Shown one piece after another: positions 1-64,000 of a DNA stretch of 64,000 nt. The DNA comes from Alicyclobacillus hesperidum (GTDB lineage Bacteria > Bacillota > Bacilli > Alicyclobacillales > Alicyclobacillaceae). The number at the start of each line of letters is the position of its first letter. Position 1 is the first letter of the stretch. The position numbers were made by a program, and so were the translations under genes. Under the pieces are notes generated by a model. That model worked only from the letters and a program-made list of their open reading frames with translations, was not told the origin of the DNA and made no database searches. The stretch covers positions 1 to 64,000 of the forward strand of contig NZ_FNOJ01000009.1 of the NCBI RefSeq assembly GCF_900107035.1, written 5' to 3'.

Positions 1-79
1 GGTGAACCAACTCGTCTTTGAGGAACCTCACAACGCGTAGTGTAGCAAGATGAAGGCCGCCATCACGGCGGCGAAAAGC

Positions 80-108
80 ATACTAACACCTTTCGTCGCC
101 TGTGTCAA
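80..108 (-). promoter_or_regulatory. Sigma-A promoter reading out of the window
   Basis: On the minus strand a perfect -35 TTGACA (103-108) is followed by a 17-base spacer and a -10 TAGTAT (80-85). The predicted transcript would begin near 73 with a GC-rich stem-loop (arms 56-61 and 67-72, loop of 5). It points left, out of the window, where rplS often follows trmD. No start codon with a ribosome binding site is visible before position 1, so the target gene is outside the window. Confidence 0.65.
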
Positions 109-228
109 GCTTTTCTGTCCCTTGTCACACGATCAGCGAATCCCACCCAGGTATGGGCTTGTGATTCCTATGCCATCTTCAGCAAAGCTACTCGAACCTA
201 CGACGAAAAGGCTCCATACGATACAGTA

Positions 229-289
229 AGCTTCAGCAGGCGCTCCTTCCCCGGGATACAGCCATCAAAACTGTGCGCCTGCTGAAGCT
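229..289. repeat. 15-bp perfect inverted repeat after trmD
   Basis: Arms 229-243 and 275-289 are perfect reverse complements of 15 bases around a 31-base loop. The loop itself can form a short ACAG/CTGT stem on the minus strand. The repeat sits 9 bases beyond the trmD stop. Neither strand has a T-run after the stem, so it is not a classical intrinsic terminator. The rest of 1-297 shows no coding sequence I can support. Confidence 0.8.
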
Positions 290-297
290 CAAAACAC

Positions 298-1077
298 TTA
301 TTCAACGTCAATCCCCGTCAAATCACCTTGCTCAAACGCAGTTAACCACGCCCTCTGGCGCGGGGTAAGCTGCTCAATCCGCAAAAGATCCGGACGTTCT
401 TTCCAAGTCCGATACAAGGCGTGTCGCTCCCGCCATTCCGCGATCCGTTGATGGTTGCCCGACACCAAAACCTCCGGCACCGCCAGATCCCGATATACAG
501 CCGGACGCGTGAATTGAGGATACTCAAGTAGGCCCTGAACGTGCGACTCATCCTCGAGAGACGCCGCATTGCCCAAGACGCCCGGCAGCAATCTGGTCAC
601 TGCATCGATCACTGCCATCGCCGCGATCTCGCCACCCGTCATCACAAAATCGCCTAACGATAGTTCCTCGGTTGCCAGTGCTTGCCGAACGCGATCGTCA
701 AACCCTTCGTAGTGGCCACATATCAGCACAATCCGCTCGGACTGGGCGTACTCCTCTGCTACTTGCTGGGTGAATCTGCGGCCGGAAGGAGACAACAGTA
801 CCACGCGCGCGCGCGGCGACTCCAATCTAGTATTCAAGCGGTTGCAAAGATCATCGATGGCTTCAAACAACGGCTCGGGCTTTAGCAACATGCCTGCCCC
901 ACCACCGTAAGGCGTGTCGTCGACAGTGCGATGCCGATCCTTTGCATATTGCCGAAAATCGATGAGTTCAACATCCACCGCGCCAATCTCTGCAGCACGC
1001 TTCATCATACTCTCGCCAAGCACACCGGAAAACATATTCGGAAAGAGTGTGAGCACATGAATCGCAAGTGCCATCAT
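298..1077 (-). CDS. trmD: tRNA (guanine-N1)-methyltransferase
   Basis: TrmD transfers a methyl group from S-adenosylmethionine to N1 of G37 in tRNAs, preventing +1 frameshifting. The 259-residue product carries the family signature DDTPYGGGAGM near residues 53-63 and the SPOUT knot segments ICGHYEGFDDR and LGDFVMTGGE that bind SAM. Its ATG shares one base with the rimM stop (TGATG), so translation is probably coupled. A second ATG follows directly, so the start may be one codon later. It is the last gene of the rnc-to-trmD operon. Identification is secure. Confidence 0.97.
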   Translation of the reverse strand: MMALAIHVLTLFPNMFSGVLGESMMKRAAEIGAVDVELIDFRQYAKDRHRTVDDTPYGGGAGMLLKPEPLFEAIDDLCNRLNTRLESPRARVVLLSPSGRRFTQQVAEEYAQSERIVLICGHYEGFDDRVRQALATEELSLGDFVMTGGEIAAMAVIDAVTRLLPGVLGNAASLEDESHVQGLLEYPQFTRPAVYRDLAVPEVLVSGNHQRIAEWRERHALYRTWKERPDLLRIEQLTPRQRAWLTAFEQGDLTGIDVE

Positions 1078-1619
1078 CAGCCCCCCGACTCGCTGTCATC
1101 GTCCAATAAGCCTGGCAAAAGATGAACCGTCATCTTTTTTGCAACGAGATCGACTGCCAAAATACAGTCTGGAATTGCTGGCAGGAGAACGTCGGGTTGC
1201 CTTTGAGGGCGGCGAATCACATAGACGTCATTCGCACCCGGCGTCAGTACCTCCACCAATGTCCCCAGCCGTTCCCCCTCGTCCGTCCATACATCCAAAC
1301 CCACAAGCTGATGAATGTAGTACGTCCCCTCGGGCAGAGGCAACAATTGCTCCTCGGAAACACAGAGCTCCAGGCCACGCCAATGTTCCACGTCGTGAAT
1401 GCTGTTTAACCCCTTAAAACCAACGATCCACATATTTTGATGTTTGCGACCGCTGCGAACCTCAACTTCCGTAATCGGTGTTCCGCCTTCAGGTCGAACA
1501 AACAGCCGGGACCCCGGCGCGAACCTTTCCTCCGCGAAATCTGTCCGCGGATATACGCGCATCTCGCCTCGCAGTCCATGTGGTTTTGTCATCACGCCGA
1601 CCGTATAGTACGTCGTCAC
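1077..1619 (-). CDS. rimM: 16S rRNA processing protein RimM
   Basis: RimM is a 30S maturation factor that binds ribosomal protein S19 and helps process 16S rRNA. The product has the N-terminal RimM barrel (VGVMTKPHGLRGEMRV) followed by a PRC-barrel half (YYIHQLVGLDVWTDEGERLGTL). I place the start at the GTG at 1619, giving 180 residues, typical of the family. This GTG overlaps the ylqD stop by four bases (GTGA). The open frame extends upstream to 1706, but that extension is arginine-rich and has no family similarity. It precedes trmD, the usual order in Bacilli. Confidence 0.95.
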   Translation of the reverse strand: MTTYYTVGVMTKPHGLRGEMRVYPRTDFAEERFAPGSRLFVRPEGGTPITEVEVRSGRKHQNMWIVGFKGLNSIHDVEHWRGLELCVSEEQLLPLPEGTYYIHQLVGLDVWTDEGERLGTLVEVLTPGANDVYVIRRPQRQPDVLLPAIPDCILAVDLVAKKMTVHLLPGLLDDDSESGG

Positions 1620-2038
1620 CCTTCGATCCGCTGCCCGTTTTGGCGAATCTCGACGACAATGCCGTCGCGCACAATAATTTCCGAACCGAGCAACACCTTC
1701 GTCCAATCATCTCCAGGCTTGACTTCTACCATGGTTTCGACCGTCATATTCTGAATCTCTGTACCAAGTTCCATTTGTTGAAACTGCTGCATTTGCTGAA
1801 ATAATTCTTCCCGTCTTTGCTCACGCACACGCTTTTCATTCTCTACCTGCTGGCGCACCTGCTGTGCCAACTCACCGCTTTGCGCCATGGCCTGTTCGAT
1901 AGCTTGCTTGCCTTGTTCCTCAATCTGTTCCAATTCATTCATGACCTGCTCGATCTGGCGGCGTTGTTCTGCAATGATTTGCTGCTTCGCGGCTTCCGTC
2001 AAAATGAACTTAACTGCCACAGGCTGCCGAATAACCAC
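1616..2038 (-). CDS. ylqD: YlqD family protein
   Basis: A 140-residue protein of the YlqD family, conserved in Bacilli between the KH-domain gene and rimM; its function is unknown. The middle (about residues 15-90) is a long Gln/Glu-rich amphipathic helix likely to form a coiled coil. The C-terminus (VKPGDDWTKVLLGSEIIVRDGIVVEIR) looks like a small beta-rich domain. It starts with GTG at 2038 behind a GAGGAGA ribosome binding site. There is no signal peptide, so it is probably cytoplasmic. The location next to ribosome maturation genes suggests an RNA-related role, which is inference only. Confidence 0.88.
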   Translation of the reverse strand: MVIRQPVAVKFILTEAAKQQIIAEQRRQIEQVMNELEQIEEQGKQAIEQAMAQSGELAQQVRQQVENEKRVREQRREELFQQMQQFQQMELGTEIQNMTVETMVEVKPGDDWTKVLLGSEIIVRDGIVVEIRQNGQRIEG

Positions 2039-2059
2039 TAAAAATCTCCTCGCATCCTC

Positions 2060-2290
2060 TTATGACTGAATGTCGACAAACACCCGTTTTTTCTGACGAT
2101 ACGCTGCGGCACTAACCACGTTGCGGATGGCCTTGGCTACCCGCCCCTGTCGGCCGATCACGCGCCCTACGTCGTCCGGGTGTACCTTGACCTGATATGT
2201 GACCGTGTCGCCCTCTTCGATTGGGGAGACCAAAACAGCTTCGGGATGATCCACAAGAGAACTAACGATATATTGAACCAAGTCTTTCAT
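2060..2290 (-). CDS. khpA: KH-domain RNA-binding protein KhpA
   Basis: A 76-residue single KH-domain protein (YlqC/KhpA). The GxxG RNA-contact loop is visible as GRQG within VGRVIGRQGRVAKAIR, near residues 44-52. In other Firmicutes KhpA pairs with KhpB (Jag/EloR) and affects cell elongation and RNA binding. The gene lies between rpsP and ylqD in the standard order. A GC-rich hairpin separates it from rpsP. The ATG at 2290 follows a GGAGTGA-type ribosome binding site. Confidence 0.93.
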   Translation of the reverse strand: MKDLVQYIVSSLVDHPEAVLVSPIEEGDTVTYQVKVHPDDVGRVIGRQGRVAKAIRNVVSAAAYRQKKRVFVDIQS

Positions 2291-2306
2291 TGGCGATCAC
2301 TCCGAA

Positions 2307-2327
2307 GGGCGGCCCATTAGGCCGCCC
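2307..2327 (-). other. Intercistronic GC hairpin between rpsP and khpA
   Basis: Perfect 8-bp arms GGGCGGCC and GGCCGCCC (2307-2314, 2320-2327) enclose a 5-base loop, 5 bases beyond the rpsP stop. There is no U-tract. It may lower read-through or protect the rpsP message so that S16 is made in excess over downstream products; that role is inferred. Confidence 0.6.
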
Positions 2328-2332
2328 ACAAT

Positions 2333-2605
2333 TCACTTCTGAAATTTTTGCTCATGGAACTTCTTCATAATACCTTCCAAGTGGAACAAATAGCGCACTT
2401 TGTCGGAAGGTTGTGCTCCCGTACCCAACCAGTACAGAGCGCGCTCCTCGTCGATTTGGATTTGCGCAGGCTCAGTCAGCGGATTGTACGTGCCAATTTC
2501 CTCGACAAAACGACCATCGCGCGGAGAACGAGACTCCGCAACAACAACGCGATAGAACGGACGCTTCTTTGCTCCCATGCGCTTCAAACGAATCTTCACT
2601 GCCAT
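2333..2605 (-). CDS. rpsP: 30S ribosomal protein S16
   Basis: Ribosomal protein S16, 90 residues, a component of the 30S body that stabilises 16S rRNA. The N-terminus [19 protein letters not shown] and the [19 protein letters not shown] segment are diagnostic. The C-terminus is a lysine-rich tail. The gene follows ffh with a 21-base gap and is preceded by a GGAGGG ribosome binding site. It is part of the ylxM-ffh-rpsP-khpA-ylqD-rimM-trmD group conserved across Bacilli. Confidence 0.98.
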
Positions 2606-2626
2606 TTTGAAATACCCTCCATATCG

Positions 2627-4093
2627 TTATTTTCGCTTTTTCTTGCGATGCTGGCGCTGCCTAGGTTCGCCACCACTGCCCGCAACGGAGTTGGCCGGCA
2701 TGTCCGACAACGATGGCATGTCCTTAAGCCCAGGCATCCCCCCGAGCCCACCCATCGCTTTCAAAGCACTCATCGCACTTCGTCGGCTCATTCGCTTACC
2801 CATACCAGTGAACCGTTTCATCATCTCGCGGGTCTGTTCAAACTGGTTTAACAATTGGTTCACTTCACGCACGGTCGTCCCGCTGCCATTGGCAATTCGC
2901 CGTCTGCGACTCGCGTTCATCACGCTTGGATCTTCCCGCTCAGCAGGCGTCATCGATGAGATGATGGCATCCATCCGCAAGAACCGCCGGTCATTCAAAT
3001 CAATGTTCTCGAGGCCTTTCATGCGATTCATGCCGGGAATCATCTTCAGAACTTGATCGAGCGGCCCTAAGTTGCGCACTTGACGAAACATCTCTTGAAA
3101 GTCGTTCAAGGTAAAGCTCGATGTGCGCATCCGCGCTTCCATCTCTTTGGCCTTTTCCAAGTCGATGCGCTCTTGAGCGCGTTCAATCAAACTCAGCACA
3201 TCGCCCATGCCGAGAATACGGGATGCAAGCCGATCCGGATGGAATGGTTCCAGAGGTTCAATCTTCTCACCAAGCCCGACGTACTTAATGGGGCATCCCG
3301 TCACCGCGCGTACGGTGAGTGCCGCCCCGCCGCGAGCGTCGCCGTCCAGCTTGGTCAGAATGACACCTGTGACACCCAACCGCTGATGAAACGTCTCGGC
3401 GACGTGGACAGCATCCTGCCCGGTCATCGCGTCGACCACTAAAAGAATTTCGGTCGGCTGCACAGCCGCCTTCATCCCCTCGAGTTCCTCCATCAGCTGG
3501 TCATCGATGTGTAAGCGACCTGCGGTATCGATGAGAACGATGTCGGCCCCGGCCTTCTCAGCCTCTGCTAAACTCGCCTTCGCGATAGCGACTGGATTTG
3601 CATCCGCGCCTTGGTCGAATACCGGAATATCGATTTGCTTGCCGAGCACCTTGAGTTGGTCAATGGCGGCAGGGCGATACACGTCGGCGGCGACGAGCAA
3701 AGGCCGATGCTGGTGTTGACGGAATGCAAGGCCCAGTTTTGCGATCGCGGTTGTCTTACCCGCGCCCTGCAACCCCACTAGCATGACGACAGTCGGCGGC
3801 TTTGGCGCCATTTGAATGCGTGCCTGCGCGCCGCCCATCAACTCCGTCAGCTCTTCGTAGACGATCTTTACGACCTGTTGCCCTGGCGTCAAACTTTTCT
3901 GCAGATCCTGGCCAACCGCCCGCTCCCGCACGCGATTGACAAAATCGCGTACAACCTTGACGTTGACGTCTGCCGCAAGCAACGCGAGCCGAATTTCACG
4001 CATCGCCTCTTGCACATCCGCTTCCGTCAAACGTCCTTTTCCGCGTAATCGATTGAGTGCAGACTGCAGACTGTTCGACAAACTCTCAAGCAT
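2627..4093 (-). CDS. ffh: Signal recognition particle protein Ffh
   Basis: Ffh is the GTPase subunit of the signal recognition particle. It binds signal sequences and 4.5S/6S SRP RNA and docks with FtsY at the membrane. The protein has an N-terminal helical bundle, a G domain with P-loop GLQGAGKTT (about residues 107-115), DTAGR and TKLDGDARGG motifs, and a methionine-rich M domain ending in a Gly/Met- and Lys-rich tail. I choose the ATG at 4093 (488 residues) because a GGGAGGTGA ribosome binding site lies just upstream and covers the alternative GTG at 4102. It overlaps ylxM by 8 bases. Confidence 0.97.
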   Translation of the reverse strand: MLESLSNSLQSALNRLRGKGRLTEADVQEAMREIRLALLAADVNVKVVRDFVNRVRERAVGQDLQKSLTPGQQVVKIVYEELTELMGGAQARIQMAPKPPTVVMLVGLQGAGKTTAIAKLGLAFRQHQHRPLLVAADVYRPAAIDQLKVLGKQIDIPVFDQGADANPVAIAKASLAEAEKAGADIVLIDTAGRLHIDDQLMEELEGMKAAVQPTEILLVVDAMTGQDAVHVAETFHQRLGVTGVILTKLDGDARGGAALTVRAVTGCPIKYVGLGEKIEPLEPFHPDRLASRILGMGDVLSLIERAQERIDLEKAKEMEARMRTSSFTLNDFQEMFRQVRNLGPLDQVLKMIPGMNRMKGLENIDLNDRRFLRMDAIISSMTPAEREDPSVMNASRRRRIANGSGTTVREVNQLLNQFEQTREMMKRFTGMGKRMSRRSAMSALKAMGGLGGMPGLKDMPSLSDMPANSVAGSGGEPRQRQHRKKKRK

Positions 4094-4487
4094 CCGCCTC
4101 ACCTCCCGTCAAGCTCGACAGCGTGGCAGCCATCTGCTCTATGGCCCTTTGCATACGCGTGCGATCCGCTTCCGGCAAATCCGCCCGAACCGCCTGCCAG
4201 CAGTCGATGAGCCGTGCCCAAGCCGTCCCCTGTTTCGCCGCAATCTCCTGCAGATGAAGTGCCGCTTCGTACACTTCAAGCTGCTCGCCGACGCGACGCA
4301 GTTGATCATGCACCGCCTGTCGACTAATCGACAGCACAGAACCAATTTCCGCGAGCGACATGTCTTCAAAATGGTACAACTCGACAATCTGTCGCTGACG
4401 CTCCGTAAGCAGCGGTTCGTAGAACGCATAGAGATCGCCTATGCGAGTGACCTCTCTCATACTATCTGGGTTCAGCGTCACTGTCAA
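4086..4487 (-). CDS. ylxM: YlxM/p13-like DNA-binding protein
   Basis: A 133-residue helix-turn-helix protein of the YlxM/p13 family, almost always encoded next to ffh; homologues are described as SRP-associated regulators. The sigma-70 region 4-like motif LTERQRQIVELYHFEDMSLAEIGSVL-SISRQAVHDQLRR occupies residues 28-65. The start is a TTG at 4487, supported by an AAAGGAG ribosome binding site at a good distance; the first ATG (4460) lacks one. It overlaps the start of ffh, implying coupled translation. The regulatory role is inferred from family and context. Confidence 0.9.
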   Translation of the reverse strand: MTVTLNPDSMREVTRIGDLYAFYEPLLTERQRQIVELYHFEDMSLAEIGSVLSISRQAVHDQLRRVGEQLEVYEAALHLQEIAAKQGTAWARLIDCWQAVRADLPEADRTRMQRAIEQMAATLSSLTGGEADA

Positions 4488-4517
4488 GCAAATCTCCTTT
4501 ACACCACAAATCAGCCG

Positions 4518-5435
4518 TTATGGCCTGCAAACCGCCTCCGCGTAAGCGGTCGCATCAAACGGTTGCAGGTCTTCGACCCCTTCGCCAAGGCCAATCCACT
4601 TCACCGGTATTCCTTGCTCGTGCACAATGGGCAGAACAATTCCGCCTTTCGCTGTTCCGTCCAATTTGGTGATGACAATGCCAGTCACATCGACAACCTC
4701 TTTGAAAACCTTCGCCTGCATAAGGCCGTTTTGACCTGTTGTTCCATCCAGCACGAGGAGCACTTCATGGGGCGAGCCAGGCATTTCTTTCGCAGCGACC
4801 TTTCGAATCTTGGCCAACTCCGCCATCAGATGCGACTTGTTTTGTAGGCGACCTGCCGTGTCACAAATAATGATATCGATCCCGCGCGCCTTTCCGGCCG
4901 CGATGGCGTCGTAGACGACAGCTGCTGGATCCGCCCCTTGGCTGTGCCGCACCACATCGACGCCAACCCGGTTCCCCCAGGCCAACAGTTGTTCGATCGC
5001 CGCTGCACGAAACGTATCGCCAGCCGCCAGCAAGACCTTTTTACCTTGTGCTTGGTAATAATGAGCCAACTTGCCGATGGTCGTCGTCTTCCCTGCACCA
5101 TTGACGCCAACGACCAAAACAAGTGTTGGACCCTCCGACTGCAAGTTCATGTCCGACGATCCGATATCAAGCATGTCCCGCATCACGTCGACCATCACAT
5201 CGGGCAGGTCATCCGCGTTTTCGATCCGGCGCTTACGCGCGGCAACGCGAACGCGATCGACCAGTTCCAGCGCGGTCTCCACGCCCATATCGGCCGCAAT
5301 AAACGCCTCTTCCATCTCCTCAAACAGCGACTCGTCCAATTTGCGCCCGCGAAAGATGCTTGCGAGCTTGTCCGCCAAGGCATTTCTCGATTTCTGCAGC
5401 CCCTTGCGGAAACGTTCAAACAACCCCATACCCAC
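4518..5435 (-). CDS. ftsY: Signal recognition particle receptor FtsY
   Basis: FtsY is the SRP receptor GTPase that receives Ffh-ribosome complexes at the membrane. The 305-residue protein has a short charged N-terminal region, an N domain and a G domain with GVNGAGKTTTIGKL, DTAGRLQNK and TKLDGTAKGG motifs. It lacks the long acidic A domain of the enterobacterial protein, as is usual in Bacilli. It lies between smc and ylxM-ffh, so both SRP GTPases are co-transcribed. Two in-frame ATGs (5435, 5429) are possible starts. Confidence 0.97.
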   Translation of the reverse strand: MGMGLFERFRKGLQKSRNALADKLASIFRGRKLDESLFEEMEEAFIAADMGVETALELVDRVRVAARKRRIENADDLPDVMVDVMRDMLDIGSSDMNLQSEGPTLVLVVGVNGAGKTTTIGKLAHYYQAQGKKVLLAAGDTFRAAAIEQLLAWGNRVGVDVVRHSQGADPAAVVYDAIAAGKARGIDIIICDTAGRLQNKSHLMAELAKIRKVAAKEMPGSPHEVLLVLDGTTGQNGLMQAKVFKEVVDVTGIVITKLDGTAKGGIVLPIVHEQGIPVKWIGLGEGVEDLQPFDATAYAEAVCRP

Positions 5436-5456
5436 TACCTCCTCCTCTTGCGCTTC

Positions 5457-8400
5457 TTATGCCGTCTCGTAGTCGATTTCGTCCGCCAAGCGCACGCTGA
5501 CAAGCGAGGAGACGCCTCGCTCGGGCATCGTGACACCGTACAGCGCATCGGCTTCCTCCATGGTTCCGCGTCGATGCGTGATCACGATAAATTGAGTCTC
5601 TGCCGCGAAGACCTTTAGTTGTTGCGCAAAGCGCGAAACGTTCGCCTCGTCGAGTGCGGCTTCGACCTCGTCCAGCACGCAAAACGGCACAGGCCGCACG
5701 CGTAGAATCGCAAATAACAGGGCCATCGCGGTCAGCGCACGCTCACCACCCGACAGCAGATTCAGGTTTTGCAGCCTTTTCCCGGGTGGTTTCGCGACCA
5801 CTTCGATCCCGGTTGTGAGTGGATCCTCCGGATTGGTTAGCGACAAATCCGCTTCGCCGCCATTAAACAGAATTTGAAACGCGTGCGCAAACTCGGCTTG
5901 TATCTGCCGAAAGGTTTCCATAAACCGATTGGCCATTTCGGTATCGATCTCGTCGATGAGCCGCTCCAGTTGTTGTTGGGCCTCAACCAGATCGTCGCGC
6001 TGTTCTGTAAGGAACGTCACGCGTTCGGACAAACGCTCGTGTTCCTCAATGGCACCGAGATTGACGTCGCCCAACGCGGCGCGCCGACGGCGTAAAGACT
6101 GCACTTCACGCTCCAAATCATCCACGGATCCCGTAAGCGGATAACGGGATTTTGCCCACTCGTAGGTCATTCCGTGATTGTCGCCCATTTTTTGAAGCGC
6201 GTGAGCCAGATCTGCATCGGCGCGCTCCGCTGCGACCACTGCTCGATGCAAAAGTTCATCTTCGCGGGCGACAGCTTGACGAGCCTCATGTGCGATCCCT
6301 TCCAGTTGGCGCGCCGTAGCCTCTCGTTCCAGCCGCGCTTGACGAGCCAATTCCAATTGTTGCTCGCCTTCAGCTACCGCATCAAACAACGATTGCACGC
6401 CGCTTCGTTTGGAAGTGGCCTCCTGCCTGAGATCCCTTTCCTCTGTTGCGGCTGTCTGCGCTTCTATATCGAGTATCGCAATCGCCTCGCGCAAGCGCGC
6501 AGCTCGGTTTGCGAGTTCTTTCTGGCGAACCCGCAATCCCTCGCGCTCTTGACGCAAAGTCGCCACTTCGATGCGCAATCCTGTAACCTGCTCATGCGCC
6601 TCAGCCAGACGCTGTTCCAATTCAGTCAATTCTTTGCGTTTAGCGGCAAGGGCTTCCGTCAGCGACGCCAAAGCAGTCTCCGCGTCAACAAGGCCTTGTT
6701 GGGCAGTCTGTTCGCGCAAGGCGATGGCGTCGCTCCCGGATTGCAGTTGCTCAGCCTCCCAAGCCAACGCCTCCAGGCGCTCCGCAGCCGATTTTTGCTG
6801 ATATTCGAGTTGGCGCATCTGCTCTTGCAACTGTTGCCGCTCGTTTGCCAGACGCTCAAGGTCCTTCTGGGCGTCGAAGCGTGCTTGCTGTGCTTGGCTC
6901 ACCTGCTCGCGCAAGAGCTGCTGGCGTTCGATCAGAGCCCGCTCCGACTCCTGCAATTCGCGAAGCTTTTGCTCTACGTCTTGCCGCTCGCGCGATCGGC
7001 CAAGCAACCCGGGCCCTTTGCGGTTGACGTGTCCGCCCGTCATCATGCCGCCCGGTGACACGACATCGCCCTGTAACGTAACGATTCGGTAACGGTATTG
7101 CAAGTCCCGCGCCAGAGCATTGGCCCGCTCGAGGCTTGCGGCGATTAGGACATTGCCAAGCAGGTGCTCGACGGCTTGTCGATAGACTGGATCGGCATCG
7201 ACCAAGTCGCTCGCAACGCCGAGAAAGCCATCTTGACCGCGTACAGAGTCCAAGTCGCCCTCCCGCAAACGCCGGGATTTGATGACGTCAAGTGGCATAA
7301 ACGTCGCGCGCCCAGCCTGCCGTTGCTTGAGCAAATGGATGGCGGCCCGAGCGTCGGCCTCGCGATCGACGACCACGTTTTGCAAAGCGCCGCCAAGGGC
7401 CGTTTCGATGGCAATCTCGTACTTCTTATCCACATGCACAAGTTCTGCGAGTGAACCGTGAATACCTGTTAGAGCTCCGCGATGGGCTTGCTGCAACACG
7501 GTTCGCACACCGAGTGCATAACCGTCGTAGCCCTGTTCAAGGTCGCGCAAAAGTTCGAGTCTCGCCTGCATCGCTTGCATTTCCGCACGCAGACGGTGCA
7601 ATTCGGTCACGGTTGTCGCTTCCGCCTCGGCCGCCTCTTCGCGAACCCGCTCGTGCTCTTCTATGCGTGCCGCCGCCCGTTCCATATCAGCTTCAAGCGT
7701 CACCACTTGTTCGGCCAGCTTGCGGTGCGCTGCCGCCGCGTCGTCGATCTGCGCCTGCCAGCGGGCTTGATCCTGCTCGAAGCGAGCCCGTTTGCCAGCC
7801 TCTGAAGCGGCTTGTTCTGCTAGCATTTTGAGTTCGTTGCGCAACGAGGCAGCGCGATGGTTGACCTCGATCAACTCTGCGCTCATCTCTTCGATCTCGG
7901 CGGTGAGCACGTTTTTTCGTTCTTCACTGGCAGATGTCGCAACCTCATTCAGCTGTGCAGCGCGTTCACCGAGTTTCTCGGTAACCTCATGCAATGCCGT
8001 GTTCGCATGTGACAACTCTTGCTCGATATCTTCCAGTTCTCGCGCCTGCTCTATCCGCCGCGTCTGCCGCGCTTCCGCCGCGGCAGCAAGATGCTCGAGG
8101 CGCTGATCGATCAAGGCGAGATCGCCCTGTGAGCGTTGGCGCTCTTCGACCAAACGCACGTAGCGCTGTTGCAAAGCCTCGACCTGGGACACGGTTTCCT
8201 CAAAGCTTGCCCGCGCCTCGCGCCAAGCGGCCTCCGCCTGCGCGAGCGCCGCTTGCGCCTCGTCTCGCACAGCCTGTTGTCCAGACACCGCCGCAGTCGC
8301 TTGTTGAAAACGCTCGTGCAACCGATCGATCTCGACGACCAACAATGTAATTTCTGCTTCTTCCAAGGCATCGCTCAATTGCTGATATTGCTCGGCCCGA

Positions 8401-9029
8401 GCCCGTTCTTCGGCGAGGGGGGCCAATTGTTGTGTTAACTCCGCCAGGATATCGTCGACGCGAATCAGATTGTTTTCCGTATCCTCCAGCTTTCGTTCCG
8501 CTTCTTTACGTCGGTGCTTAAACTTCACAATCCCAGCCGCATCCTCGAAGGGCCCACGCCGATCCTCTGGGCGCGTAGACAACATTTCTTCAATCTTGCC
8601 TTGCCCGATGATGGAATACGCGTCGCGCCCTAGCCCTGTATCCATGAACAACTCATGAATGTCCTTCAAGCGGCAAGGCTGACGATTGATGTAGTACTCG
8701 CTTTCGCCTGAGCGAAAGACACGACGTGTGATGGTGACCTCGTCGAATACCACCGGCAGATGGCGGTCACTATTGTCCAAGGTCAAGGAAACCTCACAAA
8801 GGTTTGTCGGTTTACGCAGTTCGCTCCCGGCAAAAATCACGTCTTCCATCTTACTGCCGCGCAGATTGCGCACACTCTGCTCACCGAGTACCCAGCGAAT
8901 GGCGTCCGCAATATTGCTCTTACCACTGCCGTTGGGTCCCACGACAGCGGTAACCCCCGGCGACAGTACGATCTGGCTCTTATCTGCAAACGATTTAAAA
9001 CCAACGATATCAATCTGCTTGAGATACAC
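5457..9029 (-). CDS. smc: Chromosome segregation ATPase SMC
   Basis: SMC is the motor subunit of the SMC-ScpAB condensin that organises and segregates replicated chromosomes. The 1190-residue length is typical. Walker A (GPNGSGKSN) lies at residues 31-39, then a long coiled coil, a hinge domain (about 510-660, including LAELVHVDKKYEIAIETALGGALQNVV), a return coiled coil, the signature LSGGERALTAMALL and Walker B FCVLDEVEAALDEANV near the C-terminus. The GTG start at 9029 lies inside the last codons of rnc (20-base overlap). The rnc-smc-ftsY order is the standard Bacilli arrangement. Confidence 0.98.
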   Translation of the reverse strand: MYLKQIDIVGFKSFADKSQIVLSPGVTAVVGPNGSGKSNIADAIRWVLGEQSVRNLRGSKMEDVIFAGSELRKPTNLCEVSLTLDNSDRHLPVVFDEVTITRRVFRSGESEYYINRQPCRLKDIHELFMDTGLGRDAYSIIGQGKIEEMLSTRPEDRRGPFEDAAGIVKFKHRRKEAERKLEDTENNLIRVDDILAELTQQLAPLAEERARAEQYQQLSDALEEAEITLLVVEIDRLHERFQQATAAVSGQQAVRDEAQAALAQAEAAWREARASFEETVSQVEALQQRYVRLVEERQRSQGDLALIDQRLEHLAAAAEARQTRRIEQARELEDIEQELSHANTALHEVTEKLGERAAQLNEVATSASEERKNVLTAEIEEMSAELIEVNHRAASLRNELKMLAEQAASEAGKRARFEQDQARWQAQIDDAAAAHRKLAEQVVTLEADMERAAARIEEHERVREEAAEAEATTVTELHRLRAEMQAMQARLELLRDLEQGYDGYALGVRTVLQQAHRGALTGIHGSLAELVHVDKKYEIAIETALGGALQNVVVDREADARAAIHLLKQRQAGRATFMPLDVIKSRRLREGDLDSVRGQDGFLGVASDLVDADPVYRQAVEHLLGNVLIAASLERANALARDLQYRYRIVTLQGDVVSPGGMMTGGHVNRKGPGLLGRSRERQDVEQKLRELQESERALIERQQLLREQVSQAQQARFDAQKDLERLANERQQLQEQMRQLEYQQKSAAERLEALAWEAEQLQSGSDAIALREQTAQQGLVDAETALASLTEALAAKRKELTELEQRLAEAHEQVTGLRIEVATLRQEREGLRVRQKELANRAARLREAIAILDIEAQTAATEERDLRQEATSKRSGVQSLFDAVAEGEQQLELARQARLEREATARQLEGIAHEARQAVAREDELLHRAVVAAERADADLAHALQKMGDNHGMTYEWAKSRYPLTGSVDDLEREVQSLRRRRAALGDVNLGAIEEHERLSERVTFLTEQRDDLVEAQQQLERLIDEIDTEMANRFMETFRQIQAEFAHAFQILFNGGEADLSLTNPEDPLTTGIEVVAKPPGKRLQNLNLLSGGERALTAMALLFAILRVRPVPFCVLDEVEAALDEANVSRFAQQLKVFAAETQFIVITHRRGTMEEADALYGVTMPERGVSSLVSVRLADEIDYETA

Positions 9030-9735
9030 CAGTCATCTGCTCCCCGGAGTTAAGTTCGGCGAGTGCAGCCAATGCTTTGGCCGCCGCCTGTTGTTCAGCC
9101 TCTTTTTTCGATCTGCCGATCCCGACACCACGAACCTCGTCACCCAGTTCCACTTGTACGACAAATTCCCTGGCATGCGCTGGACCGCGCTCCTCGACGA
9201 TGGTATACCGCAACGATGTGCACAGCCTTTGCTGCACAAGTTCCTGCAACGCCGTCTTATAGTCGACACCGACTCGCGCGTCCGCAAGATGGGGAATGAC
9301 ATGTGTGTGCACGAATTTGCGGACAGCCTCAATGCCTTGGTCAATGTATAAAGCACCGAGAAACGCCTCAAACACATCCGCCAACAACGCAGGTCGCGAA
9401 CGACCACCACTTCGTTCTTCCCCTCGTCCTAAGCGAATAAATTGCTCAAACGACAATCGCCGAGCAAATACGACCAGGGACGGTTCACAGACAATCGCAG
9501 CCCGCATTCTCGTCAATTCACCCTCGGGCAAGCGAGGATACGTATGGTACAAGAAATCGCTGATGATGAGTTCTAACACGGCGTCGCCGAGAAACTCCAG
9601 ACGCTCGTTGTCTTCCACATGCGCCTTGCGATGCTCATTGCGGTAGGAGGCATGGGTGAACGCCTGTTTCAACAAATTGAGGTCTGTGAAACGAAAATCC
9701 ACAATGTCTTGCAATTGATCCCACTTCGTTTGCAA
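9010..9735 (-). CDS. rnc: Ribonuclease III
   Basis: RNase III cleaves double-stranded RNA during rRNA maturation, SRP RNA processing and mRNA turnover. The 241-residue protein has the catalytic signature NERLEFLGDAVLELI near residues 43-57, a second acidic site in LADVFEAFLGALYID, and a C-terminal double-stranded RNA-binding domain ending GRSKKEAEQQAAAKALAAL. The predicted start is a TTG at 9735, preceded by GAGAGGA. The leader contains three consecutive hairpins that could be self-cleavage targets. It heads the rnc-to-trmD operon. Confidence 0.96.
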   Translation of the reverse strand: MQTKWDQLQDIVDFRFTDLNLLKQAFTHASYRNEHRKAHVEDNERLEFLGDAVLELIISDFLYHTYPRLPEGELTRMRAAIVCEPSLVVFARRLSFEQFIRLGRGEERSGGRSRPALLADVFEAFLGALYIDQGIEAVRKFVHTHVIPHLADARVGVDYKTALQELVQQRLCTSLRYTIVEERGPAHAREFVVQVELGDEVRGVGIGRSKKEAEQQAAAKALAALAELNSGEQMTGVSQAD

Positions 9736-9744
9736 AGCTTCCTC

Positions 9745-9805
9745 TCCCCTTCGGGGATTTTGAGGCGCAGCCTCAACGCGCGAAACCGCTCACCCTAAGT
9801 TGAGC
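9745..9805 (-). promoter_or_regulatory. rnc leader with three stacked hairpins
   Basis: Three short hairpins lie between the fabF terminator and rnc: 9788-9805 (GCTCA/TGAGC, loop 8), 9760-9776 (TTGAGGC/GCCTCAA, loop 3) and 9745-9757 (TCCCC/GGGGA, loop 3). The last lies just upstream of the rnc ribosome binding site and could affect access to it. RNase III is known to cleave its own leader in Escherichia coli; whether that happens here is inference. I see no convincing -35/-10 pair. Confidence 0.45.
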
Positions 9806-9840
9806 ACGCGGCTGCGGCGGTCCCTCAAAACCCTCATGGT

Positions 9841-9869
9841 ACAAAAGCCCCCGGTAGGACCAGGGGCTT
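9841..9869 (-). terminator. Intrinsic terminator after fabF
   Basis: On the minus strand the arms AGCCCCTGG and CCGGGGGCT (9860-9868 and 9846-9854) pair over 9 bp with one G-U, with a 5-base loop, then TTTTGT. It ends the fapR-to-fabF operon and separates it from rnc. Confidence 0.9.
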
Positions 9870-9887
9870 GTCTCACTGCAATTGACT

Positions 9888-11132
9888 TTATTGGGCCGCA
9901 TATTGACGGAAGATCAAGGACGCATTGTGGCCACCGAAGCCAAACGAGTTGGACATCACGACCTTCACATCGCTCTTGCGGGCGACATTCGGGACATAAT
10001 CCAAGTCACATTCTGGGTCTGGTGTCTCATAATTCGTCGTTGGCGGAATCATTCCTTCTTGAAGCGTTTTGACGCACGCTACCGCCTCAACGCCGCCAGC
10101 AGCCCCTAACAGATGGCCTGTCATTGACTTAATCGAACTCATCGCCAGTTTGTAGGCGTGATCGCCAAATAGTCGCTTAACAGCCAATGTTTCAATCCGG
10201 TCATTAAACTCCGTCGACGTTCCATGCGCGTTGATATAATCGATATCCGTCGTCTGTAGACCTGCATCTTCAAGGGCAGCCTTCATCACGCGATACGCTC
10301 CATCGCCATTAGGATCCGGCGCTGTGACATGGTATGCGTCGCCAGACATCCCATAACCGACGATTTCGGCAAGGATATGTGCCCCTCGAGCTTGTGCACT
10401 CTCCAAGGATTCCAAAATGAGAATACCCGCACCTTCGCCCATGACAAAACCGTCTCGGTCTTTATCAAACGGTCGACTTGCGCGCGTCGGCTCGTCGTTG
10501 CGAAGCGAGAGAGCTTTCATATTGCTAAACCCAGCCAGTGCGATATCGACCACAGCAGCTTCGGCACCGCCGGCGATCATTACATCCGCCGCTCCGCGCT
10601 GAATGATCTTAAACGCATCGCCGATTGCGTTCGAACCGGTCGCACACGCGGAAACAGGGGAGCTGTTCGGACCGCGAACCCCGAATTCGATGGAGACTTG
10701 TCCCGTCGCCATGTCGCTAATCATCATGGGCACCAAGAATGGGCTAACACGCTTCGGGCCGCGCTCTAGTAAAATGCGATAATTGCTCAACGTCGTCCCG
10801 ATACCGCCAATTCCCGATCCGATGTAGACGCCGATTCGATCCCGATTTTCATCGGTAATGACGAGCCCGGCGTGCGCCACCGCTTCGTGCGCTGCGTACA
10901 AGGCATACTGGGTGAACATATCCATGTGTCGAAGTTCTTTTTTATCGATATATCGCTCGGGGTCGAAGTCGTTCACCAATCCGGCGATTTTGCAGGGATA
11001 GTCGGATGTATCAAAGCGATCGATCTCGCGAATACCGGATTTGCCAGACAGCAGGCTATCCCAAAAGGTAGGGACGTCGTTGCCGACTGGAGAGACCACA
11101 CCTAGCCCTGTCACAACCACGCGTCGTGCCAT
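9888..11132 (-). CDS. fabF: Beta-ketoacyl-ACP synthase II
   Basis: FabF condenses acyl-ACP with malonyl-ACP in fatty acid elongation. The 414-residue thiolase-fold protein shows the catalytic triad: Cys163 in SACATGSNA, a His in [11 protein letters not shown] near residue 303 and a His in [12 protein letters not shown] near 340. In Bacillus subtilis fabF sits with fabH elsewhere; here it closes the FapR-controlled operon just after acpP, so elongation and acyl carrier supply are co-regulated. The 67-base gap after acpP contains a hairpin. A terminator follows. Confidence 0.97.
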
Positions 11133-11157
11133 GCATTCACCCCCTTACATAGCAGAA

Positions 11158-11180
11158 AGCCCCGGCTCGCGCACGGGACT
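11158..11180 (-). other. Hairpin between acpP and fabF
   Basis: Arms AGTCCCG and CGGGGCT (minus strand; 11174-11180 and 11158-11164) pair over 7 bp with one G-U and a 9-base loop, followed by CTTTCT. This is a weak, leaky terminator or stability element. It would let acpP transcripts outnumber fabF transcripts; the role is inferred. Confidence 0.45.
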
Positions 11181-11199
11181 ATGCCAAACATCAGCTTGA

Positions 11200-11439
11200 T
11201 TATCCCTGGTGCTCCGTGATGTATGTAACTACATCGCCCACGGTGCTGATTTTTTCAGCGTCTTCATCAGAGATTTCCAAGTCAAACTCGTCTTCCAACT
11301 CCATAATCAGCTCGACGATATCGAGAGAATCTGCACCGAGGTCGTCTTTAAAGGTAGCGTCCAGTGTCACCTTATCTTCATCGACGCTGAGTCGGTCGAC
11401 AATAATCTTTTTTACGCGTTCAAACACATCGTTTGCCAT
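11200..11439 (-). CDS. acpP: Acyl carrier protein
   Basis: The 79-residue acyl carrier protein holds growing fatty acids on a 4'-phosphopantetheine arm attached to Ser38 of the [11 protein letters not shown] motif. It is strongly acidic, as expected (for example [17 protein letters not shown]). It lies between fabG and fabF in the FapR operon and starts with ATG behind an AAAGGAGGTGA ribosome binding site, the strongest in the operon, fitting its high abundance. It also serves plsX in the same operon. Confidence 0.98.
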
Positions 11440-11463
11440 CGTCTCACCTCCTTTTGCAGTATA

Positions 11464-12204
11464 CTACATGACCATGCCGCCGTCGACAGCTAGTACTTGA
11501 CCCGTTATATAACGCGCCTTATCCGATGCCAAAAACACAACGGCATTTGCAACGTCCTCGGGCGTACCTCTGCGCGCGAGCGGAATGTGTTGAAGCAAAG
11601 CATCCAGAGCGTCCGCGCCGAGCGCCGCGGTCATGTCCGTTTCAATGTATCCCGGCGCAATCGCGTTCACCGTAATGTTGCGGGGCGCTAGTTCCTTCGC
11701 AGAGGCTTTGGTTAAACCGACGAGCCCCGCCTTGGCGGAAGCATAATTGACCTGCCCCGCGTTGCCCATAAGACCGACGACAGAGGTGATGTTGATAATG
11801 GTTCCAGAGCGCTGTTTCATCATCGGTCGCGCAACCTGACGAGTCATATAGAATGCCCCGCGCAGGTTGGTATTGACCACGTCATTCCAATCGTCGTCCT
11901 TCATCCGCATCAACAAACCATCGCGCGTAATCCCAGCATTATTGATGAGTATATCCACTCGCCCAAACGCTTCGAGCGCAGTGTCGACCAATTTGGCCGC
12001 CTCTTCACTTTGACTTACATCGGCCTTTACCACGAGTGCCCGAACACCGCGTTCAGCGACGAGATCGGCCGTTTGTGCAGCCGCTTCTGCGCTGCCCAAG
12101 TAGTTGACAACCACATGGTGTCCGGCGTCTGCCAGCGCGATCGCAATGGCTCGTCCGATGCCCCGTGACGCTCCTGTGACAATGGCAACTTTTTGCTCGC
12201 TCAC
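11464..12204 (-). CDS. fabG: 3-oxoacyl-ACP reductase
   Basis: FabG reduces 3-ketoacyl-ACP with NADPH in the elongation cycle. It is a short-chain dehydrogenase: the cofactor motif TGASRGIG is near residue 10, NNAG near 86, and the catalytic Tyr-x3-Lys lies in NYASAKAGL. I place the start at the GTG at 12204 (246 residues), which overlaps the fabD stop as GTGA; the upstream reading frame to 12384 lies inside fabD and encodes an Arg-rich non-homologous stretch. It lies between fabD and acpP. Confidence 0.97.
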   Translation of the reverse strand: MSEQKVAIVTGASRGIGRAIAIALADAGHHVVVNYLGSAEAAAQTADLVAERGVRALVVKADVSQSEEAAKLVDTALEAFGRVDILINNAGITRDGLLMRMKDDDWNDVVNTNLRGAFYMTRQVARPMMKQRSGTIINITSVVGLMGNAGQVNYASAKAGLVGLTKASAKELAPRNITVNAIAPGYIETDMTAALGADALDALLQHIPLARRGTPEDVANAVVFLASDKARYITGQVLAVDGGMVM

Positions 12205-13157
12205 GCTTCTTCGCCTCCGCTCGTCATACGTGTGCAAACCGCGTCGAGCGTGGCGGGATCTTCCGCGTGCAAGGTCTCGAGCGACTTGTCTATTTTGCGC
12301 ACCAACCCAGACAGCACGGTTCCTGGTCCCAATTCGATCACGATGTCGACGCCGAGGCGGCGCATTGCCAGAACGCCATCCCACCAGCGCACCGGCGTGT
12401 ATAGCTGTCGTTTCAAAGCCTCGCGCAAATCGGCTGCCGTTGTCCGAGGATGTCCGTCGACATTGGCGACAACGGGTACCTTTGCATCATGGATTTCGGT
12501 GCTGTCCAAAAGTTCTCCTAACGCGTCCGCTGCAGGCCGCATTAAGCTGCAATGAAATGGCCCGCTCACCGCCAACGGCAAGACCCGCTTGGCACCGCTC
12601 GCCTTGGCGAGTTCGGAGGCCCTGGCGATTGCAGCCGTGGTGCCGGAAATGACGATTTGTCCGGGGCAATTGACATTGGCCAACTCGACGACTTCCCCTG
12701 TTTCCTCCGCCGCTTGTGAACACGCGGCCGCAAGCGACTCTTCGTCAAGGCCAAGCACGGCAGACATCGTGCCGTGACCCGCGGGAAGAGCCTCGTCCAT
12801 CATTCGTCCACGTTGATAGACTAGACGTACCGCATCCTGAAACGAGATGGCGTCGGCCGCGACCAGGGCGCTATATTCACCAAGGCTGTGCCCAGCAACA
12901 GCCACCGGCTGGATATCCACACGCTCGGCGAGCACCCGCAACACCGCAACACTCATCGTCAACAAAGCCGGTTGCGTGTTATAGGTCAACTTTAATTCGT
13001 CATCGGGTCCGGACAAAATCAACTTGGTGAGGTTCATATTCAGCACGTCGTCGGCTTCCTCAAAGACCGCTCGCGCAACTGGATAATGATCGATAAGCGC
13101 CTGACCCATACCTACGTACTGCGCACCTTGGCCGGGAAACACATACGCTACGTTCAT
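12201..13157 (-). CDS. fabD: Malonyl-CoA:ACP transacylase
   Basis: FabD moves the malonyl group from CoA to ACP to supply elongation. The 318-residue protein has the nucleophile motif GHSLGEYSAL (Ser91) and the partner His in SGPFHCSLM. N-terminal VFPGQGAQYVGMG is the conserved oxyanion region. Its ATG overlaps the plsX stop by four bases (ATGA) and its stop overlaps the fabG start, so plsX-fabD-fabG translation is probably coupled. Confidence 0.97.
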   Translation of the reverse strand: MNVAYVFPGQGAQYVGMGQALIDHYPVARAVFEEADDVLNMNLTKLILSGPDDELKLTYNTQPALLTMSVAVLRVLAERVDIQPVAVAGHSLGEYSALVAADAISFQDAVRLVYQRGRMMDEALPAGHGTMSAVLGLDEESLAAACSQAAEETGEVVELANVNCPGQIVISGTTAAIARASELAKASGAKRVLPLAVSGPFHCSLMRPAADALGELLDSTEIHDAKVPVVANVDGHPRTTAADLREALKRQLYTPVRWWDGVLAMRRLGVDIVIELGPGTVLSGLVRKIDKSLETLHAEDPATLDAVCTRMTSGGEEA

Positions 13158-14194
13158 CGTTCAACATCTCCATACTGATGATCTGGCACCGAAATACGAG
13201 CGTTGCGCTCCTCCATTGCGGTGGAAAGCTTACTCAGCAGGTCATTTGCAATAAACTTGCGGGCTTGCGACAAAGCCATAAACCAAGCACGTGGATTACT
13301 GCTTCCATGCGCTTTGATGCAGCCGCCATTGACTCCTAGAAAAGGCGCACCGCCATGCTCAGCCCAATCGTAACGATTGCGTAAAGAACGTAATCTGCCA
13401 CCCACCAACATGGCGCCTAAACGCGACGTCAAATTGCTCGTCAGCGCTTCACGAATGCCTGAGAACAGACCGATGCCGATGCCCTCGGCCAGTTTGAGCA
13501 CGACATTCCCGACAAAGCCGTCACATACCACGACATCAGCACACCCTGCCATCATCTCCCGCGCTTCTACGTTGCCAATAAAATGAAGTTGGGATTGTGA
13601 AAGCAGAGTGAACGTCTGTTTGACCACCGCGTTCCCCTTTGAATCCTCTGTTCCCACGTTCAATAACCCGATCCGCGGGTTCTCGATATCGAGAACGTGT
13701 TTTACATATGCGTCTGCCATGTACGCATAGGTCAACAGATTTTCGGCTGACGCATCCATCGTCGCACCCGCATCGAGCAGGAGGACTCCTTTACCGTCAA
13801 ATGTTGGAAGAATCGGAGCCAAAGCAGGGCGCTCCACGCCCGGCAAACGACCAATAACGAGCATACCTGCCGCCATGATGGCCCCTGTGTTGCCAGCGGA
13901 AACCATGACGTCGGCTTCGCCGTTTGCCACCATTTGCGCTGCCATGACCAACGACGAATCCGGCTTGCGGCGCACAGCGCGAACAGGTTCCTCTTCCCCC
14001 GCGATGACGACGTCGGTGTGCCTAACTGTCACGTTCGCAGGAAAGCGTCCCTTCGCCAGTTCAACAATTCTCTGTTCATCGCCAACGACAATAAAGCGCG
14101 TGTCGGAGAATGCGGCAGCCGCCTCGCAGATCCCTTCCACGGGAGCAACCGGAGCGTAATCGCCACCCATTGCATCCACGACAATCGTGATCAC
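13154..14194 (-). CDS. plsX: Phosphate acyltransferase PlsX
   Basis: PlsX makes acyl-phosphate from acyl-ACP, the acyl donor for PlsY in the first step of phospholipid synthesis; it is a peripheral membrane enzyme. The 346-residue product has the typical start VDAMGGDYAPVAPVEG and the downstream SAGNTGAIMAAG and DGFVGNVVLK motifs. It begins with GTG at 14194, overlapping the fapR stop as GTGA. The fapR-plsX-fabD-fabG-acpP order is the known FapR regulon core. Confidence 0.97.
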   Translation of the reverse strand: MITIVVDAMGGDYAPVAPVEGICEAAAAFSDTRFIVVGDEQRIVELAKGRFPANVTVRHTDVVIAGEEEPVRAVRRKPDSSLVMAAQMVANGEADVMVSAGNTGAIMAAGMLVIGRLPGVERPALAPILPTFDGKGVLLLDAGATMDASAENLLTYAYMADAYVKHVLDIENPRIGLLNVGTEDSKGNAVVKQTFTLLSQSQLHFIGNVEAREMMAGCADVVVCDGFVGNVVLKLAEGIGIGLFSGIREALTSNLTSRLGAMLVGGRLRSLRNRYDWAEHGGAPFLGVNGGCIKAHGSSNPRAWFMALSQARKFIANDLLSKLSTAMEERNARISVPDHQYGDVER

Positions 14195-14778
14195 TCGGCA
14201 TCCCCCTCATCCATGAACTGCGCCCCTAGGTTTGACGGGTCCTTGTGCACCCAGATTACCCCTTGTACCGCAACCTCCCCGTGGACGTGACTGACCGCTC
14301 GGCAGCGAACGATATCCCCATGCTCTCCGATCACGTCGACGCGCGCACGCACCGTCTCACCAAGGTGCACAGGCCGTGCAAAACGCAATTCGGTCTTGGC
14401 AGTCACGGCAATATCAGCGTCCATCAGGGCGATGGCCAGCGAGTTAATTTGTGAAAACAACACATGTCCACGAACAATATTGGTTCTCCGGAATACGTGA
14501 GCGGGTTGAATGGTCAACTCCGATTCGGCATACCGGTTCAACTCAAGCTTAATTAGCCGCCCGACCAAATCCTGTTCGTCGAGCGACCGCAAATCATCCT
14601 GTCGGTCCGACGCCATCCGGCGAATTCTCTCTCGAACTTCGGGAATGTGAAGCGCACTGCGATCCAACCGGATGGTTGCGACGCTGACGCCGAACTGTTC
14701 CGCCAACTGCTCGTCGGTTGCAAACGGATTTTGTTCGAGAAGTGCGACAAGCGCGTACCGGCGCTCGGATTTCTTCAG
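14191..14778 (-). CDS. fapR: Fatty acid/phospholipid repressor FapR
   Basis: FapR represses fatty-acid genes and is released by malonyl-CoA. The C-terminal hot-dog domain (NIVRGHVLFSQINSLAIAL and following) binds the effector; the N-terminal helix-turn-helix reads ATDEQLAEQFGVSVATIRLDR. No ATG, GTG or TTG lies between the in-frame TGA (14794-14796) and the helix-turn-helix. The first usual start, TTG at 14706, falls inside the DNA-binding helix and would destroy it. Full-length homology begins at about the CTG at 14778 or the ATT at 14781, behind AAAGAGGG; CTG gives 195 residues, close to the roughly 190 usual. I therefore annotate a non-standard start. Confidence 0.85.
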   Translation of the reverse strand: MKKSERRYALVALLEQNPFATDEQLAEQFGVSVATIRLDRSALHIPEVRERIRRMASDRQDDLRSLDEQDLVGRLIKLELNRYAESELTIQPAHVFRRTNIVRGHVLFSQINSLAIALMDADIAVTAKTELRFARPVHLGETVRARVDVIGEHGDIVRCRAVSHVHGEVAVQGVIWVHKDPSNLGAQFMDEGDAE

Positions 14779-14808
14779 AATGAATACCCTCTTTCAACGC
14801 ATGCTCAA

Positions 14809-14828
14809 GTCTCTGCTGAAGCAGAGAC
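14809..14828 (-). promoter_or_regulatory. Hairpin in the fapR leader
   Basis: Perfect 8-bp arms GTCTCTGC and GCAGAGAC surround a 4-base loop in the untranslated leader of fapR, about 15 bases before the ribosome binding site. No T-run follows, so it is not a terminator. It may stabilise the mRNA or affect translation of the unusual start codon; this is inferred. Confidence 0.5.
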
Positions 14829-14840
14829 AGAATACCACCT

Positions 14841-14870
14841 AATCATATATTGATTTTATGGACCAGTCTA
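14841..14870 (-). promoter_or_regulatory. fapR operon promoter with overlapping palindrome
   Basis: On the minus strand TAGACT (14865-14870), a 17-base spacer and TATGAT (14842-14847) form a plausible sigma-A promoter. The palindrome AATCAATATATGATT (14841-14855; arms AATCA/TGATT) overlaps the -10. FapR autoregulates its operon in Bacillus subtilis, so this is the best operator candidate, although it does not match the published TTAGTACC-type consensus. Confidence 0.5.
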
Positions 14871-14928
14871 TGATCCATGTCCCTAAACCTATGTACTGAT
14901 ATACGATTCGACATACTTGGCAAGAGAC

Positions 14929-14984
14929 AAAAGGGCTGTCCTTTGTGCGCGTCGAGATCCTGCGCCCGCTAGGACAGCCCTTTT
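14929..14984 (-). terminator. rpmF: Terminator after rpmF
   Basis: Arms of 14 bases (14929-14942 and 14971-14984) are perfect reverse complements ending in AAAA/TTTT around a 28-base loop. On the minus strand the stem runs into TTTTGTCTCTT. It ends the rsmD-to-rpmF operon before the fapR promoter. Confidence 0.85.
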
Positions 14985-14996
14985 TCCTGCTCAAAC

Positions 14997-15173
14997 TTAT
15001 TTCACCGCGAGAACAGTCCGCCCTTTATACGTACCGCAGTTTTTGCACGCATGGTGCGGAAGCTTGTACTCTCCACACTGCGGACAAGTGACCAGCGTTG
15101 GTTTTTCAAGCTTGAAGTGCGTTCGACGCAGCCGTTTTCTGGTTTTCGAAGTACGATGTTGTTGAACCGCCAC
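14997..15173 (-). CDS. rpmF: 50S ribosomal protein L32
   Basis: Ribosomal protein L32, 58 residues from the GTG at 15173. The N-terminus matches the family ([21 protein letters not shown]), and a zinc ribbon follows with four cysteines (CPQC and CKNC). The GTG at 15173 is preferred over that at 15182 because family members begin at MAVPxHRTSKT and an AAAGGGGG ribosome binding site is correctly spaced. It follows yceD, the conserved Bacterial pairing. Confidence 0.95.
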
Positions 15174-15209
15174 ACAGGACACCCCCTTTACAGACTACCG
15201 CAAGTTATC

Positions 15210-15713
15210 TTACTCCGAAGGGCCGTCGGAAAGCAACCCCTTGAGCGCTTCCAACCTCGGATCGATGGTATGGGTATCACAGCTACAATCCCGCTCATTC
15301 CGATTACAGCCACAGACCGGACACAAACCTCGACACGTTTCGCTGCACAAGGGACGCTCATCAATCGCCAAAAACATCGCTTGTTCGAGCTCTGGCGTCA
15401 AATCGATTTCATCATCCGCAACCTGTCGAATCTCGTCGTCGACCGAATCGGCAGAAAGCGTGTAAGTTTCATGCAACGGCGCTTCCAAGGGTCGTGCAAA
15501 GCTGCCAAGGCATCGGCTGCAGCGGTAATGAACCACAGTGCGCAGACAACCGTCCACCTCGATCAAGGGCTGCCGATAGGTTGCATGGACGCTTACATGG
15601 ACATCGTCCACCGCCTCAATATCGACGACCAACTCTGCGACGCGCGGCAGCGAGACGACTTCTGCCACGTCGATTTGTCCCTCTCGCTTTAATTCCTGAA
15701 CGTCGATTTTCAT
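15210..15713 (-). CDS. yceD: YceD/DUF177 family protein
   Basis: A DUF177 (YceD/YlbN) protein of 167 residues, encoded next to rpmF in most bacteria. Members are thought to act in 23S rRNA or L32-related ribosome assembly, but the biochemistry is not settled. It has the conserved C-x2-C pair in YRCSRCLGSF and a Cys-rich tail (CSETCRGLCPVCGC) that probably binds zinc. I choose the ATG at 15713 (MKIDVQELKREG) because the conserved part begins there; ATGs at 15743 and 15758 are alternatives. Confidence 0.88.
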   Translation of the reverse strand: MKIDVQELKREGQIDVAEVVSLPRVAELVVDIEAVDDVHVSVHATYRQPLIEVDGCLRTVVHYRCSRCLGSFARPLEAPLHETYTLSADSVDDEIRQVADDEIDLTPELEQAMFLAIDERPLCSETCRGLCPVCGCNRNERDCSCDTHTIDPRLEALKGLLSDGPSE

Positions 15714-15763
15714 CGTAACCGTATCCCCTTCCCGCCGCGCCATTGGCGAAAGCTTCATCGCTT

Positions 15764-16552
15764 TTATGAAAATAACGCCTGCGCCTGGCGAATGGCCTGC
15801 CAAATCGCGTCCATCTGCTCCATCGTCGCCCGATAACCGATGTCAATGGCTTCGCTGGCGCGACCAAATTGCGACGTACCAATATGAGCGACATCAGGAA
15901 CAATATTGACCGTCGCTAACTGCGTTCGATGTGCATACACCTCGTCTTGCATCAGTCCCAAACTTTGCACGATCACGTCCAGCATGGACGTCGGCACAGT
16001 GCCAACAGGCGTGTACGATACGTCGACGCCAATCACGACATCGACCCCCAAATCCCACGCTGCTTGGACTGGCACGCGTTCGATGACGCCGCCATCGACA
16101 TAAACCGCTCCTTCGCGAACGACGGGCACAAACACTCCCGGGATCGAAATGCTCGCACGAATGGCGTCGGCAATAAGTCCGGTGCGAAAGACGACCAACT
16201 TGCGAGCAACCAAGTCCGTAGCGACGATGGCGAGAGGAATCTGAGTGTCGGCAAAGGTGCCCTGGCGCGTCATGAGCGCGACCACCTCGTGCACTTTGTC
16301 CCCCTGAATCAACCCCATCTTCGGCACCGTAAAGTCGATCCAATGCCGCCGGCGCAGTCCAGTTGCCAAGGCTCGCAACATGTTCGGGCCGACGCCCATC
16401 GCATAGACGCCTCCAACCAAAGCTCCCATGCTGGATCCGGTCACTGCATGAATAGGTACCCCACTATCGGTCAAAGCCGCAATCACTCCGATGTGTGCAA
16501 AACCTTTTGCGCCGCCAGATCCTAAGGCCAAGCCTACGCGGACATCCGCCAC
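15764..16552 (-). CDS. ylbK: Patatin-like phospholipase (RssA/YlbK family)
   Basis: A 262-residue patatin-fold esterase predicted to hydrolyse acyl esters with a Ser-Asp dyad. Visible motifs are the oxyanion loop GSGGAKGFAHIG (residues 11-22), the nucleophile elbow GSSMG (about 39-43) and the DGG motif in YVDGGVIERVP. There is no signal peptide. The GTG start at 16552 follows a GAGGGGG site overlapping the coaD stop. In Bacillus subtilis ylbJ, ylbL and ylbM surround this gene; here it is flanked directly by coaD and yceD. The substrate is unknown. Confidence 0.9.
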   Translation of the reverse strand: MADVRVGLALGSGGAKGFAHIGVIAALTDSGVPIHAVTGSSMGALVGGVYAMGVGPNMLRALATGLRRRHWIDFTVPKMGLIQGDKVHEVVALMTRQGTFADTQIPLAIVATDLVARKLVVFRTGLIADAIRASISIPGVFVPVVREGAVYVDGGVIERVPVQAAWDLGVDVVIGVDVSYTPVGTVPTSMLDVIVQSLGLMQDEVYAHRTQLATVNIVPDVAHIGTSQFGRASEAIDIGYRATMEQMDAIWQAIRQAQALFS

Positions 16553-16565
16553 AAGTATTGCCCCC

Positions 16566-17045
16566 TCAGAGCGACACGTGTTCCAGTAGCGCCTTAGCTA
16601 CGCGCGGCGTGACAAATTGGGAGACGTCGCCGCCGTGCAATGCGACATCTTTAACCAACGAAGAACTGACAAACCCATAGACCGAAGAAGTTGGTATGAA
16701 TACGATCCGCAGGTCTTCAGCCAGCGACCGATTGACGTGTGCCATCGCCAGCTCCGCTTGGAAGTCCAATTCATTGCGGACACCGCGGACGACACATGCG
16801 AACGATTCCCGCCGATAATAATCTACGAGCAAACCCTCGAAGGAATCCACGCGAACATTGTCTATTGAAGAAACCGCGTCGCGGATCAGATCCATACGCG
16901 TCGCCACATCGAACCATGGCCGTTTGTTCGGATTGTGCAGCACGCTGACAACCAATTCATCAAACAAGGTCGCGGCCTGTACAACCACATCCAAGTGGCC
17001 GCGTGTAAACGGATCAAAGGTACCTGGGTACACCGCCTTACGCAT
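16566..17045 (-). CDS. coaD: Phosphopantetheine adenylyltransferase
   Basis: CoaD joins ATP and 4'-phosphopantetheine to dephospho-CoA, the penultimate step of CoA synthesis. The nucleotidyltransferase motif TRGH (T/HxGH type) is at residues 14-17 in AVYPGTFDPFTRGH, and the C-terminal YGFVSSSLVKDVA carries the second nucleotide-binding signature. I place the start at the ATG at 17045 (159 residues), with AAAGGGG at proper distance, rather than earlier ATGs. It overlaps the rsmD stop by 8 bases. coaBC in the same window encodes the previous steps. Confidence 0.96.
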   Translation of the reverse strand: MRKAVYPGTFDPFTRGHLDVVVQAATLFDELVVSVLHNPNKRPWFDVATRMDLIRDAVSSIDNVRVDSFEGLLVDYYRRESFACVVRGVRNELDFQAELAMAHVNRSLAEDLRIVFIPTSSVYGFVSSSLVKDVALHGGDVSQFVTPRVAKALLEHVSL

Positions 17046-17631
17046 GGTCATCCCCTTTATCCCTGTTGCCAAGGACAGGTTCATACAGAGCGATGGCAAT
17101 GTCGCCATACACCCTATACTTCACCTTGGCAAAATCGTTGATTACGTCCGGCAGTTCCATCTCCTTAGGAAGTTCACAGACAACGCCACCGATGATGCGA
17201 TCCGCCGGCAAAGCCTCTAAAACCGGCTGCCATAGGCGCTCTGCATATGGCGGATCGACAAATACATACGCCAAGGTGTCGCCCATGTTGTACAACTGCT
17301 CGATAGCTTGCCGCCAGTGCGATTGCCATAGTTCAGCTTGTGCAAGACCTTGCACTCGCATCAGATTGTCGCGAATCGTCCGCAAGGCCCGGCCGTCGCG
17401 ATCGACAAAGATGGCTCGCTCTGCCCCCCGGCTCAAAGCCTCAATCCCCAATGCACCAGAGCCGGCAAACAAATCGACCACAACCCCCGAAAGGCTGTGC
17501 GGAATTAAATTGAACATCGACTCCTTTACCCTGTCGGTCGTCGGCCTCGTCGCCGCCCCTTTGGGCGCAACTAAAGGCATACTTCTCCACTTTCCTGCGA
17601 TCACGCGCACTTGCCGAGCACCACCTGTCAC
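17038..17631 (-). CDS. rsmD: 16S rRNA (guanine966-N2)-methyltransferase
   Basis: RsmD methylates G966 of 16S rRNA in the assembled 30S. The 197-residue product has the N-terminal RVIAGKWRS, the SAM-binding VVDLFAGSGALGIEALSRGA and the catalytic motif FVDPPYA. The open frame starts at the GTG at 17631; a GTG at 17610 (before RVIAGKWRS) has a better AGGTGG ribosome binding site, so the true protein may be 7 residues shorter. It is the first gene of the rsmD-coaD-patatin-yceD-rpmF operon. Confidence 0.93.
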   Translation of the reverse strand: MTGGARQVRVIAGKWRSMPLVAPKGAATRPTTDRVKESMFNLIPHSLSGVVVDLFAGSGALGIEALSRGAERAIFVDRDGRALRTIRDNLMRVQGLAQAELWQSHWRQAIEQLYNMGDTLAYVFVDPPYAERLWQPVLEALPADRIIGGVVCELPKEMELPDVINDFAKVKYRVYGDIAIALYEPVLGNRDKGDDHA

Positions 17632-17718
17632 CGCAATGACGGCTCTCCAACCATATGTGTACGTTCAAAGTACCATATCCGTTTGTCGGCACCAAATCCT
17701 GCAGCGATACACCGCCTC

Positions 17719-17896
17719 TGGTATAACTTCCAATCGCGTGGTCGAGAATAGAAACATCAACGGCGACAGCTGTTGTAGGCAACCGTGTGCGAAGAGGCAA
17801 TCCCCATCCACTCTTCCTCCGGTTTCTCCTCTCCCAGAATGTGTCGGCTAGCCTGACACCAGAAAACCTCACGCGTACCCGGGCGTGAGGTTTTTC
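17719..17896 (+). ncRNA. Candidate small RNA, pyrimidine-rich
   Basis: The 367 bases between rsmD and the amidase contain no supportable gene. On the plus strand an extended -10 (TGGTATAAC, 17719-17727) could start a transcript near 17734, ending at the strong terminator at 17863-17895, about 160 nucleotides. Just before the terminator, 17804-17836 is almost pure pyrimidine and includes CCTCC and CTCCTCTCCC, complementary to Shine-Dalgarno sequences. This architecture resembles Gram-positive C-rich regulatory RNAs. No coding potential is seen. Alternatively the minus strand here holds a structured rsmD (ylbH) leader. Confidence 0.35.
17863..17895 (+). terminator. Orphan bidirectional terminator upstream of the amidase
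   Basis: Arms AAAACCTCACGC and GCGTGAGGTTTT (17863-17874, 17883-17894) pair perfectly over 12 bp with an 8-base loop and continue into TTTTTC on the plus strand. No annotated plus-strand gene lies upstream, so it must end an unannotated RNA or insulate the divergent region. Confidence 0.85.
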
Positions 17897-17944
17897 TGTT
17901 CCTGGGCACCATCGCCATCCCAGCCACCATCCCGGACGGCGTAG

Positions 17945-17950
17945 TATAAT
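17945..17950 (+). promoter_or_regulatory. -10 box for the amidase gene
   Basis: A perfect TATAAT preceded by TAG lies 49 bases before the amidase ATG and after the orphan terminator. No good -35 is seen at 16-18 bases upstream, so the promoter may be weak or activator-dependent. Confidence 0.5.
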
Positions 17951-17998
17951 GCTCCAAAGGCCACTTAGACTAACCTCATGGCAAAAGGAGCAGTGTTC

Positions 17999-19372
17999 AT
18001 GACCCAAGAGCAGTCGCCCCATAGCGTCGTTCAGCTGCGCACCGCACTCGCGACCTCATCGCAGACCGCCGCTGCAATCGTTGCTGAATACCTGCAGAGG
18101 ATCGCACAGCAAAACGAAACCTTGCGGGCCTATCTACACGTTTGCACCGAGCAGGCAGAACGCCACGCCATCGCCCTAGATGGTCTGGCCAGCGGCTATC
18201 CGGAAGCCCTCGGACCGCTTGCGGGTGTGCCAGTTTCGATTAAAGACCTGATTGATACCACGTTTGCGCCAACGACGTACGGCCAAGCGAAATATCAAGG
18301 ACATGTGCCAAAAGCGACCGCAGTCTGTGTACAAAGGCTGCAGAGTGCACACGCCATCATCATGGGCAAGGCCCACCTCCATGAATTTGCCTTTGGCGTA
18401 ACCAATGAGAATCCTCATTTTGGCCCTGCGCGCAACCCGTTCAATCCATCTCGTATCACCGGCGGATCGAGCGGCGGCAGTGCCGCATCCGTGGCAGCCG
18501 GCATGGCGCTCGTCAGCGTCGGCACCGACACGGGAGGTAGTGTTCGTATTCCGGCAGCGATGACCGGCGTGGTCGGTTTTAAACCGACCTTCGGCGCTAT
18601 CCCCACAGATGGTGTTTATCCGCTTGCACCTTCGCTTGACCACGTGGGCTCTTTTGCCACGTCTGTGCTCGACGCGGCGCGTACGGCGGAGGTCATGGCG
18701 GGCCTTGCCCCGGGAACATGGAGCCAAGTAGATGCACAGGCTGGCACGGTACACCCCATCCGGGCCGGACTGGTGCAATCCCTCGTTGACGCCTACGCAT
18801 CCGAAGACGTCTCTGAATGGTTCACCGCCATCTGCACACGACTTTCTCGCGAAAGAGTCGTGGCTGTAGTTGGTTCTGTGCCTGTCGATGGCGAGGAAAT
18901 CGCCATTCATCAAGGTAACATTCTGGGCGCCGAAGCTTATTCGACGCATGCGCGGGCACTGGCAAACCATGCAGCCGATTACGGCTCTGACGTCGCAGCC
19001 AGACTGCAGGCAGGCCGTGACGTGGCGGCGGCAGACTATATCGCAAGCCTGACATTCCAACGAGCCTTCCGTACAACTATGGATGGTTTTCTCCAACAAT
19101 ATGACTGCTTGCTATTGCCCACTGTTCCTGTTCCCGCACCCCCACTCGGTGCAGAGACCGTGACGGTACGAGGTAAATCAGAAGCAGTGCGGCCGCTTTT
19201 AACTCGCTTCACCAATCCGTGGAACCTTTCTGGGCTACCCGCTATCTCGATACCAGCCGGCACCGTGGATGGTTTGCCTATGGGCTTGCAAATCATAGGG
19301 CCACGCGGACAAGACGCAAAGCTCATCCACATGGCCCATATCATCGAAACTGCACTGAAAAACGTGTTATGA
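17999..19372 (+). CDS. Amidase signature family protein
   Basis: A 457-residue amidase-signature hydrolase. The Ser-cisSer-Lys triad is visible: Lys82 in VSIKDLID, the cis-Ser in TGGSSGGSAAS (about 157) and the nucleophile Ser181 in GTDTGGSVRIPA. It resembles GatA, but no gatB or gatC is adjacent, so it is more likely a free-standing amidase; the substrate cannot be told. The ATG at 17999 is preferred to that at 17978 because AAAAGGAG lies 9 bases before it. It is an isolated plus-strand gene, convergent with the glycosyltransferase gene. Confidence 0.88.
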   Translation: MTQEQSPHSVVQLRTALATSSQTAAAIVAEYLQRIAQQNETLRAYLHVCTEQAERHAIALDGLASGYPEALGPLAGVPVSIKDLIDTTFAPTTYGQAKYQGHVPKATAVCVQRLQSAHAIIMGKAHLHEFAFGVTNENPHFGPARNPFNPSRITGGSSGGSAASVAAGMALVSVGTDTGGSVRIPAAMTGVVGFKPTFGAIPTDGVYPLAPSLDHVGSFATSVLDAARTAEVMAGLAPGTWSQVDAQAGTVHPIRAGLVQSLVDAYASEDVSEWFTAICTRLSRERVVAVVGSVPVDGEEIAIHQGNILGAEAYSTHARALANHAADYGSDVAARLQAGRDVAAADYIASLTFQRAFRTTMDGFLQQYDCLLLPTVPVPAPPLGAETVTVRGKSEAVRPLLTRFTNPWNLSGLPAISIPAGTVDGLPMGLQIIGPRGQDAKLIHMAHIIETALKNVL

Positions 19373-19388
19373 TCTTTCTCGCATAGGC

Positions 19389-20543
19389 TCAGCGGGTGCT
19401 CGATTGGACAGCGCCCGCCAACACGCCATACATCTCGCATACCCGGTGATAATGGCCAAGCAACTGCTTGCTTGGTCCCTCCCAGTCGAGCGACCGGGCG
19501 ATCTGAAGGCCCCGCTCGCGCACAGCACTACGCTTGCCCTCGTCGGACATGACCGTCTTCACTGTTTCGATCATCTCGTCTGTCGAATTCGGATTAAAAA
19601 TAAACCCAGCTCGTCCATCCTCCAGGACCTCGCGCGTCGGAGGGCTATCCGCCGCGAGAATCGGTAACCCCGTTGCCATCGCCTCAAATAAGACCAAGCC
19701 CAGCGTCTCGGTAGTCGATGGAAAGAGAAATGCATCTGCGGAGGCATAGGCCTGCGCAAGCTCTTCGCCATGCATGTATCCCGTAAAATGAGCCTTCGTC
19801 CCCGCAAAAATACGTTCCAACTCAGGGCGGTGCGGCCCATCCCCGACGATCGCCAGATGTAAATTGGGAATGGCATCCATGCACGGCCGAATGCGCTCAA
19901 TATTCTTTTCCGAAGCCAAACGGCCGACGTACAGAAGCACTGGATCATCTGGCCCAGCCTTTGGAGCTAGGCGTTTACGCATTGCCTCACTGCGCCGCGC
20001 CCGTTGATAGAGGTCGACATCCACACCACGTTCCCACAGTTCGAGATTCTGGAACCCGTGCTTCTCAAGCTCGCGCAACGTAGCACGCGAAGTGGCCAGA
20101 TTCAACTGTGCCCGATTATGTAAGGTTCGGAAATACCACCAAAGTGCAGGTTCCAGGAAATCGAGCTTATAGTGATGAGCATATGCTGGTACATTGGTGT
20201 GATAGGACGCAATGAGGGGCAAATGGAAGCGCCAAGCGTAGTAAATCCCACCTATACCCAGAAATGCAGGATTGACGACGTGAATCAGATCCGGGCGAAA
20301 CGCCTTGACCTTGCGCCCAATTCGTGGTAAGGGCAAGGCGTACCGCTTTTCCGGATAGAGGATGAATGGCATCGCAGGAATGCCAACGATGGTTGCGGAG
20401 GCGTACTCCCGCGGCGATCCAGACGGCGCGAACAGCAGCACCTCGTGACCTTCTCGCTCCAGATAACGCAATGTGGCGCATAGGCGCGTGACGATCCCGT
20501 CGGTCGACGGCAGGAACGTCTCCGTAAACATCGCAATCCTCAT
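19389..20543 (-). CDS. GT4 glycosyltransferase, probable sulfoquinovosyltransferase
   Basis: A 384-residue GT-B fold glycosyltransferase of family GT4. N-terminal MRIAMFTETFLPSTDGIVTR and SYHTNVPAYA are typical of diacylglycerol glycosyltransferases; the C-terminal domain has LLYVGRLASEKN and the E-x7-E motif in ETLGLVLFEAMATGLP. It is encoded 9 bases after the UDP-sulfoquinovose synthase gene, which points to transfer of sulfoquinovose to diacylglycerol (SqdX/SQD2 role) at the inner leaflet. A generic lipid glucosyl- or mannosyltransferase is the alternative. The substrate assignment rests on context. Confidence 0.75.
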   Translation of the reverse strand: MRIAMFTETFLPSTDGIVTRLCATLRYLEREGHEVLLFAPSGSPREYASATIVGIPAMPFILYPEKRYALPLPRIGRKVKAFRPDLIHVVNPAFLGIGGIYYAWRFHLPLIASYHTNVPAYAHHYKLDFLEPALWWYFRTLHNRAQLNLATSRATLRELEKHGFQNLELWERGVDVDLYQRARRSEAMRKRLAPKAGPDDPVLLYVGRLASEKNIERIRPCMDAIPNLHLAIVGDGPHRPELERIFAGTKAHFTGYMHGEELAQAYASADAFLFPSTTETLGLVLFEAMATGLPILAADSPPTREVLEDGRAGFIFNPNSTDEMIETVKTVMSDEGKRSAVRERGLQIARSLDWEGPSKQLLGHYHRVCEMYGVLAGAVQSSTR

Positions 20544-20552
20544 GGCTATAGG

Positions 20553-21710
<1,158 letters not shown>

Positions 21711-21773
21711 TCACCCCAACATTCAGTTAGACGCAAATCACTTCTCTACCAATGTACAAGTTTTCAGCATGCC

Positions 21774-21808
21774 CGGCAAGTATACGGGGAAGGGAGGCTG
21801 TGACGCAA
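21774..21808 (-). promoter_or_regulatory. Candidate promoter of the sulfolipid operon
   Basis: On the minus strand TTGCGT (21803-21808), an 18-base spacer and TATACT (21779-21784) give a reasonable sigma-A promoter. A second weaker pair downstream is TTGCCG (21774-21779) with TACATT (21751-21756). There is no clear terminator after psd, so read-through is also possible. Confidence 0.4.
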
Positions 21809-21825
21809 GTGTTGATTTATCGCTT

Positions 21826-22623
21826 TTACCTTTGGCACAGCCCAATTGTCTGTCCCATCCGAACACTGTCCCCGAATTGTACCGTCCACTCTACGCGAGC
21901 ATCCGCAGGAAAAAGCACAATCACTGTGGATCCGAGTGCAAAGTAACCGAGTTCGTCTCCCTGCTGAAAACAAGTCGGCGCGCCTAGACGAAGTGAACCG
22001 CGCCTATGCCCATCTGTTTCTGCATAGTGCAAACATATGGTACGTACTCCAGCCGCCCCTACCATAACGAGAGCAAACCTGCCGATGGGCGATTGAAAAT
22101 ATGTAATTGTTCGCTCGTTTTTAACGAATAATTGATCAATGTGTGCCACCGATAATGCATTGACAGGAAAAAGAGTGCCAGGAACATGCACGAGGCACTC
22201 AGGGACGCAATCAAGCGGTGCATGTACCCGATGATAATCTTTAGGGCTCAAATATATCGTCGCGTACTGGCCATCGACAAAATCTGCGGCCGATTCTTCA
22301 TCCTGCAGTAAGTCCACTAGGCTGTAGGGACGACCTTTCACCTGCAGGAGTTGCTTGTCGGATAGCCTTCCAATCTCGCTGACACAGCCATCGACAGGGG
22401 AAATGACACCTTCCTCAATCGGTCTTGTGCCAGTCTTCAGCGGGCGGGCGAAAAAATCGCCCAAGCAGGCAAACTCCGACAAGGCACAAGACAAATCGTC
22501 GAGATCGACATTGTAATGACGAACAAACCACGGAATGGCACGACGGCTTAACCGGGTTCGCACAAACCACCTTACGCATGCGGTATACGTTCGCTTCGGA
22601 AATGCGTACAATGCCGCTTTCAC
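21826..22623 (-). CDS. psd: Phosphatidylserine decarboxylase
   Basis: Converts phosphatidylserine to phosphatidylethanolamine at the membrane. The 265-residue proenzyme has the self-cleavage motif LGST in YFALGSTVIVLF near residue 232, where the Ser becomes the pyruvoyl group, and the conserved DYHRVHAP with catalytic His. No pssA is adjacent. The start is probably the GTG at 22623; no strong ribosome binding site precedes it. A -10-like TACAAT (22669-22674) lies upstream with a poor -35. It neighbours the sulfolipid pair, giving a lipid head-group cluster. Confidence 0.93.
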   Translation of the reverse strand: MKAALYAFPKRTYTACVRWFVRTRLSRRAIPWFVRHYNVDLDDLSCALSEFACLGDFFARPLKTGTRPIEEGVISPVDGCVSEIGRLSDKQLLQVKGRPYSLVDLLQDEESAADFVDGQYATIYLSPKDYHRVHAPLDCVPECLVHVPGTLFPVNALSVAHIDQLFVKNERTITYFQSPIGRFALVMVGAAGVRTICLHYAETDGHRRGSLRLGAPTCFQQGDELGYFALGSTVIVLFPADARVEWTVQFGDSVRMGQTIGLCQR

Positions 22624-22689
22624 AATATGGATACGCCATCACCCTTCATCATGTCGTCGCCAATTCCTATTGTAGACACTTCACTGCCA

Positions 22690-22724
22690 AAAGAAAAAGA
22701 GCCAGCCGACCATTCGGCTAGCCC
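22690..22724 (-). terminator. Terminator after the SASP gene
   Basis: On the minus strand an 11-bp stem (22714-22724 with 22699-22709, two G-U pairs) with a 4-base loop is followed by TTTTTCTTTT. It ends the SASP transcript 21 bases after its stop. Confidence 0.92.
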
Positions 22725-22744
22725 TTCTTCTTGTGACTCAACGA

Positions 22745-22942
22745 TTAGCGGCCTGCGAGCTGTTGCTCCGCGAATGCCACCAAACGCTTCGTGATTTCAC
22801 CACCGACCGAACCGTTCTGACGAGCGGTCGTTTCGGCACCGAGTTGCACGCCGAATTCGGAAGCGATTTCGTACTTCATCTGGTCGAGTGCACGGCTTGC
22901 GCTTGCAATCAAGACTTCGTTGCTGCCGCTTTGATTCGCCAT
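22745..22942 (-). CDS. Alpha/beta-type small acid-soluble spore protein
   Basis: A 65-residue SASP that coats and protects DNA in the dormant spore and is degraded at germination. The GPR protease site is visible as EIASEFGV, and the C-terminal [18 protein letters not shown] is the second conserved segment. The ATG at 22942 has a perfect AGAGGAGGTGA ribosome binding site, fitting very high expression in the forespore; the frame upstream to 22972 is not needed. It is monocistronic, with a sigma-G-like promoter and its own terminator. Confidence 0.96.
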
Positions 22943-22973
22943 GATGTGTTCACCTCCTCTTGCGTGGTACACC

Positions 22974-23003
22974 TAGTATGTTCGACAAGGGAGGTTTTAT
23001 AAT
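22974..23003 (-). promoter_or_regulatory. Sigma-G-type promoter for the SASP gene
   Basis: CATACTA (22974-22980, minus strand) matches the sigma-G -10 consensus CATnnTA, with an ATTATA -35 element 17 bases upstream (4 of 6 to TGHATA). SASP genes are classic sigma-G targets and sigG itself is in this window. Confidence 0.6.
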
Positions 23004-23023
23004 TGCCACTTACGCCCAACGAC

Positions 23024-25084
23024 TTAATCGCGATAGACCGTTTCCTCAACGGGCACCTGAACAGCTTCCCTCAGCGCTTCAGTCGCGGGCGAGTACCAAA
23101 ACGAGTCAGATGCTAGCAACTGTGCTGCCTCATCGCGCGCCACCGACATGATCCGCTGGTCTTGAACGATATCGCCGACGGCAAACTGTGGTAAACCACT
23201 CTGGCGAATGCCTAAAAACTCACCCGGTCCGCGCAATTCCAAATCGCGCTCCGCAATGCGAAAACCGTCCTGGGTATCCAGCATCGTCTGAATTCGCGCA
23301 TGCGCCGTTTCGTTGTTCGCTTCGCTGAGCAAAATACAATAGCTCTTATGGGATCCACGTCCAACGCGGCCACGCAACTGATGAAGCTGTGCCAAGCCAA
23401 ACCTCTCCGCATTGTAGATAGCGATGACCGTAGCGTTTTTTACATCAATGCCAACCTCGATCACTGTGGTTGCAACAAGTGCATCGATCTCTCCGTCACG
23501 AAACGCCCGCATGATCCTATCCTTTTCATCGGCAGCCATTTTTCCATGTAAAAGACCCAGTCGAAATCCCACCAACTCCTCGCTTAGCTTGTCGAATACA
23601 TCGAGCAAAGCAGTAAAATCCACGGTCTCCGACTGCTCGATAGCTGGCGTTACAATATACGCCTGACGGCCAGCAGCCAGTTCCCGCCGGATGAAGCGAA
23701 TAGCCTGTGCTTCTTGATGCTTGGAAAGCGCGATTGTCTCAATCGGCTGACGGCCTTTCGGCAGCTCGTCCAACAATGACACATCCATGTCACCGTACAC
23801 AGCCAATGCCAATGTACGTGGAATAGGTGTCGCCGAAAGCATCAAAACGTCCGGGGAAGTCCCTTTACTGCGCAGGGCAGAGCGTTGCGATACGCCAAAC
23901 CTGTGTTGCTCGTCGGTCGCGATAAGACCTAAATTGCAAAACGTAACATCCTCTGTAAGTAAAGCGTGTGTGCCAACAACCAGATGGATTGCACCGCACG
24001 CCAAACCTTCAAGAATCTCTCGTCGCGCCTTGCTTCCGACAGATCCGGTTAACAATCCGATGGACATACCTGCGCTTGAAAGCACGCGTTCAGCCTCTCG
24101 CGCATGTTGTTCCGCCAAGATTTCTGTCGGTGCCATCAGGGCAGCCTGAAAACCAGCCAAGTAGGCAGCGTAACACGCGAACAGCGCAACCCATGTTTTA
24201 CCTGACCCAACATCACCTTGTACCAATCGCGCCATGGCACGGTCGGCCTGGAGATCATGAAGAATATCCATACACGCTCGTCTTTGCGCATTTGTGAGCG
24301 GCGCAGGAAGGAAACCGGCGAAGCGGTCGACAGCATCATCAGGTACGCACCGTGCAACGCCGGCGGATTCCTTACGGTGCATGCGAAACCAATGTAGTTG
24401 GATTTGAAACAACAGAAACTCTTCAAATGCTAAGCACCGTCGAGCTTGTCTCAAATCTTCGGCCGAACGAGGACGATGCATGGCGACGACCGCATCGCGG
24501 TGATTCCATAGCCTATATTTCTTTGCCAAAGAATAGGGTAGGACATCCGGTAACTGGTCGGCATGCAAATCTATGGCCTTACCAATCAACTGGTGGATTT
24601 GGCGCGATCCGATTTCCTTATTGACTCGATAGACAGGTAGCAAGCCGTTGGCGCCGCCCCGCGGTTCCGCGACATCAAACGATGTTTCGGCAGCGACGAT
24701 GCGCTGTGTTTTCGCATCCCATCGGCCCGTGACGATGAGCAAGCGCCCATCCGTAAGACGCGACTTAAGGTAATGTTGTGAAAACCATGTACATAGGACA
24801 AGATGTTGACCGTCCACGCGCAAACGCGCGGTCAACATCGACTTAGGGCCACGCCAACGCACAATGGCGTTGCCGCTGACAACAGCTCTTACCGTGACCC
24901 GCGCACCGTCCTGCCACTCGGCAAGCGGTCGAATTTGCCGATCTTCGTATCGGAATGGAAAATAATGCAACAAATCGTGAATTGAATGAATGCCAAGAGC
25001 CGCCAAGGCATGTTCCTTGGCGGGTCCCACTCCTGGCAAGCCACGCACGCTCTGCTGTTTCAGATTCAAACCCGGCCACTCCAC
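23024..25084 (-). CDS. recG: ATP-dependent DNA helicase RecG
   Basis: RecG remodels stalled replication forks and branch-migrates Holliday junctions. The 686-residue protein has an N-terminal wedge/OB domain, Walker A GDVGSGKTWVAL, the DEQH box in ATDEQHRFG, and C-terminal helicase motifs VEVGIDVKNAT and QLRGRVGRG followed by the TRG region. The start is probably the GTG at 25084, 9 bases after asp23, without an obvious ribosome binding site, suggesting coupling to asp23. In Bacillus subtilis fakA (yloV) and serine deaminase genes separate these two; they are absent here. Confidence 0.97.
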   Translation of the reverse strand: MEWPGLNLKQQSVRGLPGVGPAKEHALAALGIHSIHDLLHYFPFRYEDRQIRPLAEWQDGARVTVRAVVSGNAIVRWRGPKSMLTARLRVDGQHLVLCTWFSQHYLKSRLTDGRLLIVTGRWDAKTQRIVAAETSFDVAEPRGGANGLLPVYRVNKEIGSRQIHQLIGKAIDLHADQLPDVLPYSLAKKYRLWNHRDAVVAMHRPRSAEDLRQARRCLAFEEFLLFQIQLHWFRMHRKESAGVARCVPDDAVDRFAGFLPAPLTNAQRRACMDILHDLQADRAMARLVQGDVGSGKTWVALFACYAAYLAGFQAALMAPTEILAEQHAREAERVLSSAGMSIGLLTGSVGSKARREILEGLACGAIHLVVGTHALLTEDVTFCNLGLIATDEQHRFGVSQRSALRSKGTSPDVLMLSATPIPRTLALAVYGDMDVSLLDELPKGRQPIETIALSKHQEAQAIRFIRRELAAGRQAYIVTPAIEQSETVDFTALLDVFDKLSEELVGFRLGLLHGKMAADEKDRIMRAFRDGEIDALVATTVIEVGIDVKNATVIAIYNAERFGLAQLHQLRGRVGRGSHKSYCILLSEANNETAHARIQTMLDTQDGFRIAERDLELRGPGEFLGIRQSGLPQFAVGDIVQDQRIMSVARDEAAQLLASDSFWYSPATEALREAVQVPVEETVYRD

Positions 25085-25093
25085 AACGAAAGC

Positions 25094-25450
25094 TTAAAAT
25101 TTAACGCCTTGCACGTAGATCTGAATATTTGGCGTCTCAATTCCTGCGGTTTCAGACAATACATACTCGACCTTCTGCCGAACCCGCTGTGCAGTTTCAT
25201 AAATGTTGACGCCATACTGCACAATGATAAACAGCTCCACCTGGACGTCTTCATTTCCTACAATTCGCACTTCCACACCGCGTCCTGGATTCTCACGCCC
25301 AAACACTTCGGTGAGCCTATCTACCACCTGGCGACGCGATGCCATACCAGCAAGCCCATCGCACTCGATGGCCGCGAGCCCTGCCGTGGTGGCGATTACG
25401 TCCTCAGACACCGCAATCGTCCCGTATTGGGTATCAAACGTTTTTGGCAT
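25094..25450 (-). CDS. yloU: Asp23/Gls24 family envelope stress protein
   Basis: A 118-residue Asp23/YloU protein. Family members are abundant, associate with the membrane and are linked to alkaline or envelope stress. The conserved GTIAVSEDVIATTAGLAAIECDGLAGMAS stretch opens the domain and VNIYETAQRVRQKVEYVLSETAG closes it. It is transcribed divergently from rpmB, the normal Bacilli arrangement, and leads into recG. The biochemical function is unknown. Confidence 0.93.
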   Translation of the reverse strand: MPKTFDTQYGTIAVSEDVIATTAGLAAIECDGLAGMASRRQVVDRLTEVFGRENPGRGVEVRIVGNEDVQVELFIIVQYGVNIYETAQRVRQKVEYVLSETAGIETPNIQIYVQGVKF

Positions 25451-25483
25451 GGAACCCCTCCGCTCTCGGCGCTTATTTTCCTC

Positions 25484-25548
25484 ATTGTACTATAAACGGA
25501 TTCGTCCCCGGAAGGATGGTTGCGGGATCCGGGACGATATGCTAAGCT
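25484..25548. promoter_or_regulatory. Divergent promoters of asp23 and rpmB
   Basis: On the minus strand TACAAT (25484-25489) is a likely -10 for asp23 with only a weak -35. On the plus strand TTGCGG (25520-25525), 17 bases and an extended -10 TGC-TAAGCT (25543-25548) is the best candidate for rpmB. Confidence 0.4.
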
Positions 25549-25626
25549 AGGCAGGGTCATTTTCGCCAAGCATGTCAGCGCATGTGCTTGAATTACGGAT
25601 ACAGGCCTGGTGAAGGAGGTGTTCGC

Positions 25627-25818
25627 ATGGCAAGACGGTGTGAAATTTGCGGACGCGGACCCCAAGTTGGCAACAAGGTCAGCCACTCGCACATTTTGAC
25701 CAAGCGTCGCTGGCTTCCAAATCTGCAAGTGGTACGCGCGAACGTCGGTGGAACGACCAAGCGCATCCGCGTTTGTACGCGTTGCCTGAAGGCGGGCAAA
25801 GTAACGCGCGCCGTATAA
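25627..25818 (+). CDS. rpmB: 50S ribosomal protein L28
   Basis: Ribosomal protein L28, 63 residues. It is the zinc-binding form, with CEICG near the N-terminus and CTRC near the C-terminus, which suggests the gene is not the zinc-independent paralogue induced by zinc starvation. The ATG at 25627 follows GAAGGAGG at an ideal distance; the open frame begins earlier at 25582 without support. It is a single-gene plus-strand transcript, divergent from asp23 and ended by a strong terminator. Confidence 0.97.
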
Positions 25819-25831
25819 CCTTGAACATGAG

Positions 25832-25861
25832 AAAAAAGCACCTGCGAACAGGTGCTTTTTT
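25832..25861. terminator. Bidirectional terminator between rpmB and spoVM
   Basis: A 13-bp perfect stem (25832-25844, 25849-25861) with a CGAA loop has A-run and T-run flanks and works on both strands. It ends rpmB on the plus strand and spoVM on the minus strand, 14 bases after the rpmB stop. Confidence 0.95.
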
Positions 25862-25907
25862 CATGCTATGAAATTGCGCTGATGACCCACTGATGTACAG
25901 AAAGAAT

Positions 25908-25991
25908 TCAAGAATCCTTGGTGAAGGTACCCAATACCGCTTTGACGATTCCACCTAAAAACCGCGGCAGCTTGATCGTGTAAACTTTCAA
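25908..25991 (-). CDS. spoVM: Stage V sporulation protein M
   Basis: SpoVM is a very small amphipathic peptide that marks the convex forespore membrane and anchors SpoIVA for spore coat assembly. The 27-residue product reads MKVYTIKLPRFLGG then IVKAVLGTFTKDS, nearly identical in pattern to Bacillus subtilis SpoVM, including Pro9. It starts with TTG at 25991 behind a GAGGGGGG stretch and stops at 25908. It lies downstream of rpe, the same place as in Bacillus subtilis, where it is made in the mother cell. Confidence 0.95.
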   Translation of the reverse strand: MKVYTIKLPRFLGGIVKAVLGTFTKDS

Positions 25992-26092
25992 GACCACTTC
26001 CCCCCTCGTGCAACCAGCGCAACATCATCCGAGCGAGTCTGACTGCCGCAAGTCCCGCTCTGCCGCTGGGCATAGGCCTGTGTCGCTAGCTA

Positions 26093-26120
26093 TGTATATG
26101 CGCATTCTGTCGAAATGTGC
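26093..26120 (-). promoter_or_regulatory. Possible sigma-E promoter for spoVM
   Basis: CATATACA (26093-26100, minus strand) resembles the sigma-E -10 CATACAnT and GCACATT (26114-26120) resembles its -35, with 13 bases between. It would leave a leader of about 95 bases before spoVM. spoVM is sigma-E dependent in Bacillus subtilis; the match here is only partial. I see no gene in the rest of 25992-26154. Confidence 0.3.
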
Positions 26121-26154
26121 CAGGACGAGCCTAAAAACCGGCGTAGCGGCTCAC

Positions 26155-26820
26155 TTACATCGCCAAGGCCTTTGTCAGCCGTGCAACCGCATCCGTACGA
26201 TCCGAATGGTCAAACACCGCCGACCCTGCAACAAACACGTTTGCTCCCGCTTCGTAGACCTCTCGTATCGTTTGCTCATTGATGCCCCCATCCACTTCGA
26301 TGAGAACGTCGCCACGCCCCAATTCAACCAATTGTCGCCGGGCCGAGGCAACTTTCGAGACCGTCGCAGGAATCAGAGTCTGCCCGCCGAACCCCGGATT
26401 CACCGTCATGATCAGCAACAGGTCCATCTCACCCACCAAGTATGGAAGGCTGTCGAGTCCTGTTCCAGGATTGATTGCCAATCCCGCCCGCAGTCCAGAA
26501 CTTCGAATCATCTGTAAAGCCCGATGTGGGTGATGAGTCGCCTCTTGGTGAATGGTGATGACGTCTGCACCGGCTTCTACGAAAGATGGAATCATCGACT
26601 CAGGCTTTTCGATCATGAGATGTACGTCAAGAGTACAACGAAACCGGCGCCGCAACGCGGACACGACGAGAGGACCCATAGTGATGTTCGGCACAAAGTG
26701 ACCATCCATCACATCGATATGTATCCAGTCACATCCCGCGTCGACGACGGACGCTACTTCCTTCTCCAAACACCCAAAATCCGCTGACAGAATCGATGGC
26801 GCAATCTTGGTGACATTCAT
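26155..26820 (-). CDS. rpe: Ribulose-phosphate 3-epimerase
   Basis: Interconverts ribulose 5-phosphate and xylulose 5-phosphate in the pentose phosphate pathway. The 221-residue TIM barrel shows IAPSILSADFG at the N-terminus, the metal-binding HIDVMDGHFVPNITMGP and VDGGIN segments and a phosphate-binding GSAVF. The ATG at 26820 overlaps the rsgA stop by four bases (ATGA). The open frame runs further upstream inside rsgA without homology. It ends the rpoZ-to-rpe operon. Confidence 0.97.
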   Translation of the reverse strand: MNVTKIAPSILSADFGCLEKEVASVVDAGCDWIHIDVMDGHFVPNITMGPLVVSALRRRFRCTLDVHLMIEKPESMIPSFVEAGADVITIHQEATHHPHRALQMIRSSGLRAGLAINPGTGLDSLPYLVGEMDLLLIMTVNPGFGGQTLIPATVSKVASARRQLVELGRGDVLIEVDGGINEQTIREVYEAGANVFVAGSAVFDHSDRTDAVARLTKALAM

Positions 26821-27695
26821 GAATACTCGTTCAGCTCCTGTTCGCGAATCTCGTGGTACAGTTGGCGATACGACGCATAGCGCGACAGAGCGATTTGCGA
26901 TCGCTCCACTGCATCCTTGACGCCGCATCCTTCTTCGTCTAGGTGTAAACATCCACGATAACCACACGCTTGCGCCGGCTCGGTAAAATCCAAAAAATAC
27001 TCGCGCAAATCGCGCGACGCAAGTTCAAGTTGCAATTGACTGAATCCCGGCGCATCCGCCACCCAGCTCTCCGCGTCCATTTGAAATAGTTCAACATGGC
27101 GAGTCGTCTGCTTGCCGCGGCCAATCTTCTCACTGACTTCACCTGTTTGCAAATGTAAACCGGGCAACAAGGCGTTCGCTAAGGTTGACTTGCCTGCGCC
27201 AGAAGGTCCCGCAAAGACACTTATGCGACCTTTTAAACGAGCGCGGATCTGCGCGACGCCAGAGCCAAATTTGGCCGCAATAGCGTACGTTTCATAGCCG
27301 ATGCCGCGATAGAGTTTAACGATTTCCTCGGCGCGTTCGGATACAACAAGATCGGACTTCGTCAGCACAACTGTCGGCTCGACGCCTGCCAGAGCGGCGG
27401 CGACGAGCGTCTTGTCAAGCATGTATAGGTTTAAATCAGGCGTGACGAAGGAACAAGCCACGACGACGTGGTCGACGTTGGCGATGGGCGGTCGCACCAA
27501 CTCGGTCGTGCGCGGAAGGACCTCGCCAATCACACCCTCGTTGTTACCGATCGGCTCATAGAGGACCTTGTCGCCGACAAGTACCGTCGTGCCACGCTTT
27601 TTGAACACACCGCGCGCGCGACAGCGACGAACTTTTTCACCGTCTTGAACATCGAAGAAACCACTGATAGCCCGAATCACGCGTCCTTCCGCCAC
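26817..27695 (-). CDS. rsgA: Ribosome small subunit-dependent GTPase RsgA
   Basis: RsgA (CpgA/YloQ) is a circularly permuted GTPase that checks late 30S maturation. The 292-residue product has an N-terminal OB fold, G4 (LTKSD) before G1 (GPSGAGKSTLAN), G2 (RHVELFQ), G3 (DAPGFSQL) and a C-terminal zinc finger with three Cys and one His in CGYRGCLHLDEEGC. The start is the GTG at 27695 with GAGGAGG upstream; the frame extends into prkC to 27776 but that part is not homologous. Its position after prkC fits its known phosphorylation by PrkC in Bacillus subtilis. Confidence 0.96.
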   Translation of the reverse strand: MAEGRVIRAISGFFDVQDGEKVRRCRARGVFKKRGTTVLVGDKVLYEPIGNNEGVIGEVLPRTTELVRPPIANVDHVVVACSFVTPDLNLYMLDKTLVAAALAGVEPTVVLTKSDLVVSERAEEIVKLYRGIGYETYAIAAKFGSGVAQIRARLKGRISVFAGPSGAGKSTLANALLPGLHLQTGEVSEKIGRGKQTTRHVELFQMDAESWVADAPGFSQLQLELASRDLREYFLDFTEPAQACGYRGCLHLDEEGCGVKDAVERSQIALSRYASYRQLYHEIREQELNEYS

Positions 27696-27708
27696 AATGC
27701 CCTCCTCA

Positions 27709-29817
27709 TTATCCCTGAACAGGGTAGTCTCGAACCAGTTGCCCGTTCTCGTACACTTTGACGTCGCCTTTTTCACCAGGCGTCAGATAGAGTACTTCCT
27801 GCCACGAGGTGTGTCGACGAATCCGCTGATTGACAACCACTTGCCCAGTTCCACGCGCGTCGTCGATCATGATTTCCACGTCAGTCGGTGGGCCTTTCGG
27901 CGGATCGACGGTCACCTGCACACTGTGCGGCTGCTCGTCTGAAGCGTTCGCCACAGCGTTGTTGGTGGGAGGTGTTGTCGCATTGCCATCACCGTTGCCT
28001 ACAGAATTTCCAACACCATTTCCAAACTCTGTATCATTGCCAGTGCCATTCGTACCTCCAGAGTTTCCTGTGAGGTTCCCACCCGCTCCCTGATCCGAGC
28101 CGTTCGAGTTCGAGGTGCTATTATCCGGTGCAACAGATGGATTGCTGACGACGTACATATTGATGGTCGATCCCGCAGGTACAGAATCCCCCTCAATATA
28201 CGGGTACACATATGACACCAGCGGATCCTGATTTACCAGATTGCTTGGCGTTACACTTCCGACAGTCAGCCCGGCGGCTTGAATCGCCGCTTCCGCCTGC
28301 TGTAGTGGCAAGCCAACTAGTTTCGGCACCGTGACATATTTCTCCTCGCTCACGGTGAGGGTGATTTTTGCATTTAAAGGTACCGAAGTTCCGGCTGGCG
28401 GATTGCTCGAGATGACTTGACCCGTTGGCACCGTCGTGCTCTGTTCCGTCTGCTCCGTGATGTTGTTCGCCGAAAATCCAGCACTGATGAGCGATTGCTT
28501 TGCTTGATCGAACGGTTCATTGGTCACGTCTGGCATGGCCACTTTCGGCGCGCCTTGACTTACATAAAGGGTAATATCCCGCGTCTTTTTGACCTGTGTC
28601 CGTCCAGGTGGCGATTGTTCATAGACGATCCCTTTCGCTTCGTGCAAATTCGGCTCGAGCTTTTCAACGATTTGATTTCGCGAAAAACCCACCGCTTCTA
28701 GCGCAGAGACCGCTTTTGCCGCGGGTTTACCAACGACAGAAGGCACTTCTACGTTCGGCACTGTCATCAAGTTTGTAACCAAGACGATAGCGGCGTAACC
28801 GCCAAGACCGAGCGCAGCGACAGCTAATACCGCGATACCAGTCACCATGCCGATCCGCTTCCAGCGCGGCATCTTGGGCTTTGACTCCTGTGTCCCGGCG
28901 TTCGCCAGCTTGTCGCCCATATGCTCCCCCATTGCCGGTATCACGATGGTCTTGTCATCGCAGTCAAGCGCTGGCTCAAACTTAGGGACATTTGGATGTT
29001 CCAAAGCCGTATCGAGATCGGCTTTGACTGCAGCCATATTGTCATATCGGCCTTCCGGAGCTTTTACCAGACAGCGAAGAATGATATTTTCCACACTCTG
29101 TGGAATCGATTTATTCAAGTCCCGCGGTTCGACAAACGGCTCACGCAGGTGTTTTAAAGCGACGCTGACCGGGGAATTCCCGTCAAATGGAAGTTTACCC
29201 GTCAACATCTCATACATCACAATTCCCAGGGAATAAATATCGCTCTTTGCCGTGGTCGGCGCGCCTCGAGCCTGTTCCGGTGAAAAGTAATGCACGGACC
29301 CTAAGACCGACGTAGCCTGTCTGTCTGCGATTGTGTGCCCGGTCGCTGCACGCGCAATACCGAAATCAGCCACCTTGACTTGCCCGTGGCGGTTCAACAG
29401 GATATTGTGAGGCTTGATATCGCGGTGGATGACGTGCAAATCGTGCGCATGTTGCAATGCAGAGCAAATCTGCTTGCTGATATCGATGACCTCGTCCACC
29501 GGCAATGGCGCCCGCTCGATAATCACGTCCTTCAGTGTCGGTCCATCGACGTACTCCATGACGATGTACTGCTCGCCTTCCGAGATACCCACGTCGTACA
29601 CGTTGACGATATTTGGATGCGATAGCCGCCCTGCCGCTTGCGCCTCTTGCCGAAAGCGGCGGACGAACTCTTCGTCCTCGACAAATTGGCTGCGCAGCAT
29701 TTTAACCGCCACAACGCGATCCAAGAGCGTATCGACCGCACGATAGACGACTGCCATACCACCGTCGCCAATCGTCTCCTCTAGTCGATAACGGCCTCCA
29801 AGAATGCGCGAGGTCAT
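27709..29817 (-). CDS. prkC: PASTA-domain Ser/Thr protein kinase PrkC
   Basis: A membrane Hanks-type kinase that senses muropeptides and controls germination and cell-wall responses. The cytoplasmic kinase domain (about 10-270) has Lys39 in VAVKM, HRDIKPHN (131-138) and DFG (151-153). A single transmembrane helix spans about 323-350. Outside are three PASTA domains (about 354-565), then an Asn/Gly/Ser-rich linker (about 568-630) and an extra C-terminal beta-rich domain (HSVQVTVDPPKG onward). The linker has low-complexity GNG-type repeats. The ATG overlaps the stp stop (ATGA), so kinase and phosphatase are coupled. Confidence 0.96.
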   Translation of the reverse strand: MTSRILGGRYRLEETIGDGGMAVVYRAVDTLLDRVVAVKMLRSQFVEDEEFVRRFRQEAQAAGRLSHPNIVNVYDVGISEGEQYIVMEYVDGPTLKDVIIERAPLPVDEVIDISKQICSALQHAHDLHVIHRDIKPHNILLNRHGQVKVADFGIARAATGHTIADRQATSVLGSVHYFSPEQARGAPTTAKSDIYSLGIVMYEMLTGKLPFDGNSPVSVALKHLREPFVEPRDLNKSIPQSVENIILRCLVKAPEGRYDNMAAVKADLDTALEHPNVPKFEPALDCDDKTIVIPAMGEHMGDKLANAGTQESKPKMPRWKRIGMVTGIAVLAVAALGLGGYAAIVLVTNLMTVPNVEVPSVVGKPAAKAVSALEAVGFSRNQIVEKLEPNLHEAKGIVYEQSPPGRTQVKKTRDITLYVSQGAPKVAMPDVTNEPFDQAKQSLISAGFSANNITEQTEQSTTVPTGQVISSNPPAGTSVPLNAKITLTVSEEKYVTVPKLVGLPLQQAEAAIQAAGLTVGSVTPSNLVNQDPLVSYVYPYIEGDSVPAGSTINMYVVSNPSVAPDNSTSNSNGSDQGAGGNLTGNSGGTNGTGNDTEFGNGVGNSVGNGDGNATTPPTNNAVANASDEQPHSVQVTVDPPKGPPTDVEIMIDDARGTGQVVVNQRIRRHTSWQEVLYLTPGEKGDVKVYENGQLVRDYPVQG

Positions 29818-30575
29818 TTGTTGCCAGCCTCCTCTCGGTTCACCGCGACAAGAACCGTCACGTTGTCCGTACCGCCGCGCGCAAGCGCCGCTTGAATCAT
29901 TGCGTCGACCACTCGCTCCAAATCGACAACCGTTGCGACCACGCGAGCGTCTTCCATGAAGGACCGAATTTCGTCATCTGCAACATGATTGGTCAAACCG
30001 TCTGAACACAAGAGCACCACATCGTCAGAATGCCAGGGATACAAATTCAAATCCGGATAGCTGTGCGGTTCTGTGCCGAGCGATCTCGTCACGATGTTTC
30101 GCTGGGGATGATGCTTTGCCTCTTCCTGTGTCAGTTGCCCGCGGCGCACCAACTCTGCAACCAGGCTGTGATCATCGGTCACCTGGCTGAACTCGGAGCC
30201 GGATAGCATATACGCCCGGCTATCGCCTACGTGCGCAATGTATAGCACACCAGGCCTTGCAAACGCGCAGACAATCGTTGTGCCCATTCCGCGATAACTA
30301 ATGTTTTCGCATGCCTGCTGATAAATCGCAGCATTGGCTGTAGCGAGTGCCGAGAGTAGAATCTCGCCCGGATCGCTATCTGGGCGCAGATGCTCGCGCA
30401 CGTAGAGCCCTACGCGCTCGATGGCCAACTGACTGGCAACGTCCCCCGCCTGCGGACCACCCATCCCGTCCGCGACGACGAATAGCTCTCCTGCGGAAAG
30501 CCCTGGCAAGACAGAGAAGCCATCCTGGTTCATGGTTCGAACGAGACCAATGTGCGACTTCGCAGCATACAACAT
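29814..30575 (-). CDS. prpC: PP2C-type Ser/Thr protein phosphatase
   Basis: The 253-residue phosphatase (Stp/PrpC) reverses PrkC phosphorylation. Conserved PP2C metal-binding motifs are visible: SHIGLVRTMNQDG, VVADGMGGPQAGDVAS, HVGDSRAY, LLCSDGLTNH and GGTDNVTVLV. It has no membrane segment and should act in the cytoplasm. It lies between rlmN and prkC with 4-base overlap to the kinase. The ATG at 30575 follows GAGGTG. Confidence 0.97.
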   Translation of the reverse strand: MLYAAKSHIGLVRTMNQDGFSVLPGLSAGELFVVADGMGGPQAGDVASQLAIERVGLYVREHLRPDSDPGEILLSALATANAAIYQQACENISYRGMGTTIVCAFARPGVLYIAHVGDSRAYMLSGSEFSQVTDDHSLVAELVRRGQLTQEEAKHHPQRNIVTRSLGTEPHSYPDLNLYPWHSDDVVLLCSDGLTNHVADDEIRSFMEDARVVATVVDLERVVDAMIQAALARGGTDNVTVLVAVNREEAGNK

Positions 30576-30612
30576 GCCAACACCTCAATACTCAAACCAA
30601 ACGAGCGCTCGA

Positions 30613-31659
30613 TCACGCTCGCCGATTCATATGTTGAGCGCGCAACTGGCCGCACGCCGCCGCGATATCATGACCCATTTCGCGCCGGATCGTCGCGTTG
30701 ATGCCCGCTTCTTGCAATGCATTCCAAAATGCGTAAATCTGTTTCTTTTCTGTACGCCGATACTCGCGCTCCGGTACGTAATTGACCGGGATTAGGTTGA
30801 CGTGACAAGGCAGGTCGCGAATCAACTCGGCTAACTCTCGCGCACACGCAAGGCTATCATTTTGTCCCGCCACGAGTGCGTATTCGAAAGAAATCCGCTT
30901 CCCTGTTTTTTGATAGTAATAATGACATGCTTCCATCAGCTTGGCAATCGGGTATGCCTTATTGACCGGCATCATTCTGCCCCGTAGCTCATCGTTCGGC
31001 GCGTGCAGGGACACCGCGAGCGTGATCGGCCGCCCTTCGTCAGCCAGCCTGCGAATACCAGGTACAAGGCCCACGGTAGAAATGGTAATGTGACGCTGGC
31101 CGATATGAAGTCCATGGGCATCGCTGACAATATCGATAAAGCGCATGACGTTGTCATAGTTGTCCATAGGCTCACCGGATCCCATCAAAACGATGGAAGA
31201 TACGCGTCCGCCCTGGCCATCGAGTAGCGATTGGCTGTACATCAACTGTTCGACCATTTCGCCAGCCTGCATCTGACGGATCATACCACCGAGCGTCGAG
31301 GCGCAAAACGTGCAGCCCATTTTACAACCGACCTGAGAGGATACACACACGCTGTTGCCGTAATTGTGACGCATGAGCACCGTTTCGACAGTCACACCAT
31401 CCGGCCATTCAAGTAGAAACTTCGAGGTCGGATCGACCTTCGAATCCTGGCGCACCACTTCCTTGGCGCTACGCAAAAAGGCCCGTTCGGCCAGCGCTTC
31501 TCGCAAAGACTTAGGTAGATTCGTCATCTCTTCGAAACGAGTCGCGCGCTTTTGATACATCCACTCAAACAGTTGTACCGCACGATACGGCTTTTCCCCG
31601 AATTCGCGAGCGAGCCAGTCCTTAAGTTCAGGTAATGTAAAGTTATACAAGTGAACCAT
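30613..31659 (-). CDS. rlmN: Dual-specificity rRNA/tRNA methyltransferase RlmN
   Basis: A radical-SAM enzyme that methylates C2 of A2503 in 23S rRNA and A37 of some tRNAs. The iron-sulfur motif C-x3-C-x2-C is seen in GCKMGCTFCAS, followed by GSGEPMDNYDNV and SLHAPNDELR; the catalytic Cys lies near the C-terminus in DIAAACGQL. The ATG at 31659 (348 residues) follows GAGGGGGTGA; the frame to 31716 lies in rsmB. The gene is between rsmB and stp, the standard order. Confidence 0.96.
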   Translation of the reverse strand: MVHLYNFTLPELKDWLAREFGEKPYRAVQLFEWMYQKRATRFEEMTNLPKSLREALAERAFLRSAKEVVRQDSKVDPTSKFLLEWPDGVTVETVLMRHNYGNSVCVSSQVGCKMGCTFCASTLGGMIRQMQAGEMVEQLMYSQSLLDGQGGRVSSIVLMGSGEPMDNYDNVMRFIDIVSDAHGLHIGQRHITISTVGLVPGIRRLADEGRPITLAVSLHAPNDELRGRMMPVNKAYPIAKLMEACHYYYQKTGKRISFEYALVAGQNDSLACARELAELIRDLPCHVNLIPVNYVPEREYRRTEKKQIYAFWNALQEAGINATIRREMGHDIAAACGQLRAQHMNRRA

Positions 31660-31672
31660 GCGTTTCACCCCC

Positions 31673-33022
31673 TCAATTTCGTCGCAATCTCGCCATGTAA
31701 AATCCGTCCGTCGCAAACATGTCCGGCGTCAATGTCAAGCCGACGGCGACCTGACCCGCCAGAGGCGCCGGGACATCATGCGCGATATCATCCAAGGAGA
31801 CCGCCCCTTGCAGTTCATCGACCACGCCTAAGACAACCTTCTCATTTTCTTCCGGCAACAGCGTACACGTCGCATAGACCACATAGCCGCCTGGCTTGAC
31901 GATCCGGCAGGCATGGCGTAACAAATCCGTCTGTAAGGCGGTCAACGCTGCCACGTCTGCTTCTGTCCGCCGTTGCCGAATATCCGGGCGACGCCGCATC
32001 ACGCCAAGCCCGCTGCACGGAGCATCGACGAGCACCGCGTCATACGGCGGATTGCCAGATACATCGCGCCCGTCGCCAAGACGTGCACGCACACTCGTGA
32101 GATGCAGGCGCGAGCAGGCGTCCACAATCGTCTGTATCTTCGAGATGTATACGTCGTACGCGTCGATCACGCCTGTGTCGCGCATCAATTCGGCGATCTG
32201 CGTCGTCTTCCCCCCCGGCGCAGCGCACATATCGAGGACGCGCATACCAGGTTCAGGCCGCAGCAAGGGTGCGATTAACATCGCGCCTTCATCCTGCACC
32301 GTCAACGAACCATGGTGGTAAAGGTCCAATCGCTCGATGTCGATCGCGCCAGTAATCCGCAAGGCCCCGTCGTAGAGTGCTCCCCGCTCGATTTCACCGA
32401 CGCCTTGCGCGGTAAGAGCCGACGCGACCGACTCGACAGAAGCTCGCAAGGGATTGACGCGCACGGCCGTCGCGCCAGGGCGATTACCCGCCGCCAGTAT
32501 AGCCTCGGCGCGCTCCCTGCCGTATGCCGCGACCAACCGCGCAACCATCCAGCGCGGATAGCTGTGCAGTAGCGACAGTTGTGCGATGTCGTCACGGTCA
32601 GTTCGTCGCACATGAATCCGTGACTCCCAATCCGTCCCATCCCGCAGATAGCTGCGCAAGACGGCGTTGACAAATGAAGCAGATCGTGGGTTGACTCGCT
32701 TGGCCATATCGACGGCATCGCTGGTCACAGCGTAAGCTGGGAGCCTCGACAACCAGCTAAGCTGATAGACGCTCATGCGCAAGATGGTCAAAATCTCGAC
32801 TTCCAAAGCCGCTAAACCCCGCCGCACGTACGGAGCGAGCAGGTAATCGATGGTCAACTGGCGACGGACTGTTCCGTAAGCTATTTCCGTCGCCAAAGCC
32901 TTGTCGCGATCGCTCAATTCGCGCTTGGCGAGTGCCTGTTGCAAGGCCAAGTTGACATACGCCCGGTCTTTTGCCACACGCACGAGTGCGTGGTATGCGG
33001 TCCATCTAGCTGGAGAGATCAC
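31673..33022 (-). CDS. rsmB: 16S rRNA (cytosine967-C5)-methyltransferase
   Basis: RsmB (Sun) methylates C967 of 16S rRNA. The N-terminal NusB-like RNA-binding domain (about 1-135) precedes a Rossmann methyltransferase domain with SAM motif LDMCAAPGGKTTQ and the two catalytic cysteines in DAPCSGLGV and YATCTLLPEEN. I choose the GTG at 33022 (449 residues) with AAAGGA upstream, overlapping fmt by 17 bases, instead of the TTG at 33040. The order fmt-rsmB-rlmN is typical for Bacilli. Confidence 0.96.
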   Translation of the reverse strand: MISPARWTAYHALVRVAKDRAYVNLALQQALAKRELSDRDKALATEIAYGTVRRQLTIDYLLAPYVRRGLAALEVEILTILRMSVYQLSWLSRLPAYAVTSDAVDMAKRVNPRSASFVNAVLRSYLRDGTDWESRIHVRRTDRDDIAQLSLLHSYPRWMVARLVAAYGRERAEAILAAGNRPGATAVRVNPLRASVESVASALTAQGVGEIERGALYDGALRITGAIDIERLDLYHHGSLTVQDEGAMLIAPLLRPEPGMRVLDMCAAPGGKTTQIAELMRDTGVIDAYDVYISKIQTIVDACSRLHLTSVRARLGDGRDVSGNPPYDAVLVDAPCSGLGVMRRRPDIRQRRTEADVAALTALQTDLLRHACRIVKPGGYVVYATCTLLPEENEKVVLGVVDELQGAVSLDDIAHDVPAPLAGQVAVGLTLTPDMFATDGFYMARLRRN

Positions 33023-33962
33023 TTGTGTCGATCCTTTCAAAAACCACAGTATCGGTACGCAAGCCGGCGAGCCAGGCTCCAGCGCTCATCGGCCGCTTCC
33101 CCGCAGGTTGCACTTGCTCTACGACGTAGACGCCATTGCCGCAAGCGACTACTGCCGTGTCACCCAAGCGGCGAGCCAAACCAGGTTCACCTGGCAAGTG
33201 GCCATCGCCGACATGACCACGCAGGATTTTGAGTTGCCGACCATCTGGCGCGATCGCGCTGGCGCCTGGCCATGGGGCCAACGCTCGCACCCGTAGCGCA
33301 ATCGCATCTGCAGCGAGTTGCCAATCGATCCACTCGTCGCTGCGCGTGAGTTTCTCTGCGTACGTCACGCCTGACGTGGGTTGTGGGACCGCCTGCAGTT
33401 CACCACGCACGTAAGCGGGCAGGATCTCCGCACACATCTGGCCACCGAGCGCGGCTAACTTGTCATGTAACTCGCCAGCAGTGGTGTCGGGTCCAATTGG
33501 TAACTCCTGCTGCGCAATCATCGGCCCCGCATCTAGTTCGCGCACCATCTCCATGAGCGTCACGCCTGTTTTGGTATCGCCGGCGAGAATCGCGCGCTGA
33601 ATCGGTGCCGCACCGCGCCAGCGCGGCAACAGTGAGGCGTGGACGTTGACCGCGCCACTTTTTGCGAGTTTGAGCACTCTGTCGGGCAGCAACTGTCCGT
33701 ACGCCGCTGTGACCAGAATATCCGCGTCCCACTCGGAAAGCGCGCGCACACTATCAGGGTGGCCCACTTTCTCTGGTTGCAACACGCGTAAGCCAAGTTC
33801 GAGCGCGCGCCGTTTCACCGGCGGCGGTGTCAAAAGCCGCTTGCGTCCAGCCGGGCGATCCGGCTGTGTGACCACGCACACTTCCCAGGAAAGTCGCACC
33901 AAGGCCTCAAGCGCTGGCAAAGCGAAGTCTGGTGTGCCCATAAAGAGAGCGCGCACGGACAT
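33006..33962 (-). CDS. fmt: Methionyl-tRNA formyltransferase
   Basis: Formylates initiator Met-tRNA with 10-formyltetrahydrofolate. The 318-residue protein has FMGTPDFALPALEAL at the N-terminus, the catalytic NVHASLLPRWRGAAPIQRA with Asn/His, and the GVTLMEMVRELDAGP segment; the C-terminal OB domain follows. The ATG shares one base with the def stop (TAATG). The pairing with def, which removes the same formyl group, is almost universal. Confidence 0.97.
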   Translation of the reverse strand: MSVRALFMGTPDFALPALEALVRLSWEVCVVTQPDRPAGRKRLLTPPPVKRRALELGLRVLQPEKVGHPDSVRALSEWDADILVTAAYGQLLPDRVLKLAKSGAVNVHASLLPRWRGAAPIQRAILAGDTKTGVTLMEMVRELDAGPMIAQQELPIGPDTTAGELHDKLAALGGQMCAEILPAYVRGELQAVPQPTSGVTYAEKLTRSDEWIDWQLAADAIALRVRALAPWPGASAIAPDGRQLKILRGHVGDGHLPGEPGLARRLGDTAVVACGNGVYVVEQVQPAGKRPMSAGAWLAGLRTDTVVFERIDTSDLSS

Positions 33963-34462
33963 TAGGAACGCTCCCCGACCGTTGCCCGCTCAATTTGATC
34001 CGGGCGCAGGTAGTCGATAAACAGAATGCCATCGAGATGATCGATCTCATGTTGCAAGCAGCGAGCCAACAAATCGCGCCCCTCAATTTCAAAGAACTCC
34101 CCATTTCGATCCTGAGCTCGCACCTTGACATATGCCGCGCGCTCCACGATACCGGAGAGCCCTGGTAGAGAAAGGCACGCCTCACGCTCATGTTGCTCAC
34201 CCTCGCGCGCGATGATCTCTGGATTCACCAATTCGATCCAAGCGCGTTTCGCAAAACTATCCTCGTTAGGCGCTACGTCGATGACGACCAGCCGCTTTAA
34301 AATGCCGATCTGATTCGCGGCGAGTCCAATGCCATCAGCGTGATACATCGTCTCTGCCATGTCGTCGAGCAACTTGTGGATAGCAGGTCCAAATTGTGTA
34401 ACCGGCTTGGCCTTTTGGCGCAAAGCCTGATCTTCCCCTTTGCGAATGATGCGAATGGCCAT
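33962..34462 (-). CDS. def: Peptide deformylase
   Basis: Removes the formyl group from nascent proteins using a metal ion. The 166-residue product has the three motifs GIGLAANQ (44-51), EACLS (94-98; the second residue is Ala where Gly is usual) and HEIDH (138-142) that supply the metal ligands and catalytic Glu. The ATG at 34462 has a strong AAAGGAGG site. Upstream the open frame continues to 34540 inside the gap and priA end and is not used. Confidence 0.96.
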   Translation of the reverse strand: MAIRIIRKGEDQALRQKAKPVTQFGPAIHKLLDDMAETMYHADGIGLAANQIGILKRLVVIDVAPNEDSFAKRAWIELVNPEIIAREGEQHEREACLSLPGLSGIVERAAYVKVRAQDRNGEFFEIEGRDLLARCLQHEIDHLDGILFIDYLRPDQIERATVGERS

Positions 34463-34496
34463 GATACGGCCTCCTTTAAATTTAGAATACATGGAC

Positions 34497-36917
34497 TTAG
34501 CCGATTCTCTGTGCATTGACGTCAAGGCGGCAACTACCACCCAGACGATTCATCCGTTCCTTGACTACACGATAGCTTTGCGTGACATCTTGCCCTACAT
34601 CTTCCCACCGACCATACTTTAGCACAACCTGATACCGATACAGGTTGTCGATACGCCGAATTCCACTCGGCGACGCGGGCAACAGGGTCATGTAATCGAT
34701 AGCACCCGAACGCCGCAACTCGCGTTCAAAGCGCATGGCCGCGCCACGTGCGACGTGTTCGGCCGGATGCGAAGCAAGAAATACGGCCAGTTCACAAAAT
34801 GGCGGATACGTGAAAAACGCCCGTTGATTGCGTTCTTCGCGATAAAAGGTCACAAAATCATGCGCAGCCGCAGCTTGGATGGCAAAATGCTCAGGACGAT
34901 ACGTCTGGATGAGCGTCACGCCGTCCGTGTCCGCACGGCCCGCACGCCCCGCCACTTGCGTCAACAATTGAAACGTCCGCTCATGCGCACGGTAATCGGG
35001 CAGTGTCAACATCGTATCTGCGGCGACGACCCCAACCAAGCGCACGCGCGGGAAATCCAACCCCTTGGCAATCATCTGAGTGCCGATCAGAACGTCCGCG
35101 CGCCCGGCTTCGAAATCGGCGACGATTTGTTGCATCGCACCTTTCTTACGGGTGGTATCGACATCCATGCGCAACACGCGAAAGTCTGGCCAAAGCGTGG
35201 CAATCGCGGATTCAATTTGTTCCGTGCCAATTCCGAACGCTCGCAAGGCGCGCTCGCCGCAAGCCGGACAGCAATCGCTGTACGATTGCTCGTAGCCACA
35301 ATAGTGGCAAACCAGCCGCATCCCGCCATCCGCGCGATGCACCGTCAGATGGATGTCACAGTGTGGGCACTGAACGCCCTCACCGCACGCGCGACACAAA
35401 GTAGAACTCGCATATCCCCGCCGATTAAGAAACAAAATGGCCTGTAGCCCAGAGCGCACGGTTGCCTCGAGTTCTTGCTGCAGTCGCTCGCTAAACAGCG
35501 ACTTGTTTCCCGTGCGCAGCTCTTCCCGCATATCGACAATTTCAACTTTCGGCAAAGGCTTGCCATTTGCCCTCTGTGGCAATGAGACCAAAGTCGCCCG
35601 CCCGTCCTCGACCTGGCGAATGGCCCACAGTGACGGCGTTGCCGATCCGAACACGACCAAGGCGCCCGCCGTTTCGGCACGCCTTACGGCAATTTCGCGA
35701 GCGTCGTAATGCGGAGCGTCCTCCTGCTTATATGAAGGCTCGTGCTCTTCATCGACGATGACCAGTCCCAAATTGCGAACCGGCGCAAACACGGCAGACC
35801 GGGCCCCGATGACGATACTTGCGTCGCCGCGCAAAATGCGCGCCCACTCGTCGCGCCGCTCACCCTGCGCGAGCGCCGAGTGCAAAACGGCGATGCGATC
35901 GCCAAATCTGCTGTAAAAGCGACCGACCATTTGCGGCGTCAGCGCGATCTCGGGCACGAGCAACACTGCCTGCCTGCCCTGGCGCACGACTTCGTCGATA
36001 GCGCGCATGTACACCTCTGTCTTACCGCTACCCGTGACGCCATGAACAACGGCCATGTGCGCCCCAGGTGCCTGGATCAACTGTGCCAAACGAGCGGTTG
36101 CACGAGCCTGGTGAACCGTCAACGCGGGCGCCGGACGTTCCTCGCGATCCGGCCAAATAAATCGCGAGACAGGCCGTTCGTCGACCCGCACGAGTCCGGC
36201 CTCGACAAGCGGCTGAACGGTCGTGCGCGGATACTCTTTGCGCGCCCAAGTCAATTCCCCGCTCACAGCCAACTGGCGCAACAACGCCGCTTGCCGAGGC
36301 GCACGGGTTTCGCGCGCTGCGGCCGCTTGCAGCAGCTCAGCCGGCGCCTTTGTGGCGGACAAAAACGACTGCAAGCGCGCCTGCACCTGCTCTGACACAT
36401 GCAAGACGCGCTCTAAATAGCCCAGTTCAACCCATGCTTCAATTTGCGCCTTGGCGTTCGAGTCGAGTTTTGCCACTGCGCGATCGTCCGGCTTCTTTTG
36501 TAAGACGAATTGCCAGGTCGACGACGCGCGTACGTCGTCAGGCACGTCCACTCCGCGTGCCGGCTGTAATTGCAAACCTCCTGTAACACGAAATGCCCCG
36601 GGCAGGATGGCCGACAACGCCTCGGGCAACGTCGCTGCGTATCGTTCGCAAAGCCACTCGGCAAGCCGAAGTTGTTCCTCGGTCAACACGGGCTCCACAT
36701 CGACGACGGAAGCGACAGGGCGCACGCGCGACGAGACGTCCGCTTCGCTGCGAACGCGCCAAATTACGCCTGCCTTCCAGGCGGACCGAAACGGCACGAC
36801 CACGCGCACGCCAGGTTTTGCGTTCGACGCGAGCGCACGTGGCAAAAGATAATCGAACCGCTTGTCCAAAAAGAGACCCGGCGCATCGATGACAACCTCT
36901 ACCAGAAAGTGGCTCAT
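34497..36917 (-). CDS. priA: Primosomal protein PriA (replication restart helicase)
   Basis: PriA recognises abandoned replication forks and reloads the replisome. The 806-residue protein has a DNA-binding N-terminal region, Walker A VTGSGKTEVYMRA, DEEH box VDEEHEPSYKQ, and between helicase halves a zinc-binding insert with paired cysteines (CRACGEGVQCPHC, CHYCGYEQSYSDCCPACGE). The C-terminal helicase motif LIGTQMIAKGLDFP is intact. ATG overlaps the coaBC stop (ATGA). The order coaBC-priA-def is conserved. Confidence 0.97.
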   Translation of the reverse strand: MSHFLVEVVIDAPGLFLDKRFDYLLPRALASNAKPGVRVVVPFRSAWKAGVIWRVRSEADVSSRVRPVASVVDVEPVLTEEQLRLAEWLCERYAATLPEALSAILPGAFRVTGGLQLQPARGVDVPDDVRASSTWQFVLQKKPDDRAVAKLDSNAKAQIEAWVELGYLERVLHVSEQVQARLQSFLSATKAPAELLQAAAARETRAPRQAALLRQLAVSGELTWARKEYPRTTVQPLVEAGLVRVDERPVSRFIWPDREERPAPALTVHQARATARLAQLIQAPGAHMAVVHGVTGSGKTEVYMRAIDEVVRQGRQAVLLVPEIALTPQMVGRFYSRFGDRIAVLHSALAQGERRDEWARILRGDASIVIGARSAVFAPVRNLGLVIVDEEHEPSYKQEDAPHYDAREIAVRRAETAGALVVFGSATPSLWAIRQVEDGRATLVSLPQRANGKPLPKVEIVDMREELRTGNKSLFSERLQQELEATVRSGLQAILFLNRRGYASSTLCRACGEGVQCPHCDIHLTVHRADGGMRLVCHYCGYEQSYSDCCPACGERALRAFGIGTEQIESAIATLWPDFRVLRMDVDTTRKKGAMQQIVADFEAGRADVLIGTQMIAKGLDFPRVRLVGVVAADTMLTLPDYRAHERTFQLLTQVAGRAGRADTDGVTLIQTYRPEHFAIQAAAAHDFVTFYREERNQRAFFTYPPFCELAVFLASHPAEHVARGAAMRFERELRRSGAIDYMTLLPASPSGIRRIDNLYRYQVVLKYGRWEDVGQDVTQSYRVVKERMNRLGGSCRLDVNAQRIG

Positions 36918-38131
36918 GCGCCTTGTTCGCCGCCCAACTGTGCGCGCAGGTCCTTGATGCGCGACAAAATTTGGTCCGCCACTCGATGCTTCGCCATCAT
37001 CGGAAGTTCATTAACTTCACCTGATTTGGTCAACAATGTCACTTGATTCGTATCGACGTCAAATCCTGCCCCTGGCTTGCTGACGTCGTTGATGACAATC
37101 AGATCGAGGCCCTTTTCCTCGAGCTTTTTTCTGCCGTACTGAATCGGATCGCGCGTCTCGGCCGCAAAGCCAACAATCGTTTGTCCGCGCCGCCGGCGCT
37201 GGCTCATGATGGCGAGGATGTCTGGCGTTTCAACGAGATCAATGTGCATCAAACCTTGTGATTTCTTCCATTTGTGCTCGTAGAATACCGCCGGACGGAA
37301 ATCGGCTGGCGCGGCTGCGGCGATGAGCACGTCGGCATGCTCCATGGCACGCTCTACACCTGCTAGCATTTCGTCGGTCGAGCGCACGTAGAGCATCTCG
37401 GCCCCCGGTACAGGTTGCAAATGTGTTGGGCCGCTCACGAGTGTCACTTGTGCACCACGAGCAACGGCCTGTTGCGCGATGGCATAGCCCATCTTACCGC
37501 TCGAGCGGTTGGTCAGATAACGCACCGGATCGATATCCTCGACAGTGGGACCGGCGGTGACCACGATGTGTAACCCGGCGAGATCGCGCTCCTGTTGGAG
37601 CAACGCCTCGATGACCTCGGCGATATCCTCAGGTTCCGGCATCCTGCCCTTACCCGTATAACCGCAGGCGAGCGGACCCTCGCCTGGGTCGAGTACCAAA
37701 TTGCCTCGTTGCCGAAGTGTCGCCAAGTTGGCCTGAACGGCCGGATGCTCATACATGTGGACATTCATCGCCGGTGCGATCACGGTCGGACACGTCGCTG
37801 CAAGCGCCGTCGTCGTCACCATATCGTCCGCCAAGCCATGCGCCAGCTTGCCAATCAAATTGGCGGTGGCCGGAGCGATCACGTACAGCGCGGCGCGATC
37901 CGCGACTGCGATATGCGCGATCTCGGACGGATTCGGCTCCGCAAACGTGTCAAAGATGACGGGATGCTTCGTCAAGGCCTGCAACGTCAACGGCTGAATA
38001 AAACGCGTCGCGTGCTCGGTCATCAGCGCCTGCACGTCATACCCGCGTTTGACAAGCAACGAGCAGAGCGCGGCCGATTTGTATGCCGCAATGCCGCCAC
38101 CGACACCGACAAGAATGGTTTTAGGTTCCAT
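36914..38131 (-). CDS. coaBC: Bifunctional phosphopantothenoylcysteine decarboxylase/synthase
   Basis: CoaBC catalyses two steps of CoA synthesis: CoaB adds cysteine to phosphopantothenate (CTP-dependent) and CoaC decarboxylates the product (FMN-dependent). The 405-residue product has the flavoprotein start LVGVGGGIAAYKSAALC, APAMNVHMYEHP of CoaC and the CoaB motif VRYLTNRSSGKMGYAIA. I set the start at the ATG at 38131, preceded by AAAGGGGGG; the frame upstream to 38284 runs over rpoZ and is spurious. coaD lies elsewhere in this window. Confidence 0.96.
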   Translation of the reverse strand: MEPKTILVGVGGGIAAYKSAALCSLLVKRGYDVQALMTEHATRFIQPLTLQALTKHPVIFDTFAEPNPSEIAHIAVADRAALYVIAPATANLIGKLAHGLADDMVTTTALAATCPTVIAPAMNVHMYEHPAVQANLATLRQRGNLVLDPGEGPLACGYTGKGRMPEPEDIAEVIEALLQQERDLAGLHIVVTAGPTVEDIDPVRYLTNRSSGKMGYAIAQQAVARGAQVTLVSGPTHLQPVPGAEMLYVRSTDEMLAGVERAMEHADVLIAAAAPADFRPAVFYEHKWKKSQGLMHIDLVETPDILAIMSQRRRRGQTIVGFAAETRDPIQYGRKKLEEKGLDLIVINDVSKPGAGFDVDTNQVTLLTKSGEVNELPMMAKHRVADQILSRIKDLRAQLGGEQGA

Positions 38132-38171
38132 CCTCTGCCCCCCTTTAACCATGTCATCACCCATCACGAAG

Positions 38172-38204
38172 AGAGGCAGAACAACGCGCGGTTGCCCTGC
38201 CTCT
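38172..38204 (-). other. Hairpin between rpoZ and coaBC
   Basis: Arms AGAGGCAG and CTGCCTCT (38172-38179, 38197-38204) form an 8-bp stem, with an inner CAAC/GTTG helix, 16 bases after the rpoZ stop. No U-tract follows, so it is not a typical terminator; it may stabilise rpoZ mRNA or mark a processing site. Confidence 0.5.
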
Positions 38205-38219
38205 ACCGTTGACACAAGA

Positions 38220-38426
38220 TTAATGCGATTCTGGTTCAACCCGGCTGTAACGAATGGTACCGTCGCTGATCTCCCACAGTGCACGGCTGACGTTGCGCGT
38301 CGTCGACGAACCCGGTTGGTTCATCGTCTCCGTCTGCAATTTGCGCGCACGTTTTGCGGTCAATACCACCAGCGCATATTTGCTGTCACAGACCTCCAAC
38401 AGACGATCAATAGACGGATAAATCAT
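38220..38426 (-). CDS. rpoZ: RNA polymerase omega subunit
   Basis: A 68-residue omega subunit that helps assemble the beta-prime subunit. The N-terminal MIYPSIDRLLEVCDSKYALVV and the central TAKRARKL are diagnostic. It starts with ATG at 38426 after GAGGTGA. In Bacillus subtilis gmk and remA lie between yicC and rpoZ; here only 131 bases intervene, and they contain a promoter. Confidence 0.95.
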   Translation of the reverse strand: MIYPSIDRLLEVCDSKYALVVLTAKRARKLQTETMNQPGSSTTRNVSRALWEISDGTIRYSRVEPESH

Positions 38427-38517
38427 CGTTCGTTCACCTCAAACGGACAAGGACATGCGTAAACCTGCCCCTGTTACCTATCTACACGCTCGTATCACAA
38501 ATTCAAAACTACCCATC

Positions 38518-38546
38518 ATTGTATAACGAGTTATGCGCAAAGCCAA
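38518..38546 (-). promoter_or_regulatory. Promoter of the rpoZ-to-rpe operon
   Basis: On the minus strand TTGGCT (38541-38546), exactly 17 bases, then TACAAT (38518-38523). The transcript would start near 38511, about 85 bases before rpoZ. It follows the yicC stop immediately. Confidence 0.65.
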
Positions 38547-38557
38547 GTGGGGAATTT

Positions 38558-39436
38558 TTATTCGATATTTTGCACCTGCTCACGCAACTGTTCGACAATG
38601 ACTTTCATCTCGACCACGCGCTGTGCGATTTCCGGATCGGCGGACTTGGCGCCAATCGTGTTCGTCTCGCGGTGCATCTCTTGCACCAAAAAATCCAACC
38701 GCCTTCCCACAGGCTCCTGATTTGCCATGGCCTCACGAAACGCGACGATGTGGCTCTGCAACCGCACGAGTTCTTCGTCGATTGCACTGCGCTCCGCAAA
38801 CAACAGGACTTCCTGCAGCATGCGCGCCGGATCCATCTCGATACCAAGTTCGGCGATTCGCCGCGCAAGCGTCTGGCGTTTCTCTTCGACGGCCAGCGGA
38901 CCTCTAGCCTGTACGGCAGCCAGGTGTGTTTCCAGCATGGCCAATTTTCCTTGGCAATTTTCAGCGAGGCGTGCCCCCTCGTCGCAACGCACCTTGACGA
39001 GTTGCGCGAGCGCGGTATCCAACAGACTGCACAAAGCCTCGGCAATCTGTCCTTCATCCAACTCTGCTTTCCGCTGGATCAACACTCCCGGATACATCAA
39101 CCACTCGCGGGCCGTTTGCCGTTCGGCGGGTGCACAAAGGCGCGCGACAAGCCCTTGCTCGGCTTTTAACAAGGCGTCGAGCAAGGGCCAGTTGACATCG
39201 ATATCGACAGCCGTCACCGCGAAATCTGCCACGTTGACGAACAGGTCGACGCGGCCGCGCGATACGGCGGTTTGCAGGCGACTGCGAAGGTTATCTTCAA
39301 ACAGGGCCCATTCCCGCGGCAGACGAATGGTGAATTCTGAAAAACGGTGATTGACCGACTTGACCTCCAACGTCACGTCGTATGGCCCAACCTTGCCTTG
39401 ACTGCGGCCAAACCCGGTCATGCTCCGAAACGCCAT
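38558..39436 (-). CDS. yicC: YicC family endoribonuclease
   Basis: The 292-residue product belongs to the YicC/YloC family, reported to act as an endoribonuclease in RNA decay. The N-terminus RSMTGFGRS and C-terminal DFLVQEMHRETNTIGAKSAD are diagnostic; the central part is helical. It is usually followed by remA and gmk, which are absent here. It lies downstream of the calcium ATPase gene with a 70-base gap, and no terminator is visible between them. Confidence 0.94.
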   Translation of the reverse strand: MAFRSMTGFGRSQGKVGPYDVTLEVKSVNHRFSEFTIRLPREWALFEDNLRSRLQTAVSRGRVDLFVNVADFAVTAVDIDVNWPLLDALLKAEQGLVARLCAPAERQTAREWLMYPGVLIQRKAELDEGQIAEALCSLLDTALAQLVKVRCDEGARLAENCQGKLAMLETHLAAVQARGPLAVEEKRQTLARRIAELGIEMDPARMLQEVLLFAERSAIDEELVRLQSHIVAFREAMANQEPVGRRLDFLVQEMHRETNTIGAKSADPEIAQRVVEMKVIVEQLREQVQNIE

Positions 39437-39506
39437 TTCGCTACCCCCGTCCCCGTGTTCCCCAACATTCTACAATGCGCCGGGGCCGTGGGCAATTCGG
39501 CTTGCT

Positions 39507-42227
39507 TCAGGCAGCCATTCTGTCGTCGTTAGCTCCGCTTTTGGGGCGAAGTACGTTGCGCCCAAGGCGGCGGATCGACAGAGCGAACGTCGGGATGGCG
39601 GCGAGCACAAGGACAATGATCCAATCGGTCAGACCCAACGGAACCGTGTGGAACGCCTTCGCGATTTTTGGCACATAAATCGTAAAGGCAAACAACACAA
39701 CCGACGAGATGACGGCCAGGATGAGCCAGATGTTCCCGAGCGGATTGCGCTTCATAATACCGCCTTCAAGACTTCTGCAGTCGAAGACGAGAATCAACTG
39801 TGCCATGGTCAACGTCGCATAGGCCATCGTTTGCGCATGTGCCAGATTCTTATCTGTTTTCAAGGACCAAACGAACACCGCAAGCGTCACCAAACCAATG
39901 AGAATGCCGCGCGAGAGAATCTTGGTCGCCATGCCTTTGGCAAAAATCCCTTCATGGACGTCGCGCGGACGGCGTTTCATGATATCGCCTTCCGGAGAAT
40001 CCACGCCAAGCGCGATCGCGGGCAAACCATCCGTCACCAAATTGACCCACAAGATCTGTATCGGCGCGAGCGGCAGCGGTAACCCGGCGAGCATCGCGGC
40101 GAACATCGTCACAATCTCGCCAACGTTGGACGCCAATAGGTAACGAATAAACTTTTTGATGTTGTCGTAGATGCCGCGACCCTCTTCCACCGCCGCGACG
40201 ATGGTCGCAAAATTGTCATCAGCAAGGACGAGACTCGAAGCTTCCTTAGCGACGTCGGTTCCCGATTGGCCCATGGCAATCCCGATGTCGGCCTGTTTAA
40301 TGGCAGGCGCATCGTTGACGCCGTCGCCAGTCATCGCGACCACATGTGCGTTTGCCTGTAGCGCGCGGACAATGCGGAGCTTGTGTTCCGGTGTCACGCG
40401 GGCGTAGACGTAGACGTCGTTGACTACTTGGGCAAGCTTCCCGTCGTCCATCGCGTCCAACTCGACGCCTGTCATGACTCGACCATTGGTCGGCAAAATG
40501 TCGAGTTCCTTCGCAATCGCCATTGCCGTCACCTGATGATCACCTGTGATCATCACAGTGCGGATACCGGCACTGCGCGCGGTTGCGATCGCGTCCTTCA
40601 CTTCTTCACGCGGCGGATCGATCATGCCGCACAGCCCGACGAATACCAATTCTCTTTCCCACTCTGCTTCCCGCGCCGCCTCGATGCTCGGAAACTTCCG
40701 GTAGGCAAATGCCAGATTGCGCATTGCCCCTTCGGCCATCTCAAGATTGGCAGCCTGAATTTGCTTGCGCGTATTTTGGCCAAGCGATTCCTCGCGGCCA
40801 CCGGCGAGCACGCGGCTACAGCGCTCGAGCAATACGTCAGGCGCACCTTTGACGAATGCAAACACGTCCGTGCCTGCCTTCACCAATACGGACATGAGCT
40901 TGCGATCCGAATCAAACGGCTGTTCGCCGACGCGCTCGTAGACGGCCGCGACATCGGAGAACCCAGCCTTGCGCGCTAGAACAAGTAGAGCGCCTTCCGT
41001 CGGATCGCCCTGTATCGCGTAGTCGACGCCGCCCTCGACCTCCTTCTCGACGATCGCGGCGTTGTTACATGCCGCTGCAATCTCGACGAGGCTCTTCAGA
41101 GCCGGTCGCTTGTTCGGGTCGATTTTGTGATTGTCGATCAAAAATTCGCCGGTCTGTTGATACCCACTGCCCGTGACGGTCACATAGGTGCCATCGGCAA
41201 ACAACTTCTGCACCGTCATGCGATTTTGCGTCAGCGTTCCCGTCTTGTCTGAGCAGATGATCGTCGCACAGCCAAGTGTCTCCACCGATGGCAGCTTGCG
41301 AACGATGGCGTTGCGCTTGATCATCCGCTGCACGCCCAAGGCGAGCGCAATCGTGACAATGGCCGGGAGCCCTTCGGGAATGGCAGCGACAGCAAGCGAG
41401 ACGCCAGCGAGAAACATCTCGTAGAGCGCGTGACCGTGCAAGACACCAGCGATGACGACGAGCACCGTGATCCCAAGCGAAATCCAGACCAACGTTTTAC
41501 CTAGTTGATCAAGCCGCTGCTGAAGCGGTGTCAACTGTTCTTCGGACTGTTGCATTAGATCTGCGATCTTCCCCATCTCAGTGGCCATGCCAATTGCAGT
41601 GACCACGACTTCCGCCTTGCCGCGCGTGACCATGGTGCCCATGTAGACCATGTTCTTGCGATCCCCAAGGTTGCTGTTCGCTTCAATCACAGCTTTCGGG
41701 TCCTTGCTTGCCGGAACCGACTCGCCCGTCAACGCCGATTCCTCGACATCGAATGCGACCGCCTTGAGAATGCGTCCGTCTGCAGGAACGCGATCGCCGT
41801 CTTCCAGCAACACGATGTCCCCGGGCACGAGCTCCTTGGCTGGCACCTCAATCACCTTGCCGCCGCGCCGCACGCGTGCCACGGGAGCCGTCAGTTCTTT
41901 GAGCGCCGCGAGCGATCGCTCCGCGCGAATTTCTTGGACAAAGCCGAGAATACCATTGAGCACGATGATTGCGATAATCGTGATCGCGTCCGTGTACTCG
42001 CCGAGCAAGCCAGAAATCAACGTCGCTGCGAGCAAGACCAGGATCATAAAATCGCGAAACTGGTTTAAAAACACGGTCAATAGCGAAACCTTGCTGCCTT
42101 CGCTTAGCAAGTTCAAACCGTGTGTCCGCCTTCTTGCCTCCACATCTTCGGCAGAAAGACCGTTTGCGGAGCTACCAAGCGCCTGCAAGCACTCCGCATC
42201 ACTCAGCGCGTGCCAGTGCTGTTCCAA
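39507..42227 (-). CDS. yloB: P2A-type calcium-transporting ATPase
   Basis: A SERCA-like calcium pump. It has the phosphorylation site [11 protein letters not shown], the TM4 ion-binding PEGLP ([11 protein letters not shown]), NVGE in TM5, NLVTDGLPA in TM6, the TGES actuator motif and [11 protein letters not shown] hinge, with about 10 membrane segments. The open frame starts at the ATG at 42368, only 6 bases from the divergent rqcH start. I prefer the TTG at 42227 (906 residues): GAAGGGG lies upstream and family similarity ([12 protein letters not shown]) begins there. In Bacillus subtilis the homologue YloB is linked to sporulation. Confidence 0.93.
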
Positions 42228-42373
42228 CTGAGCCACCCCTTCGCCAACTTGTCTCGTAATCTCTATGCCCGGCCAAGCAGGAACATGTCCCTTGTCACGC
42301 GACAAAATATCCATCCATCTGCGCAGGCGAAGGGATTCTGCGGTATACTCCTTGTTGGAGAGGAGCATCGATC
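42228..42373. promoter_or_regulatory. Divergent region between the calcium ATPase and rqcH
   Basis: This region holds TATACT (42344-42349, plus strand), a -10 candidate for rqcH without a good -35, and an inverted repeat TTGTC/GACAA (42292-42296, 42301-42305) that could be an operator. The rqcH ribosome binding site GGAGAGGAG is at 42357-42365. The calcium-ATPase frame stays open through it, so its exact limits depend on the ATPase start. Confidence 0.4.
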
Positions 42374-44164
42374 GTGGATGGACTAACCATGCGGCGTCTG
42401 GCCAACGAACTAAACAGCGCCTTGACTGGCGCGAAGATCGAAAAAATCCATCAGCCTGGCGAACGCGATCTCGTCATCTCCCTGCGCTCTCCGGGGATGG
42501 GATCGAAGCGGTTGCTCATCTCGGCTCATAAGCAGTTTGCACGTATGCACTTTTTGGCTCATGAGAAACCGGACAACCCGCCGGAACCCCCCATGTTCTG
42601 TATGCTTTTGCGCAAGCATCTGGAAGGTGGCAGGATCGTCGGCGTCGAGCAACAGGGATGGGATCGCGTGATTGAATTGCACGTCGAATCCATCGACGAA
42701 CTGGGCGACGTGCGTGTCTATTCGCTGGTTTGCGAAATGATGGGACGGCACAGCAACATCATTCTCTGTCGCAACCATGATGGCGGAACCAAAGGCGTCA
42801 TTGACGCGATTGTCCGCGTTACCGAGGCCATGTCGCGCCATCGCGAGGTGTTGCCCGGATGCGCGTACATGCCGCCGCCTGCTCAACCCAAACAGGCTAT
42901 CCAGAGCTTGACGAAAGGCGCATTCGCGGCGGTCGATGCGGCCCATTGGTTGAGTCGCGCGAATGTGATGCTCGTCGTCGAGCGCCTAGCCGGAGTCGGT
43001 CCTGTTTCCGCGCGCGAAATTCTATTTCGCGCAAGTCGCATGCACACGGTGGACGCGGGCGAAGCGGTGTTGCACTGCGCCGAGGCGCTCGTGACCTGTG
43101 TCGAGCAAGCGAGTGAAAGGCCTTCGGTTGCGATTGACGATATGGGTCGCGCTGTCGAGTGCGCCCCCTTCCTATTAACGCATCGCGATCGCTATGCCGA
43201 CTGCCCGGATATGAGTGAAGCGATTCGCCGGCGTTTCGCGGATACAGGCGAAATCTTGTACCACTCCCGCTTGCAGGACGAACTGGTGCGAGTCGTCGCC
43301 GATCAAATTGACAAGTTGCGCGGCAAGCGCGTGAAGCTCGAAGCTTCGCTCGCGGATAGTGCCGACGAAGAGCGTTATCGTGTTCAGGCAGAACTGTTAA
43401 CCGCTTTCGCCTATCAAGTGCCAAAGGGGGCTTCCCAGGTCGAACTGCCGAATTACTACCAGGAGGGCGAGGTCCTTTCGATTGAACTCGACCCGGCGCT
43501 AGATGCCATCGCAAACGCGCAGCGCTACTTCAAGCTGGCGACGAAACGCAAGCGCGCGCAAACCGCGGTCGCCGCGCAAATGGCAGAAACCGAGCGAGAT
43601 CTCGCATACCTGGAAGCTGTGATGCAATCGCTCGCCGACACCTCGCTCGACAACCTGGAGCAGGTCCGGCGCGAACTCGTCAGCCAAGGGTTTCTCACGC
43701 CCAAAATGCAACGGCGAAAACCTGGCTCCAAACGCGGACGTGAGACTTCGCGCGATCCGGAGGCGAAACCGGCTGCGTACCTGTCCGAGGACGGGTTCGT
43801 CATGCGGGTGGGCCGCAACAATCTACAAAACGACCGTCTCACCTTGCGCACGAGTGCCAAACATGACATTTGGCTTCACGTCAAAGGCGAGCCGGGTTCA
43901 CACGTCGTCATTGAACGCGGCCAGGCCGAGTCTATCCCCGAGTCGACCATCGAGGAAGCCGCATTACTCGCCGCCTATTTCAGCCGGGCGCGCGACTCGG
44001 CGACAGTTCCTGTCGATATCACGGAAGTGCGCAACGTCTGGAAGCCGAACGGCGCACGCCCCGGCTTTGTGCTTTACGATCAGCAGCGAACGCTGTTTGT
44101 CACCCCGGATCGCACCGAGGTCGAATCAATATTGCAGCGTCGGGCGGATACGAACCACAACTAA
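42374..44164 (+). CDS. rqcH: Ribosome-associated quality control protein RqcH (NFACT)
   Basis: RqcH binds stalled 50S-peptidyl-tRNA complexes and recruits Ala-tRNA to add degradative alanine tails. The 596-residue protein has the NFACT-N domain, a helix-hairpin-helix segment (LAGVGPVSAREILFR), a coiled coil (about 280-430) and the NFACT-R domain with DIWLHVKGEPGSHVVI. Starts with GTG at 42374 after a well-placed GGAGAGGAG. In older annotations it is a fibronectin-binding protein. Gene yloA of Bacillus subtilis is in the same place next to yloB. Confidence 0.95.
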   Translation: MDGLTMRRLANELNSALTGAKIEKIHQPGERDLVISLRSPGMGSKRLLISAHKQFARMHFLAHEKPDNPPEPPMFCMLLRKHLEGGRIVGVEQQGWDRVIELHVESIDELGDVRVYSLVCEMMGRHSNIILCRNHDGGTKGVIDAIVRVTEAMSRHREVLPGCAYMPPPAQPKQAIQSLTKGAFAAVDAAHWLSRANVMLVVERLAGVGPVSAREILFRASRMHTVDAGEAVLHCAEALVTCVEQASERPSVAIDDMGRAVECAPFLLTHRDRYADCPDMSEAIRRRFADTGEILYHSRLQDELVRVVADQIDKLRGKRVKLEASLADSADEERYRVQAELLTAFAYQVPKGASQVELPNYYQEGEVLSIELDPALDAIANAQRYFKLATKRKRAQTAVAAQMAETERDLAYLEAVMQSLADTSLDNLEQVRRELVSQGFLTPKMQRRKPGSKRGRETSRDPEAKPAAYLSEDGFVMRVGRNNLQNDRLTLRTSAKHDIWLHVKGEPGSHVVIERGQAESIPESTIEEAALLAAYFSRARDSATVPVDITEVRNVWKPNGARPGFVLYDQQRTLFVTPDRTEVESILQRRADTNHN

Positions 44165-44206
44165 ACCATGGCTGCCCGCCCGGACAAAGCTCAAGGAGAG
44201 ATGGAC

Positions 44207-45499
44207 ATGAGTTCCAACCCAGTGAACAAACGCTTGATTGTCGGTGCCAACAAGCCCGCGCACGGGACAAACGTCCTCACCAACACCCAGGAAGCTATTC
44301 GCGAAGCGTTGGATCGCTTGGGTTACGAAGAGGCGGTCTACGAACTTTTGGCGGAGCCTTTGCGCGTCATGACCGTACAAATCCCCGTGCGCATGGACGA
44401 TGGCCGCACCGAAGTCTTCACAGGCTATCGTGCGCAGCACAACGACGCTGTCGGTCCGACGAAAGGCGGCGTTCGCTTTCACCCGGATGTCACCCTCGAT
44501 GAGGTCAAGGCACTTTCGATCTGGATGTCCCTGAAATGCGGTATCTTCAACCTTCCCTATGGCGGCGCGAAGGGCGGCATCGTCTGCGACCCGCGCACGA
44601 TGAGCCTGGGCGAACAGGAGCGACTTGCCCGCGGATATGTTCGCGCCATCAGCCAAATCGTCGGTCCGGCGAAGGACATCCCAGCTCCAGACGTGTATAC
44701 GAACGCGCAAATCATGTCCTGGATGTACGACGAATATAGCCGGATCCGCGAATCCGACTCGCCCGGCTTTATCACGGGTAAACCCTTGGTGCTCGGCGGT
44801 TCGCGCGGACGTGAAGCGGCCACCGCACTTGGCGTGGCTATCGCGCTGCGCGAAGCGGCCGGACGCCTTGGCAAGCAAGTCCAAGATTTACGGATCCTCG
44901 TACAAGGGTTTGGCAATGTGGGTAGCAATGTTGCCCGTATCCTCCACGAGATGGGCGCGACGATTGTCGGCATCAGCGATGCGGGAGGCGGCGTCTACCG
45001 CGAAGGCGGGCTCGACATTCCAGACTTGATTGACCAAAAGGACTCGTTTGGCATGGTCACTCCGCGCCTTGCTAACGTCATGCCAACCGAAGAATTTCTC
45101 GTGCAGCCCTGTGATGTTTTGGTGCCCGCGGCCCTCGAAAACCAAATTCACGCAGACAATGCGCCCAAATTGCAGGCGTCGATGGTGATCGAAGCGGCAA
45201 ACGGCCCCACGACACCAGACGCGGATCAAATCCTGCACGACAGAGGCATCGTCGTGGTGCCTGATGTCCTGGCCAATGCAGGCGGTGTCACGGTATCGTA
45301 CTTCGAATGGGTACAAAACAACCAAGGTTTCTATTGGACTGAGGATGAGGTCAACCAACGCTTAGAGGCCATGATGGTGCAAAGCGTCCACAACATCCTC
45401 GATACAGCAGAGCGCTATAGCGTATCGCCGCGTTTGGCGGCCTATATGGTCGGGATCCGCCCGTTTGCCGAGGCCATGCGTTGGCGCGGTTGGGTATAA
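44207..45499 (+). CDS. Glu/Leu/Phe/Val dehydrogenase (glutamate dehydrogenase)
   Basis: A 430-residue hexameric-type glutamate dehydrogenase: the substrate site GPTKGGVRFHPDV, the catalytic Lys in LPYGGAKGGI and the Rossmann motif GFGNVGSNVA. Overall pattern resembles RocG/GudB, which oxidise glutamate with NAD+, but cofactor choice cannot be settled by eye. I start at the ATG at 44207 with AAGGAG 8 bases before. It is 42 bases after rqcH on the same strand; a shared transcript is likely. Confidence 0.93.
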   Translation: MSSNPVNKRLIVGANKPAHGTNVLTNTQEAIREALDRLGYEEAVYELLAEPLRVMTVQIPVRMDDGRTEVFTGYRAQHNDAVGPTKGGVRFHPDVTLDEVKALSIWMSLKCGIFNLPYGGAKGGIVCDPRTMSLGEQERLARGYVRAISQIVGPAKDIPAPDVYTNAQIMSWMYDEYSRIRESDSPGFITGKPLVLGGSRGREAATALGVAIALREAAGRLGKQVQDLRILVQGFGNVGSNVARILHEMGATIVGISDAGGGVYREGGLDIPDLIDQKDSFGMVTPRLANVMPTEEFLVQPCDVLVPAALENQIHADNAPKLQASMVIEAANGPTTPDADQILHDRGIVVVPDVLANAGGVTVSYFEWVQNNQGFYWTEDEVNQRLEAMMVQSVHNILDTAERYSVSPRLAAYMVGIRPFAEAMRWRGWV

Positions 45500-45544
45500 T
45501 CGAGTTCCTGAAGAATTGCCGACGCTTGTTGCCGACGGCAGAAT
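45494..45544 (+). promoter_or_regulatory. Candidate promoters of the MFS gene
   Basis: A perfect TATAAT (45494-45499) overlaps the gdh stop codon but lacks a recognisable -35. Further on TTGCCG (45516-45521), 17 bases and CAGAAT (45539-45544) form another weak pair. The 9-base direct repeat TTGCCGACG recurs 13 bases apart here. Confidence 0.3.
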
Positions 45545-45592
45545 CATTCGCGAAGGGCGTCGTCCACGGCGCCCGGACAACTGGGGATAGAC

Positions 45593-46870
45593 ATGGGGAA
45601 AGCGCTGTCACATTCAGAATCGGTGACGTATCGACTCGGCATGCAGATGCGTCGCGAAACTTGGCGCAACTTCCAAATCGATTTTGGGGGTTCCGTACTA
45701 TTTGCATTATTTAACGTTGTCGTCAATCAATTTTACGCCCCGATGGCCATTCGCCACGGCGCAACCAACCTGGATGTCGGTCTGTTAAGCGCCGCCCCAG
45801 CTATCGGCATGCTTTTGTCGCCCTTGTGGGCGGGACTGATGGGGCAACGCTCGCCGAAACCGTTTGTGCTGTGGCCGCTGACTATAGGCCGAATGTCCGT
45901 CGTAATCGCGGGGATGTTTCTATCTCCCCTCGTCTTTGTTCTCATATCCTTTGTCGTCAATTTTATGAACGGCATTCAGGCACCCGCTTACCCTTCGCTG
46001 CTCACGCGCGTGTATCCGCCGCAACTGCGCGGGCGACTCATGGGTTACGTCCGTGTGGCACAAGGATTTTTACTCATTCCGCTCGCCTACGTCGTAGGCA
46101 TCTGGAGCCAGGCAACGGGGGATCGTTGGCCACTTATCCTGGCTGCACTTTTTGGCACGGCCTCTGTAATTTTGTTCTGCCGCGTGCGCGAAGTCGAACC
46201 GCGCCCGGAAACCAACGAGAACCTGTTAAGTGCACCGCGCAGGTCGTTTCTGACAAGTGCTCGCCGACAGTGGTTGCTTGTGCGCGAAAATCGTGCGCTT
46301 GCGCTATTTTTGGCCGCAACGACAGCTACCGGCTTTGGCAACCTGCTTGCGGGCCCTATCTATCAAATCTACCAGGTGCATAGGCTCAACTTGTCAAACG
46401 ACCAGATTGGCATGACTCGTGTGGCCTACTACATTGCACTTCTTGTGGCCTACTTTGTCTTAGGATGGCTCATCGACAAATCATCGCCGCGGCTCGCCAT
46501 GTTTGTCGGCATGCTCGCATACACCCTCGCGCCTCTTCTGTACGTCGTGTTCGGATCGTATTTTGGCGTGATCGTATCCTGTATGTTCCTTGGCGTTGGC
46601 GACGCCGCGTGGGACATCGGCTGCATGGCGTACATCTTCAAAGTGACGCCGGGCCGCGAGGCCACCGCATTTGGATTGCATTACTTGTTGTTTGGCATTC
46701 GCGGTACCATCGCACCCATTCTGAGCACGGCCTTGACGCACAACATGTCGCTGTCAGCGGTGTTTCTCGCTTCTACCGCCGTCTCCGCGCTCGGCGTCGC
46801 CCTGTTTTGCTTGCCGCAGCGGCCACCGACGTTGCCATCTGGCACCTCTTCTGTCAGCGAGGTTTCGTGA
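45593..46870 (+). CDS. MFS transporter
   Basis: A 425-residue major facilitator protein with about 12 predicted membrane helices. The loop between helices 2 and 3 reads AGLMGQRSPKP and that between 8 and 9 has WLIDKSSPRLAMF. The inside loop after helix 6 (RVREVEPRPETNENLL) is charged. The substrate is unknown; the pattern is of drug/sugar exporter-like members. The ATG at 45593 follows GGGGAT. It is convergent with pyrE. Confidence 0.85.
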   Translation: MGKALSHSESVTYRLGMQMRRETWRNFQIDFGGSVLFALFNVVVNQFYAPMAIRHGATNLDVGLLSAAPAIGMLLSPLWAGLMGQRSPKPFVLWPLTIGRMSVVIAGMFLSPLVFVLISFVVNFMNGIQAPAYPSLLTRVYPPQLRGRLMGYVRVAQGFLLIPLAYVVGIWSQATGDRWPLILAALFGTASVILFCRVREVEPRPETNENLLSAPRRSFLTSARRQWLLVRENRALALFLAATTATGFGNLLAGPIYQIYQVHRLNLSNDQIGMTRVAYYIALLVAYFVLGWLIDKSSPRLAMFVGMLAYTLAPLLYVVFGSYFGVIVSCMFLGVGDAAWDIGCMAYIFKVTPGREATAFGLHYLLFGIRGTIAPILSTALTHNMSLSAVFLASTAVSALGVALFCLPQRPPTLPSGTSSVSEVS

Positions 46871-46884
46871 GACGCGACTCTTTA

Positions 46885-46934
46885 CGCAGGCGTGCCGCAT
46901 GGGCTAAACCAAGCCAACCTGCTGGCCGCCTGCG
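46885..46934. repeat. Inverted repeat between the MFS gene and pyrE
   Basis: Arms CGCAGGCG and CGCCTGCG (46885-46892, 46927-46934) lie in the 124-base gap between convergent genes, with a GGCT/AGCC helix possible inside the loop. There is no T-run. It may contribute to stopping both transcripts; nothing else is seen in this gap. Confidence 0.4.
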
Positions 46935-46994
46935 AAGGTCGTCCACGAAAGCTTTACTGCCACGCACTTATGTCGAGGCGGGCCGGAAAAACCT

Positions 46995-47651
46995 TTACAC
47001 CCCAAAGGTGTCAGGCGACTTGCGCCACTTCATCAGTAAGGCGATATCCGACTCTTCGATGTCGCCTCTCTCCAGTGCCACTTGCAGCAATACCTCATAC
47101 GGGACCAACCGGTACGCTGGAATGCCCGTTTCTATGGCTTTCTCGCTCGCAATGTCGAAGTCATACGACAGTATCGTGAGGATAGAGATCACGTCCACCC
47201 CCGCGTCGCGCAGGGCCTGCGCCGCGTTATAGGCTGACTTGCCGGTGGACAGCGTATCTTCGATCACGACGGCTTTCATCCCCGGCCGGGCGTACCCTTC
47301 GATTTGTTTGCCACGACCATGTGCTTTGGGCTCGGATCGTACATACGCGCATGGTAGCCCCATCCGATCCGCCAGCATGGCGGCATGCGGGATACCCCCC
47401 GTCGCCGCACCGGCGATCAGTTCGACAGCCGGCAATTCATTCTCGATTATCGCCTCAAAGCCCGTGACGACGGCGTTGCGCAACACAGGATAGCCTAAGA
47501 GCAAGCGATTATCGCAATAAATGGGTGAGCGCCAACCACTCGACCAAGTAAAGGGCTGGCTGGGACGCAGTTCGACTGCGCCAATCTGCAACAAGCCGCG
47601 TGCAATGACATACGAAAGACCGTCATATTCGATGGAAAACGTATCGCTCAT
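46995..47651 (-). CDS. pyrE: Orotate phosphoribosyltransferase
   Basis: Joins orotate and PRPP to OMP. The 218-residue protein has the PRPP-binding motif VVIEDTLSTGKS and the TWSSGWRSPIYCDNR substrate loop. ATG at 47651 overlaps the pyrF stop (ATGA). It is the last gene of the pyr operon, as in Bacillus subtilis. The frame upstream to 47681 lies inside pyrF. Confidence 0.96.
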   Translation of the reverse strand: MSDTFSIEYDGLSYVIARGLLQIGAVELRPSQPFTWSSGWRSPIYCDNRLLLGYPVLRNAVVTGFEAIIENELPAVELIAGAATGGIPHAAMLADRMGLPCAYVRSEPKAHGRGKQIEGYARPGMKAVVIEDTLSTGKSAYNAAQALRDAGVDVISILTILSYDFDIASEKAIETGIPAYRLVPYEVLLQVALERGDIEESDIALLMKWRKSPDTFGV

Positions 47652-48400
47652 CCGTTCAACCCCTCCTTCATCGCCCGCCAATACTTCTGCAAAGCCGACA
47701 GCGGATCCTCCGCTGCGACGACCGCTCGTCCTAATACAAGGCGCGTCGCACCATCGCGCATCGCGAGTTTTGGCGTGGCAACCCGCGTTTGATCCTGCGC
47801 CGCGTCTTCTAACAAGCGGGTTCCAGGGACAACGCGTTCAAACGTGGGCGGTACAACATCTTGCAGCAGTTGCAGCTCCTGCGCAGAGCAGACGACCCCA
47901 TCCAGTCCGGCTTCCTGTACCAGTTTGGAAAGCCGTACGACAGCCTGAGCAGGACCGCCAGCGACACCCATGACCTGAAGATCGTCGTCGCCCAGGCTCG
48001 TTAACACCGTTACCCCGATCAGCAAAGGGTTGTACGGGCTCATCGCGACCGCCTCGCGGGCTGCCTGTAGCATCCGTGGGCCACCTTGCGCGTGCACATT
48101 GACCATTTCGATTGGATATTGACAAATGGCACGCAGCGCACCTGCAACCGTATTCGGAATATCATGCAACTTCATGTCCAAAAAGACTCTCAGACCGCGA
48201 GCAAGCAATTTTTCAACCAAACGCATGCCCGCTCCGTGAAACAGTTCGAGCCCGACCTTATAGCCATCTACCGCAGGTCCCAACTGATCCACGACGGCTA
48301 ACGCCTTCGCTTCCGTGTCCACATCCAACGCAATATAAGTGGCGCGACGCACGTCGTCGTACGTCGTCGCCAAAAGCTCCGTCATCTGCTCTATACTCAT
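47648..48400 (-). CDS. pyrF: Orotidine 5'-phosphate decarboxylase
   Basis: Decarboxylates OMP to UMP. The 250-residue TIM barrel has YIALDVDT and the catalytic [12 protein letters not shown] (D-x-K-x2-D). I start at the ATG at 48400, which overlaps the carB stop (ATGA), rather than the GTG at 48409. In Bacillus subtilis pyrK and pyrD lie between carB and pyrF; here pyrF follows carB directly, so dihydroorotate dehydrogenase must be encoded elsewhere. Confidence 0.96.
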
Positions 48401-51400
48401 GCACGCCACCCACTTGACGGGATTGCCGACGTCGGACTGTCACCTAGCGCGAGTGTCTGGAAGTGAATCAATTTGACGATGTCCAGTACAGACCTCACCG
48501 TATCGAGCGATGTCAAACATGGAACCCCGTGCTCGACGGCCGTGCGGCGAATGCGAAAGCCATCCCGCTCTGGTTTCAAGCCCTTGGTCAACGTGTTGAT
48601 GACCAGTTGGATGCGCCCTTGACGGATATCGTCGGCCAAATTGGGGGTCCCTTGCGCCAATTTGTTGACAATCCTGACTTCAAGTCCGCGGTCGCGCAAG
48701 TAGCGCGCGGTGCCTTCGGTCGCCGCTAAGCGGTAACCCAATCGGGCAAACTCGGCGAGTAAAGGAAAGGCCTCCGCCTTGTCTTTGTCGGCGATGGTCG
48801 CAAGAACCGTGCCATGTGTCGGGATGTTCGTTCCAGCTGCCAACATGCCTTTGTAAAGTGCCTTTTCGTAGTGCGTGTCGCGCCCCATCACCTCACCAGT
48901 CGATTTCATTTCCGGACCTAGGCTGATGTCGACCTGATGCAGTTTCGCAAACGAGAACACCGGCACCTTCACCGCAACAGTGTTCGCTTCAGCGACACGT
49001 CCACTTTGATACCCCAGTTCGGCAAGCGATCCGCCGCACACCGCATGCATCGCCAACTGCACCATGGGCACACCTGTGACCTTGGACAAAAACGGCACGG
49101 TTCGTGACGAGCGCGGATTTACTTCGATGACTTCGACCTTGCCGTCGTGGACGATGAACTGGATGTTCATCAACCCGCGCACCTGCAGGCTGCGCGCGAT
49201 TCGAGTCGCATAATCCTCCATGACGGCTTTCACGTCTTCCGTCAAGTTTTGCGGCGGATAGACCGCTATCGAGTCGCCCGAGTGCACGCCAGCGCGCTCG
49301 ATGTGCTCCATAATGCCCGGAATGATGACGGTCTCGCCGTCCGCGATAGCGTCGACCTCTGCCTCAATCCCATTTACGTAACGGTCGATGAGAACGGGAT
49401 GCTGATCTGACACTTCTACCGCTTCATCCATGTACTGAAGAAGTTCCGACGTATCGGAGATGATCTGCATCGCCCGGCCACCAAGCACGTACGACGGGCG
49501 CACAAGCACCGGGTAGCCCAGCCCCTCCGCAGCAGCAACCGCCTGTTCCACTGTCGTGACTGTGCGTCCCTGCGGTCGCGCAATCTCAAGTGCGGTCAAG
49601 AGCTCGTCAAACTTCTCGCGATCTTCAGCCGCGTCGATATTCTCGCGCGACGTACCCAAAATGCGCACACCCGCATCGGCCAAGGGTCCCGCCAAGTTGA
49701 TGGCCGTCTGGCCTCCGAACTGGACGATCACGCCCTCCGGTTGTTCGCGATCGATTACATTCAACACATCCTCAACGTCCAAGGGTTCAAAGTACAACCG
49801 ATCCGACGTGCTAAAGTCGGTCGAGACCGTCTCCGGGTTGTTGTTGATGACAATCGCCTCATAACCTTCGCGCTGCAGTGCCCATACCGCGTGTACCGTG
49901 CAATAGTCAAATTCGATGCCCTGACCGATGCGAATCGGCCCGGATCCAAGGACGACGATTTTTTTCTTGCTCGACTCCTCAACCTCGTCCGCACGCTCGT
50001 AGGTGCTGTAATAATACGGCGTTGTCGCCGCAAATTCACCCGCACAGGTGTCAACCATCTTATATACCGGTACAATGCCATGCTCTTTGCGCCAACTGCG
50101 GATTGTCAGTGCATCGGTGCCGAGCAGACGAGCCAGTTCTCTGTCTGGAAAGCCATGTCGCTTTGCTTGTACAATGAGCTCTTCGTTTTGCTCAAGCAGC
50201 GTCGGCAAAGGCAATGAGGTCCGTCCCAAGTCGGCAATCGCCTGCTCCAGTTGTACCAATTTCTCGAGCTGCCACAAAAACCACCGATCGATCTGGCTCC
50301 ACTTATGCATCTGCTCGATGCTTATCCCTCGACGCAGTGCTTCTGCGATAGCAAAGAGCCGGTCGTCGTCTGCAATCGCAATTTTCTTTTCAATGTCCAC
50401 ATCCGACCAATGCGCAGCCTGCTTGGTCCACAACGAATAGGTTCCAATCTCCAAACTACGAATCGCCTTCAACAAGGATTCGCCAAACGTGCGCCCAATG
50501 GCCATCACCTCGCCAGTCGCTTTCATCTGTGTGCCCAGTGCTCGGTTCGCACTTCGAAACTTGTCAAAAGGCCAGCGTGGAATTTTGGTGACGACATAGT
50601 CGAGTGCCGGCTCAAAGGCCGCATACGAATCTTGGGTAACTGGGTTCTTCAGTTCATCCAAGCGATAGCCTACGGCGATTTTCGTCGCGATGCGCGCGAT
50701 GGGATAGCCGGTGGCCTTCGATGCCAGAGCACTGGATCGACTGACGCGCGGATTAACCTCAATCACGTAGTACTGCGACGAATTCGGATCGAGTGCCAAC
50801 TGCACGTTGCACCCGCCTTCGATGCCCAGCGCATGAATGATATCGAGGCTGGCGTTGCGCAACATCTGATAGTCCTCGTCAGACAGCGTCTGACTCGGCG
50901 CGACGACAATCGAGTCTCCCGTGTGGACGCCGACCGGATCGAAATTCTCCATGTTGCAAACGACGATGGCCGTGCCGGCCGCATCGCGCATCACTTCGTA
51001 CTCAATTTCCTTGTAACCCGCGATACTCTGTTCGACAAGCACTTGATGAATGGGCGAGAGCGTTAAACCGCGCTCGACAATCTCTTGGTACTCGCGCCAG
51101 TTGTTTGCGATGCCACCACCCGTGCCGCCTAGGGTATAGGCAGGCCGAATGATGATGGGGAAACCGACCTCTTCAGCAAAGGCGTTTGCCTCTTGTTCGT
51201 TTCGCACAATGGCGCTTTGCGGAACTGGCTGGCCAATCTCCTTCATCAGTTGGCGGAACAGTTCGCGATCCTCCGCCTTTTCGATCGCGCTGAGCGGAGA
51301 GCCGAGCAATTGTACGCCCTCCTGCTCGAGAATGCCGCTATTGGCGAGTTGTACCGCCATATTCAACCCGGTCTGGCCACCAAGCGTCGCCAGCAATCCG

Positions 51401-51651
51401 TCTGGCCGCTCCTTGCGGATGATCTGCGCAACGAAGTCGAGCGTGATCGGCTCGATGTAGACCCTGTCAGCCATGTTTTGGTCGGTCATGATGGTCGCCG
51501 GGTTCGAGTTGACGAGCACGACCTCATAGCCCTCTTCTTTTAAGGCCTGACAGGCTTGCGTCCCTGCATAGTCAAACTCCGCCGCTTGGCCAATGACGAT
51601 GGGGCCACTGCCGATGACCATGATCTTGTGTATATCCGTCCGCTTAGGCAT
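48397..51651 (-). CDS. carB: Carbamoyl-phosphate synthase large subunit
   Basis: The 1084-residue large subunit makes carbamoyl phosphate from ammonia, bicarbonate and two ATP. It shows the duplicated ATP-grasp arrangement: [21 protein letters not shown] in the first half and [19 protein letters not shown] in the second, and a C-terminal MGS-like allosteric domain. In this operon it is subject to PyrR control, so it is the pyrimidine-type enzyme. Its ATG overlaps the carA stop by 8 bases. The gene is intact. Confidence 0.98.
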
Positions 51652-52750
51652 GTGTGAACCGCCCCTCCCTCACCTGGCTGATCATATCCATAAAGTTGTC
51701 AAACAGGTACCTTGCGTCGGTCGGGCCGGGACGCGACTCAGGGTGATACTGCACAGAGAACACCGGCTCCTGCTTGTGCGCCAATCCTTCGACCGTTCCG
51801 TCGTTCAAATTGACGTGCGTCAACTGTAAAGGCGTGCCTGCCAGCGAGTCCGCATCGACCATGTAGCCATGGTTTTGGGAAGTGATGTCGACGCGCCCTG
51901 TCCGCAAGTCTTTGACCGGATGGTTGGCCCCGCGATGACCAAATTTCATTTTTCGCGTTTTGGCACCGCACGCCAACGCAATTAACTGATGTCCCAAACA
52001 TATCCCAAAAATGGGGACACGACCGATGAGTTCACGTAACGTCGCAATGGCGAACGGCACGTCTTCCGGATTGCCAGGCCCATTGCTGAGCATGACACCG
52101 TGTGGATGCCAGGAGAGAACATCCGCCGCCGTCGACGTCGCAGGGACGACGATAACGTCACAACCGCGATCGAGCAAACTGCGCAAGATGCCTGCCTTCA
52201 TGCCGTAGTCAATGAGCACCACGCGGTGCCCTGGCCCCGGGCTGCGATACACGGTCTGCGTCGTCACGCGCTCTACCGCATCAGGCACCAACGCCTCTGG
52301 CATCCTCGCCAACAATTCGTCGACAGGCGCATCCTCTGTTGTAATGACCGCCCGCATCGCTCCAACCGTGCGAATGGCCTTGGTCAATTCGCGCGTATCG
52401 ATGCCCGCAATGCCAACGATGTTGTGCTGCTGGAGATACCTCTCCAGGCTGTCCGTCTGCTTGTAGTGCGATGGACTTTCCGCAAATGTCTTGACGACAA
52501 AGCCGCGTACATGCGGATGACGAGATTCCACGTCGTCGACGTTCACACCGTAATTGCCAATGAGCGGATATGTCATCGTCACGATTTGCCCGAAGTATGA
52601 TGGATCCGTAAGCACTTCCTGATAGCCCGTCATCCCCGTATTAAACACCACTTCACCAAAGCGCGTGCCCTCTGCACCGAAGTGCGTACCTTCAAACGCC
52701 AAGCCATTCTCCAAAATCAACCGCGCTATCGCGCGACCGTTCATCGTCAT
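51644..52750 (-). CDS. carA: Carbamoyl-phosphate synthase small subunit
   Basis: The 368-residue glutaminase subunit supplies ammonia to CarB. The class-I amidotransferase nucleophile is in GICLGHQL and the catalytic His-Glu pair is in [11 protein letters not shown]-terminal [21 protein letters not shown] is typical of CarA. The ATG at 52750 overlaps the pyrC stop (ATGA). It is followed by carB. Confidence 0.98.
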
Positions 52751-54036
52751 GACAACCGCTCCTCTCCCGCTTCATAGATCACTTGCCCTGCGCGAATGGT
52801 ACTTTTGATGACGCCTGCGATCCGCCAGTCGAGAAACGGAGTATTGCGTCCCTTCGTGTAGAACGAATCTCCGTCGATCGTCCGTTCCGCCTGTAAGTCG
52901 ACAATCGCGAAATCGGCACGCGCCCCTGGCCGAATAGAGCCACCGGCAAGGCCAAAGAGACGGGCCGGCCGAGACGTCATCCCTTCGATGATGCGCGTGA
53001 GCGGCACCGTGCCAGGAAGCACAAGATACGTGTAGAGGAGTGCGAACGCGGTTTCTAATCCCACCATGCCAAACGGTGCTGTCGCCATCGACTGGGCCTT
53101 CTCTGCTGGCGTGTGCGGCGCATGATCCGTCGCGATGATGTCGAGCGTACCGTCCAGAAACCCTTCGAGACACGCCTCGCGATCACGTTCGCTTTGCAAA
53201 GGCGGGTTGACTTTCCAATTTGCATCGTCGCGCTTAATCGCGGTTTCAGAAAGCAACAAGTGATGCGGCGTCACTTCAGCAGTGACGCGAATACCGCGCG
53301 CTTTTGCCCAGCGAATGACCGCCACTGACGGCTCTGTGCTGACATGGCAGACGTGTAAATGAGCACCTGTTTGTTCAGCGAGTAACACGTCCCGGGCAAT
53401 CATCGCGGCCTCCGCTTCAATCGGGATGCCAAGGAGTCCAAGGCGCCTGGCCGCGTTCGGATGCACTACGCCCTTTCCAGAAATCGTCTCATCCTCCGCA
53501 TGAATAATGGCCGGAGCCCCAAGTTCCTTTAAACGCAAGAACGCCTCGCGCATCCGTCCACCATGTTGAACGCCGCGCCCGTCGTCGGAAAAGCCCACCG
53601 CTCCAGCCGCACGCAATGCCTCGTAATCGGCCAACTCATCCCCAGCCTGGCCTTGTGTGATGCAGGCAATTGGATGTACCTCCGTTTTCCCGATGACTTT
53701 GGCGCGTTCAACGAGATCCGCAACGAGTTTTGGACTATCAATCGGCGGCTTGGTGTTTGGCATGCAGGCCACTTGCGTAAAACCTCCCGCTGCCGCAGCT
53801 TGCACACCAGTCTCCAAGGACTCCTTCGCCGTTAAACCGGGATCGCGCAAGTGCACGTGCATGTCGATGAACCCCGGAAACACTGCTTCACCACGCAGCT
53901 CGATGACCTTTTCGGCGCGAAGTCCTTGACCAAGTGCGACAATCTCGCCTGTCACATCGTCGAACGCGACACTCGTCTCGCGCAACTGGCCGCTTTCGGC
54001 GTCCCACAGGCGACCACCGTCGATTCGTACAATCAT
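52747..54036 (-). CDS. pyrC: Dihydroorotase
   Basis: Cyclises carbamoyl aspartate to dihydroorotate. The 429-residue type-I enzyme has the metal site FIDMHVHLRDPG near residue 55, CHVSTEPSV and the second metal segment IATDHAPHTPAEK. It belongs to the amidohydrolase superfamily. ATG overlaps the pyrB stop (ATGA). The gene is complete. Confidence 0.97.
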   Translation of the reverse strand: MIVRIDGGRLWDAESGQLRETSVAFDDVTGEIVALGQGLRAEKVIELRGEAVFPGFIDMHVHLRDPGLTAKESLETGVQAAAAGGFTQVACMPNTKPPIDSPKLVADLVERAKVIGKTEVHPIACITQGQAGDELADYEALRAAGAVGFSDDGRGVQHGGRMREAFLRLKELGAPAIIHAEDETISGKGVVHPNAARRLGLLGIPIEAEAAMIARDVLLAEQTGAHLHVCHVSTEPSVAVIRWAKARGIRVTAEVTPHHLLLSETAIKRDDANWKVNPPLQSERDREACLEGFLDGTLDIIATDHAPHTPAEKAQSMATAPFGMVGLETAFALLYTYLVLPGTVPLTRIIEGMTSRPARLFGLAGGSIRPGARADFAIVDLQAERTIDGDSFYTKGRNTPFLDWRIAGVIKSTIRAGQVIYEAGEERLS

Positions 54037-54953
54037 CCCAATTCCCCTCTCAGCATGTGATCCAGTAAGGCCATGCGCATGTACAAGCCGTTTTCCGCCT
54101 GGCGAAAGTACGCAGCTCTATCGTCAGGATCAATGGCCGGATCGATCTCGCCGACGCGTGGTAGCGGGTGTAAGATGCGCGCATGTTCCGGCAACACCGC
54201 CAGGTGACTGCGTCGAATGGCGTAGTCATCGGTCGCGCACATCTCGTGTTCCGCTTGTAGCCGTTCTGCCTGAATCCTTGTTTGATAAACGATATCTGCG
54301 CCACGCACCGCATCTTCCAAATCTTCCGCAATCTCGATGGGAATCCCGCTATCGCGCATTTCCGCTGCCAGTTCGGGCGGTAGGCCGAGCGGTTCGGGAT
54401 GGAACAGGCGAATCCGAATCCCCTCCATCTTGGCGAGCAGGCGCAACAAAGAATGGACCGTGCGACCGTATTTTAAGTCGCCAAGGACGGCGACCGTTAA
54501 ATCGTTCAGGCGGCCAAGTTCTCGCCAAATCGTGTACGCGTCGAGCAACGCTTGAGTAGGATGCTCACCGGATCCCGCTCCAGCATTGATGACGGGCACC
54601 GGTGAAAATGGGGCCGCGGCATCTAATTCCTCTGCACGATGATGGCGGATGACAATCGCATCGGCGTAGCAGCCGACGACACGAAACACGTCGGCCAAAC
54701 TCTCGCCCTTCTTTGAAGAGGAATTTTCACGCGCATTTTCGGCGCTTACGACCTGTCCACCGAGCCGATAAACGGCCGCCTCAAACGACAGGCGCGTGCG
54801 CGTGCTTGGTTCGTAAAACAGCGTTGCGACAATATCGCCGGCGAGCAGTGCGCGGGTCTCATGGCGGGGCATTGCGCGCAACGCTTCAGCGCGCCGAATC
54901 AATTGAAACGTCGTATCGACATCGAATTGCGCAATGGAGAGTGCGTGAAACAT
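54033..54953 (-). CDS. pyrB: Aspartate carbamoyltransferase catalytic subunit
   Basis: Condenses aspartate with carbamoyl phosphate, the first committed step of pyrimidine synthesis. The 306-residue protein has the carbamoyl-phosphate site YEPSTRTRLSFE and the HPTQALLD motif. No regulatory pyrI is present, as in other Bacilli. It follows pyrR by 37 bases; that gap has a GGAGTGA ribosome binding site but no second attenuator and no pyrP. Confidence 0.97.
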   Translation of the reverse strand: MFHALSIAQFDVDTTFQLIRRAEALRAMPRHETRALLAGDIVATLFYEPSTRTRLSFEAAVYRLGGQVVSAENARENSSSKKGESLADVFRVVGCYADAIVIRHHRAEELDAAAPFSPVPVINAGAGSGEHPTQALLDAYTIWRELGRLNDLTVAVLGDLKYGRTVHSLLRLLAKMEGIRIRLFHPEPLGLPPELAAEMRDSGIPIEIAEDLEDAVRGADIVYQTRIQAERLQAEHEMCATDDYAIRRSHLAVLPEHARILHPLPRVGEIDPAIDPDDRAAYFRQAENGLYMRMALLDHMLRGELG

Positions 54954-54990
54954 CTAGGAATCACTCCAGTTCTGACTCAGTCCAGTTCAG

Positions 54991-55664
<674 letters not shown>

Positions 55665-55700
55665 GGTTTAAAGGCAGTTCACACTATAGGATTTGCAAGA

Positions 55701-55729
55701 AGACTATCATGTCAGGATTCCTATGTCAA
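55701..55729 (-). promoter_or_regulatory. pyr operon promoter
   Basis: TTGACA (55724-55729, minus strand) is a perfect -35 just after the rluD stop, with TAGTCT at 17 bases (55701-55706) as -10; the -10 is poor. The transcript would start around 55694, about 30 bases before the PyrR loop, as expected. Confidence 0.55.
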
Positions 55730-55737
55730 GCCAATAA

Positions 55738-56679
55738 CTAGCCAATTCTACCCGCGCGCAACCATTCGATCAACTGTTCCATATCTGGAGGCAGTGCACT
55801 TGCAAACGACATCCACTGCCCGGTCGCCGGATGCACAAAACCAAGCGTCTCGGCATGCAGCGCCTGCCCGTCAATCGGCAGCGTATGCCGTCTGCCATAG
55901 ACCTTGTCGCCAGCGAGTGGATGGCCAATTTCCGCAAAGTGGACGCGAATTTGATGCGTTCGTCCCGTTTCCAATTGACACATGACAACCGCATAGCGGT
56001 CGAATTGTTCGATGACCTGGAAATGGGTGACGGCACGCTTGCCTTCGAGGCGGGCAGCCATGCGTTGCCGGTCGTTCGGATCGCGAGCGATAGGCATATC
56101 AATCGTGCCCGACCGATGTTCCATTTTTCCGTGAACGATAGCTCGGTAATGCCGAATCACCGTGTGTTCCCGCAACTGCTCAGTCAAGCCATAATAGGCG
56201 CGCTCTGTCTTCGCAAACATCACGAGGCCGCTCGTGTCTTTGTCGATCCGGTGTACGACACCAGGGCGCATCTCACCCCCGAGTGGCGATAACCGAACAC
56301 CGCGGGCCGCAAGCCCATTGACCAAGGTGCCTCGTTCGTTTCCGGCTCCGGGATGCACGACGACACCTCGTGGCTTGTCCACGACAACCAGGTCGTCGTC
56401 CTCATACACGATATGCATGGCAACATCATCCGGGACGATAACAAACGGTTCCTCGGCTGGTACCTCAATTTCGTACACGTCGCCAGGCTCCAATGGATCC
56501 GAAGCCTTGACTTTGCCGGGGCGCCGTCGTGTGACACTTCCGCTTTTCAGCCATTGCTGGACAACCGTCCGCGAGATATCAACCTCATCCTCTTGTAGGC
56601 GCTCGGTCAGCCACTTGTCAAGGCGTTCTCCTGCTTCGGATGGCGCAACCTCATAGATAACCCGCACCGCGGATCTCAC
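55738..56679 (-). CDS. rluD: RluD-family 23S rRNA pseudouridine synthase
   Basis: A 313-residue pseudouridine synthase (YlyB-like) with an N-terminal S4 RNA-binding domain (GERLDKWLTERL onward) and the catalytic HRIDKDTSGLVMFAK motif carrying the essential Asp. It starts with GTG at 56679 overlapping the lspA stop. The lspA-rluD-pyrR order is conserved in Bacilli. The exact uridine positions cannot be told. Confidence 0.95.
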   Translation of the reverse strand: MRSAVRVIYEVAPSEAGERLDKWLTERLQEDEVDISRTVVQQWLKSGSVTRRRPGKVKASDPLEPGDVYEIEVPAEEPFVIVPDDVAMHIVYEDDDLVVVDKPRGVVVHPGAGNERGTLVNGLAARGVRLSPLGGEMRPGVVHRIDKDTSGLVMFAKTERAYYGLTEQLREHTVIRHYRAIVHGKMEHRSGTIDMPIARDPNDRQRMAARLEGKRAVTHFQVIEQFDRYAVVMCQLETGRTHQIRVHFAEIGHPLAGDKVYGRRHTLPIDGQALHAETLGFVHPATGQWMSFASALPPDMEQLIEWLRAGRIG

Positions 56680-57173
56680 TTGGGATCCCCCTTCCCGTCG
56701 TCGGATCGCTCCGTGCCTGACCGAAACGAACTGATGAGGAGAAACAATACGCCAAAATCGATTGACGCGTCCGCCAAATTAAATACTGGAAAATGAATCG
56801 TATAAAAGTACACGTAGTCGGTTACGGTGTGCGTTGGCGAAATGATGCGATCCACCATGTTGCCAAGCGCCCCCCCCAGCAACAATCCCAGTCCCACCTG
56901 TGCAAGGCGATCCAAATGCCAGCGCTGGTGAACGAATATAACGGCCACCACGACGATCGCGGCAATGAGAACAAACAGCCACGTTTGATTGGGAAACAAG
57001 CTGAATGCGGCACCGGGGTTTTGCAGATGCGTCAATTCGACGACGCCAGGGATGACCAGAACAGCGTCACCGATAGGCAAGGTTCGACGCACGATCCACT
57101 TGAGAAATTGATCAAATCCAACGGTCAGTGCGGCAACGACGTATAACAAATATTGAATCCGCTTCACGGTCAT
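56676..57173 (-). CDS. lspA: Lipoprotein signal peptidase
   Basis: Signal peptidase II, cleaving before the lipidated Cys of prolipoproteins. Four membrane helices are visible and the catalytic aspartates lie in GNMVDRI and NLADASID. The ATG at 57173 (165 residues) has GAGGAG very close; a GTG at 57167 has better spacing and is an alternative. The frame upstream to 57242 is not supported. In Bacillus subtilis ileS and ylyA precede it; here only a traR-like gene, DUF5665 and divIVA lie upstream. Confidence 0.95.
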   Translation of the reverse strand: MTVKRIQYLLYVVAALTVGFDQFLKWIVRRTLPIGDAVLVIPGVVELTHLQNPGAAFSLFPNQTWLFVLIAAIVVVAVIFVHQRWHLDRLAQVGLGLLLGGALGNMVDRIISPTHTVTDYVYFYTIHFPVFNLADASIDFGVLFLLISSFRSGTERSDDGKGDPK

Positions 57174-57217
57174 GTCTCCTCGTTGGCATTCTGCCTGCAC
57201 CCACTCACGTTGTGCTT

Positions 57218-57225
57218 CATACCGT
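57218..57225 (+). promoter_or_regulatory. Possible sporulation-type -10 before comA
   Basis: CATACCGT (57218-57225) resembles the sigma-E -10 CATACAnT and loosely the sigma-K -10 CATAnnnTA. It would put the transcript start about 25 bases before the comA start, a sensible leader length. No convincing -35 is seen. Confidence 0.25.
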
Positions 57226-57257
57226 GAAGGGACAGTGTGCAAAGGAGTGTGGATACC

Positions 57258-58094
57258 GTGATTGTATCAGACGGCGGCGCCTTCTCACAAATGATCAGCG
57301 CTCCGCTCGGACTTCGCGCGGAGAAGCCGAGATCGACCGGACTGACCATGGTGATCGATAAAGGGCTCGGCTTTTCCACGCTAACAGATATTCTTGAAGT
57401 CGGCGCGGCGTACGTCGACTTATTTAAATTCGGGTTTGGTACAAGTCCTCTTTATCCAGAGCCCATTTTGCGCCGCAAGTTGGGCTTACTCAGTGAAGTG
57501 GAGGTTCTTGCCTGCCCTGGCGGCACATTGGGTGAAATTGCGTGGTTGCAGGGCTCATATACAGACTATCTGCAACGATGTCAAAGTATCGGCTTCACTG
57601 CCATGGAAGTGTCCGATGGAACCATTGAACTACCAGCAAGTGATCGGCAAAAGGCCATCGCGCAAGCCAAAGATATCTTCCCGGTCGTCGTCTCCGAAAT
57701 CGGGAAAAAGCTTTCGCACAGCATGGACATCGTCAACTGCGCGCGAAGCGTCATCGCGGATTTAAATGCCGGATCGGACTATGTCATCATAGAAGGTCGC
57801 GAATCAGGTGAAGGTGTCGGCGTTTACGATGCGAATGGCAAAGTGCTCGACAACCTTGTGCAGACTTTCATCGACGAACTGCCAGCCTGGGCGAGGAAGA
57901 AAGTCATCTGGGAGGCTCCGAAAAAACAGCAGCAAGTCGAATTTATTCGCCGCTTTGGATCCGACGTCAATCTTGGCAACATTCCGGCAGGCGACCTTCT
58001 TGCGCTCGAATGCCTTCGCCTCGGACTTCGCGCCGACACGTTGGTGCTCGCTATGCAAGCGTCCCATCCTCATCGTAATCCGACAGCTCAATAG
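57258..58094 (+). CDS. comA: Phosphosulfolactate synthase (ComA family)
   Basis: Adds sulfite to phosphoenolpyruvate to form phosphosulfolactate. In methanogens this begins coenzyme M synthesis; Bacillus subtilis has a homologue (YitD) linked to sulfolactate in spores. The 278-residue TIM barrel shows GLTMVIDKGLGF, DLFKFGFGTSPLYPE, ACPGGTLGEIA, VSDGTIELP and EGRESGEGVG. The start is the GTG at 57258 with AAAGGAG 10 bases before. It is a plus-strand gene among minus-strand ones and overlaps traR tail-to-tail by 44 bases. A spore role is inferred. Confidence 0.88.
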   Translation: MIVSDGGAFSQMISAPLGLRAEKPRSTGLTMVIDKGLGFSTLTDILEVGAAYVDLFKFGFGTSPLYPEPILRRKLGLLSEVEVLACPGGTLGEIAWLQGSYTDYLQRCQSIGFTAMEVSDGTIELPASDRQKAIAQAKDIFPVVVSEIGKKLSHSMDIVNCARSVIADLNAGSDYVIIEGRESGEGVGVYDANGKVLDNLVQTFIDELPAWARKKVIWEAPKKQQQVEFIRRFGSDVNLGNIPAGDLLALECLRLGLRADTLVLAMQASHPHRNPTAQ

Positions 58095-58704
58095 CTGACG
58101 ATGGCAATGTCCGGATGTAATATTCCTGGGAAATGTGATCAATCGGGTCGACAAACCCCGTGTTATCGTCAAGATCTGGCTGTTCATACGTCTCTTCGCC
58201 AAACGCCGGTTCTTGGAAACGCGCCACGGCCTGGTAGGCATCTTCTCCGTCGAACCCGGTTTGGTCGTGATCGTCCAGCCAAACCGCACCAAAGCCAGGC
58301 CAAAGCACGTCCTCCTCGACCGGTCGATGGCGATGTTTTTTGCGCCGCTCCGCGTCTTCTTGGCATTCAATACAATAACGCGCGGTCGGCATGGCCTCCA
58401 TCCGTTCTGCGCTGATTTCACGCCCACATTCGGCGCAAAGACCGTACGTCCCGGCATCGATGCGCTTGAGTGCCTCGTCAAGGTCTTCGAGATACGCTTC
58501 CTCGCGGACTTCATCGCCAACGGCCATGCCCCGGAGGAAGAGTTCACTCGCGACATCTGCGGGGTGATTGTCATACATCGATAGTTCGGAGATTTCATCG
58601 CGCATGCTGTCACCGAGATCCGCAGACTCATTGCGCACGCTGAGCCGAGCTTCGACTTCGCGCTTCTGATTCTCTAAACGCTTGCGCATATGCTCCCACT
58701 TCAT
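58051..58704 (-). CDS. TraR/DksA C4-type zinc finger protein
   Basis: A 217-residue YteA/YlyA-like TraR/DksA protein. The N-terminal half is a coiled coil (WEHMRKRLENQKREVEARL onward) and the zinc finger is C-x2-C-x17-C-x2-C (CAECGREI ... YCIECQ). The C-terminal 90 residues are acidic and of low similarity. DksA-type proteins bind RNA polymerase; the role in Bacilli is not settled. The ATG at 58704 has AGGAGGAG upstream; the frame to 59052 is spurious. It overlaps the 3' end of comA by 44 bases in the opposite direction. Confidence 0.9.
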   Translation of the reverse strand: MKWEHMRKRLENQKREVEARLSVRNESADLGDSMRDEISELSMYDNHPADVASELFLRGMAVGDEVREEAYLEDLDEALKRIDAGTYGLCAECGREISAERMEAMPTARYCIECQEDAERRKKHRHRPVEEDVLWPGFGAVWLDDHDQTGFDGEDAYQAVARFQEPAFGEETYEQPDLDDNTGFVDPIDHISQEYYIRTLPSSAIELSDYDEDGTLA

Positions 58705-58721
58705 AGCGACTCCTCCTGCCC

Positions 58722-59045
58722 TCAATACGTATACTGTCTGGTGTGTAACTGGGCCTGCACGATAGCGACCAAATCGGCGATAAACTTGCCGATGACCGGT
58801 ATGTTGAGCACTTCGAGCTGCTGTAGCAACATCACGATCGTTCCTGCGATGATGGTGAAGCCAAGGCCGATGCCCAAGCCGCGAAAGATGCCGCCAATCA
58901 AGTTTAACAAGGCGAGGCGCCAAGGCGTCTGGATCAAGTCGACATAGGCCGCAAAATTGGCCCCTTCCAGATACTCGGCCAGCCGCAGCAATCCCCTGTC
59001 GGAAAGGCGACGAAGCCTCTGCTTTCGTAATCGGAACGCACTCAT
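58722..59045 (-). CDS. DUF5665 family membrane protein
   Basis: A 107-residue protein of unknown function with a basic N-terminus (FRLRKQRLRRLSDRG), the conserved EYLEGANFAAYVDLIQTPWRLAL region and one or two hydrophobic helices (IFRGLGIGLGFTIIAGTIVMLL). It probably sits in the membrane. The ATG at 59045 follows GGAGGGTG. It precedes the TraR-like gene by 17 bases, so both are likely co-transcribed. Confidence 0.8.
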   Translation of the reverse strand: MSAFRLRKQRLRRLSDRGLLRLAEYLEGANFAAYVDLIQTPWRLALLNLIGGIFRGLGIGLGFTIIAGTIVMLLQQLEVLNIPVIGKFIADLVAIVQAQLHTRQYTY

Positions 59046-59152
59046 GCCACACCCTCCGAACGCTCTCGCCGGGTTTACAACAGCGTCGACGTTAGTGTGT
59101 CCGATCCGCCCGTGCGACATGACCGGCACGATCACGCTACAATTGTTCATGA

Positions 59153-59189
59153 GTCTGTCACTGGTCTGTCACCGTCAGACGTGTATGAT
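59153..59189 (+). promoter_or_regulatory. Direct repeat resembling a Pho box, with -10
   Basis: GTCTGTCAC occurs twice (59153-59161, 59164-59172), exactly one helix turn (11 bp) apart, followed 11 bases later by TATGAT (59184-59189). The repeat CTGTCAC-TGGT-CTGTCAC matches the layout of PhoB-type Pho boxes, which replace the -35 element. It lies upstream of the small membrane protein gene. The identity of the regulator is inferred. Confidence 0.45.
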
Positions 59190-59228
59190 GGAAATCGGCA
59201 AGCTTGTTTATGACTGGAGCGGTTTACG

Positions 59229-59420
59229 ATGCGCGGAACGTGGATGTTAGCTGTGGGGTGGATCGTTGTCTGGATTGGTATAACACTTCTGGCAGGCTGC
59301 GTTCTCGCGCGCATTTGGCTGAACATCGACCTGCCATACGCGATTTATGTGATCTTCAATGTCTGTCTTGTCGCAGCCGGTCTCCTTTTAAGGTGGCTGG
59401 CTAAGCGAATGGATCAATAA
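59229..59420 (+). CDS. Small two-helix membrane protein
   Basis: I do not recognise this 63-residue protein. It has two hydrophobic helices (about 6-30 and 37-58) separated by WLNIDLPY and ends with the positively charged RWLAKRMDQ. LAGC at 21-24 resembles a lipobox but is followed by more hydrophobic residues, so lipidation is doubtful. The ATG has GGAGCGG 7 bases upstream and a -10 TATGAT behind a direct repeat, supporting expression. It is an isolated plus-strand gene between divIVA and the DUF5665 gene. Confidence 0.65.
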   Translation: MRGTWMLAVGWIVVWIGITLLAGCVLARIWLNIDLPYAIYVIFNVCLVAAGLLLRWLAKRMDQ

Positions 59421-59456
59421 AAAATAAAAGGCCGATCCTGTCGTTCAGGAACGGCC
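59418..59456 (-). terminator. Terminator of divIVA
   Basis: On the minus strand arms GGCCGTTCCTG and CAGGATCGGCC (59446-59456, 59430-59440; 10 of 11 pairs) with a 5-base loop are followed by TTTTATTTTTTATT. The T-run overlaps the stop codon of the small plus-strand gene. Confidence 0.9.
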
Positions 59457-59474
59457 AAGAGCGAGCGTTGCACA

Positions 59475-59978
59475 TTAAAATCCGGACTCGGCGGCCGCGA
59501 CTTCACGGCGGGCCAGGTCTTTCTCAAACGACTCCCAATCCCCGGAATCCATCATCTCGAGTTGAGACTGAATCAACGAGCGGAAGCGGGCGCGGAACAC
59601 CGCTGCCTGTTTCTGCATTTCTTCGACCTCAAGCGCAACTTTGCGCGCCTTATTCAAGGCTTCACTGACGATCCGATCCGCGTTTTTTTCCGCCTCACGA
59701 ATGATCAACTGAGCCTCTTTTTTCGCGTTGTTCTTCAACTCTTCGGCGGTTTCCTGTGCCACCAAGATGGACTTGCTCAAGCTCTCTTCCAAACTGTTAT
59801 AATGGGCCAATCGCTCGTTTACACGCGCAATTTCCTCTTCGAGTTGCTTGTTCTGTCGAATCAGACCCTCATAATCCTGAATGATGCGTTCGAGAAAATC
59901 ATCGACCTCGTCTTCGTTATAACCACGCAACGAACGACGAAATTCTTTATTATGAATGTCAATCGGGGACAGGGGCAT
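59475..59978 (-). CDS. divIVA: Cell-pole protein DivIVA
   Basis: DivIVA binds negatively curved membranes at poles and septa and positions division and sporulation partners. The 167-residue protein has the membrane-binding N-terminal domain (MPLSPIDIHNKEFRRSLRGYNEDEVDDFLE), followed by a long coiled coil to about residue 140. The ATG follows AAGGAGG. It ends the ylm cluster and has a strong terminator. Confidence 0.96.
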   Translation of the reverse strand: MPLSPIDIHNKEFRRSLRGYNEDEVDDFLERIIQDYEGLIRQNKQLEEEIARVNERLAHYNSLEESLSKSILVAQETAEELKNNAKKEAQLIIREAEKNADRIVSEALNKARKVALEVEEMQKQAAVFRARFRSLIQSQLEMMDSGDWESFEKDLARREVAAAESGF

Positions 59979-60099
59979 TGCGTATCCTCCTTAGTTCGAC
60001 AGCCAGCATACTCTAAGCTTCGAAAATTCGTATCAAGACACTTTGTTCTTGTCTATTCGACAGCAATCTTCGATTTCCTTCCCTAATGCACCCGGAAAA

Positions 60100-60870
60100 T
60101 CATGTATCTGATCGCAGAATACCGATACGCATTCGAATTCTGCCCGATCTCGATGTACCGACCGCCTCAACGACGCGAATCCGTCCAAAGCCCCGCACCG
60201 ACAAGATGTCTCCCGGTCTAACCTCATCCCGTGCGACAGCTTCGACAAAGTTGAGTGACACATAGCCACGGGCCACATGCTCTTGTGCATTGGCACGCGA
60301 AAGATGGCACGCCTGCGCCACAATCGCGTCGATGCGGGGTGACATGACAAAGATGTCTTGCTCTTCATAGGCCGGTGGTGGCAACTGCGGTGGATCTTCA
60401 AGGAGTACCACCTCCACGACCCCGCGACCAACACGATGCAACTCCCTCGCCAAAAACGAACCCATGGCAGAAGTTGCAAAGACATACGCACGCTTCTGAT
60501 CAAATACCGCGATATCCCCGACCGTTTTACGTTGTATGCCGAGCCCCAAGACAGACCCCAGTACATCTCGATGTCGGATGGGCTGCTCCAGCGCCGTGAT
60601 CGCTAAGCACTTGATATCATAGTCGCTCGCCTCTGGGTGCCAGTCCTCTGGCATGAGCAACATCCGAACGCGCTCCGCGTCGGTATAGCCACCGAAGTCA
60701 GAAGTGACCAGGCCAGAGTGGCGCGCCGCACTCTCGGCAATCCATCGCTCACGAGGCGTTAAAAAGTCCGTCAAGTACCACGTTCCCCGTGCATGGACAT
60801 GTGCGGCCCAGTCTTCGACTTGTTTTAGAAATGGCCTCTCCTCTTCTCGCAACCACGCTCCACTGCTCAT
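60100..60870 (-). CDS. ylmH: S4-domain RNA-binding protein YlmH
   Basis: A 256-residue YlmH protein; homologues bind stalled 50S-peptidyl-tRNA and take part in ribosome quality control, the same pathway as RqcH. The C-terminal S4 domain (IDAIVAQACHLSRANAQEHVARGYVSLN) is clear; the N-terminal region has TDFLTPRERWIAESAA. The ATG at 60870 follows the yggT stop; the frame upstream to 60975 lies inside yggT. The ribosome binding site is weak. Confidence 0.92.
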   Translation of the reverse strand: MSSGAWLREEERPFLKQVEDWAAHVHARGTWYLTDFLTPRERWIAESAARHSGLVTSDFGGYTDAERVRMLLMPEDWHPEASDYDIKCLAITALEQPIRHRDVLGSVLGLGIQRKTVGDIAVFDQKRAYVFATSAMGSFLARELHRVGRGVVEVVLLEDPPQLPPPAYEEQDIFVMSPRIDAIVAQACHLSRANAQEHVARGYVSLNFVEAVARDEVRPGDILSVRGFGRIRVVEAVGTSRSGRIRMRIGILRSDT

Positions 60871-60893
60871 GGCTTCTGTCGTTCCGCCTCTCG

Positions 60894-61178
60894 TCAGTAT
60901 TTCCCAAGCAATTGAGCCAGGGTGGTGTCTACACCCGCTTCGATCACGAGGTACACCACCACCCCAATCATCCACGAGATATCCAACGACATACGCCCTA
61001 TGGAAAGCGGCCGAATATTGCGCCGAAATATCCGTAAATACGGGGTTGACAATTCAATGAACCAACGTGCAACACGATACTGGCGAACGTCGGGAACCAT
61101 TTCAACGACCGCACCAGCCAATAGCACAAACCAATATATTGAAAACATCCATTCGACCAACCGAGCCAGTACGTCCAA
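60894..61178 (-). CDS. yggT: YggT family membrane protein
   Basis: A small integral membrane protein of the YggT/YlmG family (94 residues) with two hydrophobic helices (MFSIYWFVLLAGAVVEM and SWMIGVVVYLVI) flanking the conserved WFIELSTPYLRIFRRNIRP. Function is not clear, but homologues are linked to cell division and membrane organisation. I choose the TTG at 61178 with GGGAGG at the right distance; the GTG at 61193 is too close to any ribosome binding site. sepF, usually just upstream, is absent. Confidence 0.88.
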   Translation of the reverse strand: MDVLARLVEWMFSIYWFVLLAGAVVEMVPDVRQYRVARWFIELSTPYLRIFRRNIRPLSIGRMSLDISWMIGVVVYLVIEAGVDTTLAQLLGKY

Positions 61179-61195
61179 GCGAATGCCTCCCACCT

Positions 61196-61885
61196 TTACG
61201 GATTGACCAAACGACGGCCAATGCGGATCATTGTCGCACCTTCTTCAATCGCGACTGGGAAATCCTGCGACATCCCCATCGAAAGTTGGTCAAAGGTCGC
61301 CAGAGACAGACGGCTTTGCAAGTCATCGCGCAGTTCGCGCAATGTACGAAAGACGGGACGTACTTGTTCCGGATCGTCAACCTGTGGAGCCATCGTCATC
61401 AAACCACGCAGTACGAGGTTGGGCATCCCAATCATCGCCGTTGCGGCCGCCAGACACGCTTCGGGTGGAAAACCATGCTTCTGTGATTCCTGTGCAACGT
61501 TGACCTGAATGAGCACGTTAAGTGTTCTGTCTAGACGCTGTGCTGCCTCTGCAAGGGCGAGCGCAAGTTCAAGCCTGTCCACGGAATGCACCCAGTCAAA
61601 GCGCGGCGTAACATACTTGACTTTGTTAGTTTGCAGCGTACCGATGAAATGCCAAGTCAGCTGTGTTGCGGCTGGATGCATCAGCTTCTCGCGTGCTGCC
61701 TGCCACCGATTTTCCGCCGCATCCTTGATGCCATTCGCAGAAAGAGCCGGTAAAATATCAGGCGGTGCTGTCTTTGTCACGGCGATCACGCGCACGTCCG
61801 CCGGATCGCGGCCGACTTTCGCACAGGCCGCTTCGACGTGCAGACGAATCGCCGACACATTCTCATGTACGTATGCAAAATCCAT
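61196..61885 (-). CDS. yggS: YggS family PLP homeostasis protein
   Basis: A 229-residue PLP-binding protein (YlmE/PLPBP) that maintains pyridoxal phosphate balance. The cofactor Lys lies in VIAVTKTAPP, with ENRWQ, LTWHFIGTLQTNK and LSMGMSQDFPVAI as further signatures. The ATG follows AGGGGG. It lies between pgeF and yggT; in Bacillus subtilis sepF comes next. Confidence 0.95.
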   Translation of the reverse strand: MDFAYVHENVSAIRLHVEAACAKVGRDPADVRVIAVTKTAPPDILPALSANGIKDAAENRWQAAREKLMHPAATQLTWHFIGTLQTNKVKYVTPRFDWVHSVDRLELALALAEAAQRLDRTLNVLIQVNVAQESQKHGFPPEACLAAATAMIGMPNLVLRGLMTMAPQVDDPEQVRPVFRTLRELRDDLQSRLSLATFDQLSMGMSQDFPVAIEEGATMIRIGRRLVNP

Positions 61886-61902
61886 ATGTGCCCCCTACTG
61901 AA

Positions 61903-62721
61903 TCAACGTTGCGGATCCGTCAGTGCGATGATGGCCATCTGCCGGCCAGCCTGACCTTGCTCGCGCCTGTGCGAAAACAGGTGTTGGTTCCGGCAGGCAG
62001 TACATAGTCCACAATCGTCGACATGTTCTGGTCGCAACCCAGCGTGAATCAAGTCGATGCGAACTGCATCGGGTAGACTAAACCAATATTTTTCGTCTCG
62101 TCCAAACCGAGTAAGAAGCGCGCGCTCCATGTGTGTACCCCGCACTTCGCGCGCTACCGTTTCGTCAACTTCATAACAACAACGACGTATACAAGGCCCG
62201 ATTGCCGCTCGAATATCGCCTACGTGGCTGCCATATTCGTTGACCATACGTGCTACGACTGCCCTCGAAATGCCTTTGACCGTGCCACGCCACCCGGAAT
62301 GTGCGGCTGCCACCACGCGTTGTACGGGATCGTAAAACAACACGGGAGCGCAATCAGCAACCAAAATTCCAAGTACAACACCGACATCTCTCGTTACCTG
62401 TGCGTCTCCCTCAGGACGCACAGCCGCATGGTCTGCTACGCGTGTGGCCATGGATCTTGTGACATCGATCACGTCCGTACCATGAACCTGGCGTACAAAC
62501 GAAGCGCAATCGCTAGGCAACTGCAAGCGCTCAAGAAACCACGACCGATTGGCCGCCGCGTCGTTGGGGTCAATCCGCCCCACATACGACACATCCCGTT
62601 CAACAGCCGGCCAAGCATCATCGTGGCGAAACAAAAACATGGCGCATACACCGGCCTCAGCCCAGCCCGGGCGTACGCCAATGCCGCCATGATTCCCAAC
62701 GATGTTCGTCAGCACGTGCAT
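61903..62721 (-). CDS. pgeF: Purine nucleoside phosphorylase / peptidoglycan editing factor PgeF
   Basis: A YfiH/YlmD multicopper-fold protein of 272 residues. Homologues act as adenosine/inosine phosphorylase and in removing mis-incorporated L-Ser from peptidoglycan precursors. Metal-binding residues appear in VRQVHGTDV, VADCAPVLFYD and AAHSGWRGT. The ATG at 62721 has GAGGGTGGGG immediately upstream; the GTG-like start at 62742 is less likely. It is co-transcribed with ylmC and yggS. Confidence 0.92.
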   Translation of the reverse strand: MHVLTNIVGNHGGIGVRPGWAEAGVCAMFLFRHDDAWPAVERDVSYVGRIDPNDAAANRSWFLERLQLPSDCASFVRQVHGTDVIDVTRSMATRVADHAAVRPEGDAQVTRDVGVVLGILVADCAPVLFYDPVQRVVAAAHSGWRGTVKGISRAVVARMVNEYGSHVGDIRAAIGPCIRRCCYEVDETVAREVRGTHMERALLTRFGRDEKYWFSLPDAVRIDLIHAGLRPEHVDDCGLCTACRNQHLFSHRREQGQAGRQMAIIALTDPQR

Positions 62722-62767
62722 CACCCCACCCTCATCATACATGACGCGGAGGCTGACTGACTATCCA

Positions 62768-63064
62768 TCAGTAGCCTCCTGTGCCACGCTTTCCAGATTG
62801 AGGAGGGAGATAATAACCAGTTTCATGAGGTGGACGCAAATCGACGAGAATGACGTCCGTGCCAATTTTGACAATCTGATTCCACGGTATCACATAATCT
62901 TGCGTGCTGCCAACCATGCCGAAAAAGCGGCCTTGACCTGGTATCACGATGGAGCGAATCAATCCACTATCGAGATCAATCTCCATGTCCCCAATGGTTC
63001 CGAGCCGCTTTCCGTCTTCGACATTGACGACATCCTTCGCTTGCAATTCGGAAATTCGCATCAC
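62768..63064 (-). CDS. ylmC: PRC-barrel protein YlmC/YmxH
   Basis: A 98-residue YlmC/YmxH sporulation-associated PRC-barrel protein (RISELQAKDVVNVEDGKRLGTIGD, then IPWNQIVKIG). It is found downstream of sigG in many Bacilli. The function is unknown. The start may be the GTG at 63064 or the ATG directly after. A strong hairpin lies just before its GGAGGCGG ribosome binding site. Confidence 0.92.
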   Translation of the reverse strand: MMRISELQAKDVVNVEDGKRLGTIGDMEIDLDSGLIRSIVIPGQGRFFGMVGSTQDYVIPWNQIVKIGTDVILVDLRPPHETGYYLPPQSGKRGTGGY

Positions 63065-63078
63065 CGTAGAGCCGCCTC

Positions 63079-63111
63079 CATTCGGTCACATGTTCATCAT
63101 ATGACCGAATG
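63079..63111 (-). promoter_or_regulatory. 14-bp hairpin between sigG and ylmC
   Basis: CATTCGGTCATATG and CATGTGACCGAATG (minus strand; 63098-63111 with 63079-63092) pair over 14 bp including one G-U, with a 5-base loop. It begins 8 bases after the sigG stop and is followed at once by the ylmC ribosome binding site. There is no U-tract. It may stabilise sigG mRNA or limit ylmC translation. Confidence 0.6.
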
Positions 63112-63119
63112 TGTCCCGT

Positions 63120-63899
63120 TTACGACTGGATGTGTTTGTGCATACGATTGATTGCGGCTTTTTCAAGCCGCGAGACCTGTGCCTGCGAGATGCCGATCTC
63201 GTCGGCCACCTCCATTTGCGTCTTACCCTCGTAAAAGCGCATGGAGAGAATCTTCTTTTCTCGGTCCGTCAATTTGTGCATCGCTTCGCGCAAGGCAATA
63301 CCTTCGACCCAAGAGCTATCCTTTTCTCGTTCATCATGAATTTGATCCATGACATAAATCGGATCGCCCCCGTCGTGATAAATAGGCTCAAACATCGAGA
63401 CCGGGTCCTGAATGGCATCCAAGGCAAAAACGACCTCCTCCTTTGGGAGGTCCATTTCCTTGGCGATCTCGACAATAGTCGGCTCACGCAGGTGTTTTGT
63501 GGTCAACATATCTCGTATTTGCAGAGCTTTATAGGCGATATCGCGCAGTGACCGACTGACGCGAATCGGGTTGTTGTCCCGCAGATAGCGACGAATTTCA
63601 CCGACAATCATCGGTACAGCGTAAGTGGAGAAACGCACGTTTTGGCTTAAGTCAAAATTATCGATTGCTTTCATGAGTCCGATGCAACCGACCTGAAATA
63701 GGTCGTCCACATATTCTCCGCGATTGTTAAACCGCTGGATGACGGAGAGAACCAAACGCAGATTGCCGTTCACCAATTTCTCACGTGCAGATAGATCGCC
63801 CGCCTGTAGTGAGGTGAACAATTCGCGCATCTGAGCATTGGTCAAAACGGGAAGTTGCGAGGTGTTGACGCCGCAGATCTCAACCTTGTTGCGTTTCAA
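63120..63899 (-). CDS. sigG: RNA polymerase sporulation sigma factor SigG
   Basis: Sigma-G directs late forespore gene expression. The 259-residue protein is very close to Bacillus subtilis SigG: KVEICGVNTSQLPVL at the N-terminus, region 2 with NLRLVLSVIQRFNNRGEYVDDLFQVG, region 3 and region 4 ending in EEIGISQAQVSRLEKAA-type helix-turn-helix. It starts with TTG at 63899 after GGGGGGA. sigE would be expected upstream, outside the window. Its SASP target is in the same window. Confidence 0.97.
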   Translation of the reverse strand: MKRNKVEICGVNTSQLPVLTNAQMRELFTSLQAGDLSAREKLVNGNLRLVLSVIQRFNNRGEYVDDLFQVGCIGLMKAIDNFDLSQNVRFSTYAVPMIVGEIRRYLRDNNPIRVSRSLRDIAYKALQIRDMLTTKHLREPTIVEIAKEMDLPKEEVVFALDAIQDPVSMFEPIYHDGGDPIYVMDQIHDEREKDSSWVEGIALREAMHKLTDREKKILSMRFYEGKTQMEVADEIGISQAQVSRLEKAAINRMHKHIQS

Positions 63900-63942
63900 A
63901 GAAGTCCCCCCAAAGGTGCCTGCTCGTCTGACACGGAGTATG

Positions 63943-63973
63943 TAGTATTTCCCAGAATTCGTCTTCAGTATCT
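63943..63973 (-). promoter_or_regulatory. Candidate sigma-F/sigma-G promoter of sigG
   Basis: GGGAAATACTA (63943-63953, minus strand) fits the sigma-F -10 pattern GGnnAnAMT, and AGATA (63969-63973), 15 bases upstream, partly fits the -35 GYATA. sigG is known to be sigma-F and sigma-G transcribed in Bacillus subtilis. Confidence 0.45.
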
Positions 63974-64000
63974 CCGCGGCTTGCTAAGTTATGCACCATT

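Follow-up and report, generated by a model that had tools for sequence, protein, structure and literature searches.

The C-rich single-stranded tracts of the small RNAs RoxS and FsrA act through mRNA pairing. CsfG has been grouped with these two RNAs (PMC8216469), and a common way of working has been proposed for the C-rich single-stranded regions of RoxS/RsaE and FsrA (PMC4409812, PMC8216469). As relayed in later papers (PMC3574147, PMC8216469, PMC9147052), Marchais et al. (2011) identified CsfG in Bacillus subtilis as a forespore small RNA encoded between ylbG and ylbH, and it is likewise annotated between these genes in B. licheniformis (PMC3871023), with a size of ~105–140 nt in the two species (PMC3574147, PMC3871023). 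Northern blotting in B. subtilis detected only the csfG strand and not the opposite one (PMC3574147).

The gap upstream of rsmD

The window analysed here is a stretch of 64,000 nucleotides from Alicyclobacillus hesperidum (NZ_FNOJ01000009.1, positions 1–64,000). It contains a gene-free gap of 367 bases between the start of rsmD (ylbH), a 16S rRNA methyltransferase gene in the open reading frame list (17038–17631, minus strand), and the start of a downstream amidase-like gene on the plus strand at ~18000. We conclude that the region 17755–17896 in this gap is almost certainly csfG, the previously known small RNA of spore-formers. The initial annotation had proposed a plus-strand RNA gene here, pointing to the empty gap and to an orphan plus-strand terminator; both are present, no plus-strand gene precedes the terminator, and the proposed RNA gene is borne out as csfG, with its own promoter, terminator and conserved C/U core. 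The previously unannotated gap is thereby resolved.

The gene and predicted transcript (17755–17896, plus strand; start ~17756, end ~17896) were delimited with a covariance model, Rfam family RF00516 and homologues, and the terminator and predicted size fit the ~105–140 nt range of CsfG. The gene is placed upstream of rsmD and transcribed away from it, as in most syntenic homologues, and the divergent rsmD was confirmed by tblastn in the loci of other genera and outside the class. Of 61 related genomes searched with the gap sequence, 55 have homologues, the best matches falling inside 17758–17895; in its own genome the gap sequence matched one place only.

At gathering cut-offs, an Rfam search returned no match at the csfG region. 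A permissive search matched RF00516, 'ylbH leader', to 17787–17902 (E = 4.2 × 10−5, 32.2 bits), so that the family named for checking in the initial annotation does match, but on the minus strand and short of its gathering cut-off of 50 bits. Default annotation misses csfG here because the score lies below this cut-off. RF00516 also matched in B. subtilis in a genome-scale search. RF00516 and csfG are one element on opposite strands: reverse complementation turns the csfG core into the RF00516 consensus GGGAGAGGAGAAACCGGAGGAAG and the csfG terminator into the 5′ A run and hairpin of RF00516. The two differ in that Rfam classes RF00516 as a cis-regulatory leader for ylbH. This comparison shows that the 'ylbH leader' is csfG read from the wrong strand, and for this reason automatic annotation misses csfG or labels it a leader.

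Fold, conservation and strand

Conservation was assessed in an alignment of 40 homologues from the family and the order, a comparison that the initial annotation had recommended. The C/U-rich core UUUCUCCUCUCCC (17823–17835, plus strand) is invariant in all 40 sequences, as is CGGTTTCTCCTCTCCCAG; the terminator loop ACCCGGGCG is conserved, and the terminator stem covaries. The intrinsic terminator hairpin with its U run (17864–17895, plus strand) has the arms AAACCTCACGC (17864–17874) and GCGTGAGGTTT (17883–17893) around the loop GTACCCGG, with a T run at 17891–17895. Its loop CGUACCCGGG is conserved within the order, and compensatory changes were found in 8 of 11 stem pairs in the 40-sequence alignment and in 11 of 11 in the family model. 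A simple scan for terminators found one in the region, compared with 1.3 in shuffles, which is not above chance, so support for the terminator comes from conservation and covariation. The initial annotation had placed a C/U stretch directly before this hairpin; the stretch is present, with CCTCC at 17816–17820 and CTCCTCTCCC at 17826–17835 on the plus strand, but a small second hairpin (~17841–17859) lies between it and the terminator stem.

Upstream of the core, the predicted fold has a 5′ hairpin, P1 (CAACGGC-GACA-GCTGTTG; 17758–17775, plus strand), which covaries, 7 of 7 pairs varying on both sides across the family, and a helix, P2 (AACCG/CGGTT and GAAGAG/CTCTTC, loop ATCCCCATCC; 17781–17824, plus strand). 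In the family covariance model, the inner helix of P2 covaries in 9 of 9 pairs and the outer helix is conserved, being too invariant for covariation, and the core is unpaired except for its first two bases. P2 was resolved by means of a hand-written structure on one family, extended with a covariance model. RNAalifold on a plain MAFFT alignment, in which two families were misaligned, gave no P2. The second family of the order (loci L041–L050) has different P1 and P2 (GCGACG.../AGAGAGAG...), with the core and terminator loop unchanged, and its CsfG provides a ready-made comparison for telling which parts are important.

For the plus strand, a covariance model (R1) was built from 22 Alicyclobacillaceae sequences including the window's own, and its match at 17755–17902 on the plus strand is therefore by construction. 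In other families, R1 recovers the loci that are positive for RF00516 (E ~ 1 × 10−20), on the strand opposite to RF00516. In a 55-sequence R1 alignment, 92.4% of cells were paired compared with 70.6% in shuffles and ≤50% in slid controls, and there were 291 double-change cells compared with 73 in shuffles, though both counts lean towards R1 because the alignment was fitted to it. Folding energy alone cannot pick the strand, because the plus strand (z = −3.6) and the minus strand (z = −3.65) both beat shuffles. The plus-strand fold has 90 G-U cells and 45 A-C cells; the latter would be G-U on the minus strand, yet they are rarer, in line with the plus strand being the RNA.

The Rfam name suggests that the element is instead a 5′ leader of rsmD on the minus strand, an orphan riboswitch, as RF00516 is drawn on that strand and matches it. 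We consider this highly improbable, given that the B. subtilis Northern sees the opposite strand only (PMC3574147), that the U run lies 3′ of the hairpin when read on the plus strand and the G-U bias is 90 vs 45, that a forespore promoter is directed into the element, that a putative rsmD promoter block (~17669–17679) lies between csfG and rsmD, and that the minus-strand reading frame is not kept (distances modulo 3: 11, 10, 5). When a leader role in the rsmD mRNA was tested by sequence, the terminator, promoter and G-U bias were all found on the plus strand. The frame of a small minus-strand open reading frame, ATGGGG after GGAGG, is not conserved. A small-protein gene or dual-function RNA on the csfG element has a vanishingly small likelihood in our judgement: some members have short open frames of 20–47 codons, but these are not kept among relatives, many members have none, and the indels are not multiples of three.

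The conserved block at 17669–17679 has the plus-strand consensus A.t.Ta.CAca and resembles an extended −10 on the minus strand. It looks like the rsmD promoter, in which case rsmD transcripts would start in the gap and exclude the csfG region.

Promoter type and phylogenetic range

The motif that the initial annotation read as an extended −10, TGGTATAAC (~17719–17727), is present, but the GTATA within it (17721–17725, plus strand) was reassigned as the −35 box of a sigma-F/sigma-G-type (forespore) promoter on the basis of conservation. In the alignment of relatives, GTATA is followed after 14–16 bases by G...A...T, at a nearly fixed distance to the core, and this arrangement occurs in 87 of 101 syntenic homologues with rsmD nearby, compared with 0.7 expected from dinucleotide shuffles. 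The predicted promoter in the window (17721–17749) consists of GTATA, 15 nt and the −10 box GTCGAGAAT (17741–17749, plus strand), the latter placed by alignment. The B. subtilis consensus is GTATA and GGNAANAMTR for sigma-F and GNATA and CAWAMTA for sigma-G (PMC3416734), and the spacer of sigma-F promoters is usually 15 nt (PMC5942855), as it is here. We infer that the csfG promoter is of the forespore type and not a sigma-A extended −10.

The genome encodes both sigma-F (351.7 bits, curated cut-off 321) and sigma-G (499.9 bits, curated cut-off 457), the latter within the window (63129–63890, minus strand). Across the class sample, the core was found in 101 of 151 genomes, all 101 of which were sigma-G-positive, and in none of the 38 sigma-G-negative genomes (Fisher p = 1.6 × 10−25, only indicative because the genomes are related). 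The cross-tabulations of core and sigma-G, here and in the phylum sample, were compiled by hand from match lists. Twelve sigma-G genomes of the class sample are without the exact core, one of which (G163) keeps an RF00516 match, and CsfG is therefore dispensable for some sporulators. A forespore-only action may be too narrow a reading, because CsfG has been reported outside sporulation too in B. subtilis (PMC8216469, PMC4409812).

We also assessed the range of the core beyond the class. The exact 18-mer occurs in many Bacillaceae, Paenibacillaceae, Thermoactinomycetaceae and Alicyclobacillaceae. Unexpectedly, it also occurs in records with the titles Clostridia, Syntrophomonadaceae, Dethiobacter, Peptococcaceae and Thermoanaerobacterales, as well as in the isolate Fuchsiella alkaliacetigena. 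The 19-mer TCCGGTTTCTCCTCTCCCA was found in 126 of 398 genomes of the phylum sample (120 of 382 outside the class), usually once each, while the reversed 19-mer gave no match in the same sample, and 125 of the 126 core-positive genomes were sigma-G-positive. Among 64 loci inspected outside the class, rsmD was found in 59 and was divergent within 500 bases in 57, and a strict sigma-F/G consensus was found in 53, compared with 1.0 in shuffles. These loci are without the 5′ hairpin of the bacilli. Many retain a helix, GAAGAGCTTA/TAAGCTCTTC, enclosing the loop CCCTCCCCCA, and a terminal hairpin 3′ of the core. Metagenome-assembled records titled Acetobacteraceae and Desulfovibrio (L132, L133) also carry csfG beside rsmD and are probably mis-binned or mis-titled.

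An ancient origin of CsfG as a forespore RNA throughout the phylum, beyond the bacilli, is a serious possibility that we place just short of probable. Our literature search for CsfG in Clostridia, or for its family range, found no statement; csfG itself is already known, and what may be new is its phylum-wide extent. If the phylum-wide spread is true and unreported, CsfG would rank among the most deeply conserved trans-acting small RNAs known, and its core would be held nearly fixed by its partner. A core found phylum-wide, nearly always in the same genetic place and with a forespore promoter, provides a deep alignment for seeking this partner.

Proposed mode of action and comparison with known systems

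The comparative data establish the gene, strand, fold, promoter type and restriction to sigma-G genomes, and forespore control of CsfG has been established by others in B. subtilis. In sporulating cells, csfG would be transcribed inside the forespore by RNA polymerase carrying sigma-F and later sigma-G, yielding a transcript of ~140 nt (~17756 to ~17896). This RNA would fold into the 5′ hairpin, a second helix with C-rich loops and a mostly single-stranded UUUCUCCUCUCCC, followed in its 3′ part by the small hairpin and the terminator with its conserved C-rich loop. The core, the loop AUCCCCAUCC and the terminator loop would pair with the purine-rich Shine-Dalgarno regions of forespore mRNAs, and pairing would either stop translation or leave the mRNA open to degradation. 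By analogy with the C-rich RNAs described above, pairing with Shine-Dalgarno sequences is the likeliest mechanism, and we regard it as probable.

We think it unlikely that CsfG mainly binds Hfq or some other conserved RNA-binding protein through its pyrimidine tract and serves as a sponge or scaffold in place of mRNA pairing. The C-rich tracts of RoxS and FsrA act by mRNA pairing, which argues against such a role, and no protein has been demonstrated to require the core. In its favour, the 17-nt tract is near-invariant across the phylum, more so than variable targets seem to need, and in B. subtilis CsfG and Hfq co-precipitate (PMC3574147).

Pairing with 16S rRNA is a further alternative, to which we give very little weight. 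CUUCCUCCGGUUU is complementary to AAACCGGAGGAAG near position 1171 of the Bacillus 16S rRNA, and CTTCCTCCGGTTT (csfG 17811–17825) is exactly complementary to AAACCGGAGGAAG at ~1171–1183 of the 16S rRNA, for which a Priestia copy was used as the genome's own assembly is without a 16S gene. None of 1000 dinucleotide shuffles reached this exact 13-nt complement (p < 0.001), but the match was noticed post hoc, and it is lost in 63 of the 232 family loci (32 with CUUCG, others with UCUUCCGG) with no known compensating rRNA change. The invariant core moreover covers only the CGGUUU of the match, and its CUUC part is explained by P2.

A 2025 paper states that CsfG regulates mRNAs, citing only the 2011 paper (PMC12456014), and no target was reported in the publications on CsfG that we found. 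A genus-wide search for GGAGAGGAG before ATG yielded surE and carA. The carA (pyrAA) site (52748–52767, minus strand) is conserved throughout the genus, but it overlaps the preceding coding sequence, read as the end of pyrC, which may explain the conservation, and carA is not a convincing target. In seven Alicyclobacillus genomes (L206 G000:C10:54203, L213–L217) GGCAGGAGAGGAGACATT stands before the start of surE, a weak lead; this is a plain Shine-Dalgarno site whose ordinary conservation accounts for it, and surE is likewise not convincing. When GGAGAGGAGAA was searched before ATG in 151 genomes, no gene family was common to the lineages, the sole match being that of two generic ABC ATPases to one another. 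As these searches for long complementarity gave no cross-family target, the mode of action stays a proposal. Upstream of the pyrimidine genes, the window also contains a PyrR binding site (RF00515; 55561–55678, minus strand) at 55.7 bits, barely above its cut-off.

The core, the terminator loop of the order and the CsfG-less sporulating lineages each give a prediction testable in B. subtilis. Compared with RoxS/RsaE and FsrA, csfG shares C-rich regions within single-stranded stretches but is a distinct gene; theirs are under ResDE/SsrAB and Fur and have known mRNA targets, and the sole homology test against them, the Rfam search, gave no RsaE match in the window. Compared with B. subtilis CsfG, the RNA of the window is alike in its place beside rsmD/ylbH, its relative strand, its C-rich single-stranded tracts, its sigma-F/G-type promoter, its terminator and its exact core. 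It is unlike it in that the Alicyclobacillaceae 5′ hairpin and terminator loop are lineage-specific and in that its Rfam score lies under the cut-off.
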